A DNA stretch of 64,000 bases from Candidatus Saccharimonadota bacterium (lineage in GTDB: Bacteria; Patescibacteriota; Saccharimonadia; Saccharimonadales; Saccharimonadaceae). Below are positions 1-64,000 of this stretch, in pieces. Numbering within the stretch: position 1 is the stretch's first letter; each line of letters starts with the position of its first letter. The DNA lies in assembly GCA_017460625.1 (NCBI GenBank), contig JAFUAT010000010.1, positions 1-64,000 on the forward strand, given 5' to 3'. The position numbers were made by a program, and so were the translations under genes. The notes beneath the pieces were generated by a model. It made no database searches, had not been told where the DNA came from, and saw only the letters and a list, made by a program, of their open reading frames with translations.

Positions 1-498
1 ATATGTAGATGTATTAAAAGTAGTAGCATCTATACCGTTTGTCGCATTGATAGAATCTAATACATCGGTAGAAGTAGAAGTATTAGACAGTTGTCTAGTA
101 TCGTCTGTACCACTGAGTGTTAATGTATAGCCAGTATAGTTGTTAGTTGATACAGTGAATTTAGCGGCGGACGTAGAATCTGTACTCGCAAATGTCCCGT
201 CCGTACTACTAACCGCAAAATCCAAACTAGCACTCGATTGGCTCGTGTCTATGGTTAACGTAGTATCAGACTCCCGCGCCGCCCCTTCCGCTACGTCCTG
301 TTTCAAAATCACCGGACAAACAAAATACCCAAGGGCAAACACCAAAATAAGTGACGCCAAAATCCCTGTCCTATATATTATATATGTATGTGATTTCGCG
401 CAAAAACGCTTCCCGAATATTTTTGCTTTCTTATTATAAGAGACTCTCACATCAAGTCCATTCTTTGTGTCTTTAACTTTATATGTGTGACCTAACAT
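1..498 (-). CDS. Membrane-anchored Ser/Thr-rich surface protein, N-terminal part (runs off the left edge)
   Basis: The reading frame is open for 166 codons from an ATG at 498 to the window edge, so only the N-terminus is visible. A basic, Lys/Arg-rich segment of about 44 residues is followed by one hydrophobic segment (about residues 45-65, containing SLILVFALGYFV). After that comes an extracytoplasmic region very rich in Ser, Thr, Asp and Asn. This is the layout of a membrane-tethered surface or adhesin-like protein of this group. No specific family is recognised. The C-terminal domains lie outside the window, so function is open. Confidence 0.7.
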   Translation of the reverse strand, partial: MLGHTYKVKDTKNGLDVRVSYNKKAKIFGKRFCAKSHTYIIYRTGILASLILVFALGYFVCPVILKQDVAEGAARESDTTLTIDTSQSSASLDFAVSSTDGTFASTDSTSAAKFTVSTNNYTGYTLTLSGTDDTRQLSNTSTSTDVLDSINATNGIDATTFNTSTY

Positions 499-552
499 AC
501 TTCTTATTATATTACAAAAAACCATAATTGCAATAGTTTTTTGTCATTTTTT

Positions 553-2565
553 TTACCACCAAGTCACATCCTTATACCCCAACTCCGTCAAAAACCTAGA
601 TGGCATCGAAAACCCATAGCTACCATAGGTGTTTCGCCGCATCGCATAAGTAAGAAACAATCTGTCCTGCGCCCGCGTCATTCCTACATACATCAGCCTA
701 CGCTCTTCTTCTAGCTCTGCTTCCGTTTCCGACCCGCGTGACGACGGAAACAGACCTTCTTCTAGCCCCACGATAAACACCACCGGGAATTCCAATCCCT
801 TCGCTGCGTGCAAAGTCATCAGCGTCACCGAATTTTTAGAGCTTTTCTCATCTGCCGCCGACATTAGCGCCGCATCCGCCACAAAATCTTCCAAAGTATC
901 ATATTCCATCGCATTACTAGACAAAACTTCCAAGTTTTTCATTCTTTCATCCGTATTTGGTGTCCCATCATCAACCAGTGTCGCAAAGTCAAATTTTTTC
1001 ACAGCCGACTTCACGATTTCACTCGGCACACTCAATCGAACACCGTCAGCATCATCAATATTGTCACCATTGCCACCATCACTACCATCCCGACTCTCCC
1101 CCCGAATTCCCCTAGCTTCTCTCAAAAACTCCGCGAGTATTCTCATACTCGCTCGTGCTTTAGCCGAAGAAAGCAGAGTGTCATAATCAATTTCTTCAAC
1201 CGGCCTTTCCGAGTCCATACTACTTACCGCCATTAGCACCTTAGAAACCGACACGCTTCCTACCCCAGACAGCACATTCCGCATCACCCTTTCAAGCGAC
1301 ACCAAATCCCTTCCATTCACTACCAGCTTCAAAATCGCAAGCACATCTTTTATCTCTTTCCGATCATAAAATCTCACCCCGCCCACGATTTTATACGGTA
1401 TATTCATTTCCATAAACGCTTTTTCAAAAGCCAAAGATTGCGCATTCGTCCGATACAGCACCGCAAAATTCGCTAGTTCCCCAAAATCTCGTTTCAAATT
1501 AATGATTTTAAGCGCCACAAAGTTCGCTTCCGCCTTATCATCCACCAACCCTTCAATCGTTACCGGCTCACCATTTTCCGCTTCCGTAAAAAGCATCTTT
1601 TTAGAACGCGTTTTATTATTATTTATCACTTTTTGCGACGCTTCCAATATGCTCCCAGTAGAGCGATAATTCTGTTCCAATTTAATTACTTTAGCGCCCG
1701 GGAAATCTTTTTCAAAATTCAAAATATTAGTAAAATCCGCCCCCCGCCAAGAATAAATCGATTGCCAATCGTCCCCCACCACCGCAATATTACGTTTTTT
1801 ATTGACCAGTAATTTCATTAACTGATACTGTACCATATTTGTATCCTGATACTCATCAATTAGAATATGCTCAAATTTTTTCTGCCATTTTTCCCGCACA
1901 ACCTTATTATTCGCAAAAAGTCTCAGCGCATAAAGCAATATATCGTCAAAATCCAGCGCATCACATTCTTTTTTCTGTCTCTCGTATTCAGAAAAAACCT
2001 TTGCAATCTGCTGCTGATTCGGATAAAACGCCTTCGCCGCGTATCCTTCCGGAGTATTTCCCTGATTTTTCTCGCTCGAAATCACCGTCTGAATCATCTT
2101 TGGTTTTAGATTCTTATTTCCATCAAGCTTCAAACTTTTGATAATTCTTTTTATCAGTGCTATCTGGTCATCCGTATCATAAATCACAAAATCGCGCTTA
2201 AGCCCCGCCGCGTCCGCTTCCATCCTTAGAATCTTCACACATATACTATGAAACGTCCCCATAAAAGGCATAAAAGACCGTGGCGGTTCGCTATCTTCAT
2301 TTTGAATTAAGCGCCAAAGCCTTAAGCGCATTTCTCCCGCCGCCTTATTTGTAAAAGTCACCGCCAAAATCTGATTTTCTCGTACCCCATGCAAAATCAA
2401 ATTTGCAATTCTATGAGTTAAAGTTCTCGTTTTTCCACTTCCCGCCCCCGCCAAAATCAAAAGTGGCCCTTCGCCCCATTCCACCGCTTCTCTTTGCATC
2501 GGGTTAAGACCATCAAAAATCACGCCCATATTTTCACTCTTACCTCGCTTTAAAGCATCATCCAT
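553..2565 (-). CDS. pcrA: UvrD/PcrA-type superfamily 1 DNA helicase
   Basis: ATP-dependent 3'-5' DNA helicase used in repair and replication-fork clearance. Visible motifs are Walker A GAGSGKT (about residues 40-46), Walker B LIDEYQDTN, motif III VVGDDWQSIYSWRGAD, QNYRS, and the C-terminal VTLMTLHAAKGLEF and RRLMYVGMTRA motifs. The length of 670 aa is slightly below the usual 720. An ATG six codons upstream is possible, but TATAAT covers codons 3-4 of that longer form, so I start at the ATG six bases after TATAAT (2565). A low-complexity Gly/Asp insert (about residue 510) looks lineage-specific. It is divergent from the next gene. The pcrA/uvrD family is certain; the exact orthology is not. 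Confidence 0.93.
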   Translation of the reverse strand: MDDALKRGKSENMGVIFDGLNPMQREAVEWGEGPLLILAGAGSGKTRTLTHRIANLILHGVRENQILAVTFTNKAAGEMRLRLWRLIQNEDSEPPRSFMPFMGTFHSICVKILRMEADAAGLKRDFVIYDTDDQIALIKRIIKSLKLDGNKNLKPKMIQTVISSEKNQGNTPEGYAAKAFYPNQQQIAKVFSEYERQKKECDALDFDDILLYALRLFANNKVVREKWQKKFEHILIDEYQDTNMVQYQLMKLLVNKKRNIAVVGDDWQSIYSWRGADFTNILNFEKDFPGAKVIKLEQNYRSTGSILEASQKVINNNKTRSKKMLFTEAENGEPVTIEGLVDDKAEANFVALKIINLKRDFGELANFAVLYRTNAQSLAFEKAFMEMNIPYKIVGGVRFYDRKEIKDVLAILKLVVNGRDLVSLERVMRNVLSGVGSVSVSKVLMAVSSMDSERPVEEIDYDTLLSSAKARASMRILAEFLREARGIRGESRDGSDGGNGDNIDDADGVRLSVPSEIVKSAVKKFDFATLVDDGTPNTDERMKNLEVLSSNAMEYDTLEDFVADAALMSAADEKSSKNSVTLMTLHAAKGLEFPVVFIVGLEEGLFPSSRGSETEAELEEERRLMYVGMTRAQDRLFLTYAMRRNTYGSYGFSMPSRFLTELGYKDVTWW

Positions 2566-2571
2566 TACACC

Positions 2572-2577
2572 ATTATA
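2572..2577 (-). promoter_or_regulatory. -10 box of pcrA, leaderless arrangement
   Basis: TATAAT lies six bases before the ATG at 2565. Transcription would start at about the A of the start codon, leaving no room for a ribosome binding site. Confidence 0.75.
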
Positions 2578-2612
2578 CCACATTTACTCTTTACAAAATA
2601 TTCACCTGGTGA

Positions 2613-2618
2613 TATAAT
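2613..2618 (+). promoter_or_regulatory. -10 box of the XRE-MurA gene, leaderless arrangement
   Basis: TATAAT preceded by TG and one base (extended -10) lies six bases before the ATG at 2625. Confidence 0.75.
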
Positions 2619-2624
2619 CGAACA

Positions 2625-4175
2625 ATGAAACGGTCAAAAACATATCAAGAAGTCATCGGCGAAACCATCGAGCAAATGCGCACAGATAAAGGCTGGACTC
2701 AAGAAGAGTTGGCCAGTGCTACCGGCACCAGTCAGTCCGCCATCCATCGGATTGAAAAAGGCGGTCAGAACATTTCCCTCGAAATGGTCAAAAAACTTTC
2801 CGAAGCTCTCGGCAACCAAATTCTCTCTATAAACGATTCCGTATCTCAGAGTTTTCGTATTCGTGGCGGCAAAGAACTTAGTGGCGAAATCACTATCAAC
2901 ACATCCAAAAACGCCGCCGTCGGTCTCCTTATGGCCGCGCTTTTAAATTCCGGTCGCACTGTTCTTCACCGAGTTGCTAGAATCGAAGAAGTCTTTCGCA
3001 TTATTGAAGTTTTAGAGTCAATAGGTGTTAAATGTCACTGGCAAAACCGTCATCGCGACCTAGAAATTATATCACCACGCGAATTAAAACTAGACGAAAT
3101 GGATGTCGAAGCCGCCCGCAAAACTCGCTCCGTCATCATGCTTCTTGGCCCTTTGCTCCACCGTTATAAAGAATTTCAACTTCCATACGCCGGCGGTTGT
3201 TCACTTGGCGTTCGCACTATCGAGCCACACTTAAAAGCCCTTGAATCTTTTGGTCTCAAAGTTGATGCCGAGTCAAACAGCGGCTTTTATCAAGTAAAAG
3301 TAAACCAGCACACTCTCAAAAAATACGAAGACCGTTATATCGTCTTGGTTGAGCGCGGTGATACCGTCACCGAAAACGTTTTAATGGCCGCCGCTCTGAG
3401 TCCTGGCCGCACCACTATTGTCGGCGCATCCCCAAATTACATGGTTCAAGATATGTGTTTCTTTCTAGAAAAGCTAGGCGTCAAAATTTCCGGCATTGGC
3501 ACCACTACTCTTGTCGTACGCGGTCGCTCCACTATCGATACAGACGTAGAATACAATTTATCCGAAGACCCTATCGAAGCCATGAGTTTCATTGCCGCCG
3601 CTTATGCCACCCATTCAGAAATTACCATCCGCCGCGCCCCAATCGAATTTCTAGAAATCGAACTAGAAATACTAAAATCCATGAATGCTCGTTTTAGAAA
3701 ATCCGAAGAATATCTAGCAGCAAACGGCCGCACCCGTCTAGTCGATTTAAAAATCTTAAAATCCGACCTAGTCGCTCCAGTTGATAAAATCCACCCCATG
3801 CCATTCCCCGGTTTAAATATCGATAATCTCCCGTTCTTTTCTGTCATTGCCGCCGTCGCCGAAGGCCGCACCATGATTCACGACTGGGTATTCGAAAATC
3901 GTGCCATCTACACCACAGAGCTTGCTAATTTGAACGTAAAAGTCGAACTTCTAGACGCACACCGTCTTTATGTCGAAGGCCCAACCAATTGGCGTCCAGC
4001 TGAGCTTGTTGCTCCTCAAGCTCTTCGCCCGGCCGTAGTAGTGCTCATCGGCATGCTCGCCGCTCCTGGCACGTCCATTCTAAGAAACGTCTATTCTATC
4101 AACCGCGGTTACCAAGATTTCGCCGTTCGTCTTCGCCATCTCGGTGCCGATATCGTCCCACTCACCGGCATTTAA
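2625..4175 (+). CDS. murA: XRE-family HTH domain fused to a MurA-like UDP-GlcNAc enolpyruvyl transferase
   Basis: Residues about 8-70 form a Cro/C1-type helix-turn-helix (GWTQEELASATGTSQSAIHRIEKG). Residues about 76-516 form an EPSP-synthase fold of MurA type. MurA adds enolpyruvate from PEP to UDP-GlcNAc in the first committed step of peptidoglycan synthesis. The Lys-Asn pair of the substrate site is present (SKNAA, K95-N96). The catalytic cysteine loop is present as GGCSLGVR (C192). An Asp (NIDNLP) and a distal Arg (INRGYQDF) match family positions. The fusion has a DNA-binding domain where normal MurA (about 420 aa) has none. It could be an enzyme that also regulates transcription, or a regulator that senses UDP-GlcNAc. 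The start is fixed by a leaderless -10. Confidence 0.85.
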   Translation: MKRSKTYQEVIGETIEQMRTDKGWTQEELASATGTSQSAIHRIEKGGQNISLEMVKKLSEALGNQILSINDSVSQSFRIRGGKELSGEITINTSKNAAVGLLMAALLNSGRTVLHRVARIEEVFRIIEVLESIGVKCHWQNRHRDLEIISPRELKLDEMDVEAARKTRSVIMLLGPLLHRYKEFQLPYAGGCSLGVRTIEPHLKALESFGLKVDAESNSGFYQVKVNQHTLKKYEDRYIVLVERGDTVTENVLMAAALSPGRTTIVGASPNYMVQDMCFFLEKLGVKISGIGTTTLVVRGRSTIDTDVEYNLSEDPIEAMSFIAAAYATHSEITIRRAPIEFLEIELEILKSMNARFRKSEEYLAANGRTRLVDLKILKSDLVAPVDKIHPMPFPGLNIDNLPFFSVIAAVAEGRTMIHDWVFENRAIYTTELANLNVKVELLDAHRLYVEGPTNWRPAELVAPQALRPAVVVLIGMLAAPGTSILRNVYSINRGYQDFAVRLRHLGADIVPLTGI

Positions 4176-4225
4176 TAACTCCAGCTGCCAGCATCTAGCT
4201 AAAGACGAGCCTACACTTTCTATGC

Positions 4226-4231
4226 TATAAT
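4226..4231 (+). promoter_or_regulatory. -10 box of pgk, leaderless arrangement
   Basis: TATAAT with an upstream TGC (extended -10) lies six bases before the ATG at 4238. Confidence 0.8.
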
Positions 4232-4237
4232 AAAAAT

Positions 4238-5287
4238 ATGAAAACTATCAAAGATACCGATTTAAAAGACAAAACCGTTTTAGTTCGCGTGGACTACAAT
4301 GTCCCTTTAAAAGACGGTCAAATCACCGACGATTTACGTATTCGCGCCAGCCTGCCAACTCTTGAATTTTTACGTTCTCATGGCGCCAAGAAAATTGTTT
4401 TAATTTCTCATCTAGGACGCCCAGAAAAAGAAGATCCGTCGCTTTCTCTTGAGCCTGTTGCAGCCGCTCTAGATGATTTAATAAAAAATGTCGATTTTAT
4501 TTCAAAAGTCTCCGGCCCAGAAGTAACTAAAAAAGCAGAAAGCCTAAAAGACGGCGGCATTTTGCTTCTAGAAAATCTCCGATTTTTTGAAGGCGAAAAG
4601 AAAAACGACCCGGATTTCATCAAAAGCATCATTGATAGTGTGAAACCAGACCTTTACGTTCAGGATGGCTTCGCTGTCATCCACCGTGCCCACGCCTCTA
4701 CTGATGCAGTCAAAAATTTCCTACCTATTTATGCCGGCTTACTCCTAGAAAAGGAAGTTGAAAATCTCTCCTACGCTATTAAAAATCCAGAACATCCAGT
4801 TCTTTTAATCATTGGCGGTTCAAAAGTTGAAGACAAGCAGCCTCTAATCGATAAATTCGTTGACCTAGCCGACCACATACTTGTAGGTGGCAAAATCGCC
4901 GCAGACGGCTATACTTCTGAAAATCCCAAAATCATCGTAGCAAACGATTTTGATGAAGATGGTTCTGGCGCCAAGCTAGATATCGGTCCAGTTTCTACAT
5001 CTGAATTCGTCAAATACATCAACGAGGCAAAAACCATCATCTGGAATGGCTGTCTTGGCAAAGTAGAAGACCCAGCATTCTCCACCGCTTCCAGTATCGT
5101 CGCTCAAGTTATTGGCGAAAAAGAAGATATAGCATCCATCATCTGTGGCGGCGACACAGCCGGTTTTGTTGAAGAATATTTAAAAGATCACGAAAATTTA
5201 CATTATTCTCTCATCTCCACTGGTGGCGGTGCCGCTCTAGAATTTTTGCTTGGCAAAGAATTACCTGGTTTAAAAGCAATAGAATAA
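4238..5287 (+). CDS. pgk: Phosphoglycerate kinase
   Basis: Makes ATP and 3-phosphoglycerate from 1,3-bisphosphoglycerate in lower glycolysis; cytoplasmic. The N-terminal signature VLVRVDYNVP, the substrate loop SHLGRPE, LLLENLRFFEGE, the hinge region GGSKVEDK and the C-terminal nucleotide loop CGGDTAGF are all present. At 349 aa it is clearly shorter than the usual 390-400, mostly through compact loops, but no key block is missing. It converges on pyk (stop to stop, about 50 bp apart). It has its own leaderless promoter. Confidence 0.95.
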   Translation: MKTIKDTDLKDKTVLVRVDYNVPLKDGQITDDLRIRASLPTLEFLRSHGAKKIVLISHLGRPEKEDPSLSLEPVAAALDDLIKNVDFISKVSGPEVTKKAESLKDGGILLLENLRFFEGEKKNDPDFIKSIIDSVKPDLYVQDGFAVIHRAHASTDAVKNFLPIYAGLLLEKEVENLSYAIKNPEHPVLLIIGGSKVEDKQPLIDKFVDLADHILVGGKIAADGYTSENPKIIVANDFDEDGSGAKLDIGPVSTSEFVKYINEAKTIIWNGCLGKVEDPAFSTASSIVAQVIGEKEDIASIICGGDTAGFVEEYLKDHENLHYSLISTGGGAALEFLLGKELPGLKAIE

Positions 5288-5340
5288 AATCCCTACTCAG
5301 AAAAATCACCTAGTTTAAAAGTAATAAAAACATATTTTAT

Positions 5341-6774
5341 CTAAATATGCCTAATTTTAATCGTATCCGTACCGTACTTATTTTTGTCGCCTGATACAAT
5401 CACCGCAAGCAAATCTTTCTTCCCTGGTTTCGTCTGCAAATATCCTGAATCTTTTAATTCTTTAGCTAGTTCCGCACCGAAGTTTTCGCTATATTTTCTT
5501 GTAAAGGCTGAATTCGCATAAATTAGAGCCAACTGGTTTGCCACTCTAGTATCTGGGGTTACAGAAATAATTGGTATATTTGGTCGTTGAGCCGCCATAG
5601 TCTTTGCCGTCGTTCCAGAAGCCGTCTGACAAATAATCACATCAGCTTCAATTTCTTCTGCGAGTCTAGCTACCGTTGCAGAAATCGCATCATAAATTGC
5701 TCTTTCTCCTTCTGGCTGCACTTTCATCGTAGCCACTCTCGAATGATTTTGTGCATACAAAATCACTTTTTTCATTTCCTTCACCGCTTCCACGGGATAT
5801 TTTCCATTTGCCGTCTCATCTGAAAGCATCACTGCATCCGCTCCCTGAATTACCGCCGTCGCAACATCAGAAACTTCCGCCCTAGTCGGCTCTGGATTTT
5901 CTACCATCGAACCCATCATCTGCGTCGCCACGATGCAAAGTTTAGCGTGCGCACGACAAAGCGCAATTAATTTTCGTTGTACTATTGGTACCACTTCCGC
6001 GCCTGCTTCTACCGCCATATCTCCGCGCGCCACCATGATACCATCTGCCGCTTCCACAATCGCTTCTAGATTTTCATCACTAGAAATCGCTTTCTTCGTT
6101 TCAATTTTTGCAATCACCTTTGCATTCGAACCAAGCGATAGCAAAATTTGTTTCAACTTTTCTATATCAGTCGCAGACTGCACAAATGAAAGTGCCACAT
6201 AATCCAAATCTTGATGAGCCCCATACTCCAAATCTTCCATATCTTTCGGCGTAATAATATCCCCGCCAAAATCCGTTTCTGGCAAATTCAAACCTTTTTT
6301 GCTCATCACAAAACCATCATTCAAAATCTTCACTTTGATAGCCGTATCAGAAACAATTTCAACGATTTCGCTTTTAATTTTTCCATCAAACATGTAAAGA
6401 GGCTCGCCCACTTTCACTTTTTCAGCTAGATTATACTGTACTGGCAAAGTCAGTCCACCATCATGTTCATAGCCTTCCGCCGCTTCAAGAATAACTTCGT
6501 CTCCATTAGAAAGATCCAAATGGTTATCAACGATCGCGCCAAGTCTGATCTTTGGTCCTTGCAAATCCTGTAAAATCGCTACACTCCGACCTTTTTTCTT
6601 TGCCGCATCCCGAATCCATTTAATCTGTTCATCACGCTCTTCACTTGTTCCATGTGAGCAATTCAACCTACAACCATTTACCCCCGCCATAATTATTTCT
6701 TCAATTTTATCTGCACCAAATACTGATGGACCAATCGTCGCTAAAATTTTTGTTCTCTTAAAAAGTTTACTCAT
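5341..6774 (-). CDS. pyk: Pyruvate kinase
   Basis: Converts PEP and ADP to pyruvate and ATP, the last step of glycolysis. The protein begins MSKLFKRTKILATIGPS and carries the family's LNCSHGT, DLQGPKIRLG, the active-site region VALSFVQSATD, the signature IAKIETKKAI and MVARGDMAVE. A C-terminal regulatory domain is present (QTASGTTAKTMAAQRP). The frame is open a further 59 codons upstream, but that stretch encodes hydrophobic nonsense over an AT-rich promoter region. I therefore start at the ATG at 6774, giving 477 aa, the normal length. Confidence 0.95.
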   Translation of the reverse strand: MSKLFKRTKILATIGPSVFGADKIEEIIMAGVNGCRLNCSHGTSEERDEQIKWIRDAAKKKGRSVAILQDLQGPKIRLGAIVDNHLDLSNGDEVILEAAEGYEHDGGLTLPVQYNLAEKVKVGEPLYMFDGKIKSEIVEIVSDTAIKVKILNDGFVMSKKGLNLPETDFGGDIITPKDMEDLEYGAHQDLDYVALSFVQSATDIEKLKQILLSLGSNAKVIAKIETKKAISSDENLEAIVEAADGIMVARGDMAVEAGAEVVPIVQRKLIALCRAHAKLCIVATQMMGSMVENPEPTRAEVSDVATAVIQGADAVMLSDETANGKYPVEAVKEMKKVILYAQNHSRVATMKVQPEGERAIYDAISATVARLAEEIEADVIICQTASGTTAKTMAAQRPNIPIISVTPDTRVANQLALIYANSAFTRKYSENFGAELAKELKDSGYLQTKPGKKDLLAVIVSGDKNKYGTDTIKIRHI

Positions 6775-6808
6775 ATAATATATATTATCATATTTATAGT
6801 TTTTATGG

Positions 6809-6814
6809 TAATAT
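6809..6814 (+). promoter_or_regulatory. -10-like box (TAATAT) of the 6821 gene
   Basis: TAATAT lies six bases before the ATG at 6821, the same spacing as the TATAAT start sites elsewhere in the window. Confidence 0.5.
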
Positions 6815-6820
6815 AACAGT

Positions 6821-7264
6821 ATGGCACCAGCAAAAATCAAAAATATAATTTTGACAATCATTGTAATCGTGATGATTGTAATGATTGGATTTTTGCTCTT
6901 TAACCTTATTGCCACACCAGAGTTTCTCATCAAAAGAGAAATCGAATCCATTTCAAAAGATTATTATGAAAAACATTTTTACGAGATGTTTCTAAGAAAT
7001 AATTCAATTTCAAAAGATTCCTTAGAAACTTCAAAAGAAGTACAAGACACGGTTTCAGAACTCCTAGAAAAACGTGTCGAACGCGGTTTTTCGCCAGTTT
7101 CATTCCGACAACTTCTTCTTTACGACGATTTAAAACACGCAGATTCCGCAAACGGCATCGCAAAATATTGCGATCTCGACAAGAGCTTTATCAAAATCTA
7201 CCCAGAATCACCTTTTAAAAGCGAGAATTATCGTATAGAATACACTTACTCTTGCAATTTTTAA
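6821..7264 (+). CDS. Small single-span membrane protein of unknown function
   Basis: 147 aa. A hydrophobic anchor at about residues 8-30 (ILTIIVIVMIVMIGFLLFNL) follows a short basic N-terminus. The rest is a soluble, Lys/Glu-rich domain with two cysteines near the end (YCDLDK and YSCNF). I do not recognise the family. It is divergent from pyk and directly upstream of tRNA-Glu. It could be an extracytoplasmic domain held at the membrane. Confidence 0.65.
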   Translation: MAPAKIKNIILTIIVIVMIVMIGFLLFNLIATPEFLIKREIESISKDYYEKHFYEMFLRNNSISKDSLETSKEVQDTVSELLEKRVERGFSPVSFRQLLLYDDLKHADSANGIAKYCDLDKSFIKIYPESPFKSENYRIEYTYSCNF

Positions 7265-7291
7265 GTTTTCTTGCTATAATAACAGAAAGCT

Positions 7292-7366
7292 GGCCTCATA
7301 GTATAATGGTTAGTACAACGGGTTTTCATCCCGTCAATGTGGGTTCAATTCCCGCTGAGGTCACCA
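7292..7366 (+). tRNA. tRNA-Glu (anticodon TTC)
   Basis: Acceptor GGCCTCA pairs with TGAGGTC. The anticodon loop TTTTCAT reads TTC. The T-loop is TTCAATT and CCA is encoded. A TATAAT box at 7275-7280 precedes it. Confidence 0.95.
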
Positions 7367-7370
7367 AACA

Positions 7371-7392
7371 CCCCATTCGGGGCTATTTTTTT
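7371..7392 (+). terminator. Terminator after tRNA-Glu
   Basis: CCCC-attc-GGGG stem followed by a T-rich run. Confidence 0.6.
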
Positions 7393-7402
7393 GCCAAAAA
7401 AA

Positions 7403-7441
7403 TGGTACACCCGGAGGGACTCGATTCGAAGAACGAGTCCC
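7403..7441 (+). repeat. Left attachment site of element 1 (tRNA-Arg 3' end copy plus inverted T-arm hairpin)
   Basis: The 22-bp tRNA-Arg tail copy (7403-7424) runs into an 8-bp inverted repeat, GGGACTCG (7416-7423) and CGAGTCCC (7434-7441). The 10-base loop holds an inner TTC-GAA-GAA stem with a GAA apex. The same design recurs at 19794 and 33016. Confidence 0.8.
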
Positions 7442-7502
7442 GCTGGATGTTTGATAGTTCTTCTGTTGGTACACCTCAAGTGCGAATGTTTACACAAAAG
7501 AA

Positions 7503-7649
7503 GTGCATAAAAACATTATACCATACCCTGTTATCCTTGGTGAACATATTGAAGAAATAAACGAAGAAATAGCACGTTGGAAGGTTATATTGTTTAATGA
7601 CTATCAGAAGTGGCGGACTGAATTAAACACTGGAGGAGAATTACATTAA
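7503..7649 (+). pseudogene. Possible C-terminal gene remnant (48 codons from GTG)
   Basis: An open stretch from a GTG at 7503 to TAA at 7649 encodes a composition typical of real protein (for example EHIEEINEEIARWK and YQKWRTELNTGGELH). It has no convincing ribosome binding site or -10 box. The frame is open only from just inside the left attachment site. It may be a truncated gene end carried by the element or a very small protein. No family recognised. Confidence 0.3.
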
Positions 7650-7666
7650 AGCAAACTAGGGCAAAA

Positions 7667-7714
7667 GCAAGGGCTGGTTGCGGCTCGCCACAAAGCAAGC
7701 AACCAAGCCCTTGC
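7667..7714. terminator. Long inverted repeat, probable terminator
   Basis: GCAAGGGCTGGTTGC (7667-7681) pairs with GCAACCAAGCCCTTGC (7699-7714), followed by T-rich sequence. It sits between the remnant and the convergent DUF1828 gene. Confidence 0.6.
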
Positions 7715-7762
7715 GTTCTTTGATGTTCTTTTTTCTTTGCTTCTTTCTTTTTGTGGAAAAAT

Positions 7763-8536
7763 CTAAATGGTTATTAGTGTTTTTGCAAACTCGTTGCGCT
7801 TACTCCATGGTATATGTTTGACTTCATATTGGTTTAACGCTTTTTCTGCGTCGCTAGATATATCTCCATATTCATCATTATACATTACTATCTGTTCACT
7901 TTTATTTAGACGAATTGCAGAAATGTCAGAAAAAGCAAAAACTATTGCTAATACTTGGTCTTTTGTAGCTTTGTTTATAGTCTTTATTAATCTTTCTGGA
8001 CTTTTTGCGGTTTTGGGGAGGATAAAATCAATATTGTGGTCATAGCCAGTTTTTCCAGCGATTTTTACATCAGGAACAAAGGTAATATCTTTTGCGGTGA
8101 AAAAAGTCGAAACGTCTTCTTTGAAGAATGAATAGGTGTTTTCTTGCGACATCATATACATATCATTTATTGCCAATATTGCCTGAATCATAGCATGTTT
8201 TTTCTTTGGTAAATCGCCAGTATGTGGAACCTCTACATAAATGCTTTCCCCGTCGGTATTCACTCCAAAACCATTGAGTGTTGTCGCAATGATTTGTCTT
8301 CTTTTTGGTGTATTTGGAAAAGTGCCGGTTATCATTAAATCGGAAATAGTGTCACCGTCGTCAGTTAATAAATAATTACCATTATCGGTCTTTGTGATAT
8401 AAATGTCGATATGGTCATTATGCCTATCCATGAATGGCGTTGTTATCGCGCAATATTTTCCGTCTCTGACGTCGCGTACAAAACTATTATTTTTTATCCA
8501 TTCCGCGTATTCTTCAATTATTTTCTTGCCGTCCAT
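7763..8536 (-). CDS. DUF1828/DUF1829-type protein, partner of the upstream DUF6978 protein
   Basis: 257 aa. The N-terminal half has the DUF1828 look, with a conserved YLLTDDGDTISDL block (about residues 55-67). The C-terminal half resembles DUF1829 (HNIDFILP, VLAIVFAFSD). No signal peptide or membrane segment is visible. Its ATG directly abuts the stop of the upstream gene (TAAATG), so the two are translationally coupled. The biochemical function of these domains is not established to my knowledge. Occurrence as a pair on a mobile element suggests a defence, counter-defence or toxin-antitoxin-like role, which is inference. Confidence 0.75.
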   Translation of the reverse strand: MDGKKIIEEYAEWIKNNSFVRDVRDGKYCAITTPFMDRHNDHIDIYITKTDNGNYLLTDDGDTISDLMITGTFPNTPKRRQIIATTLNGFGVNTDGESIYVEVPHTGDLPKKKHAMIQAILAINDMYMMSQENTYSFFKEDVSTFFTAKDITFVPDVKIAGKTGYDHNIDFILPKTAKSPERLIKTINKATKDQVLAIVFAFSDISAIRLNKSEQIVMYNDEYGDISSDAEKALNQYEVKHIPWSKRNEFAKTLITI

Positions 8537-8971
8537 TTATTCTATCTCCATTGTGGTCTGTATAGCAGTTTTTTCTATATGGCAATAATCTAATAGTGCT
8601 GCCAATATATCTTCTTTCGAACTTGTCTCCGGGTCAATACTAAGCACATCCTTCACGCTAAAGGCTATTTTATCATCGTATCCTTCGCAAAATAAATGAA
8701 TATGAGGACCTTCAAATACTTTTCCGTCTGGATTTGTATGGCGTTTTAATGAGCAATATCTGACCAATACGATACTTGTTCTTGTTCTGTGGTTGAAGGA
8801 ATATTTGCGAATTTCAATTTTGCTTCTTCTGTAATCCAATTGAAATTTATCTCGCGTAGTCTTTGATTCTATATCTTTTGTCCAATTTTCTTTTAGTGAT
8901 ACCGTTGCCTCATCAACAAATCTCTTGTCGAGAGCCATCAGTGTTTCAAAAGTTTCTTTGGTGATTGACAT
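8537..8971 (-). CDS. DUF6978-like protein
   Basis: 144 aa. The blocks FQLDYRRSKIEIRKYSFNHRTR, NPDGKVFEGPHIHLFCEGYDDK and the tail LLDYCHIEK match what I recall of the DUF6978 family, proteins of about 140 aa often found next to DUF1828 proteins. No enzyme motif is certain; the GPHIHL histidines are notable. It is the first gene of a two-gene minus-strand operon at the left end of element 1. A TATAAA box lies seven bases before the ATG, so it is likely leaderless. The family name is from memory. Confidence 0.65.
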   Translation of the reverse strand: MSITKETFETLMALDKRFVDEATVSLKENWTKDIESKTTRDKFQLDYRRSKIEIRKYSFNHRTRTSIVLVRYCSLKRHTNPDGKVFEGPHIHLFCEGYDDKIAFSVKDVLSIDPETSSKEDILAALLDYCHIEKTAIQTTMEIE

Positions 8972-9056
8972 AATCTATTTTATATTTTTATTTTATCATA
9001 TATTCTTTTACTAGTATAACTCTTATGATTATTTTGGTCAATAGCGGTAGTTATTA

Positions 9057-9062
9057 TATAAT
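9057..9062 (+). promoter_or_regulatory. -10 box of the element 1 operon, leaderless arrangement
   Basis: TATAAT lies six bases before the ATG at 9069. Confidence 0.75.
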
Positions 9063-9068
9063 ATAGAT

Positions 9069-9614
9069 ATGGAAACCGAAATTGATACAAATCTGACCGA
9101 TATCACAATCGTTCCCGGACGTACTCCGTCCGAGCGGCTTAATATGGATATTATAGAGGAAATGAAGAACCGTACTCAGTCGGTCGATTTGTATAAAAAC
9201 GATAAACGCGCACAATTCATAGAATTACGTGCTCGTGGTGCAAGTTATCAAGACATCGCAGACATCTTGAAATGTGGTAAATCTACGCTAGTGGCATGGA
9301 ATAAAGAAATGTCAGATGAAATTGCGGAACGTAAGGCTATGACGAAGAACGACATTCTTTATGATTATCAAGTCGCCAGAGACAATCGTTTGCGTTATTT
9401 TTCGGAATTATATCGTGATATAAGGAATGAGTTATCACGCCGTAGCTTTCGTACTGTTCCGTCCGATAAACTCTACGCAATGTTAGAAAAGTGCTCAAAG
9501 CATATTGACGAATTAAGCGGCGAGAAACGCGAGGAAAGGCAAAACATAAGTGTCATTGCGGCTTCGCGTGTAGAAACCGTCCAGACCGCCGTAAAATGCG
9601 TTAGAGGAGCATAA
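9069..9614 (+). CDS. Helix-turn-helix protein, terminase small subunit-like
   Basis: 181 aa. A helix-turn-helix lies at about residues 48-75 (RAQFIELRARGASYQDIADILKCGKSTLVAWNK). A long helical, charged C-terminal part follows. This arrangement resembles phage terminase small subunits and related DNA-binding proteins, but no large terminase subunit is in the element. It could equally be an element regulator. It leads a plus-strand operon from a leaderless promoter, and the next gene starts four bases after its stop. Confidence 0.55.
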   Translation: METEIDTNLTDITIVPGRTPSERLNMDIIEEMKNRTQSVDLYKNDKRAQFIELRARGASYQDIADILKCGKSTLVAWNKEMSDEIAERKAMTKNDILYDYQVARDNRLRYFSELYRDIRNELSRRSFRTVPSDKLYAMLEKCSKHIDELSGEKREERQNISVIAASRVETVQTAVKCVRGA

Positions 9615-9618
9615 ATAA

Positions 9619-10050
9619 ATGCAAAAGGTCGATAGAATCTACTTTGACATTGATGGGGTGTTAAAAGGCACCGCGTCGCCACAGGAAGATATAGTAGCGC
9701 TACTAAGATATTGTTTAGATAATTACGCCGGTTGTATCTATTGGTTAACTACTCATTGTCGTGGCGGCGAAAACCATACCGACTTTGCATTGCGAGGCGA
9801 ACTACCGGACGATTTAGTGGACGAACTGTATAGCAAAGTATTACCTACGAATTGGGAAGCCATGAAAACCGAGGCAATAGACATGGATTCTGATTTCGTA
9901 TGGTTCGACGATACTCTGTTTGAGTCGGAGAAAATGATTTTGGAACAAAATTATGTTTTAGATGGATTTTTCAAAATGAATCCTAAAGACCCAGACATGG
10001 CTAAAAAGGCTCTCGATTTCTTAAAAGGGTTTAGACGAGAGACTCTGTAA
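9619..10050 (+). CDS. HAD-like phosphatase-type protein
   Basis: 143 aa. The N-terminus YFDIDGVLKG carries the DxDG nucleophile motif of HAD-superfamily hydrolases. WLTTHC fits motif II, and FVWFDDTLFE fits the acidic motif IV. It is small, with no large cap domain. The substrate cannot be told from sequence. A Shine-Dalgarno sequence, AGAGGAG, overlaps the end of the upstream gene, so it is co-translated in the element 1 operon. Confidence 0.65.
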   Translation: MQKVDRIYFDIDGVLKGTASPQEDIVALLRYCLDNYAGCIYWLTTHCRGGENHTDFALRGELPDDLVDELYSKVLPTNWEAMKTEAIDMDSDFVWFDDTLFESEKMILEQNYVLDGFFKMNPKDPDMAKKALDFLKGFRRETL

Positions 10051-10101
10051 AATAGCAGCTTTAAGCGACTGCCACTTCTTTAATTTATGCCTTGCTTATG
10101 G

Positions 10102-10107
10102 TATAAT
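10102..10107 (+). promoter_or_regulatory. Internal -10 box in element 1
   Basis: TATAAT, preceded by TATGG, lies four bases before the ATG at 10112. The spacing is shorter than the usual six. Confidence 0.5.
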
Positions 10108-10111
10108 AAGA

Positions 10112-10300
10112 ATGTCTAAATCAATTAAATATCCGCATTTATCGACCGCGATGTTTCGCGATTGGTTGACTAAGAACTTAGGGCACCATCCGAAACATTT
10201 AGTCAATCTAAATGCGGAGAAACGATTTAGACACCGTGATGGTGTCCTATTTCGTTTAAGGAGGTACAATGCCAAAGAGCGCAGCTCAATTAAAAAATGA
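10112..10300 (+). CDS. Small basic protein of unknown function
   Basis: 62 aa, rich in His, Arg and Lys, with no membrane segment. The -10 box almost touches its start codon. Its 3' end overlaps the next gene by 32 bases in another frame. It may be a small nucleic-acid-binding protein, or the real product may be mainly the downstream gene, with this frame serving as its leader. Family unknown. Confidence 0.4.
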   Translation: MSKSIKYPHLSTAMFRDWLTKNLGHHPKHLVNLNAEKRFRHRDGVLFRLRRYNAKERSSIKK

Positions 10301-11030
10301 AGAAGCAGTCCGTAAAGTTATGAAAGAGCGTGGTTACGGATTTTTAAGTGAAAAAGACGTGGCGGGAATTAAAAAATCAGAGAAAAAACGTAAACACGTA
10401 ATAATTGTCGCAGTTTGCGCCATAGCCCTATTGATTCCTATTGCTTTCGTTATTGCCAATATAATGATAAATAACCACAAGGCACAAGTCCGTGCCGATT
10501 TGGACGCTTGTCTTGCCGATGTAGCTGTGGCTCCGGTCGTTCCAGAGAATCCATCTTATGAAGATGTGAGAGATACCGCCAAACTTAAATTGGAAGAAGA
10601 TACTAAAAAACTTGAATGCCATGAGAATAACAAGACGGAAAAATATGATGACGCAGTTAGTGAGTTTAGCGAGAATATAGAAAGAGATAACCTTACTCTC
10701 TGTTTATCTAATGCGGAGCTGAATTATGCGACCAGTCATGAAGAAATAGTTAACGCCGAAAATGACGCACAGTCTGCGCTAGTCATATTCAAACGTTGGG
10801 ATTCTAAATATAGTACACAGATAGATTGTTATAACAAATACAATGGCACCCAAGATTTTCAGAGTGAATTAAGTGCGCTTCGAGCAGATAAAAGCGAAAA
10901 CCAATCTTACATAGACATGGTAAATGACCAGATTAAAAATCAAGGCAGTTCGAGTTATTACAATAGTGGTACGAGACTCCATTGTTCTACCAATTCAGTA
11001 GGTTCGTACTCTTGGACTAATTGTTATTAA
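10269..11030 (+). CDS. Single-span membrane protein with coiled-coil ectodomain
   Basis: 253 aa. A basic cytoplasmic N-terminus of about 43 residues precedes one membrane helix (about residues 44-66, VIIVAVCAIALLIPIAFVIANI). A long, charged, helical region and a Ser/Tyr-rich tail with cysteines (LHCSTN, TNCY) follow. A strong Shine-Dalgarno, AAGGAGG, sits eight bases before the ATG. The cysteines in the external part could form disulfides. Family not recognised. Co-occurrence with the next small membrane protein suggests a joint envelope function. Confidence 0.65.
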   Translation: MPKSAAQLKNEEAVRKVMKERGYGFLSEKDVAGIKKSEKKRKHVIIVAVCAIALLIPIAFVIANIMINNHKAQVRADLDACLADVAVAPVVPENPSYEDVRDTAKLKLEEDTKKLECHENNKTEKYDDAVSEFSENIERDNLTLCLSNAELNYATSHEEIVNAENDAQSALVIFKRWDSKYSTQIDCYNKYNGTQDFQSELSALRADKSENQSYIDMVNDQIKNQGSSSYYNSGTRLHCSTNSVGSYSWTNCY

Positions 11031-11041
11031 AAGAGGTGAAA

Positions 11042-11281
11042 ATGGACGAAGCAAATACTAAAAAAGACAATTGGTGGGTATGGGTTTTAGTTATTATTGG
11101 TGGCTTTATACTGTTTGGCATTATAAATAACAACAAACAAGACGCAGAATTAGATAATATGTTGAAGCAAGAAGTAAACGACGTAAATTATTGCCGTAGT
11201 AAAGCCGCAGAATACGGTAAGCAGGGCGACGCTATTTTCAGCAAAGTTTACAACGATTGCATGGACGCTAAGGGTTGGTGA
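11042..11281 (+). CDS. Small single-span membrane protein
   Basis: 79 aa from the ATG at 11042, chosen because AGAGGTG lies just upstream; an earlier ATG inside the previous gene lacks this. One membrane helix (about residues 13-30, WWVWVLVIIGGFILFGII) is followed by a short charged domain with two cysteines. It directly follows the coiled-coil membrane protein and is probably co-translated. Function unknown. Confidence 0.6.
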   Translation: MDEANTKKDNWWVWVLVIIGGFILFGIINNNKQDAELDNMLKQEVNDVNYCRSKAAEYGKQGDAIFSKVYNDCMDAKGW

Positions 11282-11302
11282 TAAGATTATAAGTATAAGA
11301 TT

Positions 11303-12118
11303 ATGAATATTGCAATTACCAATAAAGACCTCAAGCAACTATTCTCACTTTTTCCAGCAATCATAAGTGAGTTTCAAGATTGTATGAGAGTATTTTCAAA
11401 TGATAATTATTATGTTCCAGAAGAAGAACGAGACAGCCAAATCTTTTTAGCAAGGCGTAGATATACTAGCAATATGAATAGCATTATCAGTGTAAGCAAT
11501 AGCGTGATAGATTCTTTAGAAGATTATACCGGTGAAATAAACGATAGCTCCGCTTGCCTCGATTTAATACGTGGATTGGTTATTTACGGAGCAAACCGCC
11601 GTAAGGAAGTTGACCGTGCTTCTAAAACAGCCAAAGGGGAAAGTTTTATTGTGAGCGAAAACCACGCTACTAATATCTACGGTTTTTCATTATTTGAAAA
11701 AACTTCAGAAGATGAGACCGATAAGATAGAGGATTTAACATATATTTTCGATGGCGCGACAAATCTAAGCGCACTCAAAATACAACTTGATACCTCAATA
11801 GCAAAAGGAATAAAGGCTTTAACTTGGCTGACCGAAGATGGCAAAAAAATTGACGCCATGAAAACCGTACCACCAAAGTTGCACTCTGATACTCAAAATA
11901 TACGTATTATCGCTGCTTTATTCTATGATACCTATGAATGGGTGCAGGCTTTTGCAAAAAAGCATATAGATACGCACGATGTCTATGAAATTTATCAGTA
12001 TTTCTTCTTATTCTATGCGTCGTTTGCTCGAAAGTTCTATGCGAATTATTGGCAATATCGTGTCGAGAATCACAAAGCCTTGAATATTCATAGTAAACTA
12101 GTTGCCTGCCTAAAATAG
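11303..12118 (+). CDS. Hypothetical helical protein of element 1
   Basis: 271 aa, soluble, mostly helical and acidic, with no recognised motif. An imperfect tandem ATAAGATTATAAGTATAAGATTA stands just before the ATG instead of a Shine-Dalgarno sequence. Its length equals that of the next protein by coincidence; I see no clear similarity between the two. It probably belongs to the element's cargo. Confidence 0.55.
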   Translation: MNIAITNKDLKQLFSLFPAIISEFQDCMRVFSNDNYYVPEEERDSQIFLARRRYTSNMNSIISVSNSVIDSLEDYTGEINDSSACLDLIRGLVIYGANRRKEVDRASKTAKGESFIVSENHATNIYGFSLFEKTSEDETDKIEDLTYIFDGATNLSALKIQLDTSIAKGIKALTWLTEDGKKIDAMKTVPPKLHSDTQNIRIIAALFYDTYEWVQAFAKKHIDTHDVYEIYQYFFLFYASFARKFYANYWQYRVENHKALNIHSKLVACLK

Positions 12119-12169
12119 CCTGTATTTCACATTTTAAGGTAGTTTTTAGACGTTCGCGTAGTAGAGTGG

Positions 12170-12175
12170 TATAAT
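12170..12175 (+). promoter_or_regulatory. -10 box of the 12183 gene
   Basis: TATAAT after TGG (extended -10) lies seven bases before the ATG at 12183, close to the leaderless spacing. Confidence 0.6.
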
Positions 12176-12182
12176 TTTACTA

Positions 12183-12998
12183 ATGGACAAAAAGGCTCTG
12201 TTATCTAATTTAGTTTTGGCATATGATGAGTTAACTTCGATTTTAGAAAATTCCATATCGGAGTATAAAGAGCTGGAAAATGATAAAGTTTCGGTAATTC
12301 CTAGCGATATAACGGAAAAACATTTAGCTTCTCTAGATGAACAAATTGCAAAAGAGAATAATATCGTAAAATTAGGTGAGAGATTATCTAAAGTAATCGA
12401 AGATACGAATAGGCATATTCTAGATATTCTTCCGTCGTCTACTCCATCATTGAAAATGATATTAAAAAACCGAGAAAATAGTGAACTTGTAATTAAATGC
12501 GATAAAGTAATAGATGACTATTATTCTTCTTACGGTGGAACAAACTGCTATTACTCGGTTGTAAATAAAATTAATGATATTAAGAATATGACATTGAATA
12601 TAGAGAAAATAATAGAAAAAGTCGAAAACTTGCAAGAATTTGAAGATAATATAATTTACAATATAGAATACGAACCGCTAAAACATAAATTAACTATAAA
12701 TAATAAGAGTATTCTCATAGATAGAGGCGCAAAAGACGACTTATTCCTAAGGGCTTTTTTCTCAGACTCAGAATTCAATTTGCTAACTGGAGAAGTTTGC
12801 AACGGAGACATATATGAGTTAGCCGAGAAAGATGGAATGCTCATCGGGAAAAGTAAAGTGGCAAGGCAGAAATTCATTGGCGGCGGCTATATGCATTTGA
12901 ATGATAAAATAAGACCAATTGTACCCAATAATAAAAATCTGGTTACCAAGGTTGACAATGGACTCGTATTGAATCCAGAACTAGAAATTCATTTATAG
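12183..12998 (+). CDS. Hypothetical coiled-coil protein of element 1
   Basis: 271 aa. The N-terminal half is rich in Lys, Glu and Ile with heptad-like spacing, so probably coiled coil. The C-terminal part (from about residue 170) looks globular, with IGGGYMHLNDKIRPIVPNN. No membrane segment. It has its own near-leaderless promoter, so it can be expressed apart from the upstream operon. Family not recognised. Confidence 0.55.
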   Translation: MDKKALLSNLVLAYDELTSILENSISEYKELENDKVSVIPSDITEKHLASLDEQIAKENNIVKLGERLSKVIEDTNRHILDILPSSTPSLKMILKNRENSELVIKCDKVIDDYYSSYGGTNCYYSVVNKINDIKNMTLNIEKIIEKVENLQEFEDNIIYNIEYEPLKHKLTINNKSILIDRGAKDDLFLRAFFSDSEFNLLTGEVCNGDIYELAEKDGMLIGKSKVARQKFIGGGYMHLNDKIRPIVPNNKNLVTKVDNGLVLNPELEIHL

Positions 12999-13053
12999 TG
13001 CACATACGAAAACGCGTGAATTCGTAAGTATATCTTTTTTGTAATATGGGGGC

Positions 13054-13203
13054 ATGAGAAATAATGAAATAATAGTCGAAGAAACGAAAGGAAGTGACGA
13101 CAACTTCATTGTTTCTCAAGATGAAACATCTGCTGTTCAAAAGACAGTCGATGAATTAGCTGGCTTTCTCTATTCGCTTTACAAGAGAAAGAATAAGAGT
13201 TAA
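13054..13203 (+). CDS. Very small acidic protein upstream of the recombinase
   Basis: 49 codons from ATG (13054) to TAA (13203): an acidic N-terminus (VEETKGSDDN) followed by ELAGFLYSLYKRKN. A TAATAT box and a GGGGG run precede the ATG. It could be a directionality factor or a regulator of the adjacent recombinase, given position and size alone. No family recognised. Confidence 0.4.
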   Translation: MRNNEIIVEETKGSDDNFIVSQDETSAVQKTVDELAGFLYSLYKRKNKS

Positions 13204-13259
13204 AATTAAAATGGACAAAATCATAGAAAACGGTAATAGCAATTTAATTTTATAGGTAG

Positions 13260-13309
13260 GGTTGAGGGCTTGTAAGGTTTCTATGAGCCTTGTCCGCAAG
13301 TCCTCAACC
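13260..13309 (+). promoter_or_regulatory. Strong hairpin in the leader of the serine recombinase gene
   Basis: GGTTGAGGGCTTG (13260-13272) pairs with CAAGTCCTCAACC (13297-13309) with one mismatch. An inner AAGG/CCTT stem extends it. It ends 25 bases before the ATG at 13334. It may control recombinase expression as an attenuator, a protein site or an RNA hairpin. Confidence 0.55.
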
Positions 13310-13333
13310 GTATCTAGAAAAGAGAGTTCTATT

Positions 13334-17006
<3,673 letters not shown>

Positions 17007-17007
17007 A

Positions 17008-18810
17008 TTATTCAACCAGTTCCTGATTTTCGCCACCTAAATTTTTAGCAATCTCTTTTACAAATTCCGAAATTTTACCACGTTCTGATACAATTATAGT
17101 TTTTTCTTTTGCTCTTGTTATTGCAACATAAAACAATCTCCTTTCCTCCGCCAGCGGAAAATTATCCGCTTTTGCAAGCATCGTTGCAAGAATCGGCTCA
17201 TCCGCCCGCGTTGACGGCATTCCTTTTTCACCGCTATTCATATTTATCACAAACACAATATCTCGTGTGATTCCCTTAGATTTATGCATACTACAAAACG
17301 CCACCCGAACGGATTTTTTAGCGCTCTCGATTTTCCACTCTAGAATAGTTCCATCTTCTTTTTCTTCCAAAATTTTCGCATTTTTATACTTACCATCCCG
17401 CGCCACCAAACGAAAAATATCACGATTATACCGACTAATCACTTGTAAATTTTTATCAAATAATTTATCTCCGAATTCAAGGTATAATTTTTGCAGTTTT
17501 TCATTCACCGCTTCGTAATCGGCTGGTATTTTTTTATCAAAATTTTTAGAACTAATACAAATTTCAATCGGCGTCTTTCCCTTTTTAAAAGTTTGAACTT
17601 TTTTCTTAGATTGAAAAGGATTCTTTCTAACAAAATATTCGCTCACCCAAGCTGTCGGTTGACCAAAACGATATGTCCGCCGTATCACTCCGCGGTATGT
17701 TTTTAGACCAAAATTCTTTTCAAAATCTTTCATCACACCTAGATTACTGCCGGCAAATCGATAAATAGATTGCCAATCATCACCCACCGCAAAAAGTTTT
17801 GCCTTTTGACATTTTTCTAAAATCGCCTTTAAAAGCAAAGTTTTAGACAAAGACAAATCTTGCACTTCATCCACCAGAACATATTTATATTTTAAATTTC
17901 CTTTCGGCATTTTTTTAATGATTCTTGTCGCCCATGACAACATATCCGAAAAATCATACAGTCCATTTTCACGCAAAATTTTGCCATAAGTCATCACTAT
18001 CCGCGCATAGTATTTATAAAACAAAAGCGCCTTATCTCTCTCTTTTAAATCTTTCATTTTAAAAATTCTTTCTTTAAACTCCTTTAAAGAAATTTGCTCA
18101 TTCTTTTGCAAAGTCAAAGTAGAAATCAAAAGTTTTTGCATAGATTCCCTGTCGCCAAATTCTTTTAAATCTTCTTCTTTTAAAAAATTATTCCTTTCAA
18201 AACTATTTAAAGCTTTCTCCACGATTTTTTCCAAAAAGCCATCCGGCACTAGTTTTAAATTTTTTTCCTTACTAAATTCCTGAATTATTTTGTTGCCGAA
18301 CGAATGGAAAGTACAAATATTAACACCGCTTCCTTTCATTCTTTCTTTCAATTCTTTTACTACTTTTCTAGTAAATGCAATGACCAACACTTCATCAGCC
18401 GGAATATTTAAATCATTAACGATATGATTAACCTTTGCAAGCAAACTCGCGCTCTTCCCACTTCCAGCAGACGCCAAAATCAGTTCCGCATCCTCTGTCA
18501 CCACCACTGCCGCTATCTGATCAGCATCGAGTTTATTTCCTTCTATCTCATATGTATTATTTTGTTCTGTCTTAATGTATATATTATTTATCTTCTCTCG
18601 TTGGTTCAAAAAATAATCAATTTGTTTTAAAATTTTAAACTGTTCAAAATCACATTTTAAAATTGCCTTAAACATTAATACTTTAATATTTTTACCTAAC
18701 AAAAAACTCGGCATCTTTTGTTTCTTGATTTCCTCAAGTTCACTCCATGCCACATATCGCCCATTATAGAGCTTTTCAAGAGAGCATAAAAAAATCCTTA
18801 AATCATTCAT
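17008..18810 (-). CDS. UvrD/HelD-like superfamily 1 helicase
   Basis: 600 aa. A family-specific N-terminal region of about 90 residues comes first. SF1 motifs follow: Walker A ASAGSGKSASLL (about residues 113-124), VLVDEVQDLS, VGDDWQSIYRFAGS, SMHKSKGITRDIVFV and RRLFYVAITRA. This is closest in style to helicase IV-type or short UvrD proteins. It probably works in DNA repair, distinct from pcrA at the left of the window. No nuclease domain is evident. Confidence 0.85.
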   Translation of the reverse strand: MNDLRIFLCSLEKLYNGRYVAWSELEEIKKQKMPSFLLGKNIKVLMFKAILKCDFEQFKILKQIDYFLNQREKINNIYIKTEQNNTYEIEGNKLDADQIAAVVVTEDAELILASAGSGKSASLLAKVNHIVNDLNIPADEVLVIAFTRKVVKELKERMKGSGVNICTFHSFGNKIIQEFSKEKNLKLVPDGFLEKIVEKALNSFERNNFLKEEDLKEFGDRESMQKLLISTLTLQKNEQISLKEFKERIFKMKDLKERDKALLFYKYYARIVMTYGKILRENGLYDFSDMLSWATRIIKKMPKGNLKYKYVLVDEVQDLSLSKTLLLKAILEKCQKAKLFAVGDDWQSIYRFAGSNLGVMKDFEKNFGLKTYRGVIRRTYRFGQPTAWVSEYFVRKNPFQSKKKVQTFKKGKTPIEICISSKNFDKKIPADYEAVNEKLQKLYLEFGDKLFDKNLQVISRYNRDIFRLVARDGKYKNAKILEEKEDGTILEWKIESAKKSVRVAFCSMHKSKGITRDIVFVINMNSGEKGMPSTRADEPILATMLAKADNFPLAEERRLFYVAITRAKEKTIIVSERGKISEFVKEIAKNLGGENQELVE

Positions 18811-18857
18811 AATATAAGGCTATACAATCTCTATCCAATCCCGATTTGGTACACTTT

Positions 18858-18934
18858 TGGTACGCCCGGCACGATTTGAACGTGTGACCTTCAGTTCCGG
18901 AAACTGACGCTCTAATCCACTGAGCTACGGGCGC
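18858..18934 (-). tRNA. tRNA-Arg (anticodon CCG)
   Basis: Acceptor GCGCCCG pairs with CGGGCGT. The anticodon loop TTCCGGA reads CCG, the T-loop is TTCAAAT, and CCA is encoded. A short TTTGGTAC repeat follows its 3' end. Confidence 0.95.
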
Positions 18935-18986
18935 TCATCTACTTTTTAGGTATTTATATTATAACACAAATCCTTAAGAAACGCCA

Positions 18987-19013
18987 AACGGCCGCAACCT
19001 AGTTGCGACCGTT
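18987..19013 (-). terminator. Hairpin with the stop codon in its loop
   Basis: AACGGTCGCAAC and GTTGCGGCCGTT form a 12-bp stem with one mismatch. The three loop bases are exactly the TAG stop of the 18999 gene. A weak T-rich tract follows. Confidence 0.6.
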
Positions 19014-19256
19014 ATCAGTTGAAAAAGTTAATTCGTAAAGCTTGTCATAACATGCTTGAGGCACATAAAATACATTATCACCGTATGTCATTATGATGTA
19101 TTTTGATGATAGTACGTTTTCGTATATTTTGCCAAGTCCATTCGAATGATCTTCGTAGTATTCGGCGGTATTATTGTCTTTCTTCTTAGTGCTAATATAA
19201 TACTTGCAATAAGATGTCTTATTATCATCCAAGTACTGAGAAAAATAAAATGACAT
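18999..19256 (-). pseudogene. Gene of unknown function, probably 5'-truncated
   Basis: 85 codons from an ATG at 19256, Tyr- and Lys-rich (for example GLGKIYENVLSSKYIIMTYG and NVFYVPQACYDKLYEL). There is no -10 box or ribosome binding site before the ATG. The upstream sequence immediately becomes the toxin fragment on the other strand. A clear hairpin at its stop codon shows that the 3' end is that of a once-functional gene. It could be the immunity partner of the toxin or unrelated debris; sequence alone does not decide. Confidence 0.45.
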
Positions 19257-19262
19257 GTGTGA

Positions 19263-19646
19263 AAACAGAGAGGTAGAATTATCATTCCTGCTGGGCGCAG
19301 ACCGTGGCCGCATGAACTTCGTATTGCCGACATTCTAGCTTCTGCTGGGCATAATATTGAGTTTCTGCCAGAATCTAACGTCCATACGGCAGATGTTCTC
19401 CTAGATGGCGTTCCTTACGAGATGAAGTCGCCATTCACAAATAAGCCAGACAAACTAGAACGAAACATCAAGCGTGGTCTAAAACAGGCGAAGAATATCA
19501 TTTTCGATTCGTCTAGGATTAAGAATATGCGAGACGATAATCTCCGCCGTTTCTTAATGAGAAAGGCAAAAGAACAGAAACAGATTGGCGAGCTTATCTT
19601 CATCACTAAGCGTGGCCAAATCATTGACATTAAGTCTCTAATTTGA
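19263..19646 (+). pseudogene. Orphan CdiA-type tRNA-nuclease toxin domain, lacking its 5' part
   Basis: 127 codons are open, preceded directly by a TGA at 19260, with no usable ATG before 19422. The sequence has the features of the CdiA C-terminal tRNase fold: RPWPHELRIADILASAGHNIEFLPE, then TADVLLDGVPYEMKS, then ERNIKRGLKQAKNIIFDSSR, then GELIFITKRGQIIDI. Such domains are toxic tips of contact-dependent or polymorphic toxins and are also found in mobile elements. Here the delivery part is gone, so this is likely a remnant. It ends in a strong terminator. Confidence 0.65.
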
Positions 19647-19684
19647 TAAAATAAAGGTATCGAAGTTCTTGCACGGGGCAGTAT

Positions 19685-19711
19685 GCTCCTACCGCAGGAG
19701 CTTCTTTTTTT
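19685..19711 (+). terminator. Terminator after the toxin fragment
   Basis: GCTCCT-accgc-AGGAGC stem with a following T run. Confidence 0.8.
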
Positions 19712-19793
19712 GTGCCGATCAACATCCTAGAAGATATAGGAAATACTTGCGTTTCGGCGTAATAATATTTTTGTTATTAGCCCCAAAAAAAAA

Positions 19794-19842
19794 TGGTGGT
19801 ACTGGGTGGGTTTGAACCACCGCACCGAAGGTTCGGTGGTTC
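19794..19842 (-). repeat. Orphan copy of the tRNA-Met 3' end with inverted T-arm hairpin
   Basis: 29 bases (19794-19822) match the 3' end of tRNA-Met (19876-19904), and A-runs flank both copies. The copy enters a hairpin: GAACCACCG (19814-19822) and CGGTGGTTC (19834-19842). The 11-base loop contains ACC-GAA-GGT. The unit length, copy start to copy start, is 82 bp. Confidence 0.85.
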
Positions 19843-19875
19843 CCAACTAGTCCATGGTTACTTGAGCCAAAAAAA

Positions 19876-19952
19876 TGGTGGTACTGGGTGGGTTTGAACC
19901 ACCGACCTCGGGCTTATGAGTCCCACGCTCTAACCAACTGAGCTACAGTACC
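19876..19952 (-). tRNA. tRNA-Met (anticodon CAT), elongator type
   Basis: Acceptor GGTACTG pairs with CAGTACC. The anticodon loop CTCATAA reads CAT, and CCA is encoded. The first base pair is G-C, so it is not the initiator (that is at 46510). Because a tRNA-Ile(TAT) exists in this window, an Ile2 identity is less likely. Confidence 0.9.
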
Positions 19953-19981
19953 ATCTTAATATATTATATCACAAAATATGC

Positions 19982-19987
19982 TATAAT
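19982..19987 (+). promoter_or_regulatory. -10 box of the pilin gene, leaderless arrangement
   Basis: TATAAT after TGC lies six bases before the ATG at 19994. Confidence 0.8.
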
Positions 19988-19993
19988 AAAAGT

Positions 19994-20389
19994 ATGAAGA
20001 AAAACCAAGGTTTTACAGTCATAGAACTAGTCATCGCTATTGCCTTCATTGGGCTTATTTTGATTCTTTCTATCATCCAAAAAACAAACTTAGATGCATT
20101 CAACCGTGACGAAGATCGAAAGACTGCCATTAATGCCATGTATTATGCCCTAGAAGAAAGCTTTTATAAAGACAACGGCTACTATCCAGAAATCATCTCC
20201 GAACAAAATATCACCGTAATAGATCCAGCCCTTTGGACCGATCCATCCGGCTATAATTTAGGTGACCCAAAAAGTTCCTATACCTATCAACCTGCCGACT
20301 GCGAAAATGGCAAATGCAAAAAATACATCCTAAAAGCCATTCTAGAAAAAGAAGAAGCCTACACCAAAAAGAATCGCCAAAACCAATAA
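19994..20389 (+). CDS. Type IV pilin-like protein (prepilin)
   Basis: 131 aa. A short basic leader, MKKNQG, ends at the prepilin peptidase site, followed by FTVIELVIAIAFIGLILILS, the classic N-methylated hydrophobic helix with Glu at +5. The globular part has a Cys pair (ADCENGKCKKY) that could form the pilin disulfide loop. It stands alone here with its own leaderless promoter. It may be a major or minor pilin of the type IV pilus that these bacteria use for motility and host attachment. Confidence 0.85.
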   Translation: MKKNQGFTVIELVIAIAFIGLILILSIIQKTNLDAFNRDEDRKTAINAMYYALEESFYKDNGYYPEIISEQNITVIDPALWTDPSGYNLGDPKSSYTYQPADCENGKCKKYILKAILEKEEAYTKKNRQNQ

Positions 20390-20404
20390 GATAAACAAAA
20401 ATGC

Positions 20405-20998
20405 TCAGCTAACGATAATCACATTATCTTTGTCAGATGCAGATTTTTTCGCTGCCGTTACGAGTTTAGAAATCGCTCTTAATTCTTCCCCAGTAATATC
20501 AGAATTTTTAAATGTATAAGTTGTTTCTTCCCCAACGGTAGATAATCGGAGTGTCCCATATTTAAACATTTTCTGAAGAACTCCGTTTTGTGAAAAACTT
20601 GTATCTTCAATCGATGACAGATCAATCATATTTACCGAATTTGCAAGTGGAGACACCATTACCATCTGAATCACATGTTTATTTGTAATAAACAGCTTAT
20701 TACCACCATAGACCATTAACGTAAAAAGCCCAGCAATACAAACAGCAGCAAGAAGTGAGCCCAGAAGCACATAAAGAAAACTCGTACCAATTCCATCTAA
20801 ACTATCTTGGCTAAGTAGCACCAACAAAAATGCAAGTAAAATCAAAATTAGGCCCGCACTTAGGCCTCCAAGTATCAAATGCAACCAGATTTTTGCTCTC
20901 TTAAAAGCATATTCAACGTATTCGTTGTCTTCAAGCTCCAAAAACGGAAAATCTTTCACGCTCCGCTCATGTCTGATTTTTGTCAATCCTTCATCCAT
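20405..20998 (-). CDS. Membrane protein with bacterial PH domain
   Basis: 197 aa. Two membrane helices (about residues 38-62 and 75-98) are followed by a bacterial PH-like domain (NKLFITNKHVIQMVMVSPLANSVNMIDLSSIEDTS), as in YdbS-type proteins. The role of these proteins is not well defined. The start is set by AAGGAGC before the ATG, and a TATAAT box lies 17 bases upstream, so this gene has a leadered mRNA. It is convergent with the pilin gene. Confidence 0.75.
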   Translation of the reverse strand: MDEGLTKIRHERSVKDFPFLELEDNEYVEYAFKRAKIWLHLILGGLSAGLILILLAFLLVLLSQDSLDGIGTSFLYVLLGSLLAAVCIAGLFTLMVYGGNKLFITNKHVIQMVMVSPLANSVNMIDLSSIEDTSFSQNGVLQKMFKYGTLRLSTVGEETTYTFKNSDITGEELRAISKLVTAAKKSASDKDNVIIVS

Positions 20999-21028
20999 GA
21001 TAGCTCCTTACTACTATTATATCACACT

Positions 21029-22036
21029 TTATGATTTTTGTAAATGTTTTTTACCCTTTTCGGTAATCATCCTTCCCTTTGGGGTTCTCGTTATTAATCC
21101 CATTTGCAAAAGATACGGTTCATAAAAATCTTCAATCGTCGTGGTTTCATCCCCAGTAAGCGCTGCAATCGTAGATAGTCCGACTGGCCTATCTCCATAG
21201 TTTTCCCACATCAAACGAAGCATATTTCTATCCGCTGGATCAAGCCCAAGGTAATCAATTTCCATTAAATCAAGTGCTTTCTCAGCTACAACAGTATCTA
21301 CAATCCCATCACCATTCACATCCGCATAATCTCTAACTCTCCTAAATAACCGGTTTGCAATTCGAGGAGTAAGTCTAGACCTGCTAGCTAATAACTCTAA
21401 TGCCTCTGGACGAATCTCCGTACCAAGTATTTTAGACGTACGCGAAATAATCTGTTCAATTTCCGGCTCTTTGTAATATTCCAGCCGATGAATAATTCCA
21501 AATCTATCTCTAAGTGGTCCAGCAAGAGACCCCGTTCGAGTAGTCGCACCTATCACAGTGAATTTTGGTAAATCTAGCCGCATCGATCTAGCTGCCGGCC
21601 CCTTTCCAATTACAATGTCAAGTTTGTAATCTTCCATTGCCGAATAAAGAATTTCTTCCACTGCCCTTTTCAAACGATGAATTTCATCAATAAAGAGAAC
21701 ATCCCCATCCTTCAAGTTAGTCAAAATCGAAGCCAAATCACCCGCGCGTTCTATCGCCGGCCCAGAAGTTACTCGAAGTGATGCGCCAAGCTCATGAGCA
21801 ATCACCCCAGCCATAGTAGTCTTTCCAAGCCCCGGCGGCCCAAACAAAAGCACATGATCAAGAACTCCGCCCTTTCCACGCTTTTTTACCGCATCAATTG
21901 CAAGTTTCAAATTGCTCTTAAGATGTGTTTGTCCAATGTATTCATCAAAAGTAAGCGGGCGTAAAGACTTCTCTATTCGCTCTTCTTCCGCATCTTCACG
22001 GGCACTTGTTGGCTCCACTAATCTCTCAATCGCCAT
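21029..22036 (-). CDS. ruvB: Holliday junction branch-migration ATPase RuvB
   Basis: 335 aa, the normal length. AAA+ motor of the RuvABC resolvasome. It has the N-terminal LRPLTFDEYIGQ, Walker A GPPGLGKTTMAG, Walker B LFIDEIHRL, sensor TVIGATTRTG, and the C-terminal winged helix with GLSTIAALTGDETTTIEDFYEPYL. ruvA and ruvC are not in the window. The leaderless -10 supports the start at 22036. Confidence 0.97.
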   Translation of the reverse strand: MAIERLVEPTSAREDAEEERIEKSLRPLTFDEYIGQTHLKSNLKLAIDAVKKRGKGGVLDHVLLFGPPGLGKTTMAGVIAHELGASLRVTSGPAIERAGDLASILTNLKDGDVLFIDEIHRLKRAVEEILYSAMEDYKLDIVIGKGPAARSMRLDLPKFTVIGATTRTGSLAGPLRDRFGIIHRLEYYKEPEIEQIISRTSKILGTEIRPEALELLASRSRLTPRIANRLFRRVRDYADVNGDGIVDTVVAEKALDLMEIDYLGLDPADRNMLRLMWENYGDRPVGLSTIAALTGDETTTIEDFYEPYLLQMGLITRTPKGRMITEKGKKHLQKS

Positions 22037-22042
22037 ACCTTT

Positions 22043-22048
22043 ATTATA
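22043..22048 (-). promoter_or_regulatory. -10 box of ruvB, leaderless arrangement
   Basis: TATAAT after TGC lies six bases before the ATG at 22036. Confidence 0.8.
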
Positions 22049-22102
22049 GCATACAAAAGAGAAATCACTTTAGCCTAATTCCCCATAAATACCCCGAAAT
22101 AT

Positions 22103-22408
22103 CTAGCTTAGATTATAACTCAGTCTCACAAGGTCATCTAATTCGTCCTCGGAAAGTTGTTTTCCTGCCACCACAATCTCCACACCACCTTTACCAAAAT
22201 ACCTAGATTCCATCACAGACTCATATTTCTCCACCAAAAGATTACGGAGTTCCGCGTCAGTTCGAACTTCCAAAGTATTATCATTTTCTACCAAAAAAAC
22301 TTTATCACTCTTCAAAAACAAAGTCCGAGTTTTCCCTAAAGCCCCCACTTTTTCGGTTTTTTCCGAATAATCCCCAATCCCAGTTACTTTAGAAATGTCA
22401 AATACCAT
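22103..22408 (-). CDS. Conserved-looking small protein of unknown function
   Basis: 101 aa, soluble and acidic, with a compact beta-rich N-terminal half (GALGKTRTLFLKSDKVFLVEN) and a C-terminal part ending in GKQLSEDELDDLVRLSYNL. It overlaps the end of orn by 25 bases, so it is the third gene of an argS-orn operon. No family recognised. Confidence 0.65.
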   Translation of the reverse strand: MVFDISKVTGIGDYSEKTEKVGALGKTRTLFLKSDKVFLVENDNTLEVRTDAELRNLLVEKYESVMESRYFGKGGVEIVVAGKQLSEDELDDLVRLSYNLS

Positions 22409-22908
22409 TTCAACTCCTCAATTGAACCTTCTATATCACTAAGTGCCCGGTGTTCTTCCGGTTTAGTAAACTTTCGCCCTAGAGCATTTTCAAAATAGAT
22501 CTTCCACGCTGACACATCTAACATCCGATAGTGCAAACGTTTATTCAGTTCTGGCATTTCTTTTTCAATAAACTTTCTATCTTGATGAATCGAATTACCA
22601 GCAAGATATATTTCCTTCCCAAAATTCTTGGCAATAAAATCATTCAACTCTTTTTCGACTTCTTTAACTGGTTTTCCGTCCGCGTTCTGCGACATCAATG
22701 AATCGCGCGATTTAGCATTCTTCTCCCAGAATTCACCCACCATTCGTTTTTTCATAAGCTCAGGCGAAACTTTCACTACCGCTTCAAACCTCGCCACTTC
22801 ATTCAGACTCATATCAGTTGCAATTGCCGCCACTTCCAAAATTTTGTCTTCCCCAGGCACAAGCCCAGTCATCTCCAAATCAACCCACAAAAGTTTTGCC
22901 TTTTTCAT
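22384..22908 (-). CDS. orn: Oligoribonuclease
   Basis: 174 aa, the usual length. Degrades short RNA oligonucleotides to mononucleotides in the cytoplasm. The DEDDh exonuclease residues are visible: LWVDLEMTG (Asp, Glu), GNSIHQDRKFIEKEMP, and HRALSDIEGSIEELKWY (His, Asp). Its ATG overlaps the stop of argS (TAATG) behind a GGAGG, which indicates translational coupling. Confidence 0.93.
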   Translation of the reverse strand: MKKAKLLWVDLEMTGLVPGEDKILEVAAIATDMSLNEVARFEAVVKVSPELMKKRMVGEFWEKNAKSRDSLMSQNADGKPVKEVEKELNDFIAKNFGKEIYLAGNSIHQDRKFIEKEMPELNKRLHYRMLDVSAWKIYFENALGRKFTKPEEHRALSDIEGSIEELKWYLTFLK

Positions 22909-24569
22909 TACATTTCCTCCGGAATATCTATATTTAAAATTTTAAGTCCATGTATCATCGTATTTAAATACACTTTCACTATTTGCGCTCGCTCCGATTC
23001 TCTCTCGGAGCCAACCACTGGACAATTTTCATAAAACCTAGAAAATTCCTGCGAAAGTGCATAGAGATACATTGCAAGCTTATGCGGCGCCATCTCTTTT
23101 ACAGCTTCCACCAGCACGTCATCATACTCTAACATTTTTTTCATCAAATTCCGTTCTGGTTCAGAAAAATCTCCATTAAAATCTGCCACCGTCGGAATAT
23201 TAACAGAACCTAAGATTTTCTTTGCCCTCACTGCCGAATACAAAAGATACGGCCCAGAGCATCCAGTCATTTTTACCGATTCAGACGGATCAAACACGAT
23301 GTCTCCACCCATTTTATATTTCAAAAATGCATATTTTACTGCCCCAAGCATGACTTTTTCATCACTAGATTCGTATTCATTAAGAAGTTCGCTCCGAACC
23401 ATTTCAAGCACATCAACGGCCTTCAAAAAGTTGCCTTTTCTAGAAGACATCTTCACGTTGCCAGGTAATTTGACAAGTCCATGTGTAAGGTGAGATGTTT
23501 TTTCAACTAATTCTGGGGCATATTGTTCTACGGATTTTAAAACGACTTTCATATATTCCAGCTGTTCATTTCCAGTAATCACAACCGATTTATCAAAATG
23601 ATAATCGTCATATTTCTTAAAAATCAAACCCACATCTTTTGCTTCGTATGTTGGCACACCTTCTTTATTTACAAACACTCTCGTATGAAGTCCATATTTT
23701 TCACCATCAAATATTACTGCCCCATCAGATTTTTCATAAACACCATTTTTAAGCTCACGAAGCACAGTTTCAAGTCCCAACCCCGCCACGGTGGACTCCG
23801 GATAAAACTTATCGAACTTTACCCCAATCCGTGCATAAAAATCTTTAAAATATTCATACGAAAGTTCTCTACCCTTCCAGTAAAGCTTTGCAATTTCACC
23901 TTCATGAATATCTTCTGAATTTATTTTATAAATCTCTTTATTGAGTTTTGTTATCTCAGTCTTCGCTGTTTCATCATCTTCGTAAGCCGCCGTCCCCTCC
24001 ACGTAGCACTTAGCAATCCCCTCTATATCAAGAGTTTCAAAAGGTCTCTTTTTTAGAGCATACATCGTCTTAGCAACGTGAAGCCCCACATCCCCACCAA
24101 AATTCGCACGAATCACCTTTGCTCCAGCCGTTTCAAATAGTCGTGAAATCGCATCTCCAACTATTGAAGTATAAAGATGTCCCACATGTAGCACCTTAAA
24201 CGGATTCGGATCAGAAAATTCACATATTACAGTCTTCCCACTAAATTCATCTATTTTCACTTGAAAATCATTCACGCGCTCTTTTATTTTGTTAGCGAGA
24301 TATTCATCAGAAATCTTAAAATTTATGAACCCTGGTGGAGTAACTAAAACTATACTTTTCGAATCGAATCTAGATGAGAAAAGTGTAGTCTCAACTAATC
24401 CCCTTGCAATTTCCATCGGATTTTTATGAACTTCCTTCGCAAGCTTAAGTGGGACATTAGAAGAAAAATCTGCATCAATATTTGCAGGCGCAGGTGTAAT
24501 TTCTGGTTCAAAATCAATTCCGTATAGTTCGAAAATTACATTTTTCAGTTTTTCTTTTAACTCCTGCAT
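22908..24569 (-). CDS. argS: Arginyl-tRNA synthetase
   Basis: 553 aa. Class I aminoacyl-tRNA synthetase that charges tRNA-Arg. It has the HIGH motif as HVGHLYTS (about residue 127), KMSSRKGN, and the C-terminal anticodon-binding DALR-like helices. The window holds three tRNA-Arg genes that would be its substrates. It heads an operon with orn and a small unknown gene, with a leaderless start. Confidence 0.96.
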   Translation of the reverse strand: MQELKEKLKNVIFELYGIDFEPEITPAPANIDADFSSNVPLKLAKEVHKNPMEIARGLVETTLFSSRFDSKSIVLVTPPGFINFKISDEYLANKIKERVNDFQVKIDEFSGKTVICEFSDPNPFKVLHVGHLYTSIVGDAISRLFETAGAKVIRANFGGDVGLHVAKTMYALKKRPFETLDIEGIAKCYVEGTAAYEDDETAKTEITKLNKEIYKINSEDIHEGEIAKLYWKGRELSYEYFKDFYARIGVKFDKFYPESTVAGLGLETVLRELKNGVYEKSDGAVIFDGEKYGLHTRVFVNKEGVPTYEAKDVGLIFKKYDDYHFDKSVVITGNEQLEYMKVVLKSVEQYAPELVEKTSHLTHGLVKLPGNVKMSSRKGNFLKAVDVLEMVRSELLNEYESSDEKVMLGAVKYAFLKYKMGGDIVFDPSESVKMTGCSGPYLLYSAVRAKKILGSVNIPTVADFNGDFSEPERNLMKKMLEYDDVLVEAVKEMAPHKLAMYLYALSQEFSRFYENCPVVGSERESERAQIVKVYLNTMIHGLKILNIDIPEEM

Positions 24570-24575
24570 AGATTA

Positions 24576-24581
24576 ATTATA
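24576..24581 (-). promoter_or_regulatory. -10 box of argS, leaderless arrangement
   Basis: TATAAT after TGC lies six bases before the ATG at 24569. Confidence 0.8.
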
Positions 24582-24618
24582 GCATATTTCCCCATATTAT
24601 GGTATAATAAGACTGTTA

Positions 24619-24693
24619 GCGGGTATCGTATAACGGCTATTATGTATCCTTCCCAAGGATAAGACGACGGATCGTCCCCGTCTACCCGCACCA
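24619..24693 (+). tRNA. tRNA-Gly (anticodon CCC) with unusual T-loop
   Basis: Acceptor GCGGGTA pairs with TACCCGC. The anticodon loop TTCCCAA reads CCC, and CCA is encoded. The T-loop is ATCGTCC instead of TTCRANT: position 54 is A and 58 is T, the reverse of the normal T54-A58 pair. Confidence 0.9.
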
Positions 24694-24694
24694 A

Positions 24695-24715
24695 ACCCTT
24701 TTAAAGGGTCTTTTT
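24695..24715 (+). terminator. Terminator after tRNA-Gly(CCC)
   Basis: ACCC-ttttaaa-GGGT stem with a T run. Confidence 0.7.
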
Positions 24716-24722
24716 ATTGCCA

Positions 24723-25775
24723 CTAATTATCGCTATTATTTTCGCCCTGTCCGTTCCCACCCTGTTCATCTTCGTTAGGGTTACTAATAGAAATATATTC
24801 AATAATTTTATCTTCGGAGCGTAATTTATCAAAACTATCTCTAAACTCGGTAAATGGTACCTTTATAGAAACAAAATTCACTTCTGTATCCGTTTTTGCA
24901 ATCAACTTCACAAAATAATATCCATCACCGTTTGTAGAGACAAACTTACCAGATTGTTCGCCAGGCTCCAGCCTAATCGCCTCGGACGCCCGCCCGCCAT
25001 CAATATTTTGACTTGATACAAACCCGCCAGTTTCTTCATAATTAACTTGCTCGCCCAATGCTTCAGCTACCGCTTGATAATCACCACCATTTGCGTTCAA
25101 TAATTCTTCAACTTTTGTAGCAATTTCATCCGCCTTTTTGTCAATCTTCTCTTCCACTTTCGCCTTAATCAGCGTCAAATATAACATTCTCTCGTATTCA
25201 TCCTTAGAAAGTCCAAAATTATCTTCAATAATTTTAATAAAGCTTTCCTCACTTCGCTCCGTTCCACCTATTTTTAACTGCCTTTCGAATTCTTGTTCTA
25301 CTTCTTCATCTGAAACGCTGATATTATTTTCCTTTGCAAGTTTAAACGCATAAGTGTATTTTTCTGACTCATTTAGAGCAGCAAGTTTATATTGAATTCG
25401 TAAATCTTCAATGGATCCTTCATTATCCACCTGACCAGATTGGCGCTCAATAGAAGTGATGCTACTTCTATAAAACATCAAATAATCCGAAAACCTAACT
25501 GGTTCCCCATCAACCACCGCCACAGAAACTGGCAAAATCTTAGTAATCCTAAACAGCATATCGTCGGTCATATTAAACTGATAAAGAGCCAGGTATCCAC
25601 CGGTAATCATCACAGCAATCACTACAACAGCAATCAAAATCGTACTAATCACAATCCGATGTTTGGTCCATTGCAAAGGATACTTAAACTTACGTCCAGT
25701 AGCAAGCACTTCCTGCCTACGCTCGTCTACCTTCTCTTGCTCGGTCTTTTTCTCTTTTTTAGATAGTAGTTTCAT
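24723..25775 (-). CDS. Membrane-anchored SurA/PpiC-type foldase
   Basis: 350 aa from the ATG at 25775. A charged cytoplasmic N-terminus, one membrane helix (about residues 42-66), then a SurA-N-like helical chaperone domain (VAVVDGEPVRFSDYLMFYR, ISVSDEEVEQEFERQL). A region at the parvulin-type peptidyl-prolyl isomerase position follows (GGFVSSQNIDGGRASEAIRLEPGEQSG). The tail is Asn/Gly/Glu-rich. It probably folds exported proteins outside the membrane. The upstream codons (MLYLYYYT) overlap promoter-like sequence, so I exclude them. Confidence 0.82.
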   Translation of the reverse strand: MKLLSKKEKKTEQEKVDERRQEVLATGRKFKYPLQWTKHRIVISTILIAVVVIAVMITGGYLALYQFNMTDDMLFRITKILPVSVAVVDGEPVRFSDYLMFYRSSITSIERQSGQVDNEGSIEDLRIQYKLAALNESEKYTYAFKLAKENNISVSDEEVEQEFERQLKIGGTERSEESFIKIIEDNFGLSKDEYERMLYLTLIKAKVEEKIDKKADEIATKVEELLNANGGDYQAVAEALGEQVNYEETGGFVSSQNIDGGRASEAIRLEPGEQSGKFVSTNGDGYYFVKLIAKTDTEVNFVSIKVPFTEFRDSFDKLRSEDKIIEYISISNPNEDEQGGNGQGENNSDN

Positions 25776-25822
25776 GGTATAATAATACAAGTATAGCATA
25801 TTTGGTATGTTAAGAAAAGCAA

Positions 25823-25898
25823 GGCTCCGTAGCTCAATGGATAGAGCAGTTCCGTCCTAAGGAAAAGGTTGTGCGTTCAACTCGCACCGGAGTCACCA
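25823..25898 (+). tRNA. tRNA-Arg (anticodon CCT), attachment site of element 2
   Basis: Acceptor GGCTCCG pairs with CGGAGTC. The anticodon loop GTCCTAA reads CCT, the T-loop is TTCAACT, and CCA is encoded. The recombinase gene on the other strand ends inside this tRNA. Confidence 0.95.
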
Positions 25899-27471
25899 TA
25901 GGAGAATCAGAGCCCCCACCGGGCTCATTTTTGTTGCTAATAACAGAGTAGAGAGGGCTCAAATCCTCCGTTCCACAACTTTTCTCCTTGAGGTCGATAT
26001 GAAGTCCATTTGGAAAGAGTATCTGCTGAAAGGCACGTTTTGACTCTAAATCAGCGTCTTTCCAGAGCTTTGCTGGCTTATCAATGAAGTTGCAGACATA
26101 GGTGATGGTGCTCTCATTAAGCTGTTGTATGCGCTCACATTCCTCTCGCTGCTTCCTTATTTCACTCCTCTGAGCCTCTAGGCGCTCGACAAAGAACTTC
26201 TTCTCGTCCTTACTAATGGACTTCTCGACTAGAAATGAGTGGAGAGTGGCTGCGATTTGGTCAGACAGTTTCTCCTCTTGCTTGGTGAGCTGCTTAATCT
26301 CATCGTTAGCGTCTCCCAGCTTCTTAGCCGCAGTTCTCCGCACAATTTCCTTGAACAGCTTTATTGTGCCCTCGGTGGGCGCGATTTGCTCCAGTAGCTT
26401 CACAAACAGCTCATGAGCCTCTACTATACCCATGGAGCCATGCCCCCTCCCCCGGCAATGATACCGAGGGGATTTTTTGCCAGAGCCACCTAGAGGAGCA
26501 CTCCCTAGAATATGCCCGCCACATTTGGCACAAATCAGCGTATCTTTAAGTGGATAAAGGTCATCGGGAGAGCGAGTGAGTTCTCTTTTGTCACTATCAA
26601 GCAAAGTCTGAACCTTATTGAACACTGCCAAGGGTATTATCCCCTCAAAACGAAGCTTCACCATTTCACCTCCAAGAAGCTTCTCGGAGTTATTATAACC
26701 AGCATAGACTGGTCGCCTAAGCATGCGGTCAAAACTACTAAAGGAGATTAATTCGCCGGTGCTAGGCATACGAATTTCTAGTTTGTGAGCCAGTCTCCAT
26801 GCGTCAGCTTCACTCATGCCACCGTTAGCATTAGCGAACTCAATAAACACAGTGGCGATTTTCTCACTAAGACCGTCTTTTAAGTCGGGCTTCAATATGC
26901 TTCGAGTACGTTCATGCCCGTCGTTCTTATACTCACCAATAGGCACTTTCTCAATGATAAAACCGATTGGAGCCTGTGTCTGCCACCAACCATTTCTTGC
27001 TACCCCTACCATATTATCGTGAGAGGTTTCACCCTTTACGTCATTATCAAACTGGTGAAAAGCTAGCGAAATATTAAGCATGAGCTTCCCCATGGGGCTT
27101 TCGTCAACTGGTTCCATTGTGGAGCGAAGTGTTATACCGTCATGAGCGAGCAATGAACCAATCTCTTTATAAAATGAGCTTATATTCCGAGATATTCTGC
27201 TGATGTTATACACCACGACATGCTCCACTTCGCCCTTATTCTCTCGGCAAGCTTCAAGCATGCTTTCTAGCCCAGGACGATGAGCAGTTTTAGCCGATAC
27301 GCCCTCGTCCGTAAACCAACCCACAATCTCAATGTTATGAGCCTCGGCATACTTTTCAATGGCTTCTCGCTGATTATTAAGAGAATTGCCATCCTTGACC
27401 TGCTCCTCTGTTGATACTCTTGTGTAGCCATAAGCCTTTTTAGCTACGGTGTCCTCACTTATCTGTTCCAT
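25834..27471 (-). CDS. Large serine recombinase (integrase) of element 2
   Basis: 545 aa. The resolvase domain begins at about residue 12 with YGYTRVSTEEQ (nucleophile Ser 20), followed by YNISRISRN and the typical gap before the recombinase domain (RPVYAGYN). A zinc ribbon follows (CAKCGGH ... YHCRGRGHG), then a coiled coil (about residues 390-450). As in element 1, the C-terminal residues (VRVERTTFSLGRNCSIH) are antisense tRNA sequence, and the stop lies in tRNA-Arg(CCT). A good AAAGGAG precedes the ATG. It is only distantly similar to the element 1 recombinase. Confidence 0.93.
   Translation of the reverse strand: MEQISEDTVAKKAYGYTRVSTEEQVKDGNSLNNQREAIEKYAEAHNIEIVGWFTDEGVSAKTAHRPGLESMLEACRENKGEVEHVVVYNISRISRNISSFYKEIGSLLAHDGITLRSTMEPVDESPMGKLMLNISLAFHQFDNDVKGETSHDNMVGVARNGWWQTQAPIGFIIEKVPIGEYKNDGHERTRSILKPDLKDGLSEKIATVFIEFANANGGMSEADAWRLAHKLEIRMPSTGELISFSSFDRMLRRPVYAGYNNSEKLLGGEMVKLRFEGIIPLAVFNKVQTLLDSDKRELTRSPDDLYPLKDTLICAKCGGHILGSAPLGGSGKKSPRYHCRGRGHGSMGIVEAHELFVKLLEQIAPTEGTIKLFKEIVRRTAAKKLGDANDEIKQLTKQEEKLSDQIAATLHSFLVEKSISKDEKKFFVERLEAQRSEIRKQREECERIQQLNESTITYVCNFIDKPAKLWKDADLESKRAFQQILFPNGLHIDLKEKSCGTEDLSPLYSVISNKNEPGGGSDSPMVTPVRVERTTFSLGRNCSIH
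25910..25932 (+). terminator. Terminator after tRNA-Arg(CCT)
   Basis: GAGCCC-ccacc-GGGCTC stem with a following T run. Confidence 0.75.
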
Positions 27472-27485
27472 ACTGTTCTCCTTTC

Positions 27486-27680
27486 TTAATTATAACAGAC
27501 GTTTTGGTTTTGTGGAACTGTAAAACAGTCCAGTAGGAGCTCCGACAGAGTAGTCATCGACCGGACTACTTGCGCAAGGTCGGTATCTGAATAGTCGGCA
27601 GACACAAACCCGAGCAGTTTCCGAGCCTCTTTAACTGATATTATTTCCCCCTTTCCCCTAGAGAATATGTGTTTACACAT
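27486..27680 (-). CDS. Small protein next to the serine recombinase
   Basis: 64 aa from the ATG at 27680. The core (ISVKEARKLLGFVSADYSDTDLAQVVRSM) resembles small proteins I recall beside serine recombinases in mobile elements. In those, the start would align near the ISVKEA position. The ATG used here lies inside a 16-bp palindrome. It ends 15 bases before the recombinase start, so the two are co-transcribed. Possible roles are directionality factor or regulator. Confidence 0.55.
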   Translation of the reverse strand: MCKHIFSRGKGEIISVKEARKLLGFVSADYSDTDLAQVVRSMTTLSELLLDCFTVPQNQNVCYN

Positions 27681-27681
27681 A
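27666..27681. promoter_or_regulatory. Palindrome over the start codon of the small gene
   Basis: TATGTGTTTACACATA is a near-perfect 16-bp dyad that includes the presumed ATG at 27680. It is a candidate operator for autoregulation. Confidence 0.4.
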
Positions 27682-27986
27682 CTGTTTTTGTTTAGCGTGT
27701 CGTGCGAGGAACCAAAAAAGCACCACAGCAAAGCCTTCCTTTCCTAGGCTATTGTTGTAGCGCCATCTTGTTCACCTTGATACCTTCCATCTCTAGGCTC
27801 ATGAAGGACTGTGCCGAAGAAAAATGACACAGCGGTTTACAGGCTTTCATGACACTATCACTAGAAACCACACTGGGTTACTAGAGAGGTGCCGAAAATC
27901 ATCTCCCATACTCTACAGTTTTTATATTTAAAAGTTCCTTACACCTATTCTATCACGTATGAAAACATTTGCAAGTCATTGACAGC

Positions 27987-28217
27987 TTACCGGAAAGCAT
28001 AGAACATGAGCCAGTACAAAAGTCCCATGAACGCAATTCCAGCAATTATTTTAATAACAAACCAGACCGCCTCTTTCGCGTTATGAACTGCAACCTGTTT
28101 ATGAGCCTCATTTATCAGTTGCTTCTTTTGACTTGGAGAGAGACCACTGGCATTTTGTACCCGTTCTTTCCAAGCCTTATTTACTTTTTTCCCGTTGTAT
28201 TCAACATGTAGAGCCAT
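27987..28217 (-). CDS. Small membrane protein of element 2
   Basis: 76 aa from the ATG at 28217, set by GGAGG six bases upstream. The N-terminal half is basic and soluble (YNGKKVNKAWKERVQ). The C-terminal half ends in one membrane helix (FVIKIIAGIAFMGLLYWLMFYAF), a tail-anchored layout. It overlaps no other gene and directly follows the 210-aa gene in the same transcript. Function unknown. Confidence 0.65.
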   Translation of the reverse strand: MALHVEYNGKKVNKAWKERVQNASGLSPSQKKQLINEAHKQVAVHNAKEAVWFVIKIIAGIAFMGLLYWLMFYAFR

Positions 28218-28227
28218 ATTACCTCCT

Positions 28228-28860
28228 TTATTTACTAAACATGTGTTTATCAGCAAACCCTCTTCCAATTTTGATCCAGTCATAAGCAATAGCAACAAAC
28301 CTCGACACTAGGGGCACATATACGGCTGCCGCCCTCAATCTTGGTAGATTATAGCTCTCAAAGACGCTATCCATGCTGTCGTTTAGGGCTGCAGGTGTTG
28401 TATGACATTCTTCTGGAGACATGTCATCGTAAATGTCAAACTGTAAATCCATAGCTAAACACCCAGTATCTAGACCTAAATCGCCAATCCTTTCGTCTAC
28501 TCCTCTTTCAAGCTCCATGAAGCCATTATAGACTCTCTGAGCTTTAACCATATATCTGTCGTAGTCCAGCCTAGTAACCCCTAGCTTCTTGGCTATGTAA
28601 TTCAGTATAGCTTCACCATGCGCCCTTTCGGCTTTACTCATACTATCAGTAACTTGGATTGCAGCAGAAGCCAGTATAGTAGCCCAAGCATGTGCCGCGG
28701 GAGTTAATGCGGGCTCATAAATCATAGTCATGGGGTCGAGATTTAACAATGTAAGTCTTAAGTCCTCGCCCATATCGTGCTGAGCTTTACTTTTGACAAA
28801 GTCCATAAAAGCTTCAGCCCACTCCTTGTAATTGAATTCTTTTGCTTTCTTTTCGCTCAT
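28228..28860 (-). CDS. Hypothetical protein of element 2
   Basis: 210 aa, soluble and largely helical, with a tryptophan-containing N-terminus (NYKEWAEAFMDFVKSK) and a central HAWATILASAAIQVTDSMSKAE helix. No known motif. It has a Shine-Dalgarno (AGGAG) and an unusually long structured leader with a TATAAT about 195 bases upstream. It is the first gene of a two-gene unit with the tail-anchored protein. Confidence 0.6.
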   Translation of the reverse strand: MSEKKAKEFNYKEWAEAFMDFVKSKAQHDMGEDLRLTLLNLDPMTMIYEPALTPAAHAWATILASAAIQVTDSMSKAERAHGEAILNYIAKKLGVTRLDYDRYMVKAQRVYNGFMELERGVDERIGDLGLDTGCLAMDLQFDIYDDMSPEECHTTPAALNDSMDSVFESYNLPRLRAAAVYVPLVSRFVAIAYDWIKIGRGFADKHMFSK

Positions 28861-29061
28861 TTTGCTGCTCCTAGATTACGAGATTTTATCGAATGTCCTC
28901 TAAAACCAAGTGGAACACTCGCTATGGAGTGTTCTAGACTTCATTTTCTGCAGCAAGCGATTAGGCCGACTGGAGCGAGTGCTCCACACGGGGTCTAATT
29001 CTTTGCTTTGCCTTGTCGGAGGCAAACTTGCAACAGATTTGAAATCTAGAACAATTTAATT
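28861..29061 (-). promoter_or_regulatory. Structured 5' leader and -10 box of the 28228 gene
   Basis: TATAAT (29056-29061) precedes a leader with four successive hairpins: AGATTT/AAATCT, TTTGCC/GGCAAA, TGGAGC/GCTCCA and GAACACTC/GAGTGTTC. Most genes here have no leader at all, so this one stands out. Confidence 0.5.
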
Positions 29062-29940
29062 ATATCATATTTAGGGTCTAATCACTAGCATAAACGATAT
29101 GGAGGCGGTCATCAAGAGGGACTTCATCAAGGAATGAAACAACGGCAAAACGATACGCTCGGAGCAGTCAAAACAAAGAAACGGGAGGGGGAGACATCAA
29201 GAGAGATATACAGGCTTTACAGGGGTGGATAATTTATCCCCACTATTATTGCTAGACGCAGCATCAAGATAAGAGACAATAAAACCACCTAGATACTATG
29301 CCTATATCTATCCTTGCCAAATAGTAGGAGCCCACTGGTAAAAAGAAGGCGCCCGCGATTTTGTTAACCAGCTGACGCTGGTTGCTCGCCCTTTCGGGCG
29401 CGCGCGTGTTGGGAGGCAATAATACCAAGGAGATAACAACACTATCATAGAGACACAGAGAAACTATGCGAGTAGTACTACCGAAGCACTCTGGGGACGA
29501 CGCTCCAACCCTCACAAGGTTTACGCTTCAGTAACCAACCGCACCAGGGGGGCTCCTACCCATACTAATCTGCCTACACTATCTATACAGACAAGGTGCA
29601 CCAAGAGAGGGTGGTAAAAAAGATATGCCGCGAAAATGAGGCGTTTTTAGCTATAATCTGAAAAACCCACCCCTGTTGTTTACTGGCTGAAATGAATTAT
29701 AATTTCCGAGACGATACTTATACCGTCTCGACAACGAGAGATACTAGAAACACAGTTCCAGACTGCATGAAAAGACCTAAAATGGGCATTTTGAGGGGGT
29801 ATTTACGCCGGGGGGGGAGGACATCAAGGGTTTCTATATCATCATAAAGCTTTAATGTTCCAGTAAACCTTCTCTTAATACTAGAGCTGGGCATTTCTGT
29901 TTAAGGAGAAAGAGGCTCTACTAGGCAGGGAGCATGCGGC
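29062..29940. other. Region without genes, rich in inverted repeats
   Basis: No frame in this stretch has convincing coding features. It contains AACCAGC-tgac-GCTGGTT (29366-29383), CGCCC-tttc-GGGCG (29387-29400), CGAGACG/CGTCTCG (29707-29730), and two isolated TATAAT boxes (near 29652 and 29697). The heptamer CATCAAG recurs five times. It could hold an origin, a transfer site or untranslated RNAs of element 2. Confidence 0.45.
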
Positions 29941-29944
29941 GTGT

Positions 29945-30209
29945 TATAATATAGATAAGTAGCAACGAAGCTACGGACTCTTTAACAAGTAGGACGACTT
30001 AGGACCAAACCTCATGGGCTTGTACTGGGCTGTATGGGAATTGGGCATATCAGGATAGAGGACATATTAACACCCGCAGGGGGAGGAGTAGTTATTATAA
30101 TAGAGGACAGAGGCAATACCTTTGATACGATACATATCTCTAACGAGGTCGTTCCACTTCGTTTCTATAAGGGTCACCAAGCTAAATCCCTAAAGGGATT
30201 ATTTTTTTG
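29945..30209 (+). ncRNA. Candidate non-coding RNA at the right end of element 2
   Basis: A TATAAT (29945-29950) is followed by a 5' hairpin GTAGC/GCTAC. After about 210 bases comes a clear terminator, AATCCC-taaa-GGGATT with a T run (30185-30209). A 68-codon frame from 30034 runs past the terminator, so I do not call it a gene. I tested tmRNA, SRP RNA and RNase P signatures by eye and saw none. Confidence 0.45.
30185..30209. terminator. Terminator between element 2 and the following minus-strand gene
   Basis: AATCCC-taaa-GGGATT stem with a T run on the plus strand. The stop of the 30199 gene lies within the structure. Confidence 0.8.
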
Positions 30210-31257
30210 TATCAAATTTCAACATCCATCGATAATATAAATAAAAATATGCCGAAACATAAATTCCAGAAAAACATGTCATAGCCACTAAAACTATTGG
30301 AATAAACGGAATTTGCTCCGTCCAACTAAACTGTCCCATAAACATATCAAACATAATAAGCGGCATCATCACGATCGACCACATTACAACCATTACAATT
30401 AAAAGCGCGACGATTCGAAGAATAAATCGTATTCTTCTTCCTGTCATCAAATCACTAGCAGTCTTTAAAGCCTCTAGAGGATATAACCCAGGGGCACTTA
30501 CCGCAACTAAAGCCATAATTGTACTAGATAAAAGATACGCAGAAAGTAAAATCAAAAGCGCCGCAAACCCAACAAATAGTATTATATATCCCGGCTCAGA
30601 TAAAAAATTCGTTTCCACTGCCGCCGAATAAGCAATAATAAGAATCATTATCGGAAGACATTGTATAATCGCTACAATCAAAACCACAAAAGTAGAAATC
30701 AGTGGCGTCATCGCATTATAAAGTGCATCGCGAAGTTTTATTGCATGCCCTGCCATTTTGTGTCTAATTATAAAGATTGTTACCAAGAATATCACTAGGA
30801 AAATTAAAGCCATAAATACACCCGCACCAGCCGTAGCATCCAAATTCAGTCCGCCAGTAAATATAGTAGATATTAACAAAATCCCAGATTTTGCGAACAC
30901 GCTTATTTCAGTGCCATTTTTTTCTGCAGTTTGATCCAAAATCATTTGAAACTGTTTATAAGTGTTTTCGCTCATTAGTCCAACGAACACAATTGAAGCA
31001 AGCACCATTACGACAAGAAAAGGTAAAAACAATTTCCAATTCTTAAAAATTGTTTTAAATGTATATAATATATGATACATCATTCCAGGAACTTCTAATT
31101 CCCTAACGTAATCTTCTCGATAAGCTCGTTTAAAAGAGCTTATCGGTTTCTCATTTGAAACACTTTTAGAAACTAGCTTCTTGTGAGAAACATTTTTCTT
31201 TGTCTTCTTTCTTGAAGCAGCTTTTTTTGTCGGCTTTTTAGAAACTCCACTTGCCAT
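30199..31257 (-). CDS. Polytopic membrane protein of unknown function
   Basis: 352 aa from the ATG at 31257. A Lys/Ser-rich N-terminus of about 60 residues precedes about six membrane helices, for example LFLPFLVVMVLASIVFVGLM and VFMALIFLVIFLVTIFII. The first ATG of the frame (31272) is also possible. It overlaps the end of htpX, so it is the third gene of a lemA-htpX operon. It may act with these membrane quality-control proteins, but I do not recognise its family. Confidence 0.7.
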   Translation of the reverse strand: MASGVSKKPTKKAASRKKTKKNVSHKKLVSKSVSNEKPISSFKRAYREDYVRELEVPGMMYHILYTFKTIFKNWKLFLPFLVVMVLASIVFVGLMSENTYKQFQMILDQTAEKNGTEISVFAKSGILLISTIFTGGLNLDATAGAGVFMALIFLVIFLVTIFIIRHKMAGHAIKLRDALYNAMTPLISTFVVLIVAIIQCLPIMILIIAYSAAVETNFLSEPGYIILFVGFAALLILLSAYLLSSTIMALVAVSAPGLYPLEALKTASDLMTGRRIRFILRIVALLIVMVVMWSIVMMPLIMFDMFMGQFSWTEQIPFIPIVLVAMTCFSGIYVSAYFYLYYRWMLKFDTKK

Positions 31258-32116
31258 TTTCGAGTCTCTCAATTCTTTTTTCTAGTGGGGGATGAGTACC
31301 AAACAAATTATTGAAAAAACCTTTTCTTAATGGATCATTTATATACATAGATGCCTGCGCCGAATTTTGGTTTTTCATTGGCTGACTGTGCGACTGTAAT
31401 TTCTTTAGTGCGTCTATCATACCTTCTGGATATCTTGTAATATTTACTGCCGATGCATCAGCAAGATATTCTCGTTCACGAGAAACAGCCATCTGTGCAA
31501 TCGCCGCGCAAAACGGAGCAAATATCGCCGCGAGTACAACAAGAATATAAGCAACCGGACTCCCTTCATTGTCTCGTTTGCGATTGCCATAAAACATCAT
31601 CCGCATTGCAATATCCGAAATCAAACCAATAATACATACAAGCCCAAACACAATCATAGACACCCGGATATCATAATTCTTTACATGTGACATTTCGTGC
31701 GCCATCACCGCAGTTAGTTCTTTATCATTCATGATATCAAGAAGCCCAGTCGTCGCCGCCACCACAGCATGTTGCGGATCTCTACCTGTCGCAAAAGCAT
31801 TTGGTGCCGGATCATCAATCAAATAAACCTTCGGCATCGGAAGCCCTGTCGTAATGGACAAATTTTCTACTGCGTTATAAAGACGCGGGTTGTCTTTTTT
31901 GGTTATTTCCCTTGCACCAGCCATTACCGTCGCAATAGAACCAGCTGCAAAATATTGAATCACTGCATAGATAATAGAAACAATACTAACCCAAAGTAGC
32001 ACCCACCAGTCATTTAGAAAATAAGCAACCGCAGCCGCTACAGCTATAATAATAGCCACAAAGACTATCATTATAGCTATGGTTCGCCGCTTATTTTGTG
32101 CAATCTGCTTATACAT
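31238..32116 (-). CDS. htpX: HtpX-type membrane zinc metalloprotease
   Basis: 292 aa. Four membrane helices and the zinc motif HEMSHVKNYD (about residue 140), with a further Glu in SREREYLADASA. The PNAFATGRDPQHAVVAAT block is typical. It degrades damaged membrane proteins. It follows lemA by a few bases, and pairing of LemA with HtpX-like proteases is common in bacteria. Confidence 0.93.
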   Translation of the reverse strand: MYKQIAQNKRRTIAIMIVFVAIIIAVAAAVAYFLNDWWVLLWVSIVSIIYAVIQYFAAGSIATVMAGAREITKKDNPRLYNAVENLSITTGLPMPKVYLIDDPAPNAFATGRDPQHAVVAATTGLLDIMNDKELTAVMAHEMSHVKNYDIRVSMIVFGLVCIIGLISDIAMRMMFYGNRKRDNEGSPVAYILVVLAAIFAPFCAAIAQMAVSREREYLADASAVNITRYPEGMIDALKKLQSHSQPMKNQNSAQASMYINDPLRKGFFNNLFGTHPPLEKRIERLENGKWSF

Positions 32117-32125
32117 AAATATAAA

Positions 32126-32704
32126 TTAGAATTTTACTTCTGGCGCATTTTCGATTTTCGCTTTTTCAGCATCAGCTACTTCAAAATAATCACGCTTCTT
32201 GAAATGACCAACCATATTATTGATAAGATTTGTAGGGAAAGTTTTAATCTTTGCGTTAAGTTCTTTAACACCAGAATTATAGAATCTTCTGGCAGCCTGA
32301 ATCTTATCTTCTACGTCCTGAAGTTGGTCTTGCAATTTCTTAAAGTTTTCATTTGCCTTAAGTTCTGGATATGCTTCTGCAATCGCAAAAATTTTACCTA
32401 GAGCCTGTTGCATTTCATTTTCAGCCTCAGCAGCTGCTTTAACAGTTTTAGCACCCATCACTGCACTTCTGGCTTGAGTTACCATTTCGAATGTTTCTTT
32501 TTCGTGTTTTGCATAACCTTTAACAGTTTCTACTACATTTGGAATTAAATCTGCACGATATTTAAGTTGAACAGTAATATCACTCCAAGCTTCTTCTACG
32601 CGTTCATTTGTTTTTACTAAACTATTATAGGTACTAGCAATAATACCACCGACTATTAGCAATATACCGACTATTACTAATACTACTATTAAAACTGGAC
32701 TCAT
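32126..32704 (-). CDS. lemA: LemA family membrane protein
   Basis: 192 aa from the ATG at 32704; a GTG two codons earlier overlaps the AAGGAG ribosome binding site and is rejected. One N-terminal membrane helix (VLIVVLVIVGILLIVGGIIAS) is followed by the long helical LemA domain (YNSLVKTNERVEEAWSDI, YRADLIPNVVETVKGYA, ARRFYNSGVKELN). The molecular role of LemA is not firmly known. It heads the operon with htpX. Confidence 0.93.
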   Translation of the reverse strand: MSPVLIVVLVIVGILLIVGGIIASTYNSLVKTNERVEEAWSDITVQLKYRADLIPNVVETVKGYAKHEKETFEMVTQARSAVMGAKTVKAAAEAENEMQQALGKIFAIAEAYPELKANENFKKLQDQLQDVEDKIQAARRFYNSGVKELNAKIKTFPTNLINNMVGHFKKRDYFEVADAEKAKIENAPEVKF

Positions 32705-32783
32705 TTCCACTCCTTATATTATATATAATATATTATATCAAATTTTCCTTTTTAGGCAATTATATGATAAAATATTATTACGT

Positions 32784-32857
32784 GGTGCTTTGGCGGAGTG
32801 GTTACGCAGCGGTCTGCAAAACCGCGTACACCGGTTCAATTCCGGTAGGCACCTCCA
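32784..32857 (+). tRNA. tRNA-Cys (anticodon GCA)
   Basis: Acceptor GGTGCTT pairs with AGGCACC. The anticodon loop CTGCAAA reads GCA, the discriminator is T, and CCA is encoded. Confidence 0.95.
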
Positions 32858-32903
32858 AATATTCCATATTTTTACAAAATATGATATAATTAAATCACAA
32901 CGT

Positions 32904-32980
32904 GCGAATGTAGCTCAGTTGTTTAGAGCGCTTCCTTGCCAAGGAAGAGGTCGAGAGTTAGAGTCTCTTCATTCGCACCA
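32904..32980 (+). tRNA. tRNA-Gly (anticodon GCC) with coupled D-loop/T-loop change
   Basis: Acceptor GCGAATG pairs with CATTCGC. The anticodon loop TTGCCAA reads GCC, and CCA is encoded. The D-loop has G18 T19 instead of GG, and the T-loop TTAGAGT has A56 instead of C. The normal G19-C56 tertiary pair could thus become U19-A56. Confidence 0.93.
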
Positions 32981-32986
32981 CACCAT

Positions 32987-33009
32987 AGAGCTCCAGTTAG
33001 CTCTTTTTT
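32987..33009 (+). terminator. Terminator after tRNA-Gly(GCC)
   Basis: AGAGCT-ccagtt-AGCTCT stem with a T run. Confidence 0.75.
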
Positions 33010-33015
33010 GTTTGC

Positions 33016-33063
33016 AACTCTCGGGCTTCGCCAACGAGAGTTAGAGTCTCTTCATTCGCACCA
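33016..33063 (+). repeat. Orphan copy of the tRNA-Gly(GCC) 3' end with inverted T-arm hairpin
   Basis: 29 bases (33035-33063) repeat the tRNA 3' end (32952-32980). They are preceded by AACTCTCG (33016-33023), the inverted form of CGAGAGTT (33035-33042), around an 11-base loop with GGC-TTC-GCC (GAA apex on the other strand). Copy-to-copy distance is 83 bp. Confidence 0.85.
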
Positions 33064-33132
33064 TTTTTTATTTTTATAAAACCGACACAAAAGTATGTTA
33101 TAATATAACCATAAGCTAATCAAACAAACATT

Positions 33133-34116
33133 ATGGATACAAATATATTATTACAAGTTTTACTCCTAGTCGGCGGCTTCGTAATTTTGATTAAAGGCGC
33201 AGACTGGCTAGTAGACGGCGCATCATCTGTCGCATCAAACTTCAAAATCAGCAAACAATTAATTGGTCTTACGATCGTTGCCTTCGGTACTGGCGCACCA
33301 GAACTTGCAGTCTCTATCACATCCATGATTAGCGGCAACACCGATATGCTACTTGGTAACGTTATGGGTAGTAATATCATCAATATTTTACTACTAATTG
33401 GCGTAGCTGCACTTATTAGTCCAATCAAAATTAACCGTAATACGATTTCCAAAGAGCTTCCGCTTCTTCTCCTCACTACAGTAGGTTTAGTTTTCCTATT
33501 TCTAGATACTACCATTTCTGGTGCCTCCGAAAACTGGATTACAAGAAGTGACGGGCTGATTTGCGTCTTATTCTTTGCAATCTTCCTATATTATATTATC
33601 CAAATGACCAGAAAAAATAAAAAAGAAAAGCCAAAGATAGAAAAACCAAAATGGAAATTACCGTTATCGTTTCTATTTGTACTTCTAGGTCTTGCAGGCG
33701 TAGTAGGCGGTAGTGAGCTAGTAGTCACCTCCGCATCAACCATCGCCAGCACAATCGGTATTTCAGATCGTATCATCGCTTTGACTGTCGTTGCATTTGG
33801 CACATCACTTCCAGAACTCGTCACTACTATCACGGCCGCCAGAAAGCACGAAAACGAACTTCTGGTTGGCAATATCATCGGCAGTAATATCTTTAACATC
33901 TGTATTGTGCTAGGCCTTCCAGTCGCCATCTTCGGCGGTATTAGACCAGAAAGCTTTGAAATGATTGATGTTATCATGATGGTTCTATCTGCCGCACTTC
34001 TTTGGATTGTAGCTCGCCGTGGCAGTCCAATCTCCAAAAAAGAAGGCTCCTTTATGTTAATAGTCTTTGCTATCTACTACAGTTATATTATTGCAAACGC
34101 CATCGAAGCCATCTAA
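33133..34116 (+). CDS. Calcium/cation antiporter of the CaCA family (YrbG-like)
   Basis: 327 aa, about ten membrane helices in two inverted halves. Each half has an alpha-repeat: GTGAPELAVSITSMISGN (about residue 57) and GTSLPELVTTITAARKHEN (about residue 225), with GNxxGSNIxNI blocks after each (GNVMGSNIINI, GNIIGSNIFNI). It exchanges cations such as Ca2+ for Na+ or H+. A short leader with TATAAT about 27 bases upstream precedes the ATG. Confidence 0.92.
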   Translation: MDTNILLQVLLLVGGFVILIKGADWLVDGASSVASNFKISKQLIGLTIVAFGTGAPELAVSITSMISGNTDMLLGNVMGSNIINILLLIGVAALISPIKINRNTISKELPLLLLTTVGLVFLFLDTTISGASENWITRSDGLICVLFFAIFLYYIIQMTRKNKKEKPKIEKPKWKLPLSFLFVLLGLAGVVGGSELVVTSASTIASTIGISDRIIALTVVAFGTSLPELVTTITAARKHENELLVGNIIGSNIFNICIVLGLPVAIFGGIRPESFEMIDVIMMVLSAALLWIVARRGSPISKKEGSFMLIVFAIYYSYIIANAIEAI

Positions 34117-34134
34117 TTAACCCTAGGTTTACAC

Positions 34135-35112
34135 TTATTTTTCAATTTTACGAATTAAAATCTTGTTCCTTTTAGCTAGCTTCCCCGCCTTTTCAATAAG
34201 AGCCCCTACCTTTTCTTGATCAGATTTTTGTTTAGAATCATCGAAGGCATCCTGCTGTCGTTTCAAATCACCATAAAACCCAGTACCTCTCGCCGCATTC
34301 CAAAAAATCTTTTCCCCCGGCACATTTTTATAATGCCAAGGCTTATTAAATAAATTAAAATGCACTAGCATTGTTTTAGAATCAAACTCCGCAGTCGGTT
34401 CCGCATTCCATTCTGAACCAAAATGTCCTATATAACCCCTAGCAATCACATTTAAATAGTCTTGATCCGGTGCTACTAAATCTGCATCAAATTTTTTCAT
34501 CATTTCAACCATAGAAGATAAATATTTTTCTTTTCTCATCTTCTTAAGATTCATCAACATCACCCCATCATTTACGTATTCTGAAGCCGGAACATCAAGA
34601 GCTTTTTCAACATATTCTCTAAATTCAGGAATTCCAGACACCTTTGGGTCAGGCATCGCAAGCACCATATTATCGCCTAATTCCATATCAAACAACTTGC
34701 CAATATCGCCACGAAGAATCGTATCGCTATCTATATATACCGCTTTTTCGTATCGCGGAAAAAGAAGTGGCACAAAAAATCTATAAAAATACACCGCTTT
34801 AGAAAAGAAATCCCCCATTCCCTTTCGTTTAGAAACATACTTCACGACTGTTTTAAGCCACAAGCTATTGGAAATTTTTTTAAATTGAATCGCACAATTT
34901 TTTGTAGCTAAACTCCTAAGTCTTACCCGATATACCCAGTTCAAACCATCATGCAAAATAATTACACGATAATAACGTTTTTTATCTGCATTCTGAAAAA
35001 GCGAATGAATTGCCGCCGCCGCATACGGAGCATAGTCACTGTTTATCGTAATAAATACCGGCACCGCTTTAGTAAGTTTATTAATCGGCGTCCCCGTGCT
35101 GAAAATACTCAC
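34135..35112 (-). CDS. Glycosyltransferase family 8 protein
   Basis: 325 aa, GTG start behind GGAG. GT-A fold with the DxD metal/nucleotide motif in AVYIDSDTILRGDI (about residue 129) and the family block VNDGVMLMNLKKMR. A later PDQDYLN and HFNLFNKPWH also fit GT8. It is the third gene of an operon with an acyltransferase and another GT8, so it likely modifies a surface glycan or glycolipid. The sugar donor is not deducible. Confidence 0.88.
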   Translation of the reverse strand: MSIFSTGTPINKLTKAVPVFITINSDYAPYAAAAIHSLFQNADKKRYYRVIILHDGLNWVYRVRLRSLATKNCAIQFKKISNSLWLKTVVKYVSKRKGMGDFFSKAVYFYRFFVPLLFPRYEKAVYIDSDTILRGDIGKLFDMELGDNMVLAMPDPKVSGIPEFREYVEKALDVPASEYVNDGVMLMNLKKMRKEKYLSSMVEMMKKFDADLVAPDQDYLNVIARGYIGHFGSEWNAEPTAEFDSKTMLVHFNLFNKPWHYKNVPGEKIFWNAARGTGFYGDLKRQQDAFDDSKQKSDQEKVGALIEKAGKLAKRNKILIRKIEK

Positions 35113-35132
35113 TTTTTAACTCCAATAAAATA

Positions 35133-35978
35133 TTATTTCTTACTATCTATTTTATCAGATTTTTTTACATATTTAAAATATTCATAAGTATTTTTCTTAG
35201 CATATTTTTTCATGCTCTCATATGCTTTTTTTGCCAGCATTTCCTGATTTTCTTCTGCACTTAATTTTGGATCAGGATAAAACGGGCCGTCCACATATAT
35301 ATCCATTCGAGGCAATGTACGTCGCGGATTTTTTCTCTTATGATATGTAGTAGTCATTGTAAATACGGGTAAATTATTACGTACCGCATATTTAAAAGAC
35401 TTCCCTCCTGCCGGAAACTTCCGAATTGTCGTTGCGTAAGGCCATACATGTGCTTCCGGATAAATCACTAAGCACTTTTTTTGTTTAACGAGTCGTGTAT
35501 CCACCGCATCATTCATTGCTTTTTTCTCTGTATCAGTTACTCCAAGTGGCACACCGCCAATCATCGGAAGAATCGGTCCAATTCCTGGAATCTTCAAATT
35601 TACTGGAGAGATGACCGTATATATTCTCTTATCTGCCGCTAGCGCCGGTCCAAATACATCATGAAACGGATTTGTATGGTTACAATACATCACATATCCC
35701 GTTCCACGAGCTTTTTTCAGTTTCTCGCGTCCATAAAATTTTGCCTTCCAGTAATGTCTTTCATACCACTGACCAAATATCCAAAAAATTCCAAAAAGAC
35801 ACCGTGAATACAGCCTAACAAATGGATTTTTTGGAATATATTCATAGCCCTCAGGCAAAAGCACTTTTTCCTTACGCTCCTGCTCGTCAGTCTTAATTGG
35901 ATCATCTTCCTCAGACTCGTAATAAAACACTCGTTCTTCCTTCGGAATATCTTTCTGAAAAAGCTCTGCCTTTGCCAT
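35133..35978 (-). CDS. PlsC-type lysophospholipid acyltransferase
   Basis: 281 aa. The acyltransferase motif appears as CNHTNPFHDVFG, with His and Asp separated by five residues, and YPEAHVWPYA matches the later conserved block. An N-terminal hydrophobic stretch suggests membrane association. It sits between two GT8 genes in one operon, so it may acylate a glycolipid or a cell-surface glycan precursor rather than lysophosphatidic acid. Known of the family: acyl transfer from acyl-ACP/CoA or acyl-phosphate. Confidence 0.82.
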   Translation of the reverse strand: MAKAELFQKDIPKEERVFYYESEEDDPIKTDEQERKEKVLLPEGYEYIPKNPFVRLYSRCLFGIFWIFGQWYERHYWKAKFYGREKLKKARGTGYVMYCNHTNPFHDVFGPALAADKRIYTVISPVNLKIPGIGPILPMIGGVPLGVTDTEKKAMNDAVDTRLVKQKKCLVIYPEAHVWPYATTIRKFPAGGKSFKYAVRNNLPVFTMTTTYHKRKNPRRTLPRMDIYVDGPFYPDPKLSAEENQEMLAKKAYESMKKYAKKNTYEYFKYVKKSDKIDSKK

Positions 35979-35986
35979 ACAAACCC

Positions 35987-36808
35987 TTACAAATTTACCT
36001 TCAATTTATTATACTCTTCTAGTATATCATCATACTCGTGTATCTTCAAAACCTCGTGTACCTTCCCTACTTCAAACGGTTTCACTTTCTGTACACGGAA
36101 ATACGGCCAAAATTTAAAGTTATTCGAAAAATGATGTAGCACCGTATCTTGCGAGGGGCGCTCATTTTGGTCATTATATTTACCCGGCATTAATTTTCGT
36201 TTTTTGATCGATTTATTTAGCGCCGCCTGATCCGCTAGCATCATCCAGCGTTTTCCGCAAAGTTCCACCGCTTTAGAAAACATGCCAGTCTTAAGACATT
36301 CAGGGATGTTGAACAACATTACACCAGAATTCATGTAATCTTGTTTGAAAAGTCCATGGTAATGATAAAATCTTCGACCATAAATGTCCAGTACGCCCGC
36401 CGCCTCAATATTATCAAGTTCGGTATGATAAAATTCTGAGATATCCTTTCGGCACACTACATCATAATCAAGATACAAAATTCTCTGCAATTTTCTAATT
36501 TCCGGCACTCTATCGATATAAAGTCTAAGCATCGAACATGGAGTAAAATACGAACCCATATTTTTCTTCGGCAAATTTTTTACAAAAACTTCCGTCGCAT
36601 CAATTAATTTCACCAAGCTCGCCGGATTTTTTTCTTTTACCAATTTATCCAAAAAATCCGCAGTCTTTTGTTCAAACGGCACCACTTCTTCGTATTTAAT
36701 TGTCAAAATAAAAATCTCTAGCGGCTCTGTATTGTGTTTCAAAAGCGACAAAATCGATATCAGCACCCCATCAGAAATCCCCTTATCGCCACAATACATT
36801 ATGTTCAT
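35987..36808 (-). CDS. Glycosyltransferase family 8 protein
   Basis: 273 aa. It begins MNIMYCGDKGISDGVLISILSL, typical of GT8. The DxD motif is in ILYLDYDVVCRKDI (about residue 118), then MNSGVMLFNI and LADQAALNK. It is paralogous to the GT8 at 34135. First gene of the operon, with a leaderless promoter. It probably adds a hexose to a surface polymer or lipid. Confidence 0.88.
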   Translation of the reverse strand: MNIMYCGDKGISDGVLISILSLLKHNTEPLEIFILTIKYEEVVPFEQKTADFLDKLVKEKNPASLVKLIDATEVFVKNLPKKNMGSYFTPCSMLRLYIDRVPEIRKLQRILYLDYDVVCRKDISEFYHTELDNIEAAGVLDIYGRRFYHYHGLFKQDYMNSGVMLFNIPECLKTGMFSKAVELCGKRWMMLADQAALNKSIKKRKLMPGKYNDQNERPSQDTVLHHFSNNFKFWPYFRVQKVKPFEVGKVHEVLKIHEYDDILEEYNKLKVNL

Positions 36809-36814
36809 AGTTCT

Positions 36815-36820
36815 ATTATA
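36815..36820 (-). promoter_or_regulatory. -10 box of the GT8/acyltransferase operon, leaderless arrangement
   Basis: TATAAT after TGG lies six bases before the ATG at 36808. Confidence 0.8.
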
Positions 36821-36826
36821 CCAAAT

Positions 36827-37987
36827 CTATCGGACAGCACCACTGTCTACGCAATAATAGCCATCTTCCAAATAGCCATACACCGAGAACGAACGCTTGC
36901 CAGCATCCTGAGCTGGAGCCGAATCTCCATTATCATCTATGCCATCACAATTTGCTCTAATAATCACGAACACTTGAGATCCATTATCACCAGATGGCAG
37001 CACAGAATCGGCACTCCAAGTATCCCAACTATATACTTTGATATTATATGGATCGCCATTCGGATCTTCACCAGTACTATTAATCCATCTAGTTGCATCT
37101 AAAGTGTTAGGATCTGCTTTTTTAATTAGTCCATCAATATCGCCGTTATTAGATGCCAAATAGGAATTTACCGCGGCCATAAGCATCGAATAATCGTCCC
37201 TCCGCTGTATATCCCTCTCGTTAGCTCCCGTATCACCGCTATCGTCAGACTTATAGTCTCTAATATGAGCCCTGTCTGGGAAACCAAGTTCCGCTAGAAC
37301 ATTATCTATAGTATCTATGTCAGGAGAGAAAATAGAAAATCCCACATCTTTATACATACCCACACAAGTTACCAACATACCAGCTACCGAATTACATGCT
37401 TTAATAAATTCATCTGAATTCTCCAAAACAATATACCTACTAACATCTGCTTCACTCTTAGAATTCACAACTGAATCCTCTAATTCAGAACGATATTCTT
37501 GTTTTTTGCCCTCTTTCAACTTTGAAATTCCATAAGAAAAATCTTTCGTCCCAATATAAATGTCACTCGGATATGGCATATCACCATTAGGAGAATACCT
37601 TTCACAGACTTTAGTAGACAAAACATATTCATCAGGAGAATAAGAAGTAATACCAAAGCGTGCATCGCTAACATCCACAATTTTACCATCATATTTTTCA
37701 CAAACGCTTTGAGCCAATTCCAATGTAGGTACTTTTCCAGACGCCGGCGCACTACCGCCACTACCCCTTGGCCTTCCAAGTACAAACAAAAGCACTATCC
37801 CAATAATCCCGAATACTATAATTGATCCCATTATAGAACAAAAGATAATTGTATTTCTAGTTCTTGGATCTTTTTTTGGTGCCACCGGCTGTTGCATAGG
37901 TCCCGCCTGAGGCTGCAAAGAGTTCGCCTGAGGTTGCATCGGTTGCTGCATTGGTGTCATCGGAGTATTGTAATTATTCGGTTGCAT
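36827..37987 (-). CDS. Single-span membrane protein with Gln/Pro/Met-rich N-terminus
   Basis: 386 aa. A low-complexity cytoplasmic N-terminus rich in Gln, Pro and Met (repeats of MQQPMQPQ type) is followed by one membrane helix (about residues 47-70, IIFCSIMGSIIVFGIIGIVLLFVL). The external domain has several cysteines (SVCEKYDGK, CNSVAGMLVTC, NCDGIDDNGD). It resembles in layout many exported proteins of unknown function in this phylum. An AAGGAATAAA ribosome site and a leader of about 40 bases distinguish it from the leaderless genes. Confidence 0.75.
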   Translation of the reverse strand: MQPNNYNTPMTPMQQPMQPQANSLQPQAGPMQQPVAPKKDPRTRNTIIFCSIMGSIIVFGIIGIVLLFVLGRPRGSGGSAPASGKVPTLELAQSVCEKYDGKIVDVSDARFGITSYSPDEYVLSTKVCERYSPNGDMPYPSDIYIGTKDFSYGISKLKEGKKQEYRSELEDSVVNSKSEADVSRYIVLENSDEFIKACNSVAGMLVTCVGMYKDVGFSIFSPDIDTIDNVLAELGFPDRAHIRDYKSDDSGDTGANERDIQRRDDYSMLMAAVNSYLASNNGDIDGLIKKADPNTLDATRWINSTGEDPNGDPYNIKVYSWDTWSADSVLPSGDNGSQVFVIIRANCDGIDDNGDSAPAQDAGKRSFSVYGYLEDGYYCVDSGAVR

Positions 37988-38064
37988 TTTATTCCTTTTT
38001 GTTTTTTAGTGCTTATATCTAAATTATACCAAAAAATCACCAAGATAGGCGATTCTTCTTGCGA

Positions 38065-38173
38065 AAATTTGTTAGCTAAAATCGCCTAGATTGGTGTTTT
38101 CTTCTTGCGAAGCGCTATTTCTATAGAGCAAGCAAGAAAAAACGCCAAGATAGGCGATTTTAGCAACAAATTT
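38065..38173. repeat. Long inverted repeat next to tRNA-Leu(TAA)
   Basis: Arms of about 43 bases (38065-38108 and 38132-38173) pair with few mismatches around a 23-base loop. Within each arm is a CGCC/GGCG terminator-like hairpin. A further partial copy lies at 38034-38062. On the minus strand the first stem plus T run fits a tRNA-Leu terminator. Confidence 0.75.
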
Positions 38174-38257
38174 GGTAGCCGGAACGGGACTTGAACCCGT
38201 ACGGATTGCTCCATTCGATTTTAAGTCGAACGCGTATACCAATTCCGCCATCCGGCC
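38173..38257 (-). tRNA. tRNA-Leu (anticodon TAA)
   Basis: Acceptor GGCCGGA pairs with TCCGGCT. The anticodon loop CTTAAAA reads TAA. It has a class II variable arm and encodes CCA. Confidence 0.95.
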
Positions 38258-38279
38258 ACCTATCCTATATTATACCACA

Positions 38280-39050
38280 TTATGCCAAATACCGCACGGC
38301 TTCTTCGGCAGCTACCGCGCCGTCCCCTGCAGCCGTCACTAATTGCCGCACAGTCTTCGTCCGAGCATCCCCAGCTACAAACACGCCTGGCTGAGTTGTA
38401 TGGCAATCTTCCCCAGCCACTATATAACCACACCCATCAATCTCTACCAATCCTTTCGCGCATTCCGTCGCTGGGATTCGTCCAATTGCCACAAACACCG
38501 CATCCGCATCTTCTGGAATCTTCTCGTCGTGATGAATATTATAAACCTTATTACAAATCCCCTCGAGGTATTTCACTTCATGCTTGGCTGAATTGCCATG
38601 CCCCACCACTACTACGTTTTTACCTTTATACAGCGCTCCGTCGCAAGTTGCACAGTACGACACCGGACGTTTCCCCGCGTCTTTCATCATAGCATCGCTG
38701 AGTTTCCGTGGGTTTGTTCCCATTGCGAGTATCACAGATGAGACCAAAATTTTCTCGTCCATATCGCCCAAGATTTCAAAACCACCATCCATAGCGGAAA
38801 TCTTCTCCACATTTACATAGTCAATTTTAGCGCCAAGCTCTTCCGCTTGCGCTTTAACCTTACGAATCAAATCCACCCCCGACACTCGCATATCTCCTGG
38901 CCAGTTTTCGATATTTATCGTATTAATTATCTGGCCACCTTCCATTTTGCCTTCAAGCACAATTGTGGACTTCCCAGCACGCACCGCATAAATCGCCGCC
39001 GTAAGCCCTGCAATCCCCGCACCAATCACCGCAATATCATATTTTTCCAT
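38280..39050 (-). CDS. trxB: Compact thioredoxin reductase-like flavoprotein
   Basis: 256 aa against about 310 for the family. The FAD site (VIGAGIAGLTAAIYAVRAG), the redox CATC (about residue 133), VVVVGHGNSA and the closing GVFVAGDARTKTVRQLVTAAGDGA are all present. About 50 residues of the NADPH domain are missing after VVVVGHGNSA, including the HRRxxxR segment that holds the NADPH 2'-phosphate (here only NIHHDEK). It is coupled to trxA through a tiny gene. It probably reduces thioredoxin, perhaps with NADH or another donor. Confidence 0.85.
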   Translation of the reverse strand: MEKYDIAVIGAGIAGLTAAIYAVRAGKSTIVLEGKMEGGQIINTINIENWPGDMRVSGVDLIRKVKAQAEELGAKIDYVNVEKISAMDGGFEILGDMDEKILVSSVILAMGTNPRKLSDAMMKDAGKRPVSYCATCDGALYKGKNVVVVGHGNSAKHEVKYLEGICNKVYNIHHDEKIPEDADAVFVAIGRIPATECAKGLVEIDGCGYIVAGEDCHTTQPGVFVAGDARTKTVRQLVTAAGDGAVAAEEAVRYLA

Positions 39051-39121
39051 TATTCCTCACATCCTGAGCTTTGCTCATCCTTTTCGTCTTCATCCCATCC
39101 TAAATCTATATTCTCATCCAT
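39050..39121 (-). CDS. 23-codon acidic mini-gene between trxA and trxB
   Basis: An ATG overlaps the trxA stop (ATGGATGA), and its TAA overlaps the trxB ATG (TAATG). The peptide is acidic, with one Trp and one Cys near its end (DLGWDEDEKDEQSSGCEE). Both overlaps favour translation. It may be only a coupling device or a functional microprotein. Confidence 0.45.
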   Translation of the reverse strand: MDENIDLGWDEDEKDEQSSGCEE

Positions 39122-39374
39122 TTGCTTTCTCCAACAGTTTTTCTAGTTTCTTTAGTGGCATCACGCCCACTTCGCGTACCACTTCTTCTCCATCTTTCAA
39201 AAATACCAAGCACGGAATACCAGAAACTCCATACTTTTCTGCCGATTCTTCTTCCTCGTCTATATTTACAGATTTAACTTTAACTTCCGGATGAGCTTTT
39301 TCAAATTCTTCTATCGTTGGCTTCATCATTTGGCATGGTCCACACCAATCGGCATAAAAATCAAGTAATTCCAT
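39114..39374 (-). CDS. trxA: Thioredoxin
   Basis: 86 aa, shorter than the usual 105 at the N-terminus. The active site FYADWCGPCQMMKP (Cys 11 and 14) and the cis-proline GVSGIPCLVFLKDGE are present; a third Cys follows the cis-proline. Cytoplasmic disulfide reductase. It is co-translated with the mini-gene and trxB, forming a self-contained thioredoxin system. It lies just downstream of the glutathione peroxidase gene. Confidence 0.93.
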   Translation of the reverse strand: MELLDFYADWCGPCQMMKPTIEEFEKAHPEVKVKSVNIDEEEESAEKYGVSGIPCLVFLKDGEEVVREVGVMPLKKLEKLLEKANG

Positions 39375-39385
39375 ATTTTCCTTTC

Positions 39386-39931
39386 TTATATTAATTCACG
39401 AATCTTATCAGCAAAATCTTTTGGCTCGTCTGTTGGACCAAAACGATAGACCACTTTACCGTCTCTATCCACCACGAATTTAGTAAAGTTCCATTTAATA
39501 AATCCTTTTTCTTTCGCTACTCCTGGAATTTTAGAGATAGCCTTCATAGCCAATTTATTTTTCATTCCCTTAGGTTCTGGATCTTCAGAAATCTGTTCCT
39601 TCAAAAATACCCATAGGTCAGAAGCCTCATCGCCATTTACTTCAATTTTATCTAACTGGTCAAATTGAGTTTTGTATTTAGCTGTACAAAATTCATGAAT
39701 TTCATTATTATCGCCTGGCGCTTGATGGCCAAATTGGTTGCAAGGAAAATCCAAAACTTCAAAACCTTTATCGTGTAGTTCTTCGTATAGTTTTTCAATA
39801 CCTTCATATTGCGGCGTAAACCCACACCCCGTTGCGGTATTTACAATCAAAAGCACTTTCCCCTTAAAATTTGATAAGGAAATATCTTCACCTTTACGGT
39901 TTTTTACTTTAAAATCATATATACTTGCCAT
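39386..39931 (-). CDS. Glutathione peroxidase family protein (thiol peroxidase type)
   Basis: 181 aa from the ATG at 39931, set by GGAG upstream; a TATAAT lies before that. The active-site block NTATGCGFTPQYEG carries Cys instead of selenocysteine. FPCNQFGHQAPG and the WNFTKFVVDRDG block complete the family signature. No glutathione synthesis is evident, so it probably uses the thioredoxin encoded immediately downstream to reduce peroxides. Confidence 0.9.
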   Translation of the reverse strand: MASIYDFKVKNRKGEDISLSNFKGKVLLIVNTATGCGFTPQYEGIEKLYEELHDKGFEVLDFPCNQFGHQAPGDNNEIHEFCTAKYKTQFDQLDKIEVNGDEASDLWVFLKEQISEDPEPKGMKNKLAMKAISKIPGVAKEKGFIKWNFTKFVVDRDGKVVYRFGPTDEPKDFADKIRELI

Positions 39932-39978
39932 AATTAACTCCTTTTTTAAATTATAGCATATGATTAACAAGCCAAAAA

Positions 39979-40662
39979 CTATTCAGATTTTTCGGAAGTT
40001 TCAGAAGCTTCTTCTGGCTTCGAGCCATTATCAGATGGTACATCTGCTGCATCAACTCCAGGTTTTTCACCTTCAGCTTCACGAGCTGCTGCTTCCGCTG
40101 CTGGATCATATAGAGATGCTACTACCTGTTCACCACTCATTTCCTTATCAGCAAGTTCTACACCCTTTGGCAAAACAACATCAGATAATACAAGTTTATC
40201 TTCTACGCTAGTAAGTTTAGATGCATCAACAGTTAGTTCCTTTGGAAGATCAGCTGGTTTAGCCTTAACATCAATTTCTTCCAATGCCTGTGTAAGAGCA
40301 AAATGATAAATCTTTGATGCTTCACTTGCTTCAAAGTTTATGATTACAATTGGAGTAGTTGCCTCAACTGCTGCATTAGCAGAAACGGCATGAAACTCAA
40401 TATTTACAATTTTACGAGTCACCGGATCAAGTTGCACATCTTTTACGATTGCAAGTTGTTTTTTACCCGCAATGTCTAGATCGATTGGTGAGTGATAGCC
40501 AGCTTGAGTCAAAACCTTCTCAGTAGCAACATATTCAGAAGATGCTAAAATTGGTTCTCCTTCACCATATATCACCGAAGGTATTTTACCCTCAGCCCGT
40601 ACGATTTTCAATTTTTTTCCTGTCAATTCACGCTTTTCAAGCGCCAAACTATATTCAGCCAT
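39979..40662 (-). CDS. rplY: Ribosomal protein bL25 (CTC form)
   Basis: 227 aa. The N-terminal 5S rRNA-binding domain (LALEKREL TGKK, GKIPSVIYGEG, VQLDPVTRKIVNIEFHAV) is followed by the C-terminal beta domain of the CTC type (VVLPKGVELADKEMSGEQVVASL). A Ser/Glu-rich tail ends the protein. A leader of about 30 bases with AAGGAA is present. Confidence 0.92.
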   Translation of the reverse strand: MAEYSLALEKRELTGKKLKIVRAEGKIPSVIYGEGEPILASSEYVATEKVLTQAGYHSPIDLDIAGKKQLAIVKDVQLDPVTRKIVNIEFHAVSANAAVEATTPIVIINFEASEASKIYHFALTQALEEIDVKAKPADLPKELTVDASKLTSVEDKLVLSDVVLPKGVELADKEMSGEQVVASLYDPAAEAAAREAEGEKPGVDAADVPSDNGSKPEEASETSEKSE

Positions 40663-40709
40663 TATTATTCCTTCTACTTAACTTCCTATTATTATATCAT
40701 ATTTATTAA

Positions 40710-41159
40710 CTATTTGCTAGATACTTTTACCATTGCTGGTCGAAGTACTTCTTTTTCATAAAAATACCCCGGACGCAATGTTTCGGCAATCACTTGTTTA
40801 TCCCCATCGCCTTCCATCACCACCGCTTCGTGTAAGTCCGGATTAAATTCCATTCCGTTTTCAGATGGAATCCTAGATAGCTCCAAATCCTTTAAACTTT
40901 TCTCTAGAGATTTTTTCAAAGGCTCCAGTTCCGCATAAGTAGATACCGCTCTATCTATATCATCAAAAAGTGGCAAAAATTTCATCACAGTAGAAAACCG
41001 GGCAAGTTTTCGCTCATTCTCCTTTTGCATTTCAATCTGTTTTCGATAATTTTCAAAATCGGCCCTCGTCCGCTGTAGATCATTTAAAAGTTCTAGCTTC
41101 TCTGCTTCCAGCTTTTGCACCACAGAATCATTTTTATTGTCCTTTACTTCTTTTTTCAT
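40710..41159 (-). CDS. grpE: GrpE nucleotide exchange factor
   Basis: 149 aa. A coiled-coil N-terminal half (LEAEKLELLNDLQRTRADFENYRKQ) and a C-terminal beta domain (MEFNPDLHEAVVMEGDGD, PAMVKVS). It releases ADP from DnaK. Its ATG immediately follows the hrcA stop (TAAATG), so both come under CIRCE control. dnaK is not in the window. Confidence 0.94.
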   Translation of the reverse strand: MKKEVKDNKNDSVVQKLEAEKLELLNDLQRTRADFENYRKQIEMQKENERKLARFSTVMKFLPLFDDIDRAVSTYAELEPLKKSLEKSLKDLELSRIPSENGMEFNPDLHEAVVMEGDGDKQVIAETLRPGYFYEKEVLRPAMVKVSSK

Positions 41160-41900
41160 TTACATCTCCTCGTTTAAAGTTTCTTCCAGCATCCGCCCTG
41201 CATATCTCACAAGCGACATCACCCGCATATAATTCTGTCTCGTCGGGCCTAGTACGCCAATATAGCTTCTATCCGAAAACGGTGAAACAAATTTAGAAAT
41301 TATTAACGACACTTCAGAATTCTTGCCAATTGGATTTTCGTGTCCAATAAATATATTTAAAGCTTCGCCCGGCGCTGCTTCTCTTAGCCAAGGCTCAAGA
41401 TTATCAAGCAATTTTGCAACTCCCTGCACCCTAGAAGTATCCATAAATTCCGGTTGCATAAAAAGTCTCGAAATCCCAGAAAGATATAATTGCCCTCCAA
41501 CCGTTGCGAGCCCCAAATTGCCAGTCAAGTCTACTAGCGAATCAACTGCTCCTCTTATCGCAGCATCAGCACGTGACTGCGAACTTACCCGCTTTTCAAG
41601 AGCATGCATACCGCGGTCTTCTGCCAATGGATTATTTAATAAAATATCTGCAGTCCCCGCGTTTTCAGTCAAATTATTTACATAGTATCTATACCCAGCA
41701 TCGGTTGGCACACGCCCAGCAGAAGTATGTGGCTGCGCAATCAGTCCCATTGCTTCAAGCCTAGCCATTTCCGCCCGTATCGTTGCCGGCGAAACGTCAA
41801 ATAGTTTAGCTAGAGTCACACTCCCCACTGGAGAAGCCGTCTCTGCATATTCCTCAATTATGTGTGTTAGAATTCTTTCCTGTCTAGCAGTAATTTCCAT
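41160..41900 (-). CDS. hrcA: Heat-shock repressor HrcA
   Basis: 246 aa from the ATG at 41900. A winged-helix N-terminus (ARQERILTHIIEEYAETASPVGSVTLAKLF, VSPATIRAEMARLEAMGLIAQPHTSAGRVPTDAGYRYYV) and the C-terminal HrcA domain (EVSLIISKF, YIGVLGPTRQNYMRVMSLV). It represses its own operon through CIRCE. It is shorter than the typical 340 aa, mainly in the middle domain. Leaderless start. Confidence 0.94.
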   Translation of the reverse strand: MEITARQERILTHIIEEYAETASPVGSVTLAKLFDVSPATIRAEMARLEAMGLIAQPHTSAGRVPTDAGYRYYVNNLTENAGTADILLNNPLAEDRGMHALEKRVSSQSRADAAIRGAVDSLVDLTGNLGLATVGGQLYLSGISRLFMQPEFMDTSRVQGVAKLLDNLEPWLREAAPGEALNIFIGHENPIGKNSEVSLIISKFVSPFSDRSYIGVLGPTRQNYMRVMSLVRYAGRMLEETLNEEM

Positions 41901-41906
41901 ACTTAA

Positions 41907-41912
41907 ATTATA
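41907..41912 (-). promoter_or_regulatory. -10 box of hrcA, leaderless arrangement
   Basis: TATAAT lies six bases before the ATG at 41900, with CIRCE directly upstream. Confidence 0.8.
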
Positions 41913-41917
41913 CAAAA

Positions 41918-41944
41918 TTAGCACTCAAAATGCAATAGTGCTAA
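41918..41944. promoter_or_regulatory. CIRCE operator of the hrcA-grpE operon
   Basis: TTAGCACTC, a nine-base spacer, then TAGTGCTAA: the CIRCE consensus with one mismatch. It overlaps the -35 region of the hrcA promoter. Confidence 0.93.
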
Positions 41945-42001
41945 TTATTTAGCGTAAAATCTAAAAATTACTAGAAACTTCCACTTTAACTAAAAATAGT
42001 A

Positions 42002-42616
42002 CTAATTCTGTGAAAAATCGTATAGTTTATCAACTAATTCAGAGAACACTTCATCGCGCGACTGATCGCCGTTCACATTTAAAAGAAGTCCCAAACTCTT
42101 ATAATGTTCAAGAACCGGCAAAGTTTTTAATCTAAATTCATCCAATCGAGTTTGAAATACCGCTAAATCTTTATCATCCTGTCTTTCACCACGATCGTTC
42201 AAAATCTGTAGTTTCTCAAATCTATCTTTTACATCTGCTTCAGAAATATTTAAAAGTATTGCTACCTTTATTTCGTGACCGGCTTTCGCCGCTGTTTCCA
42301 TTACGGTATCTTCCTCGCCGAACCACCTTCCAATAGACGATAATACTAGCGGATATGATTTCAAATCGTCTCTGCTAAAATAAGGCAACACCCATTCATA
42401 AAATACATCGGTAGGTATCAAATTGCCTTTACTACTCAAATTTTTATGCTTTTCTGCCTCATTTGCCCGGATAATAATACCAGAAGATAAAAGCTTCCCA
42501 CCAATCGCTTCAGCTAATCTTACCCCTTGCGTATCCTTTCCAGACATTGGATAACCAAATATATTTACTGACCCAGTACCAAGCCATTTTTTGATTGCCA
42601 AAATTTTCTCATCCAT
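42002..42616 (-). CDS. Adenylate kinase-like nucleotide kinase with altered P-loop
   Basis: 204 aa. The P-loop reads FGYPMSGKDTQG where adenylate kinases have GxPGxGKGTQ. SSGIIIRA and NDRGERQDDKDLAVFQTRLDEF fit the NMP-binding and lid/Arg regions. It could be an adenylate kinase or a related nucleoside monophosphate kinase with altered specificity. It stands alone with a leaderless promoter. Confidence 0.75.
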   Translation of the reverse strand: MDEKILAIKKWLGTGSVNIFGYPMSGKDTQGVRLAEAIGGKLLSSGIIIRANEAEKHKNLSSKGNLIPTDVFYEWVLPYFSRDDLKSYPLVLSSIGRWFGEEDTVMETAAKAGHEIKVAILLNISEADVKDRFEKLQILNDRGERQDDKDLAVFQTRLDEFRLKTLPVLEHYKSLGLLLNVNGDQSRDEVFSELVDKLYDFSQN

Positions 42617-42622
42617 ACCTTT

Positions 42623-42628
42623 ATTATA
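42623..42628 (-). promoter_or_regulatory. -10 box of the Adk-like gene, leaderless arrangement
   Basis: TATAAT lies six bases before the ATG at 42616. Confidence 0.8.
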
Positions 42629-42636
42629 TCACATAT

Positions 42637-44055
42637 CTATCTCCCTTTAATTTTTCTAAAAAATCTACCGATATCATGCCGAAACTCATAAATAATATAA
42701 ATAAGTCCCACCCCCACCACACCTAGCACTAAATATAAAGCCACGAATGATTTTTCTTCTTTAAAAGTCTCTGGCACCAAAGCGTAGTCCGCGCCACTAT
42801 TTTCTTGAATTTTTCTACATCGTCCAGTTTCAGTGTTCAAATAATATCCCTCTTTACAAACCGTTCCGCCAGATGACTCCGGTATCTTTTTGCATCTTCC
42901 AGTCAGAATATTCAAATATTGCCCTTCACCACAAATTTTTTCAGTCACAGAAGTCACTTTTACGCAATTCCCCGTTACTTCGTTTATTACTTTTCCAACT
43001 TCGCAGGTCCTGAATTCCTGATAATTGTTCGGCTCTCCCGGCGTTGGTGCATAAGTCACTTTCCAGATTTCTTCACCTTTTTCATCATACCCAATCATCG
43101 CATAGGCTGCACCTTTTCTCTGTCCATTCGGATACTCTAGTTTATCCACAATTTTCCCAGACGAATCAATAATCTCTAAAGTATTAAAATTCGTCGGATT
43201 TTTTGTTAATTTAAAATCATCTAAATATCGTACAAAATATCCGTCCGCATTTACTATACCGACAAGCGGATAATTTTTATTTTTGTATCGCACATAGCAC
43301 CCATCAAGCAGCAAGTTTTCCGCACCAGAATTATATATTTCAATAAACTGTTCTCTTTGCAAACTCTCATAATAACTTAAAATTTCCGAAAACATCAATC
43401 CCTTGCATTGGTTTGTCGACAACTCTTCATCACTAGAATCGCCAATCCCCATTTGCTCGTCTGCCGGTTCTTCTTTTATTACCAAAACGTCAGGTAAATA
43501 TTCTGGTTCATAATTAGATACATGTCTGAAATCTCCCGTTTCTAAATCTCTAACCAGAGTAGTTGGCTTTTTAGAATCAAAAGCGATTTCACATCCATCC
43601 TTTCCAGTCCAGCACAAAGAATCCACTACTTCGCCTTCTCGTACCAGCTCCAAAGGACCCGCTTTAAAAGCCAATGTCTTTGTATACCGCTCGTGGGCCA
43701 GCTCACTCATTGGTGAGCTGGCTAATCGGAGGAGGATAGTCTCGCCAGTCTTCCAAAGGTACTTGGAAAATTCTGCAAGGACCACAGTATTTCCACTAGA
43801 ATTTGTATAGCGTAATTCTAGACCAGCGAGCAAATCAAAATCGTCGGAATTTCTGCCAATTTCAATCATTTCTCCGACATTCTGTGTCCCATCTACTGTG
43901 TAGCCAGGATTCACAGCTTTTATATAAACTTCCGGCAAATTAATTTTTGCGTCGTCTTCGTCAAAATCCGCCGCTAAAACCACCCCTGCCGTACTAAAAG
44001 TACTGCCCACTACACCCACACATAAACAAATAAAAATTATAAAAAATTTTTTCAT
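42637..44055 (-). CDS. Exported lamin-tail-domain protein, C-terminally anchored
   Basis: 472 aa from the ATG at 44055 (GGGGG upstream). A signal peptide (FFIIFICLCVGVVGSTFSTAG) is followed by two lamin-tail-like domains (about residues 40-160 and 210-350; for example EFIEIYNSGAENLLLDGCYVRYKNK). Two cysteine repeats follow (GQYLNILTGRCKKI and GYYLNTETGRCRKI), then one membrane helix and a basic tail. Probably displayed on the cell surface. Lamin-tail domains are thought to bind other macromolecules. Confidence 0.82.
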   Translation of the reverse strand: MKKFFIIFICLCVGVVGSTFSTAGVVLAADFDEDDAKINLPEVYIKAVNPGYTVDGTQNVGEMIEIGRNSDDFDLLAGLELRYTNSSGNTVVLAEFSKYLWKTGETILLRLASSPMSELAHERYTKTLAFKAGPLELVREGEVVDSLCWTGKDGCEIAFDSKKPTTLVRDLETGDFRHVSNYEPEYLPDVLVIKEEPADEQMGIGDSSDEELSTNQCKGLMFSEILSYYESLQREQFIEIYNSGAENLLLDGCYVRYKNKNYPLVGIVNADGYFVRYLDDFKLTKNPTNFNTLEIIDSSGKIVDKLEYPNGQRKGAAYAMIGYDEKGEEIWKVTYAPTPGEPNNYQEFRTCEVGKVINEVTGNCVKVTSVTEKICGEGQYLNILTGRCKKIPESSGGTVCKEGYYLNTETGRCRKIQENSGADYALVPETFKEEKSFVALYLVLGVVGVGLIYIIYEFRHDIGRFFRKIKGR

Positions 44056-44103
44056 GACCCCCACACTAGCATGACAAAATTCAAAAATCAACCCCCCACG
44101 TGG

Positions 44104-44109
44104 TATAAT
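44104..44109 (+). promoter_or_regulatory. -10 box of the 44116 operon, leaderless arrangement
   Basis: TATAAT after TGG lies six bases before the ATG at 44116. Confidence 0.8.
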
Positions 44110-44115
44110 TGAAGC

Positions 44116-44811
44116 ATGAGCATTTTCATCCCTTTAGGAATCATCTTACTGTCTATGGTTATCCAGGGTTTTTTACAATTATCACCAGGACTTTTTGCGA
44201 TTTTTTATCATCACGCTCTTGGTAAAACCACCGCAAAAAAAGCCGACGATCGCGCCCTTTCTTTTATACTCGGCGTAGAAATATGTGTCGCAATTGTCTT
44301 CCTAGTAGTTTATATTTCATCCAGCATCTTCTTGTCAGATCAGTCCTTCCCGCGCGATATTTATTTATGGGTACTTTCTGGAATTTTTCTCGTAGAAGCA
44401 GTCGCCACCTTTTTCTTATACTTCCGCAAAAAATCTACTAGTCTATTTATCCCTCGTCATGTCGCTGCAAGTCTTATACATCGCGCCGAATCCGCTAAAT
44501 CCCGCTCAGACACCATCGTCCTAGGAATTGTCACCTGCATTTTTGAATTAATATTCACCTTGCCGCTTTACTTCGCCGCATCCTTTGCGATTTCAAACAT
44601 TTCCACTCGCTCCGGTTTTATTTTTATCATCGCCTATATCATTATCGCAACAATTCCGCTTTTCACCATTAGAAGTCTTTATAAAACAGGTAGAAATCTC
44701 GCAGAAATCCAACGTTCCCGCGTCAAGAAAAAACTTTTCTTCCGTCTCACTATTTCTATTAGTTTTCTAATTCTCGCAGTTCTAACCTTTGCTGCAGGCA
44801 TGTTAATCTAA
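44116..44811 (+). CDS. Polytopic membrane protein of unknown function
   Basis: 231 aa with about six membrane helices (for example PLGIILLSMVIQGFLQL, VAIVFLVVYISSSIFL, FIFIIAYIIIATIPLF). The layout recalls small LysE/DsbD-type transporters, but no signature is certain. First gene of a three-gene operon ending in a flavoprotein, so a redox-linked membrane role is possible. Confidence 0.7.
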   Translation: MSIFIPLGIILLSMVIQGFLQLSPGLFAIFYHHALGKTTAKKADDRALSFILGVEICVAIVFLVVYISSSIFLSDQSFPRDIYLWVLSGIFLVEAVATFFLYFRKKSTSLFIPRHVAASLIHRAESAKSRSDTIVLGIVTCIFELIFTLPLYFAASFAISNISTRSGFIFIIAYIIIATIPLFTIRSLYKTGRNLAEIQRSRVKKKLFFRLTISISFLILAVLTFAAGMLI

Positions 44812-44821
44812 AGGAGCTATT

Positions 44822-45070
44822 ATGGAAAATCAAAACACCAAACTATTTAAATCCGCCGAAACCATCCTAAAGATTCATGCAAAAGCCTTAGAAATTCCAT
44901 CTGGTTCTGCTAATGTCTTTATTAGTCATTCTATTAAAGCCGCCGAAAAATCATTAAAGAAACGAAAAATCATAACTAAATCCGACGTTACTCGCGCAGT
45001 AGCAAAAGAGCTAAACAAGTATAATCCAGATTTAGCTTATGTTTACGAAAACTATGATAAAATTATATAA
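44822..45070 (+). CDS. Small basic helical protein of unknown function
   Basis: 82 aa, Lys-rich and helical. The C-terminal ITKSDVTRAVAKELNKYNPDLAYVYENYDKI is vaguely like the end of an ATP-cone, but the ATP-binding start is absent. An AAAGGAG site lies before the ATG. Middle gene of the operon with the flavoprotein. Function unknown. Confidence 0.6.
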   Translation: MENQNTKLFKSAETILKIHAKALEIPSGSANVFISHSIKAAEKSLKKRKIITKSDVTRAVAKELNKYNPDLAYVYENYDKII

Positions 45071-45079
45071 AGAGTTATT

Positions 45080-46438
45080 ATGAGCAAAAATTACGATTAC
45101 GACTATATTATCATCGGAAGTGGACCAGCCGGACGCACCGCCGCCCTTCGTCTTGCTACTGCCAAGAAAAAAGTTGCCATCGTGGATTTTCAAAATTTTG
45201 GTGGCACAGAAATCAATACACGCGATTTGCCATATGAACTTAGTCTAAACTTCGCTAAAAGCTACCATGACTTTGGTACTTCCCCAGCCGCAAGTGGTAG
45301 TTCCTGCCATTTTAATTTTCCGACCCTTCAGAGCACTATAGAAACACAGATTTCCATAAAACGAGATTCGTTAGTAAAAGAGTTTAAAGAAAAGCATATT
45401 ACTCTTATCCACGGATTTGCTCATTTTCTAGACAAAGAAACCATTGCCGTAGGCGAATACCGTTACACTGCCAAAAATTTCATTCTTTCCTCTGGTTCAA
45501 AATTAAAAGCCACCGAAATAGCAGGGCTTGATTCAGTTAAATTCTGGAGCCCAGACAATGTTTTATCACAAAAACGACTTCCAAAATTCGTTTTCGTTGT
45601 CGGTGGTGGCCCTACTGGTGTTCAAATCGCCGAATATTTTGCTATGCTTGGTGTCGGCGTCATCATTATGGAACGCGGTTCGCACTTGCTCCCACGCGAA
45701 GACGAAGACGTCTCAAGCGCCATCAGCGATTACTTTACCAGAGTCTTAGGTATCACCATCGTAACAAATGCCAAAGTTACCGCCATCACAGAAGATTATG
45801 CATCAAAAATCGTCGTGTTCATGAATGGTACAAACGAAAAAATGGTTCGCGTAGATTCCATTGTTCTTGCCACCGGCTCCGAGCCATTTCTTGATTACGG
45901 TCTCGAAAACGCCGGCGTAGATTATAAACGTACCGGTATCATAGTAGATAAATACTTTAATACCACCGCAAAAAACATTTATGCTATCGGCGATGCTACC
46001 AGCGGCGACTCATCTACCGAACGCTCAAGTTTAGAAGCAAATATACTAGCAACCAATCTCCTTCATCGTCAAAAAATAGTAATAAAACAATCCGATTTAC
46101 CTCGATGCATCAATATTTCTGAAGAAATCGCCACAATCGGCCTAAATGAACGTGATCTGCTCGCTCGTGACATCAAATGCAAACGCTCAGTTGTCTATCT
46201 CAAAGATATACCCACACTTACATCTCCAATCTATCAACACGGCTTTGTTAAACTTCTTACCGACCATTCAGGCCGTTTGCTTGGCGCCACCATAGTTGCA
46301 CCAGGAGCAAAATCCATCATTGGAGAACTGAGCCTAGCCAAATCTCACAAGCAAAGCTTAGAATCGCTTGCTTCCATTACACACCCAGCCAATTCACCAG
46401 CCACCGCCATCACTCTCGCCGCAAAGAAATTATTATAG
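45080..46438 (+). CDS. Dihydrolipoamide dehydrogenase-like flavoprotein without the redox disulfide
   Basis: 452 aa, close to the family's usual 460. FAD motif YIIIGSGPAGRTAALRLA, NAD motif FVFVVGGGPTGVQIAEYFA, and NIYAIGDATSG are present. The position of the catalytic CxxxxC (normally GGTCLNVGCIPSK) reads GGTEINTRDLPYE, with no cysteine. A C-terminal dimerisation domain remains (THPANSPATAI, where family members have the His-Pro catalytic pair). It may act as an NADH oxidase or other flavin reductase rather than a disulfide reductase. Confidence 0.85.
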   Translation: MSKNYDYDYIIIGSGPAGRTAALRLATAKKKVAIVDFQNFGGTEINTRDLPYELSLNFAKSYHDFGTSPAASGSSCHFNFPTLQSTIETQISIKRDSLVKEFKEKHITLIHGFAHFLDKETIAVGEYRYTAKNFILSSGSKLKATEIAGLDSVKFWSPDNVLSQKRLPKFVFVVGGGPTGVQIAEYFAMLGVGVIIMERGSHLLPREDEDVSSAISDYFTRVLGITIVTNAKVTAITEDYASKIVVFMNGTNEKMVRVDSIVLATGSEPFLDYGLENAGVDYKRTGIIVDKYFNTTAKNIYAIGDATSGDSSTERSSLEANILATNLLHRQKIVIKQSDLPRCINISEEIATIGLNERDLLARDIKCKRSVVYLKDIPTLTSPIYQHGFVKLLTDHSGRLLGATIVAPGAKSIIGELSLAKSHKQSLESLASITHPANSPATAITLAAKKLL

Positions 46439-46443
46439 TGCAC

Positions 46444-46485
46444 AAAAATCAGCCTAGATTAGGGGGGTAATCTAGGCTGATTTTT
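46444..46485. terminator. Bidirectional terminator
   Basis: Perfect 18-bp arms (AAAAATCAGCCTAGATTA and its complement) around GGGGGG. The A and T ends let it work on both strands, between the flavoprotein gene and tRNA-fMet. Confidence 0.9.
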
Positions 46486-46509
46486 GCTTTGAATGCTAAT
46501 TCAAAACTG

Positions 46510-46586
46510 TGGTTGTGGGGGTTGGATTTGAACCAACGACCTTTTGGTTATGAGCCAAACGAGCTACCAGGCTGCTCTACCCCACG
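46510..46586 (-). tRNA. Initiator tRNA-fMet (anticodon CAT)
   Basis: Starts with C and has the unpaired C1/A72 that marks initiators. The D-arm AGAGCAGCCTGGTAGCTC is typical. The anticodon is CAT and CCA is encoded. Confidence 0.95.
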
Positions 46587-46661
46587 AAATACATCCACTC
46601 ATCGAGTGTACCCCTATTATATACCACTTATTGACAAATGTCAAGACCTTTATGCTTCAAA

Positions 46662-47987
46662 TCAAAACGCAGGGAAAGGATAATTTAGTTCCCTGACAAC
46701 TGTCATCTGCTTTTTCACCCCTTCAGTACTAAGCACTTGCAAAGGTGTGTATGGGTAACCAAAGTCAAACGTCGCATCAGAAGTCTCTACTCTTGTTTCA
46801 ACTCTACGGAATAAATCATTTGCCCTACCAGTAGAATCAATCGATATTTGAGTATTTTTTATCTTTCTTTCACCACTTGCGCTCCCCGCAGCCTGCCTTG
46901 CTAAAGTAACTTCTCCGCATTTTGCACTGCTGTCCCCACAGATTAATTCAATAGAAAATTCCACATCCGGCTCTTCCTGATAATAAGGCAAAGACAGCGT
47001 TATATCGAAAGAATTATTATTTCTTGGTTTACCACCGATAGGGTCCGGTATTTCGATAATCGCACTACAGACAAATTCAACATCCATCTTAGGATAGCAT
47101 GTTACCGCCTTAGGATCATTTGTCTGCATCCGATCATTTGTCTTTACTACTTCACCAGCCGAAATAGACGTCTCCTTGTATTGTCCCTTTCCCGTTGCGT
47201 TACTTTCATGCGGAACCAGATACAAAGTTGCTCTATTAGTTCCCCCATCAGTCTTGTCAAAATCTGACAACTTAAAAGTACTCCCCGTCTGTACTAATTG
47301 CAACTCGACAGTCGGCGGATTACCAGCGCCACTACCACTATTTACACTTCCAAAACCACCAGAATTCGTAAATTTCAAATAAGAACTAGCTGGCACATCA
47401 TGTCGCACCAAGGTCCAGCTGACCCTGACCTTCGTCACGCTATTTGTATTAGCATCTCCAGTCTGCAGTCTTATTGTTTGTCTTGGTTTTTTAGAACCGA
47501 GCACCAATCTGTAATCGTCCATTTCAGTCTCAATCATTACACAAGTATATGCCTGATTCGTAGTGGTTTCTTTGCCGTCATTTGTCACAATAATACCACC
47601 AATTGGCACTTCTAGAGTTTCGGCTTTGCCAATCCGACCAAGGATGTGTCCAACCATATAGCAATCCGGCGCTTTCTCCACCCAATAAACAATATCCTGA
47701 CATGTTATATTACCTAAACTTCCGTTCACCGAGTAATTCGAATCAACCGTTACTCCAAGCTCCTTACATCTACGATAATTAGAAAATGCCACCTTTGCAT
47801 CTTCAATTCCAGCGAGAGCTGAATCATAAGCCGACTGAGAAAGATCATCGTTCGCACTTCTACTAATTTCCGAAATCACAACCATAGCAAAACTCGTTGC
47901 GATTACCATCAAAATCAAAGTCGAAAACGCCACTATATAAAAAGACGCAGCGCCTTTTTTCTTTTTCATTTCTTTTACCTTTCTCAT
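46662..47987 (-). CDS. Type IV pilus assembly-like exported protein (PilX-like position)
   Basis: 441 aa. A basic start (MRKVKEMKKKKGAASFYIVAF) and one membrane helix (STLILMVIATSFAMVVISEIS) without a clear prepilin Glu, then a long external domain with several cysteines. It follows two prepilins and overlaps the preceding gene (TAATG) behind GGAGGAG. This order is like minor-pilin operons where a PilX/PulK-type protein ends the cluster. Assignment to a family is by context. Confidence 0.7.
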   Translation of the reverse strand: MRKVKEMKKKKGAASFYIVAFSTLILMVIATSFAMVVISEISRSANDDLSQSAYDSALAGIEDAKVAFSNYRRCKELGVTVDSNYSVNGSLGNITCQDIVYWVEKAPDCYMVGHILGRIGKAETLEVPIGGIIVTNDGKETTTNQAYTCVMIETEMDDYRLVLGSKKPRQTIRLQTGDANTNSVTKVRVSWTLVRHDVPASSYLKFTNSGGFGSVNSGSGAGNPPTVELQLVQTGSTFKLSDFDKTDGGTNRATLYLVPHESNATGKGQYKETSISAGEVVKTNDRMQTNDPKAVTCYPKMDVEFVCSAIIEIPDPIGGKPRNNNSFDITLSLPYYQEEPDVEFSIELICGDSSAKCGEVTLARQAAGSASGERKIKNTQISIDSTGRANDLFRRVETRVETSDATFDFGYPYTPLQVLSTEGVKKQMTVVRELNYPFPAF

Positions 47988-48979
47988 TATGCTCCTCCAG
48001 CTTGTACAGCAAAGTTAAACTTATTAATCGCACAATATTCTAATTCTGTAAATTCGTCCGTGGGTGGTTTACAACTATTTCCTGCTTCTTTAATATTAAT
48101 TCCACCCCGCCTTGTTCCAAGCACAAATGACGCCGCATAAAATTGATTTACTCTTGTAGAACTAAGTGCCGGTTTTGCAACATATAGTTCATACAAAACC
48201 AAATCATTCGGACTGTTACTATCACCATACATAAGCTCTACTGCCCCATCATCAAAACTTTGAGCCTGTGCAAGCATTCTGCTACTAATAATAAACTCAT
48301 TTGATACTTTATCATTAGAATAATCCCCAAGCTTTACATAGTTATTATTAGAAAAACCATTTTGTTCACGCATTTTATTTATACATACCGATCGTTCCGT
48401 ATCGTATATTTTTAATAACCTAATACTATCATATTCCTGCTCAAACGACGCCGTAGTTTTATTCTCGTCTTTAATCCCTAGTACCGCTCGACTCGCTCCA
48501 ACCACTTCACGCTGATTGACGTTCGTACCTAGAAAATCAATATTTTCCGCACTCTCAAAATATCCCGAATTCCAAATATACGTATAAGTGCCAGTACAAA
48601 AAGCACCATAAACTGGCAAAGTACCAATGCTCTTTCCTTCAACCTTCACTTCTGCCGTTTTCGTTACCGAAATAAAACTATCAGCATTATCATCTTTGCA
48701 ATTTTTTTCATTTGTTTCGTTCACACTTCCACCGTATTCATAATACGCTTCGCACATTCTCGTCACCGGGTCAGAAGTCGCATTTTGTACTGACACCCTA
48801 AAATCATCAATTAAATCCATGCCCACTGTATTCACTTGTCCTAAAATCACACCACGTCGATACGATGCAGCTGTATTTTGAATCAAAAGCACCACTGTTA
48901 CCGACAAAATAGCAATAAAAATCAACGAAAGCGCTAGTTCAATCAAAGTAAAACCTTGCCTTCCAGTTTTCTTCATATT
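47987..48979 (-). CDS. Minor prepilin
   Basis: 330 aa from the ATG at 48979. Prepilin leader MKKTGRQG followed by FTLIELALSLIFIAILSVTVV, with Glu at position +5. The external domain has paired cysteines. A leaderless -10 upstream shows that it can be transcribed on its own as well as with the previous prepilin gene. Confidence 0.85.
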   Translation of the reverse strand, partial: NMKKTGRQGFTLIELALSLIFIAILSVTVVLLIQNTAASYRRGVILGQVNTVGMDLIDDFRVSVQNATSDPVTRMCEAYYEYGGSVNETNEKNCKDDNADSFISVTKTAEVKVEGKSIGTLPVYGAFCTGTYTYIWNSGYFESAENIDFLGTNVNQREVVGASRAVLGIKDENKTTASFEQEYDSIRLLKIYDTERSVCINKMREQNGFSNNNYVKLGDYSNDKVSNEFIISSRMLAQAQSFDDGAVELMYGDSNSPNDLVLYELYVAKPALSSTRVNQFYAASFVLGTRRGGINIKEAGNSCKPPTDEFTELEYCAINKFNFAVQAGGA

Positions 48980-48985
48980 TTTATT

Positions 48986-48991
48986 ATAGCA
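48986..48991 (-). promoter_or_regulatory. -10 box of the second prepilin gene, leaderless arrangement
   Basis: TATAAT after TGC lies six bases before the ATG at 48979. Confidence 0.8.
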
Positions 48992-49002
48992 TAAACTTTT
49001 TA

Positions 49003-49836
49003 TTATTTGCATTGGTTGTCTCCCCCATCCATGTCGATTTTTTGTACGCTAGCAGCATTTCTTGCATTACTAAGAATTCTAATATCTTGTCTTGACGAAA
49101 AAGCACTTCGACCAAGTTCGTCAGATGCCACACAAAAGTCCACTTCATCAATATAAAATCTATCGAAATACTGAGTTAAAAGATTATCAATCTTGCACGA
49201 CTCACTCCCATCAATACAACTTTGCCTTTGCGAAGCAACTTCAGCATTCACCTGAATAGTGCCGTCGTAAACTAAGGTGTTTACAGTTCCTGAACGTGGG
49301 TGTCTTACTACTAAAATTGATTTAGCCATTGGAGTCCCATCACGATTTTGTATCTCCGCCGACCATCTTGGTGCATATCGTTCCGGAGTCGCCAGCCTTA
49401 CATTTGTTATCTTGTTAATATTCGCACTGTCCCTATCCACAAAAACCACATTTGCACCAAGACTTTGCAGTAGCGGTAGCACCTGTCCGGAACCAATCCC
49501 ATACGTACTATCCGCTCTACCAATCACATCATAAGTAAAAATCTGCTGACCATCATTTGTCGTGTCTATAGGATTTCCAAGCATATCCGTAGTTTCACCA
49601 AATACCACCAGCTTGCCATAAATTGCCGTATTGCTATTCCCTGCTCCCGGACTCTGAGTGTTAGAGACCTGAGAATAAATTGATCTCAGAAATTCAGCAA
49701 AGTTATTTACCGAATCCTCGTATTTTTGACGAAAAATAGTTACATTCATCGCCGAAGCAATCCCAATAAAAAGTAATGCCGTTACAACCAAAAAGAGCGA
49801 AACTTCAACAAATGTAAAGCCTTTATGCTTACTCAT
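49003..49836 (-). CDS. Minor prepilin
   Basis: 277 aa from the ATG at 49836. Short leader MSKHKG followed by FTFVEVSLFLVVTALLFIGIASAM, again with Glu at +5. The external domain holds a cysteine pair (RQSCIDGSESCKID). It is the first of three minus-strand pilus-type genes that run to 46662, with tRNA-Ile immediately upstream on the other strand. Confidence 0.85.
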   Translation of the reverse strand: MSKHKGFTFVEVSLFLVVTALLFIGIASAMNVTIFRQKYEDSVNNFAEFLRSIYSQVSNTQSPGAGNSNTAIYGKLVVFGETTDMLGNPIDTTNDGQQIFTYDVIGRADSTYGIGSGQVLPLLQSLGANVVFVDRDSANINKITNVRLATPERYAPRWSAEIQNRDGTPMAKSILVVRHPRSGTVNTLVYDGTIQVNAEVASQRQSCIDGSESCKIDNLLTQYFDRFYIDEVDFCVASDELGRSAFSSRQDIRILSNARNAASVQKIDMDGGDNQCK

Positions 49837-49842
49837 ATCTAC

Positions 49843-49848
49843 ATTATA
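49843..49848 (-). promoter_or_regulatory. -10 box of the minor pilin cluster, leaderless arrangement
   Basis: TATAAT after TGC lies six bases before the ATG at 49836. Confidence 0.8.
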
Positions 49849-49877
49849 GCACAAAAACATGATATAATAGTATCAAT

Positions 49878-49954
49878 CGGGGTATAGCTCAGTTGGTTAG
49901 AGCATGCGTCTTATACACGCAGTGTCCTTGGTTCGAATCCAAGTACCCCGACCA
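49878..49954 (+). tRNA. tRNA-Ile (anticodon TAT)
   Basis: Acceptor CGGGGTA pairs with TACCCCG. The anticodon stem TGCGT/ACGCA encloses CTTATAC, reading TAT. The T-loop is standard and CCA is encoded. TATAAT lies eight bases upstream. Confidence 0.93.
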
Positions 49955-49970
49955 CCGTAGGAGCCGAATA

Positions 49971-49996
49971 AAAATCTCAAGTTATTGAGATTTTTT
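49971..49996 (+). terminator. Terminator after tRNA-Ile
   Basis: AAAATCTCAA-gtta-TTGAGATTTT stem with a T run. Confidence 0.85.
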
Positions 49997-50060
49997 GAGG
50001 CGACGCCCGGTGGTCTTTTGCAAAGCAAAAAAGACCAGACGAGTGAGCGAGCAAACAAAA

Positions 50061-50083
50061 AACCGCCAAGATGGCGGATTTTT
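50061..50083 (-). terminator. Terminator of the 50098 gene
   Basis: CCGCC-atctt-GGCGG stem with a T run on the minus strand. The same core as the hairpins near tRNA-Leu at 38.1 kb. Confidence 0.75.
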
Positions 50084-50097
50084 GCATGAATTAAAAA

Positions 50098-50301
50098 TTA
50101 TTTTTTCTTTAGAGTAAGGAAACCGTTCCTTGGGTTTTCGCAAACCATGCGATCATCAGGAAGATCACATGGAGTACCCTTGCCACCTTCAGCATTCTTA
50201 GTGAAGAAATAAATTGTTTGTTTCTTGCCACCACGCAAAGTAACTTCAGATTTATGTAGATAGTATTTTACACCTTTACCGTTGGTATGTTCGTAAGCCA
50301 T
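50098..50301 (-). CDS. Small conserved-looking protein
   Basis: 67 aa, basic, with a compact pattern: HTNGKGVKYYLHKSEVTLRGGKKQTIYFFTK, then CDLPDDRMVCENPRNGFLTLKKK. It starts behind a strong AAGGAGG and ends at a clear terminator, so it is certainly expressed. I recall similar small proteins in related genomes, but no function is known to me. The beta-rich pattern suggests a small nucleic-acid or protein-binding fold. Confidence 0.75.
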   Translation of the reverse strand: MAYEHTNGKGVKYYLHKSEVTLRGGKKQTIYFFTKNAEGGKGTPCDLPDDRMVCENPRNGFLTLKKK

Positions 50302-50412
50302 TTAAGCTTCCTCCTTAAGTTATTTTATATTCTTATCTTATGACCCCGCACCTAAAATGTCAATAGGTTTTCCCTACTTTTTTCTCATTTTTCTCTCTAT
50401 TTTTCCACTTTT

Positions 50413-51138
50413 TTATATAAACAACAGAGAGAGTCTAAGGATTACCCAAATAACAATCTTGATAAAAATTACAACAATTATCACTAGCGTAATTAAGATA
50501 AACCAACCAGCAAACGATGGAGTCCACACAGGTGATGCATAGTTATGGCGAAACAGCTCAGTAGAAGGAAGCGCTGCTACAATTGTATCTTGAATCTCCG
50601 AAGCAGACGGGTATTTATTTATCTCCGTCATCATACAGTTTATAAAATTCACATTATCCCAAGTCCAACCGTTAGCAAGCGCCAATGCCCGACAAGTTTC
50701 CCCAGCCATCCCATAAATATTACCATTCGGATTAGCATCTGACGTCATTTTAGCTTCCGCGTCCGCAAGCGCCGCCTGTGCTGCCCTTAAGTATTGGTGT
50801 TCAAGATAAAACGGCCCTGTTCCAAACCCTACCTTCTGTTCGCCATTATCCTCAATTACGTTCACTATAATATTCGAAAAAACAAATTCCTTTAACTCTA
50901 TTAGTCCTGATTCGATTTTCACATCATCGTTTTCAGCATCCGCAGCTAGTACCGCATCTCTAAGCTCCGTCATCCTAATATGATTTTGTCGAAGAAGAGT
51001 GGCATCAATAAATAAAAGCGGAACAAGCAAAAGCACTAACATCCAATTCTTAATTTTGAAATGCTTAAGCCCGCGTAGTCTTTTTTTCAAATCGTTACGC
51101 CAAGTCTTTAGTTTAAGCCTAATGCCCACCTTATCCAT
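50413..51138 (-). CDS. Membrane protein with two helices and an external domain
   Basis: 241 aa. A basic N-terminus (LKLKTWRNDLKKRLRGLKHFKIK), a first membrane helix (NWMLVLLLVPLLFIDATLL), an external domain of about 150 residues with two cysteines (ETCRAL, NFINCMMT), then a second C-terminal helix (AGWFILITLVIIVVIFIKIVIWVIL). Leaderless promoter. Family not recognised. It stands next to the FtsB-like gene. Confidence 0.7.
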   Translation of the reverse strand: MDKVGIRLKLKTWRNDLKKRLRGLKHFKIKNWMLVLLLVPLLFIDATLLRQNHIRMTELRDAVLAADAENDDVKIESGLIELKEFVFSNIIVNVIEDNGEQKVGFGTGPFYLEHQYLRAAQAALADAEAKMTSDANPNGNIYGMAGETCRALALANGWTWDNVNFINCMMTEINKYPSASEIQDTIVAALPSTELFRHNYASPVWTPSFAGWFILITLVIIVVIFIKIVIWVILRLSLLFI

Positions 51139-51144
51139 AATTAC

Positions 51145-51150
51145 ATTATA
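51145..51150 (-). promoter_or_regulatory. -10 box of the 50413 gene, leaderless arrangement
   Basis: TATAAT after TGG lies six bases before the ATG at 51138. Confidence 0.8.
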
Positions 51151-51157
51151 CCATCCT

Positions 51158-51586
51158 TTAAGGCCACAAATACATCATCCATTTTTCAAAATTCGAATAT
51201 TCTTTTTTCTCTTCTACTTCTACAGAAACTTCATTTAAATGTTTATTTTTCGCTTCTTCAGAATTTTCTGGTAAATACACCATCTTCTCACCCTCAAGTT
51301 GTTTATTTGCAAATTTTCTTGCTGCAAGCTCCTTATACTCGTCCGTTTCATAATACGCATTTTCAAGTTCCGCCGTTTCTATTTCCAAACGTTTTATTTC
51401 TAATTCTTTTTGTACAGCCCGTAAATTTTCTGAAAGTTCCCAGTTCTTACTCATCGCTTCCACCGAACGATAAGTCCAGGAAAGACATAAAATTATCGCA
51501 AGCATCAAAACTACATTTTCAATCGTCAAAAAATCATGCCGAAAATTATACTTTAGTCGTCTAAACTTAGTAGAAAAACCGTCCAT
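51158..51586 (-). CDS. FtsB/DivIC-like septum protein
   Basis: 142 aa. One membrane helix (about residues 24-42, NVVLMLAIILCLSWTYRSV), then a coiled coil (NLRAVQKELEIKRLEIETAELENAYYETDEY), then the short conserved KELAARKFANKQLEGEKMVYLPE segment. This is the layout of FtsB/DivIC, which link FtsQ and FtsL in the divisome. The motif is weak, so other small bitopic proteins are possible. A TATAAT lies 12 bases upstream of the ATG. Confidence 0.72.
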   Translation of the reverse strand: MDGFSTKFRRLKYNFRHDFLTIENVVLMLAIILCLSWTYRSVEAMSKNWELSENLRAVQKELEIKRLEIETAELENAYYETDEYKELAARKFANKQLEGEKMVYLPENSEEAKNKHLNEVSVEVEEKKEYSNFEKWMMYLWP

Positions 51587-51598
51587 ACTTATGTTTAA

Positions 51599-53185
51599 TT
51601 ATAACACTTTTATTAGCGATTTACCCCAGCTAGATGGATGTTCATTATAGCCGAGTAAAGTTGCAATTGTTGCCGCAACATTAGAAAGCCCCGGATTCAC
51701 TACACCAGACAGCTCATACTCTTTAGCATTCTTTGTATTATCATAAATGATAAAAGGGATTTGGTTCGTAGTATGAGCAGTTTTCTTATTACCATCTTCA
51801 TCCGTCAATTCTTCGGCGTTACCATGATCCGCCACAACTACTAACACTCCACCCAGCTTATCAACTTCATTTGCAATTCTCTCAAGCGATAAGTCAATTG
51901 CTTCCATCGCCATCATTGTTGCATTCACATCAGCTGTATGCCCCACCATATCACCACCAGGAAAATTCAATCTAATAAACTTATATTTAGAAATGTTATC
52001 AATCACCGCATCCGTTATTTCCGCTGATTTCATCCATGGTCTAGTCTCAAAAGGTCTAATATCCGATTCAATTTCAATAAATTCTTCCCCTCGTGCCTTT
52101 TCATAGCTACAACCATTAAAATAATACGTTACATGTCCAAATTTCACAGTTTCACTTACTGCAAGTTGAGACACGCCACGCGTCTCCAAAAATTTATTTA
52201 ACGTTTCTCTTACTTGTACAGGCTGAACCAAACGATGTTCTGGTACATGAGTATCAGAATTATATTCCGTCATCCCCACAAAATACACATCAGATGGCTG
52301 ATAATCCCCACGATCAAAATACGGAAAGTCCCAATAAGTAAACGCCTGCGCAATTTCAATTGCTCTATCTGCTCTAAAATCAAAATAAATAAACGCATCA
52401 CCTTTTTTCACTCGTCCAATCGGTTGATCCATATCATCAACAATTACAAACGGCTGTAAATTCTGATCCTGTACTTCCGGATTAATTCTTCTAAGAATCT
52501 GGATAGCCTCTTCTGGCGTCCTAAAATAATACTCCGCTTCACCTTTTACCATCATGTCAAAACCTTTTTTCACGATTCCCCAATCGTTCTCATATCTATC
52601 CGCCACGCAAACCATTCTACCACCACCCGAAGCAATTTTAATATTTGCATCCGGGAACTTTCTCACAAAGTTTTCAAATCTCTGAATAAAAATCGTTGAA
52701 GAAAACGGCGATACATCACGACCATCAAAAATCGCATGTACTCGCATTTCACGCACACCTTCATTATAAGCTCTAGTAATCATCTGTTCGAGATGTGCCA
52801 TATGACTGTGTACGCCACCATCCGAAAAAATCCCAGCAAAATGCAAAACCCCACCATTTAAACCTTTGGTTACAGCGCTCCGCCACGCATCAGAATTAAA
52901 AACTTCACCCTTATCAAACGCTGCATTAATAAGCGAAATACCATGCTTCAAAATTTGACCTGAACCCATTGTCGTATGTCCAACTTCTGAATTCCCCATC
53001 TGATCTGGCGTTAAACCAACCGCTTCACCAGAAGCATTAAGAGCCACGTGTAAATATTCTCTAGCTGCACTACCAAGAAAAGAAGTTCTCGCCCTGCTCA
53101 CTGCATTACCAGGTCCATCAGGAGCAAGTCCTACACCATCTAATATTGCGAGCACTACAGGCCCATCATACCGTAGCTTATCCAT
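51599..53185 (-). CDS. gpmI: Phosphoglycerate mutase, cofactor-independent
   Basis: 528 aa, the normal length. Interconverts 3- and 2-phosphoglycerate using two Mn2+. The alkaline-phosphatase-like fold is seen in LAILDGVGLAPDG, the catalytic serine loop MGNSEVGHTTMGSGQ, FDGRDV, ASGGGRMVCVADRYE, and the metal site FPGGDMVGHTADV with VVADHGNAEE. With pgk, pyk and pgi it forms the glycolytic set in this window. Leaderless. Confidence 0.96.
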   Translation of the reverse strand: MDKLRYDGPVVLAILDGVGLAPDGPGNAVSRARTSFLGSAAREYLHVALNASGEAVGLTPDQMGNSEVGHTTMGSGQILKHGISLINAAFDKGEVFNSDAWRSAVTKGLNGGVLHFAGIFSDGGVHSHMAHLEQMITRAYNEGVREMRVHAIFDGRDVSPFSSTIFIQRFENFVRKFPDANIKIASGGGRMVCVADRYENDWGIVKKGFDMMVKGEAEYYFRTPEEAIQILRRINPEVQDQNLQPFVIVDDMDQPIGRVKKGDAFIYFDFRADRAIEIAQAFTYWDFPYFDRGDYQPSDVYFVGMTEYNSDTHVPEHRLVQPVQVRETLNKFLETRGVSQLAVSETVKFGHVTYYFNGCSYEKARGEEFIEIESDIRPFETRPWMKSAEITDAVIDNISKYKFIRLNFPGGDMVGHTADVNATMMAMEAIDLSLERIANEVDKLGGVLVVVADHGNAEELTDEDGNKKTAHTTNQIPFIIYDNTKNAKEYELSGVVNPGLSNVAATIATLLGYNEHPSSWGKSLIKVL

Positions 53186-53191
53186 ACATTT

Positions 53192-53197
53192 ATTATA
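53192..53197 (-). promoter_or_regulatory. -10 box of gpmI, leaderless arrangement
   Basis: TATAAT lies six bases before the ATG at 53185. Confidence 0.8.
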
Positions 53198-53218
53198 TCA
53201 CAATTATAAAGCGCCAAT

Positions 53219-53252
53219 AAAAAAAGAACGAAACAACGTCCGTTCTTTTTTT
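53219..53252 (-). terminator. Terminator of the agmatine operon
   Basis: Twelve-base arms (AAAAAAAGAACG and CGTTCTTTTTTT) just after the aguA stop. Confidence 0.85.
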
Positions 53253-53259
53253 AGAAACC

Positions 53260-54354
53260 CTACGCTTTTGGCACTTGTTGTGTAATGCAATGAATATTGC
53301 CACCACCAAGCAAAATCTCGCGCGCATAAATCGGCTCAATTTTTCTATCCGGGAACAGTCTTGCTAAAGTTCGTACTGCTTCTTCGTCATGTGGATCACC
53401 GAAAATCGGCAAAATAATCGCACCATTGCAGTTATAATAATTAATATACGAAGCCGGAAGCCTATCACCTTCATTTCGTGGAAATGTTCCTTCAACCACG
53501 TCCACACCTTCCGATTCTTCCTTAGTAATAGTAATCGGATTTGGAACATGAATTTTTGTGATTTCCAATTTTCTTCCTTTTGCATCGGTCTCAGATTCCA
53601 AGTATTCTAGCGCTTTTACACTTCTTTCGTGTTGTGGATCATCTTCATTATCTTCCCAAGCAAGCACGACCTTCCCTGGAGCTACAAATTGACAAATGTT
53701 ATCCACGTGCCCATTTGTATCCTCATCTTTATAAATACCAAATGGAATCCAGAGTACTTTTTCAGCACCACAATAGTCAAGCAAATACTTTTCAATTTCC
53801 TCTTTCGACTTACCAGGATTTCTACCTTCATCAAGCAACGTTTCTTCCGTCACGAGCAAGGTCCCTTCGCCATCAGAATGAATCGAACCACCTTCAAGCA
53901 CAAAATCATCTGTCCTATATCTATCAACACCTTCAATCGCTGCCATTTTTGCAGCAATCATATCGTCTAAGTCCCATGGGAAGTAAATCCCATTGAACAA
54001 GCCACCGTAGCCATTAAAACACCAGTCAACAGCCCGCATTTCACCCTTGCCATTTACAACCATCGTTGCACCTGTATCGCGAATCCAAGAATCATTATTT
54101 GAAATTTCAACCACTTGTACATTTTCCATATTCATCCCCAGAACATGTGAATATTGTGATTGATTTACGCCAAGAATCACCGGTTCGTATTTTGCGATAG
54201 TTTCTACTACCTGACGAAAAGCTTTTTGTGCAGGTTTAGCACCGCCTCTCCAGTTATCTGGTCTTTCTGGCCACAACAGATATGTACATTTATGCGGAGC
54301 AAGTTCGCTCGGCATGTAAAATCCATCCGTCTTTGGAGTTGTATTCAATCTCAT
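53260..54354 (-). CDS. aguA: Agmatine deiminase
   Basis: 364 aa, normal length. Hydrolyses agmatine to N-carbamoylputrescine and ammonia. Family motifs: WPERPDNWR near the start, SNNDSWIRDTGATMVV, LEGGSIHSDGEGTLLVTEE, DTNGHVDNICQF, and the catalytic cysteine in GGGNIHCITQQ (about residue 356). It is the last gene of an operon with putrescine carbamoyltransferase and an antiporter. AAAGGAA lies before the ATG. Arginine deiminase is excluded because these motifs and the length are of agmatine deiminase. Confidence 0.95.
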   Translation of the reverse strand: MRLNTTPKTDGFYMPSELAPHKCTYLLWPERPDNWRGGAKPAQKAFRQVVETIAKYEPVILGVNQSQYSHVLGMNMENVQVVEISNNDSWIRDTGATMVVNGKGEMRAVDWCFNGYGGLFNGIYFPWDLDDMIAAKMAAIEGVDRYRTDDFVLEGGSIHSDGEGTLLVTEETLLDEGRNPGKSKEEIEKYLLDYCGAEKVLWIPFGIYKDEDTNGHVDNICQFVAPGKVVLAWEDNEDDPQHERSVKALEYLESETDAKGRKLEITKIHVPNPITITKEESEGVDVVEGTFPRNEGDRLPASYINYYNCNGAIILPIFGDPHDEEAVRTLARLFPDRKIEPIYAREILLGGGNIHCITQQVPKA

Positions 54355-54366
54355 AAAATATTCCTT

Positions 54367-55818
54367 TTATCTTTTATTTTTTCTAGCCAACTGCTTTTTA
54401 TGGTCTTTTCTTGCCATATTGAGAATCATTATTTCACCAATTACAATACAAGCACCGGTAGAAATCAGAAGCGTAGCATTATCTTGAATTGCTTCCCATG
54501 AAAACTCAGGTACTAGAGTAAATAGAAGCGAAATAAACAAAAGGATTAATGGCACCACGCCCATTACCCAACGCATTACTGGACCAACTTTTACCCAGTA
54601 ACCGTTTTTAACCTGTGGTCCTTTCTTATGCAATTTGATAAATGCTGCAAACATTGGAATGTACGAGAATAGTAGACATACAAGCGACAAGTCGAAGAAT
54701 GCCCAGAACATATTCTGTCCATCTTCCCATTCTGGGAAACAATAAGCTAGAATAATACCAGCTACCGACAAAACTGCCGCTACGATTCCAGACCAAATGC
54801 TAACCACATACGGAGCACCGTCTTTGTTTCTTTTTGCCCATGATTTCGGGAACATACCATCTGCTGCTGCATAAGCAGTTACAGAATATACACCGAAAGT
54901 CCAAGAAGAAATATTTGAAATAAGTGTGAGGATGAATAGACCACCAACTACAACCGTGATAGCCTGAATTGCGGCTTCGCCGATTCCCGCATTTGCCATA
55001 AGCACGTTATAAGAATCGAGAAAACCAGTATTAGTTTGAATCTCTTCAAATGGTGTACCTACACCCATACCAAACGATGGCAAAATGTAGAAAATTGCAA
55101 TTAAAATACCACCAAAGATAATTGCCTGTGGTATTTGCTTCTTTGGTTTGTCCATATCATCATAAAATGTACCGACAACTTCAAACCCAAGCATATTAAA
55201 GATAATTAGCGATACAAATGACAACCCCGCCCAGTCAATTCCGCCATCCGCAGATGCTAGCGGCACGAAATCATGCCAAGATTCAATTGGATTGGCTGTA
55301 CCTTTTGTAAATAGTACATAAAAACCAAGCACACCAATTGCACCAAGAAGCACAATCTTGATAATAGCACCGATATTAGACACCCAGTCAGACTGAGAGA
55401 TTCTAAGCATACCAAGAATAGTTACAAGTGCAATGTAAGCAACTTGGATTACTAGCACCATCCACATTTCCATCTCGATGCCGAGCATTTGCATAATCAT
55501 CGTAGTAATGAGATCAGCTAAGCTGGCAATCCATAGCGGAAAGTTCACCCAGTAGAACCAAGCAACCCTAGAAGCCCATTTTTTGCCAAAAGCCTTCTTG
55601 ATCCAGGTATACATACCACCCTCGGACGGATATTGCGTACCAAGCTCTGCCGAGATAAGAGCATATGGTACAAAGAAACCGATAAGCATAATTGCCCACC
55701 AAATATACATGGAGTTACCGATTGCTGCTGTTGGTGCAACCGCATCTCCAACCAAAATTATACAGACCGTCGCGAGCACTGCCGAGAACAGCCTGAACTT
55801 ATATTTCTTTTTTGGCAT
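54367..55818 (-). CDS. APC-family amino acid/polyamine antiporter, probable agmatine-putrescine exchanger
   Basis: 483 aa, about twelve membrane helices, beginning KYKFRLFSAVLATVCIILVGDAV. An APC-superfamily transporter with PYALISAELGTQYPSEGGMYTWIKKAFG. In enterococci and streptococci the corresponding gene (aguD) swaps agmatine for putrescine. The substrate here is inferred only from its place between the two pathway enzymes. Its ribosome binding site AAGGAGGGC lies inside the end of ptcA, and ATG overlaps the ptcA stop (TAATG). Confidence 0.85.
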   Translation of the reverse strand: MPKKKYKFRLFSAVLATVCIILVGDAVAPTAAIGNSMYIWWAIMLIGFFVPYALISAELGTQYPSEGGMYTWIKKAFGKKWASRVAWFYWVNFPLWIASLADLITTMIMQMLGIEMEMWMVLVIQVAYIALVTILGMLRISQSDWVSNIGAIIKIVLLGAIGVLGFYVLFTKGTANPIESWHDFVPLASADGGIDWAGLSFVSLIIFNMLGFEVVGTFYDDMDKPKKQIPQAIIFGGILIAIFYILPSFGMGVGTPFEEIQTNTGFLDSYNVLMANAGIGEAAIQAITVVVGGLFILTLISNISSWTFGVYSVTAYAAADGMFPKSWAKRNKDGAPYVVSIWSGIVAAVLSVAGIILAYCFPEWEDGQNMFWAFFDLSLVCLLFSYIPMFAAFIKLHKKGPQVKNGYWVKVGPVMRWVMGVVPLILLFISLLFTLVPEFSWEAIQDNATLLISTGACIVIGEIMILNMARKDHKKQLARKNKR

Positions 55819-56834
55819 TATTTGCCCTCCTTTTGTTGTTTTATATAATCCAAAGTAGCTTGTGCTACGCCGCCAAAATGCAATACCAATCCCCTCTGCG
55901 CTGTCAAACGATTTTCTGCTTCATCCCATGCTACAGAATTTGGACCATCAAGTACCGAGTCAGTCACTTCTTCATTTCTGTTTGCAGGAAGACAATGCAT
56001 AAATTTACAATTCGGATTTCCTGTAGATTTCATCAAATCATCATTTACCTGATATTTTGGATAGAAATCTTTCATATATACTTCTTTTGGCGTTTCTTTA
56101 TCATATAAACCATACCAAACATCTGTATAAATAAAATCCGCACCTTCAAGCGACTTTGGATCATCACTCCAAATACACGAACCACCATACTTTTCTACAT
56201 TTTTATTACTAATTTCTAACCATTCATCAGTAATCTTGTGGTTTTCCGGACCAAAATGTACAAAATTCATTCCCATTTTTGTCGTCATTTCGCACAAAGT
56301 ATTACAAACTTGTGTCGCATCACCCACAAATACAACTTTTATTTGATTCGCTTGCTTTCCCGCTGGCCAATGATCAAAGATTGTAATCATATCACCAACA
56401 CCCTGCGTAGGGTGCACCCTATCACTCATACCATTAAGTACTGGAACTTTTGCATATTTTGCAAGGGCTTCAATCGATTCATGTTTATCTACTCTAGACA
56501 TAATCATGTCACACATTCTACCAAGTACTTGAGCAGTATCTTCAATTGTTTCATGTGCACCAAGTTGAATCGCACCAGGAGCAAGATTTAGAGCATGCCC
56601 ACCAAGTTGTTCCATCGCCACTTCAAAAGAAACTCTAGTTCTTGTAGATTTTTGTTCAAAAATCATTGCTAAATTTTTATGAAAAAGCGAGTTAAGATAC
56701 CCACCGCCTTTTATAAATTCTCGTACGATTCTAGCAGTATTAATAATATCAAGTATTTCTGCTTGATCAAAATCCGCCGTATCTACAAAATCTTTCCGCG
56801 ACGGTTGTTTATATGTTAGTGTATACCCATCCAT
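55818..56834 (-). CDS. ptcA: Putrescine carbamoyltransferase
   Basis: 338 aa. Splits N-carbamoylputrescine with phosphate to putrescine and carbamoyl phosphate. Carbamoyl phosphate motif STRTR (residues 63-67), FVGDATQVCNTL, and HCLPA. The block YTDVWYGLYDKE matches putrescine rather than ornithine carbamoyltransferases, which have a different loop at that place. Leaderless, first gene of the ptcA-antiporter-aguA operon. Confidence 0.92.
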   Translation of the reverse strand: MDGYTLTYKQPSRKDFVDTADFDQAEILDIINTARIVREFIKGGGYLNSLFHKNLAMIFEQKSTRTRVSFEVAMEQLGGHALNLAPGAIQLGAHETIEDTAQVLGRMCDMIMSRVDKHESIEALAKYAKVPVLNGMSDRVHPTQGVGDMITIFDHWPAGKQANQIKVVFVGDATQVCNTLCEMTTKMGMNFVHFGPENHKITDEWLEISNKNVEKYGGSCIWSDDPKSLEGADFIYTDVWYGLYDKETPKEVYMKDFYPKYQVNDDLMKSTGNPNCKFMHCLPANRNEEVTDSVLDGPNSVAWDEAENRLTAQRGLVLHFGGVAQATLDYIKQQKEGK

Positions 56835-56840
56835 AAATCT

Positions 56841-56846
56841 ATTATA
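56841..56846 (-). promoter_or_regulatory. -10 box of the ptcA operon, leaderless arrangement
   Basis: TATAAT after TGC lies six bases before the ATG at 56834. Confidence 0.8.
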
Positions 56847-56858
56847 GCATAAGCGAGA

Positions 56859-56938
56859 AAGTTTTGAAAGAATTTTTAAGTTAGTAAGACTTGGCCTAGC
56901 GGCCCGGAGCGCTAACTTAAAAATTCCTTTTAAAACTT
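56859..56938. repeat. Long inverted repeat between arcC and ptcA
   Basis: Arms of about 26 bases (from AAGTTTTGAAAG to AAGTTAG, and the complement) around a GC-rich 27-base loop. It follows the arcC stop, so it may end arcC transcription just before the ptcA promoter. Confidence 0.75.
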
Positions 56939-56944
56939 TTAGTG

Positions 56945-57880
56945 TTATTTTGTTACTATGGTTCCAGCCTTGCCTTTTAATGCGTCTTTAAGATGGTCGA
57001 TATCTGTAATGATACCCGTCCCGCCTTTTTTCGCAAAATTTATCGCCGCTTCTACTTTTGGCAACATCGAACCAGCTTTAAATTCTGGCAAATATTGCCT
57101 GATTTCATCAACAGCTACTTCACCTAGAGCTTGTTGTTCAGGAGTTCCAAATTTCACACATGCATTCGGTACCGCCGTCACACTCACAAACACATCAGCT
57201 TTCACTAGCTCTGCCAATTTCTCCGCGGCATAATCTTTATCAATTACCGCATCAACACCTTTAAGTCTTCCTAGAATCTTTGTTTTATAAACTGGAATCC
57301 CCCCACCTCCAGCCGCGATCACAATCACTCCGTCTTGTATAAGCTCCATGATAGTCTTCTTTTCTACAATATCAATTGGCTTTGGTGAAGGTACCACTCT
57401 GCGCCAACCCCGCCCAGAATCTTCCTTCACAGTCCAACCTTTTTCGCGCATCAAAGCCTTTGCTTCTTTTTCTGTATAAAACTGCCCAATTGGCTTAGTC
57501 GGATTTTTAAACGCCGGGTCAGATTTTGACACCACGACCTGTGACACCACAGTAGCAACTTTCGCTTGTCTGCCATGCGCTAGAAACGCATTATTAATCG
57601 CTTGAGTCAACCAATATCCAATTTGTCCTTGGCTCATTGCTACTGCCGTTTCGAGCGGCATCGCTGGAGCTTTCTCGGACGAACCAGTTTCTTCATGAAT
57701 CAAAATATTCCCTACTTGCGGACCATTTCCATGCGCAATCACAATTTCGTATTTCGAAGATAGCTCGTAAATTATTTCGCCCACTTCGTTTGCAATTTTC
57801 TTTTGTGCTTCTGCAGTTACTTCGCCATTTTTTTGCAAAGCATTTCCACCAAAAGCTAATACTATTCTTTTCTTCATATA
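56945..57880 (-). CDS. arcC: Carbamate kinase
   Basis: 311 aa from the ATG at 57880. Transfers phosphate from carbamoyl phosphate to ADP, giving ATP, CO2 and ammonia. Start IVLAFGGNALQKNG, NGPQVGNILI, the block GRGWRRVVPSPKP, and AAGGGGIPV are family signatures. It supplies the energy step of the agmatine pathway encoded directly downstream. The frame is open further upstream, but that part overlaps the leaderless -10 and lacks family sequence. Confidence 0.95.
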   Translation of the reverse strand, partial: YMKKRIVLAFGGNALQKNGEVTAEAQKKIANEVGEIIYELSSKYEIVIAHGNGPQVGNILIHEETGSSEKAPAMPLETAVAMSQGQIGYWLTQAINNAFLAHGRQAKVATVVSQVVVSKSDPAFKNPTKPIGQFYTEKEAKALMREKGWTVKEDSGRGWRRVVPSPKPIDIVEKKTIMELIQDGVIVIAAGGGGIPVYKTKILGRLKGVDAVIDKDYAAEKLAELVKADVFVSVTAVPNACVKFGTPEQQALGEVAVDEIRQYLPEFKAGSMLPKVEAAINFAKKGGTGIITDIDHLKDALKGKAGTIVTK

Positions 57881-57886
57881 TATATT

Positions 57887-57892
57887 ATATAT
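57887..57892 (-). promoter_or_regulatory. -10 box of arcC, leaderless arrangement
   Basis: TATAAT lies six bases before the ATG at 57880. Confidence 0.75.
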
Positions 57893-57902
57893 CAAATTTA
57901 AC

Positions 57903-59078
57903 TTACTTCTGAAGTAAATTCTTAAGCTCTTCTTTATAAGCTTCCACGCCAGGCTGGTCAAATGGATTTACTCCAGCCAACTTCGCACTAATTGCACAGG
58001 CCATTTCAAAGAAATAAATCAGCTCGCCAAATCCCCGCTCATCGTATGTCGAAACATCAATTTTAAGAACTGGAATCCGCCCTTTTATATGGGCTTTTTG
58101 CACCGCTTCTACTACTTTTGCATTCGTCTCGTCCGTTGGATAATTAATTATCGTTTCCCACAAATTTCTCCGACCATCCTGCATAAACTGTCCAAGCGAA
58201 TGAAGGTCTGTAGAGTACACCGCCGAAGCCGGGAATACACCCTGCAAGTTTTTTCCTTCACTCTCTCCAAAGAGCTGTTTTATCCATTCATTAAAATACG
58301 CCGTTGCCGGTTCAAACGTCGCAAAGACTTCTGTATCATAACCTTTATTTTGGAGTAAATTACGCATCACCGCATACTTAATTGCCGAACTCACTTCGTG
58401 TTTCCTTTCTGCGTTTTCACTGCCAAGGAACGTTTCATCTACATTTTCGGCCATTTCTGCCGCCCCGCGTAAAAGTTCTTCAACTTTTATTCCAGCCACC
58501 GCCATAGGTAGCAAACCAACTGGCGACAAAACCGAATACCTACCGCCTACATTATCTGGCACCACAAACCTAGTGTAATTATCTCTCACCGCCTCGTCGT
58601 GCAGAACTCCTTTGCGTGCATCTGTAATCGCATAAATCCGCTTAATCGCACCGACTACGCCATAGCGCTCAGCTAATTTCTGTTTCACAGTTTCAAAAGC
58701 TCTAGCTGGTTCCAAAGTTGTACCAGATTTCGAAATCACAATCACCGAAAAATCCCGATTCTGAATTTTTCTTAAATTAAATTCCAAATCTCTACGAGAA
58801 AGAGAGTTACCAATATAAACCATTTCTATCCCCGCATGTGGCTTCAAAGCCTCAATCACCGCCCGGTGTCCTAGGTAAGACCCACCGATTCCCACCATCA
58901 CGACCACGTCAGACTCTTTGCGAATTTTCTCCGCCACTTCCTGGATTTTTTGGAGTTTAAGCGTACTAAGTTTCAAAGGCAAATCTGCCCAACCGCCCAT
59001 CGAATCACTTTTAATCTCCTCCACGATTTTCTCGATTTTGTCTAGCTCCACCCTAGGGGTAAAATTCACCTGTATCAT
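57903..59078 (-). CDS. pgi: Glucose-6-phosphate isomerase
   Basis: 391 aa, shorter than the 450 of the Bacillus type. Interconverts glucose-6- and fructose-6-phosphate. Motifs: VGIGGSYLGHRAV, VISKSGTTLEPA, the GGRYSVLSPVGLLP signature and the C-terminal LAGVNPFDQPGVEAYKE. The leaderless -10 places the start at 59078, although the frame stays open upstream through the tRNA-Leu region. It is followed closely by arcC. Confidence 0.94.
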   Translation of the reverse strand: MIQVNFTPRVELDKIEKIVEEIKSDSMGGWADLPLKLSTLKLQKIQEVAEKIRKESDVVVMVGIGGSYLGHRAVIEALKPHAGIEMVYIGNSLSRRDLEFNLRKIQNRDFSVIVISKSGTTLEPARAFETVKQKLAERYGVVGAIKRIYAITDARKGVLHDEAVRDNYTRFVVPDNVGGRYSVLSPVGLLPMAVAGIKVEELLRGAAEMAENVDETFLGSENAERKHEVSSAIKYAVMRNLLQNKGYDTEVFATFEPATAYFNEWIKQLFGESEGKNLQGVFPASAVYSTDLHSLGQFMQDGRRNLWETIINYPTDETNAKVVEAVQKAHIKGRIPVLKIDVSTYDERGFGELIYFFEMACAISAKLAGVNPFDQPGVEAYKEELKNLLQK

Positions 59079-59084
59079 ATCTAA

Positions 59085-59090
59085 ATTATA
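59085..59090 (-). promoter_or_regulatory. -10 box of pgi, leaderless arrangement
   Basis: TATAAT after TGG lies six bases before the ATG at 59078. Confidence 0.8.
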
Positions 59091-59118
59091 CCATATTATG
59101 ATATAATATATACTATAT

Positions 59119-59205
59119 GCTCGCTTGGCGGAATTGGTAGACGCGCTAGCTTCAGGTGCTAGTGGTAGCAATACTGTGAGAGTTCAAATCTCTCAGCGAG
59201 CACCA
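59119..59205 (+). tRNA. tRNA-Leu (anticodon CAG)
   Basis: Acceptor GCTCGCT pairs with AGCGAGC. The anticodon loop TTCAGGT reads CAG. It has a long variable arm and encodes CCA. Confidence 0.95.
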
Positions 59206-59297
59206 TTTTTTACTGAAAGGCGGGGCAAAATACCATCGCATGTACACTACACGCAGAAAATCCGCAAAGTAATTTTGCTAATATAGTGTTGTAAAAT

Positions 59298-61652
59298 TTA
59301 CAACAAATCCTTAAGCTCTTGAATAACAGCAGCCTTGTCCTTCTCAATCAGCTCTAATCTAGCACTGATTTCATTCTTCCCCATTTCAATCGCACGGGCT
59401 AGTGCTGGTTCTCTAGCTAAAGGTTCAAAGAATTCACAGTATTTTTTGAATTCTTCTTTCGTCTTTATACTGTTTGCCATATATCTCGGATAGTTATCAA
59501 GCGACTTATCGCCAGAAATTTTCTTCACATATTCCCAGTTATTAGTCAGCCACTCAAAAACCTTCGCACTTACTTTCGGATTCCGATATAAATAAAGATA
59601 CAAGTAAAATTGATCCTGCGGCTTTACAATTTCTGGCTCGTTTAAAAGTTTCATTACTTTTTTAAGCCCATCTTCATCCTTCATCAAAGTCATTGCCACC
59701 AAAATATCAAACTTAATTTCCGGCTCTGCTATCTTTTCGTATGAAGACAAATATTTATCTATGTTTTCTGGCTCCAAGTATAACTTCGCATCAAGCACAT
59801 CCGCCCGACTTTCCGCGTCAATTTTTTCAAAATCGTCCTGGTAATAGCTTGCTAACTTCCGCAAATTTTCTTTATCTTCTGCATAAAAATCCAGCGCCAA
59901 AAGAATCGATCTAAGTCTCAAAGTATTTTCGTCATCATCCGCACCAGCAACCACGCCGACTTTTGAAATACCCGGTCTAACTAATCTCATCACGAATTTC
60001 TTATACTTTTTTTCTTCATCAGAATCATGCAAAAAGAACACTTTGAGCCCAGATACAATGGTAAGAATTATACTCCAAACCGCCGCCGATTCTTCATTTT
60101 TAAACCTATCCACTAGTTTAAGAAGTGACGCCGAAGAAGCCAAATCCGTCTTCGAAAGCAAATCCCTATCAATGAGAAGCCTAAGCTTTTCTTCTAAGCC
60201 AAGCGAGTCAAAATTCTCTAATCTTTCATTAAACTCGTTCTTGGTCAAATTCAAAATATAATGCCCGCTCATATCTTCCGAAATCTTAGGCAAAAGCCAG
60301 TCCGACTTTTGCATTTTAGAATCAAGCGAAAATCTTTTCTGTGTTATTTCTTCAAAATCACCCGCTCCATTATCAGACACAACCGGATACCCAGGCTTAT
60401 CAATAAAACCATGCATCAATTTCTTTACATCAAAATCTGCTTCATCTAAAAGCGCATCCCAAAGGTCATCGCCCACAGTATTGCCATATTTATGTTTTTC
60501 GAAATACTGATTCACGCCCTTACAAAACTTCTCCCAACCCATCGCTCGAATCACCATCAGCATCAATCTAGCACCCTTCGCATAAACAATTGCCGGGTCA
60601 AACAGCGTCGCTATTTCTTCTGGATTCGAAACGTCTTGATGTACCGACTGAACTCCATTTAGGGCATCCCGTTTCAAAGCCGCCAGTGCATCACCAGTAA
60701 AAAATCCTTCCCAAATTTTAAATTCCGGATAAATATAATCTACCGCATAGTATTCCATTACACTTGCAAATGATTCATTTAGCCACAAATCATCCCACCA
60801 TTCCATTGTCACTAAATCACCAAACCACTGATGTGAAAGTTCATGAGCCACCGTTAGAGCCACAGATTTTTTCGTAGAAAGCGTAGCGGACTTAGGTACT
60901 AGCAGCATTGACTCGCGATAAGTCACTAGCCCCCAGTTCTCCATTGCACCAGCTTCAAAATCTGGCAAAGCCACCTGGTCCAATTTCTTCAAAGGATACG
61001 GCACGCCAAAGTTATCATCATAAAATTCGAGCGACTTCGCTGCCACTTCGTTAGCAAAATCTACCGACTCCGGCTCTTGATTTAAAGCCGCATAAGTCGT
61101 AATCGTCACACCATGTTCATTTACAACACTTTTAGAATTAAACTTGCCAATCACAAAAGCAAGTAGATACGTACTCATCCTAGGAGATGGCGTATTAACC
61201 AAAACCGTGTCTTTAGAACCTTCCGGCAAATTTATCTTCACATCAAACACCGCCTTCGCCGCCGGCTCATCAATACAAGGAAATGCTTCTCTAGCATAAT
61301 GACTTTCAAATTGCGTCGCAACAATTATTTCTTTCTTGCCATCGTATTCGTAAGTAGAAAGATACGCCCCCTGCATATTTTCATTCAACTTCCCTGCATA
61401 TTTTATTTCAATTTCGCTATCACCTAGCTCCACATCAAAAATTGTCAGCATTTCACCATCGGACTTATATTTCTTTTCTGTCCCATTCACCAGAACCTGC
61501 AAAATCTCAAGCCTAACCGCATGAAATTTAACAGTTTCATTAAGAACTTCCCCAGTGACCTTTACTACGCCACCAATAGTCTTTTTATATTTATCAATAT
61601 CAAGTTCAAGCTGATATTTTTCTGGTCTAAAATATTTAAGTAAACGCTCCAT
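59298..61652 (-). CDS. pepN: M1-family aminopeptidase (PepN-like)
   Basis: 784 aa. Zinc aminopeptidase that removes N-terminal residues from peptides, useful to a cell that imports peptides. The substrate motif GAMENWG is followed by the zinc site HELSHQWFGDLVTMEWWDDLWLNES (about residue 270). An N-terminal beta domain precedes and a helical C-terminal domain follows. The ribosome binding site AAGGAGG touches the ATG region. A small palindrome overlaps the stop. Confidence 0.93.
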   Translation of the reverse strand: MERLLKYFRPEKYQLELDIDKYKKTIGGVVKVTGEVLNETVKFHAVRLEILQVLVNGTEKKYKSDGEMLTIFDVELGDSEIEIKYAGKLNENMQGAYLSTYEYDGKKEIIVATQFESHYAREAFPCIDEPAAKAVFDVKINLPEGSKDTVLVNTPSPRMSTYLLAFVIGKFNSKSVVNEHGVTITTYAALNQEPESVDFANEVAAKSLEFYDDNFGVPYPLKKLDQVALPDFEAGAMENWGLVTYRESMLLVPKSATLSTKKSVALTVAHELSHQWFGDLVTMEWWDDLWLNESFASVMEYYAVDYIYPEFKIWEGFFTGDALAALKRDALNGVQSVHQDVSNPEEIATLFDPAIVYAKGARLMLMVIRAMGWEKFCKGVNQYFEKHKYGNTVGDDLWDALLDEADFDVKKLMHGFIDKPGYPVVSDNGAGDFEEITQKRFSLDSKMQKSDWLLPKISEDMSGHYILNLTKNEFNERLENFDSLGLEEKLRLLIDRDLLSKTDLASSASLLKLVDRFKNEESAAVWSIILTIVSGLKVFFLHDSDEEKKYKKFVMRLVRPGISKVGVVAGADDDENTLRLRSILLALDFYAEDKENLRKLASYYQDDFEKIDAESRADVLDAKLYLEPENIDKYLSSYEKIAEPEIKFDILVAMTLMKDEDGLKKVMKLLNEPEIVKPQDQFYLYLYLYRNPKVSAKVFEWLTNNWEYVKKISGDKSLDNYPRYMANSIKTKEEFKKYCEFFEPLAREPALARAIEMGKNEISARLELIEKDKAAVIQELKDLL

Positions 61653-61681
61653 CTTCCTCCTTTTTATATTTATTTCAAAAA

Positions 61682-63609
61682 CTAATACAATTTTGCCGTA
61701 GTTGGCATTTTTGCGCTCTTCAAAATCGGCTCAAGTTCCGTTTCTTCCAAAGTTTCATGCTTCAAAAGTTCGTTAGCAAGTTCATCTAGAACCTTTTTGT
61801 TTGCCTTTAGCACAAGCTCGGCTCTTTTGCTGCTTCATCAGACAAATTCTTTACTTCTACGTCAATCAGTTCTGCAGTTTTTTCGGAATATGGTTTGCCA
61901 GTAGTAATAGTGTAATACCCAGTTTCTTCACCAGGATAAACCAAATTGCGTGTATTAGTGCCCATACCCTCTTCTACAATCATCGACTTGGCCAGCTCTG
62001 CCACGTTCCTTAAGTCCGAAGAAGCACCAGTTGTAATTGCATCAGTCCCAAAAATCAACTTTTCCGCAATTCTACCACCCATCGCACGTGCCAAAGTATC
62101 CTTTAGCTCGTAAATATTTTTATAGCTTCTGTCTTCCGGTGGTAAGAACCAAGTTACACCGCCAGTCTGACCACGTGGAATAATCGTCACCTTGTGTACT
62201 GGATCAGAATCCGGCAAAACATGCCCAACAATAGCATGCCCCGCTTCATGATACGCAGTGATTTTGCGCTCCTTTTCTGTCATCACCTTGCTTTTGCGCT
62301 CAGGACCAATTGCCACTCTTTCAAACGCTTCAGTTACATCCGCATTAGCGATTGCCTTATGTCCTTCCCGAGCCGCCGTAATTGCCGCTTCGTTTGCGAT
62401 ATTTGCAAGGTCTGCGCCAGAAGAACCAACTGTTTTCTTTGCCAAAGATTCCAAATCTACATCCGCTTCAACTGGTTTACCTTTAAAATGTACTTTTAGA
62501 ATTTCCAAACGATCTTTTCTTTCTGGCAATGTAACATTCACATGCCTATCAAATCGTCCTGGACGAAGAAGAGCCTTATCAAGCATATCAACCCGGTTTG
62601 TTGCTGCCATCACAATAACACCAGAATCATTATCAAAGCCATCCATCTCGACCAAAATCTGGTTTAAAGTCTGTTCATCTTCTCGACCAGCACCACCACG
62701 TGCATCGCGTTTGTGTGCAACCGCATCAATTTCATCAATAAAGATAATCGAAGGAGCATTTTTCTTTGCCTTTGAGAAAAGGTCGCGTACCCTCGATGCG
62801 CCAACACCCACAAACATCTCTGCAAATTCAGAACCAGAAATCGAGAAAAACGGCACATCAGCTTCACCTGCCACTGCTCTCGCCATCAAAGTCTTACCAG
62901 TCCCCGGAGCACCAGCTAGAAGCACACCGCGTGGAATCTTTGCACCAAGCTTTTCGTATTTCTTTGGATTTTTCAAAAAATCAACAATTTCAACTAAATC
63001 CTGTTTTGCAGCTTCATTTCCAGCTACATCTTTAAACATCACACGCTTTTTATCAGGACCATACATTCGAGCTCTTGCCTTACCAAAACTCATTGACTGA
63101 TTGTTTGCCGCTGTTGCTTGACGCATCATCCAAGTAAAGAAAATTACAATCGCCACAATCGGCAAAACTGTCAGAGCCACATCAAGCACAATTCCCCAAG
63201 TATTGACATTTTCTTTGTATTCTATAGTCGGATAGGTTTCGTTACATTTTTTCAACTCATCACCAGTTAATTTCTCACAGTAATTCACTAGCCCTTGATC
63301 GTACAAAGTACCAGAAGCATCCTTTCTAGAAGTTTCTGTAGGTTGGTCTTTCCCCTTCAAAGTAATATCGAGTGTATCACCAGTTACAGTAATCTTTGAA
63401 ATATCACCATCCGGATTATTCGCTCTAGTAATAACTTCCGAAATTGGCACTTCAACCTTTGTTGGCCCTTTATTAGTCCAATTCACTATTAGCATAGCCG
63501 CTAAACATATCATTAAAACCGTAAAAAGCGCACTCCTCATCATATTAGAACGATTTGCTGCTCCATTATTCACGCCATTTACAGAATTTTTAGGATTTTC
63601 TCCTGCCAC
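61682..63609 (-). CDS. ftsH: FtsH membrane protease, apparent frameshift near the 3' end
   Basis: AAA+ zinc protease that degrades misfolded membrane proteins. GTG start behind AAAGGAG. Two N-terminal membrane helices, Walker A GAPGTGKT, Walker B IIFIDEID, the second region of homology (ATNRVDMLDKALLRPGRFDRH), zinc site HEAGHAIVGH. The uninterrupted frame ends at 61807 after NLSDEAAKEPSLC (600 aa). If one base is added in the AAAA run (61825-61828), the frame continues with typical FtsH ending: LVLKANKKVLDELANELLKH, then a stop at 61682. So it is either an indel, an error, or a -1 shift. Confidence 0.93.
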
Positions 63610-63688
63610 TATTGCACTCCTTTCATATATCTATTCTATCATAATTATCACCACTTTTTTCAAAAAATATGATATAATGATAATAGAT

Positions 63689-63764
63689 CTGGGTGTAGCA
63701 CAGTTGGTAGCGCGCGACTTTTGGGAAGTCGAGGTCGCAGGTTCAAGTCCTGTCACCCAGACCA
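63689..63764 (+). tRNA. tRNA-Pro (anticodon TGG)
   Basis: Acceptor CTGGGTG pairs with CACCCAG. The anticodon loop TTTGGGA reads TGG, and CCA is encoded. TATAAT lies shortly upstream. Confidence 0.95.
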
Positions 63765-63785
63765 TTTTTATATCCGACATTGCCA

Positions 63786-63861
63786 CAGGGTGTAGCGCAG
63801 TTGGTAGCGCGCAGCGTTCGGGACGCTGAGGTCGTCGGTTCAAGTCCGATCACCCTGACCA
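63786..63861 (+). tRNA. tRNA-Pro (anticodon CGG)
   Basis: Acceptor CAGGGTG pairs with CACCCTG. The anticodon loop TTCGGGA reads CGG, and CCA is encoded. It lies 21 bases after the other tRNA-Pro, so the two are probably co-transcribed. Confidence 0.95.
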
Positions 63862-63866
63862 TTTTT

Positions 63867-64000
63867 TTATTTAGCTTTTGCTCGAAGTGTTTGATTTTCC
63901 AAATTTTCGTATTCAAATTCTAATCCCACTGTATCCATACCAAGTTCATTTAACTTTTTAATTGCAGCCCCCACTCCTTCGCCAGTATAATCCTTCATGA
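63867..64000 (-). CDS. C-terminal end of an unidentified gene (runs off the right edge)
   Basis: At least 43 codons are open from the window edge to a TAA at 63867. The sequence GEGVGAAIKKLNELGMDTVGLEFEYENLENQTLRAKAK has the composition of a real protein. An ATG at 63998 may be internal. Too little is visible to name it. Confidence 0.55.
   Translation of the reverse strand, partial: MKDYTGEGVGAAIKKLNELGMDTVGLEFEYENLENQTLRAKAK

Follow-up and report, generated by a model that had tools for sequence, protein, structure and literature searches.

Short hairpin units that repeat tRNA 3′ ends downstream of tRNA genes in Saccharimonadaceae resemble the rtT repeats of Escherichia coli

Introduction

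In a 64,000-nt stretch of a Candidatus Saccharimonadota genome (GCA_017460625.1, contig JAFUAT010000010.1, positions 1 to 64,000; hereafter the window), the 3′ end of a tRNA-Gly gene is found a second time a short distance downstream, behind a small hairpin, and a tRNA-Met gene carries a similar arrangement. Integrases leave direct repeats of tRNA 3′ ends, which raises the question of whether such loci are scars of larger elements lost by deletion or units in their own right. The initial annotation of the window had argued for a defined small unit. To our knowledge, the only other case in which tRNA tails are repeated after a tRNA gene is that of the unexplained rtT repeats at E. coli tyrT.

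Results

The tRNA-Gly and tRNA-Met units of the window

The features of the three units described here are as follows.

32904..32980, +, intact tRNA-Gly(GCC) with encoded CCA (ARAGORN and Rfam)
32952..32980, +, duplicated 29-nt 3′ end of tRNA-Gly, position ~48 to A76 (repeat search)
32981..33015, +, 35-nt spacer of the tRNA-Gly unit (sequence; homologous spacers in relatives)
32987-33004, +, terminator-like hairpin AGAGCT..AGCTCT in this spacer (sequence; downstream-strand fold)
33004-33009, +, T6 run after the terminator-like hairpin (sequence)
33016..33023, +, left hairpin arm AACTCTCG, 8 nt (sequence and fold; conserved in relatives)
33024..33034, +, apex GGCTTCGCCAA, 11 nt, with inner stem GGC/GCC (sequence)
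33035..33063, +, second copy of the tRNA-Gly 3′ end, including CCA (repeat search)
33035-33042, +, right hairpin arm CGAGAGTT, the first 8 nt of the second copy
19876-19952, -, tRNA-Met(CAT), 13 kb from tRNA-Gly and on the opposite strand
19794..19875, -, 82-bp sister unit after tRNA-Met(CAT) (sequence, repeat search and fold)
19842-19875, -, 34-nt spacer of the tRNA-Met unit
19834-19841, -, left arm of the tRNA-Met unit
19823-19833, -, apex AACCTTCGGTG of the tRNA-Met unit
19794-19822, -, tRNA 3′-end copy of the tRNA-Met unit
7403..7446, -, orphan unit with a tRNA-Arg-like tail and no tRNA on its own strand

A repeat search confirmed that positions 32952-32980 and 33035-33063 form an exact 29-nt direct repeat with a start-to-start distance of 83 bp, as the initial annotation had described. 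The left arm AACTCTCG is antisense to the 5′ half of the tRNA-Gly T-arm, and the apex GGCTTCGCCAA closes on a TTC loop, which reads GAA on the other strand. The unit is single, without a tandem partner in the window. At tRNA-Met the direct repeat spans 36 nt at a spacing of 82, with arms AACCACCG/CGGTGGTT, so that the near-equality in size claimed for the two units (83 and 82 bp) also held. The orphan unit, with arms GGGACTCG/CGAGTCCC and apex TTCTTCGAAT, ends in CTCCGGGTGTACCA, which it has in common with tRNA-Arg(TCG), and adjoins tRNA-Glu(TTC) on the opposite strand.

When all 45 tRNAs of the window's genome were checked, further units were found at Ile-GAT, Gly-TCC, Gln-TTG, Ser-TGA, Ser-GGA, Glu-CTC, Leu-GAG and Arg-GCG. 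A phage-type integrase gene was seen to adjoin tRNA-Ser(CGA) in this genome (L209; G000 C10 20156-20905).

A family of units at many tRNA genes of the genus

We surveyed tRNA loci as stretches of DNA around tRNAs. By automatic count, 12/45 tRNA genes of the window's genome carry a unit (including one adjacent-tRNA artefact, Pro-TGG), as do 15/47, 21/47 and 4/25 in three relatives of the same genus, where a few of the matches counted are to Pro or Leu tRNA genes nearby. The tRNAs that bear units largely differ between these four genomes, making the distribution patchy; in the genus as a whole, units were found at more than 20 tRNA species and are thus not confined to the window locus. A copy of the gene's own 3′ end lay downstream of 65/220 genus tRNAs and upstream of only 2/220, and the 3′ end of another tRNA, used as a control, was matched in 29/2244 trials, from which we concluded that the tail copies exceed chance. 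The exact tRNA-Gly hairpin pattern was present in 19/174 genus genomes.

The first copy ended 60-89 bp from the tRNA in 64 of 88 cases, with a mode at 80-84 bp, and when genomes were surveyed one by one, single units mostly lay at 59-93 bp. The pooled histogram over-represents Gly-GCC, since many such loci were fetched by pattern; Gly units without a terminator measure 63 bp. The initial annotation had proposed that a defined unit would give a sharp length peak at 80-85 bp; the mode does fall there, but the lengths do not converge on one sharp value. Across the whole survey the tRNA 3′-end copies span 10-34 nt, and they fall into length classes of 18-19, 21-22, 25 and 29-30 nt that correspond to fixed start positions in the T-arm. 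At L052 and L060, Gly units were observed in which the copies end in an odd acceptor sequence (TACGTTCTGCACCA/TTGCGTTCTGCACCA) that mismatches tRNA-Gly. None of the units was seen to hold a cargo gene.

Shared anatomy, tandem arrays and what they argue against

The short units have a common order: a spacer bearing a terminator or T-run comes first, followed by an arm antisense to the T-arm, a self-pairing apex of 10-12 nt, and the tRNA 3′ end with CCA. Unit and tRNA lie on the same strand, and most units sit behind a terminator-like hairpin or T-run. The arms track the sequence of the unit's own adjacent tRNA; in several genomes whose acceptor reads GCGAGCG, for instance, the copy carries CGCTCGC. 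The apices recur across tRNAs, with GGCTTCGCCAA at the Gly-GCC, Leu-GAG and Arg-GCG units of the window's genome, ACCTTCGGTG at Met and at Gly of relatives, and TTCTTCGAA at Glu, Gln, Asn, Lys and others. Among 18 distinct Gly apices a 3-bp inner stem was kept in 14, compared with 1.6 expected after shuffling, and 16 of their 17 apical loops are GNA or GNNA on the bottom strand.

Spacers, too, are shared between units of different tRNAs. The mean best score for cross-tRNA spacer similarity was 15.4, compared with 9.3 for shuffled sequences and 11.0 for unit-less flanks, and a score of at least 22 was reached in 11/66 cases and by no shuffled sequence or unit-less flank. The Ile-GAT unit of the window's genome and a Leu-TAA unit (L221) have most of the spacer and apex in common. 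The initial annotation had called the tRNA-Gly and tRNA-Met spacers unrelated; these two do look so, but the spacers of other tRNA pairs are clearly related.

Tandem units were detected in relatives (G007, G010, G048, G051 and G094), in arrays of 60 + 60, 63 + 64 (G051, G094), 83 + 83 (G007) and about 82 × 3 bp (G048). Copies within one array are nearly identical, and one intact tRNA remains beside the units. What comes after the last copy resembles the sequence that follows the tRNA in empty relatives, an example being TTTTTTATT (in G056, and after the window copy), and at several loci it resembles the start of the unit.

This last resemblance is what a tandem duplication would leave, and together with the near-identity of array copies it fits a passive origin, in which replication slippage or unequal crossover doubled the tail and terminator and the quasi-palindrome came from template switching. 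Such an origin would, however, need specific targeting of tRNA T-arms, and it does not account for inner stems kept by compensatory changes in 14 of 18 apices, or for apices and spacers that recur at different tRNAs. The observation that would refute it, covarying structure in independently arisen units, has already largely been made, and we regard passive duplication as improbable.

The question of deletion scars can be answered more firmly. Scars of larger tRNA-integrated elements, that is, attL/attR pairs left by deletion, would match the direct tRNA 3′-end repeats typical of integrases, and a viral contig does bear a 3′ part of tRNA-Gly. Remnants of prophages or integrative and conjugative elements (ICEs) would nevertheless be expected to spread in length and to retain gene remnants between the repeats, and neither was the case: the lengths are narrow, the hairpin is conserved, spacers are shared, tandem arrays occur, and no tRNA 3′-end copy lay more than 200 bp away in the subset of loci examined. 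As a general explanation, deletion scars are refuted by the length distribution, the apex structure and the shared spacers, and we consider them hardly tenable. The preference for a defined small unit in the initial annotation is supported by the lengths, the more than 20 tRNA species and the copy-length classes.

Long units with a four-way-junction domain in other genera

Other genera carry long units of about 160-240 bp. In one genome of the same order (G240) 6/23 tRNAs bear units and in one of the same class (G267) 4/29 do, at 172-240 bp, while no long units were found at tRNAs in G204, G254, G222, G177 and G182. Four G240 units have a multi-stem domain in common, from which we built a covariance model, R1. 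This model matched 93/393 genomes of the class, with up to 10 or more copies each. It had no match in the window's genus, leaving its short units unmatched, so that only their common anatomy speaks for homology between short and long units.

The domain is a module of ~95 nt with a four-way junction, placed in the T-loop of a partial tRNA copy. In 86 distinct sequences its pairing was maintained in 97.6% of cells, with a covariation of 0.551 (0.160 when shuffled) and 617 double changes (149 when shuffled); the junction motifs TGAG, CGCAAGG and CGGGG are conserved, and no Rfam family matched the domain (loci L422-L451 and L452-L491). An intact tRNA adjoins 73/86 domains, 58 of which lie downstream of it and 15 upstream, and the full 21-nt tail was present in 30 of the 58. 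The upstream units are mirror forms, in which the tRNA 5′ part up to T54 is followed by the domain, the T-stem 3′ strand, a T-arm antisense segment and then the complete tRNA. In the mirror units of L427, L442, L423, L472, L469, L465 and L447 the module sits in the T-loop (or D-arm), and a new promoter-like stretch lies between the 5′-part copy and the intact tRNA. In L446 (from G782), the D-, anticodon and T-loops of one partial tRNA-Glu copy each hold a module.

Domain copies were 66% identical within one genome and 72% identical for the same tRNA across genomes. Since copies within a genome are not more alike, there is no sign of recent bursts, and within-genome homogenisation, considered in its own right, was not seen.

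Folded DNA strand or RNA

Outside one fixed pair, G.T pairs make up 1.5% of the domain, compared with 4.8% in tRNA stems of other genera (p=2e-12). This scarcity favours a folded DNA strand, but the one fixed G.U pair and the conserved junction letters are also compatible with RNA, and whether the domain folds as DNA or as RNA remains undecided. For the short units, a G.T-versus-A.C strand test gave 112:44, against 698:589 in shuffles, pointing towards the bottom strand; we did not rely on it, because AT-biased mutation of the G-rich left arms can cause such a bias. The GNA loops of the short Gly apices are on the bottom strand, whereas those of stem P4 in the long domain are on the top one, so that which strand folds likewise stays undecided.

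These results bear on the main rival to a cassette mechanism, namely that the units encode a functional structured RNA. It would be made in one transcript with the tRNA, or next to it, and be released as a small RNA whose 3′ end looks like that of a tRNA, to act in tRNA processing, on tRNA-binding proteins or in regulation. A precedent is provided by the E. coli repeat, which RefSeq annotates as the ncRNA rttR and which appears as the RtT sRNA in other strains. The strong covariation and conserved junction motifs of the long domain would suit an RNA. The unit lies on the tRNA's strand, and base pairing between its antisense arm and the tRNA is conceivable. Several observations speak against this reading: a terminator-like hairpin or T-run comes before most units, few G.U pairs are seen, and the units are patchily distributed and may occur at any tRNA species. 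A functional RNA remains possible, if unlikely in our estimation.

Search for an enzyme

A second small Xer-like tyrosine recombinase (R, about 280 aa) was found besides a XerD-like protein in 38/174 genus genomes (L204, L205, L206, L207). It was present in 7/19 genomes with Gly units and 31/155 without (p=0.09; p=0.018 once two near-matching genomes were added), and it is absent from the window's genome. This accessory recombinase is only a weak candidate for the enzyme acting on the units; no recombinase is tied to them, and the enzyme is unidentified.

The Gly hairpin was absent from viral contigs, and the long-unit domain had no match in viral contigs, phages or plasmids; a phage or plasmid origin was rejected on these grounds. 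One IMG/VR viral contig (L076) carries, at 1114-1155, a partial tRNA-Gly(GCC) that starts at the anticodon arm and covers the 3′ part; it is likely an att site of a Saccharibacteria phage.

Genes with an RVT_1 domain were found in 5/8 genus genomes checked, two each in G000 (the window's genome), G027 and G089, three in G048 and four in G007. Two of the reverse transcriptases (L298 and L301) were examined by eye and look DGR-like, with an Avd-like neighbour. In a retro-insertion, a reverse transcriptase would have copied the tRNA 3′ end and the cDNA would have entered the tRNA gene by recombination; stops at modified T-arm bases would then account for the classes of copy length. The copies do start at discrete T-arm positions, and the five genomes above would supply the enzyme. 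Two genomes (G136 and G160), however, have Gly units and no RVT_1 gene, the two enzymes examined appear to be of the diversity-generating retroelement type, and spacer and apex are not tRNA sequence. Such enzymes are common but not tied to the units, and we rejected them as the unit maker, leaving retro-insertion very unlikely.

Discussion

The repeat behind tRNA-Gly is part of a family, and our preferred explanation, held tentatively and with somewhat less than even confidence, is that the 83-bp unit is a tRNA-end repeat cassette that duplicates at the T-arm via a folded strand. We infer that an insertion or duplication event with its junction in the T-arm (positions ~48-59) would create the unit and regenerate the tRNA end, leaving one intact tRNA. 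The machinery would probably recognise a folded strand, as in attC-type cassettes, and arrays may grow through further rounds or through recombination between the direct repeats.

A wider reading extends this to the class. Saccharimonadia may carry tRNA-nested elements in which a partial 3′ or 5′ tRNA copy stands beside the intact gene and a four-way-junction module sits in the T-loop, or rarely the D- or anticodon loop. These would have been reduced to 60-90-bp hairpin cassettes in the window's genus, would have rtT as a distant relative, and would represent a so far unrecognised kind of tRNA-gene element that moves or duplicates by way of a folded strand. We put this forward as a possibility about which we remain doubtful. 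The module itself is undescribed and covaries very strongly, and the many natural variants, the sites with and without a unit and the mirror units offer material for asking what these repeats are, DNA or RNA. At the least, tRNA-tail repeats are not always integration scars.

In an incomplete literature search we found no description of the Saccharibacteria units, and among known systems several share part of their anatomy. Arrays of casposons, or those made by Cas1, have random inserts between their repeats, unlike the units, whose inserts are not random. Elements that target tRNAs restore the tRNA 3′ end and displace a copy downstream (attL/attR), as seen here, but the units are 60-90 bp long, geneless and arrayed, with a shared hairpin core, and mirror units in other genera duplicate the tRNA 5′ part. 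IS200/IS605-type or REP elements would call for a Y1 transposase, and PF01797 was found in 0/8 genus genomes. Integron cassettes with attC sites come closer, being tandem units split by imperfect hairpins in which structure is kept over sequence, a property that the units also have; moreover, the best apical loops of the short units are on the strand opposite the gene. The units differ in lacking a cargo gene and an integrase that passes the IntI model (the tyrosine recombinases scored 75-82 bits against a TIGR02249 cut-off of 265), in having no consistent position for GTTRRRY by eye, and in arms that follow the adjacent tRNA.

The closest likeness is to rtT at E. coli tyrT (tyrV), which we took to be the counterpart and then checked in sequence. 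In E. coli K-12, 19-nt tail copies end 178, 356 and 534 bp downstream of tyrV, in three tandem 178-bp copies, in each of which a hairpin-rich insert comes after the T-arm 5′ half; the tail copies start at about position 58 and include CCA, a 10-nt arm is antisense to the tail (GGGGAAGGAT/ATCCTTCCCC), and copy number differs between strains. Both systems thus have downstream repeats, a tail with CCA and an antisense arm, and the 19-nt tail start (~58) is like that of our 18-19-nt class. Two features of rtT are present in the window, an exact 29-nt tRNA 3′ end including CCA at both Gly and Met, and an outer-stem arm antisense to the copied tRNA end (AACTCTCG/CGAGAGTT). Sequence similarity was lacking: Rfam RtT had no match in the window at the gathering threshold, none at E<=10 around the window unit and none at E<=5 at seven long-unit loci; the best match of R1 to the rtT repeats was about 8 bits and did not count as one; and tRNA was the only Rfam family found for the units. 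With the anatomy the same and the sequence not, we classed the units as working like rtT rather than as members of the Rfam family, and there is good support for assigning them to a family of rtT-like tRNA-end units. In size the short units are half of rtT; they occur at more than 20 tRNA species, against the single tRNA gene examined in E. coli, so that in these small genomes an rtT-like anatomy is both frequent and variable.
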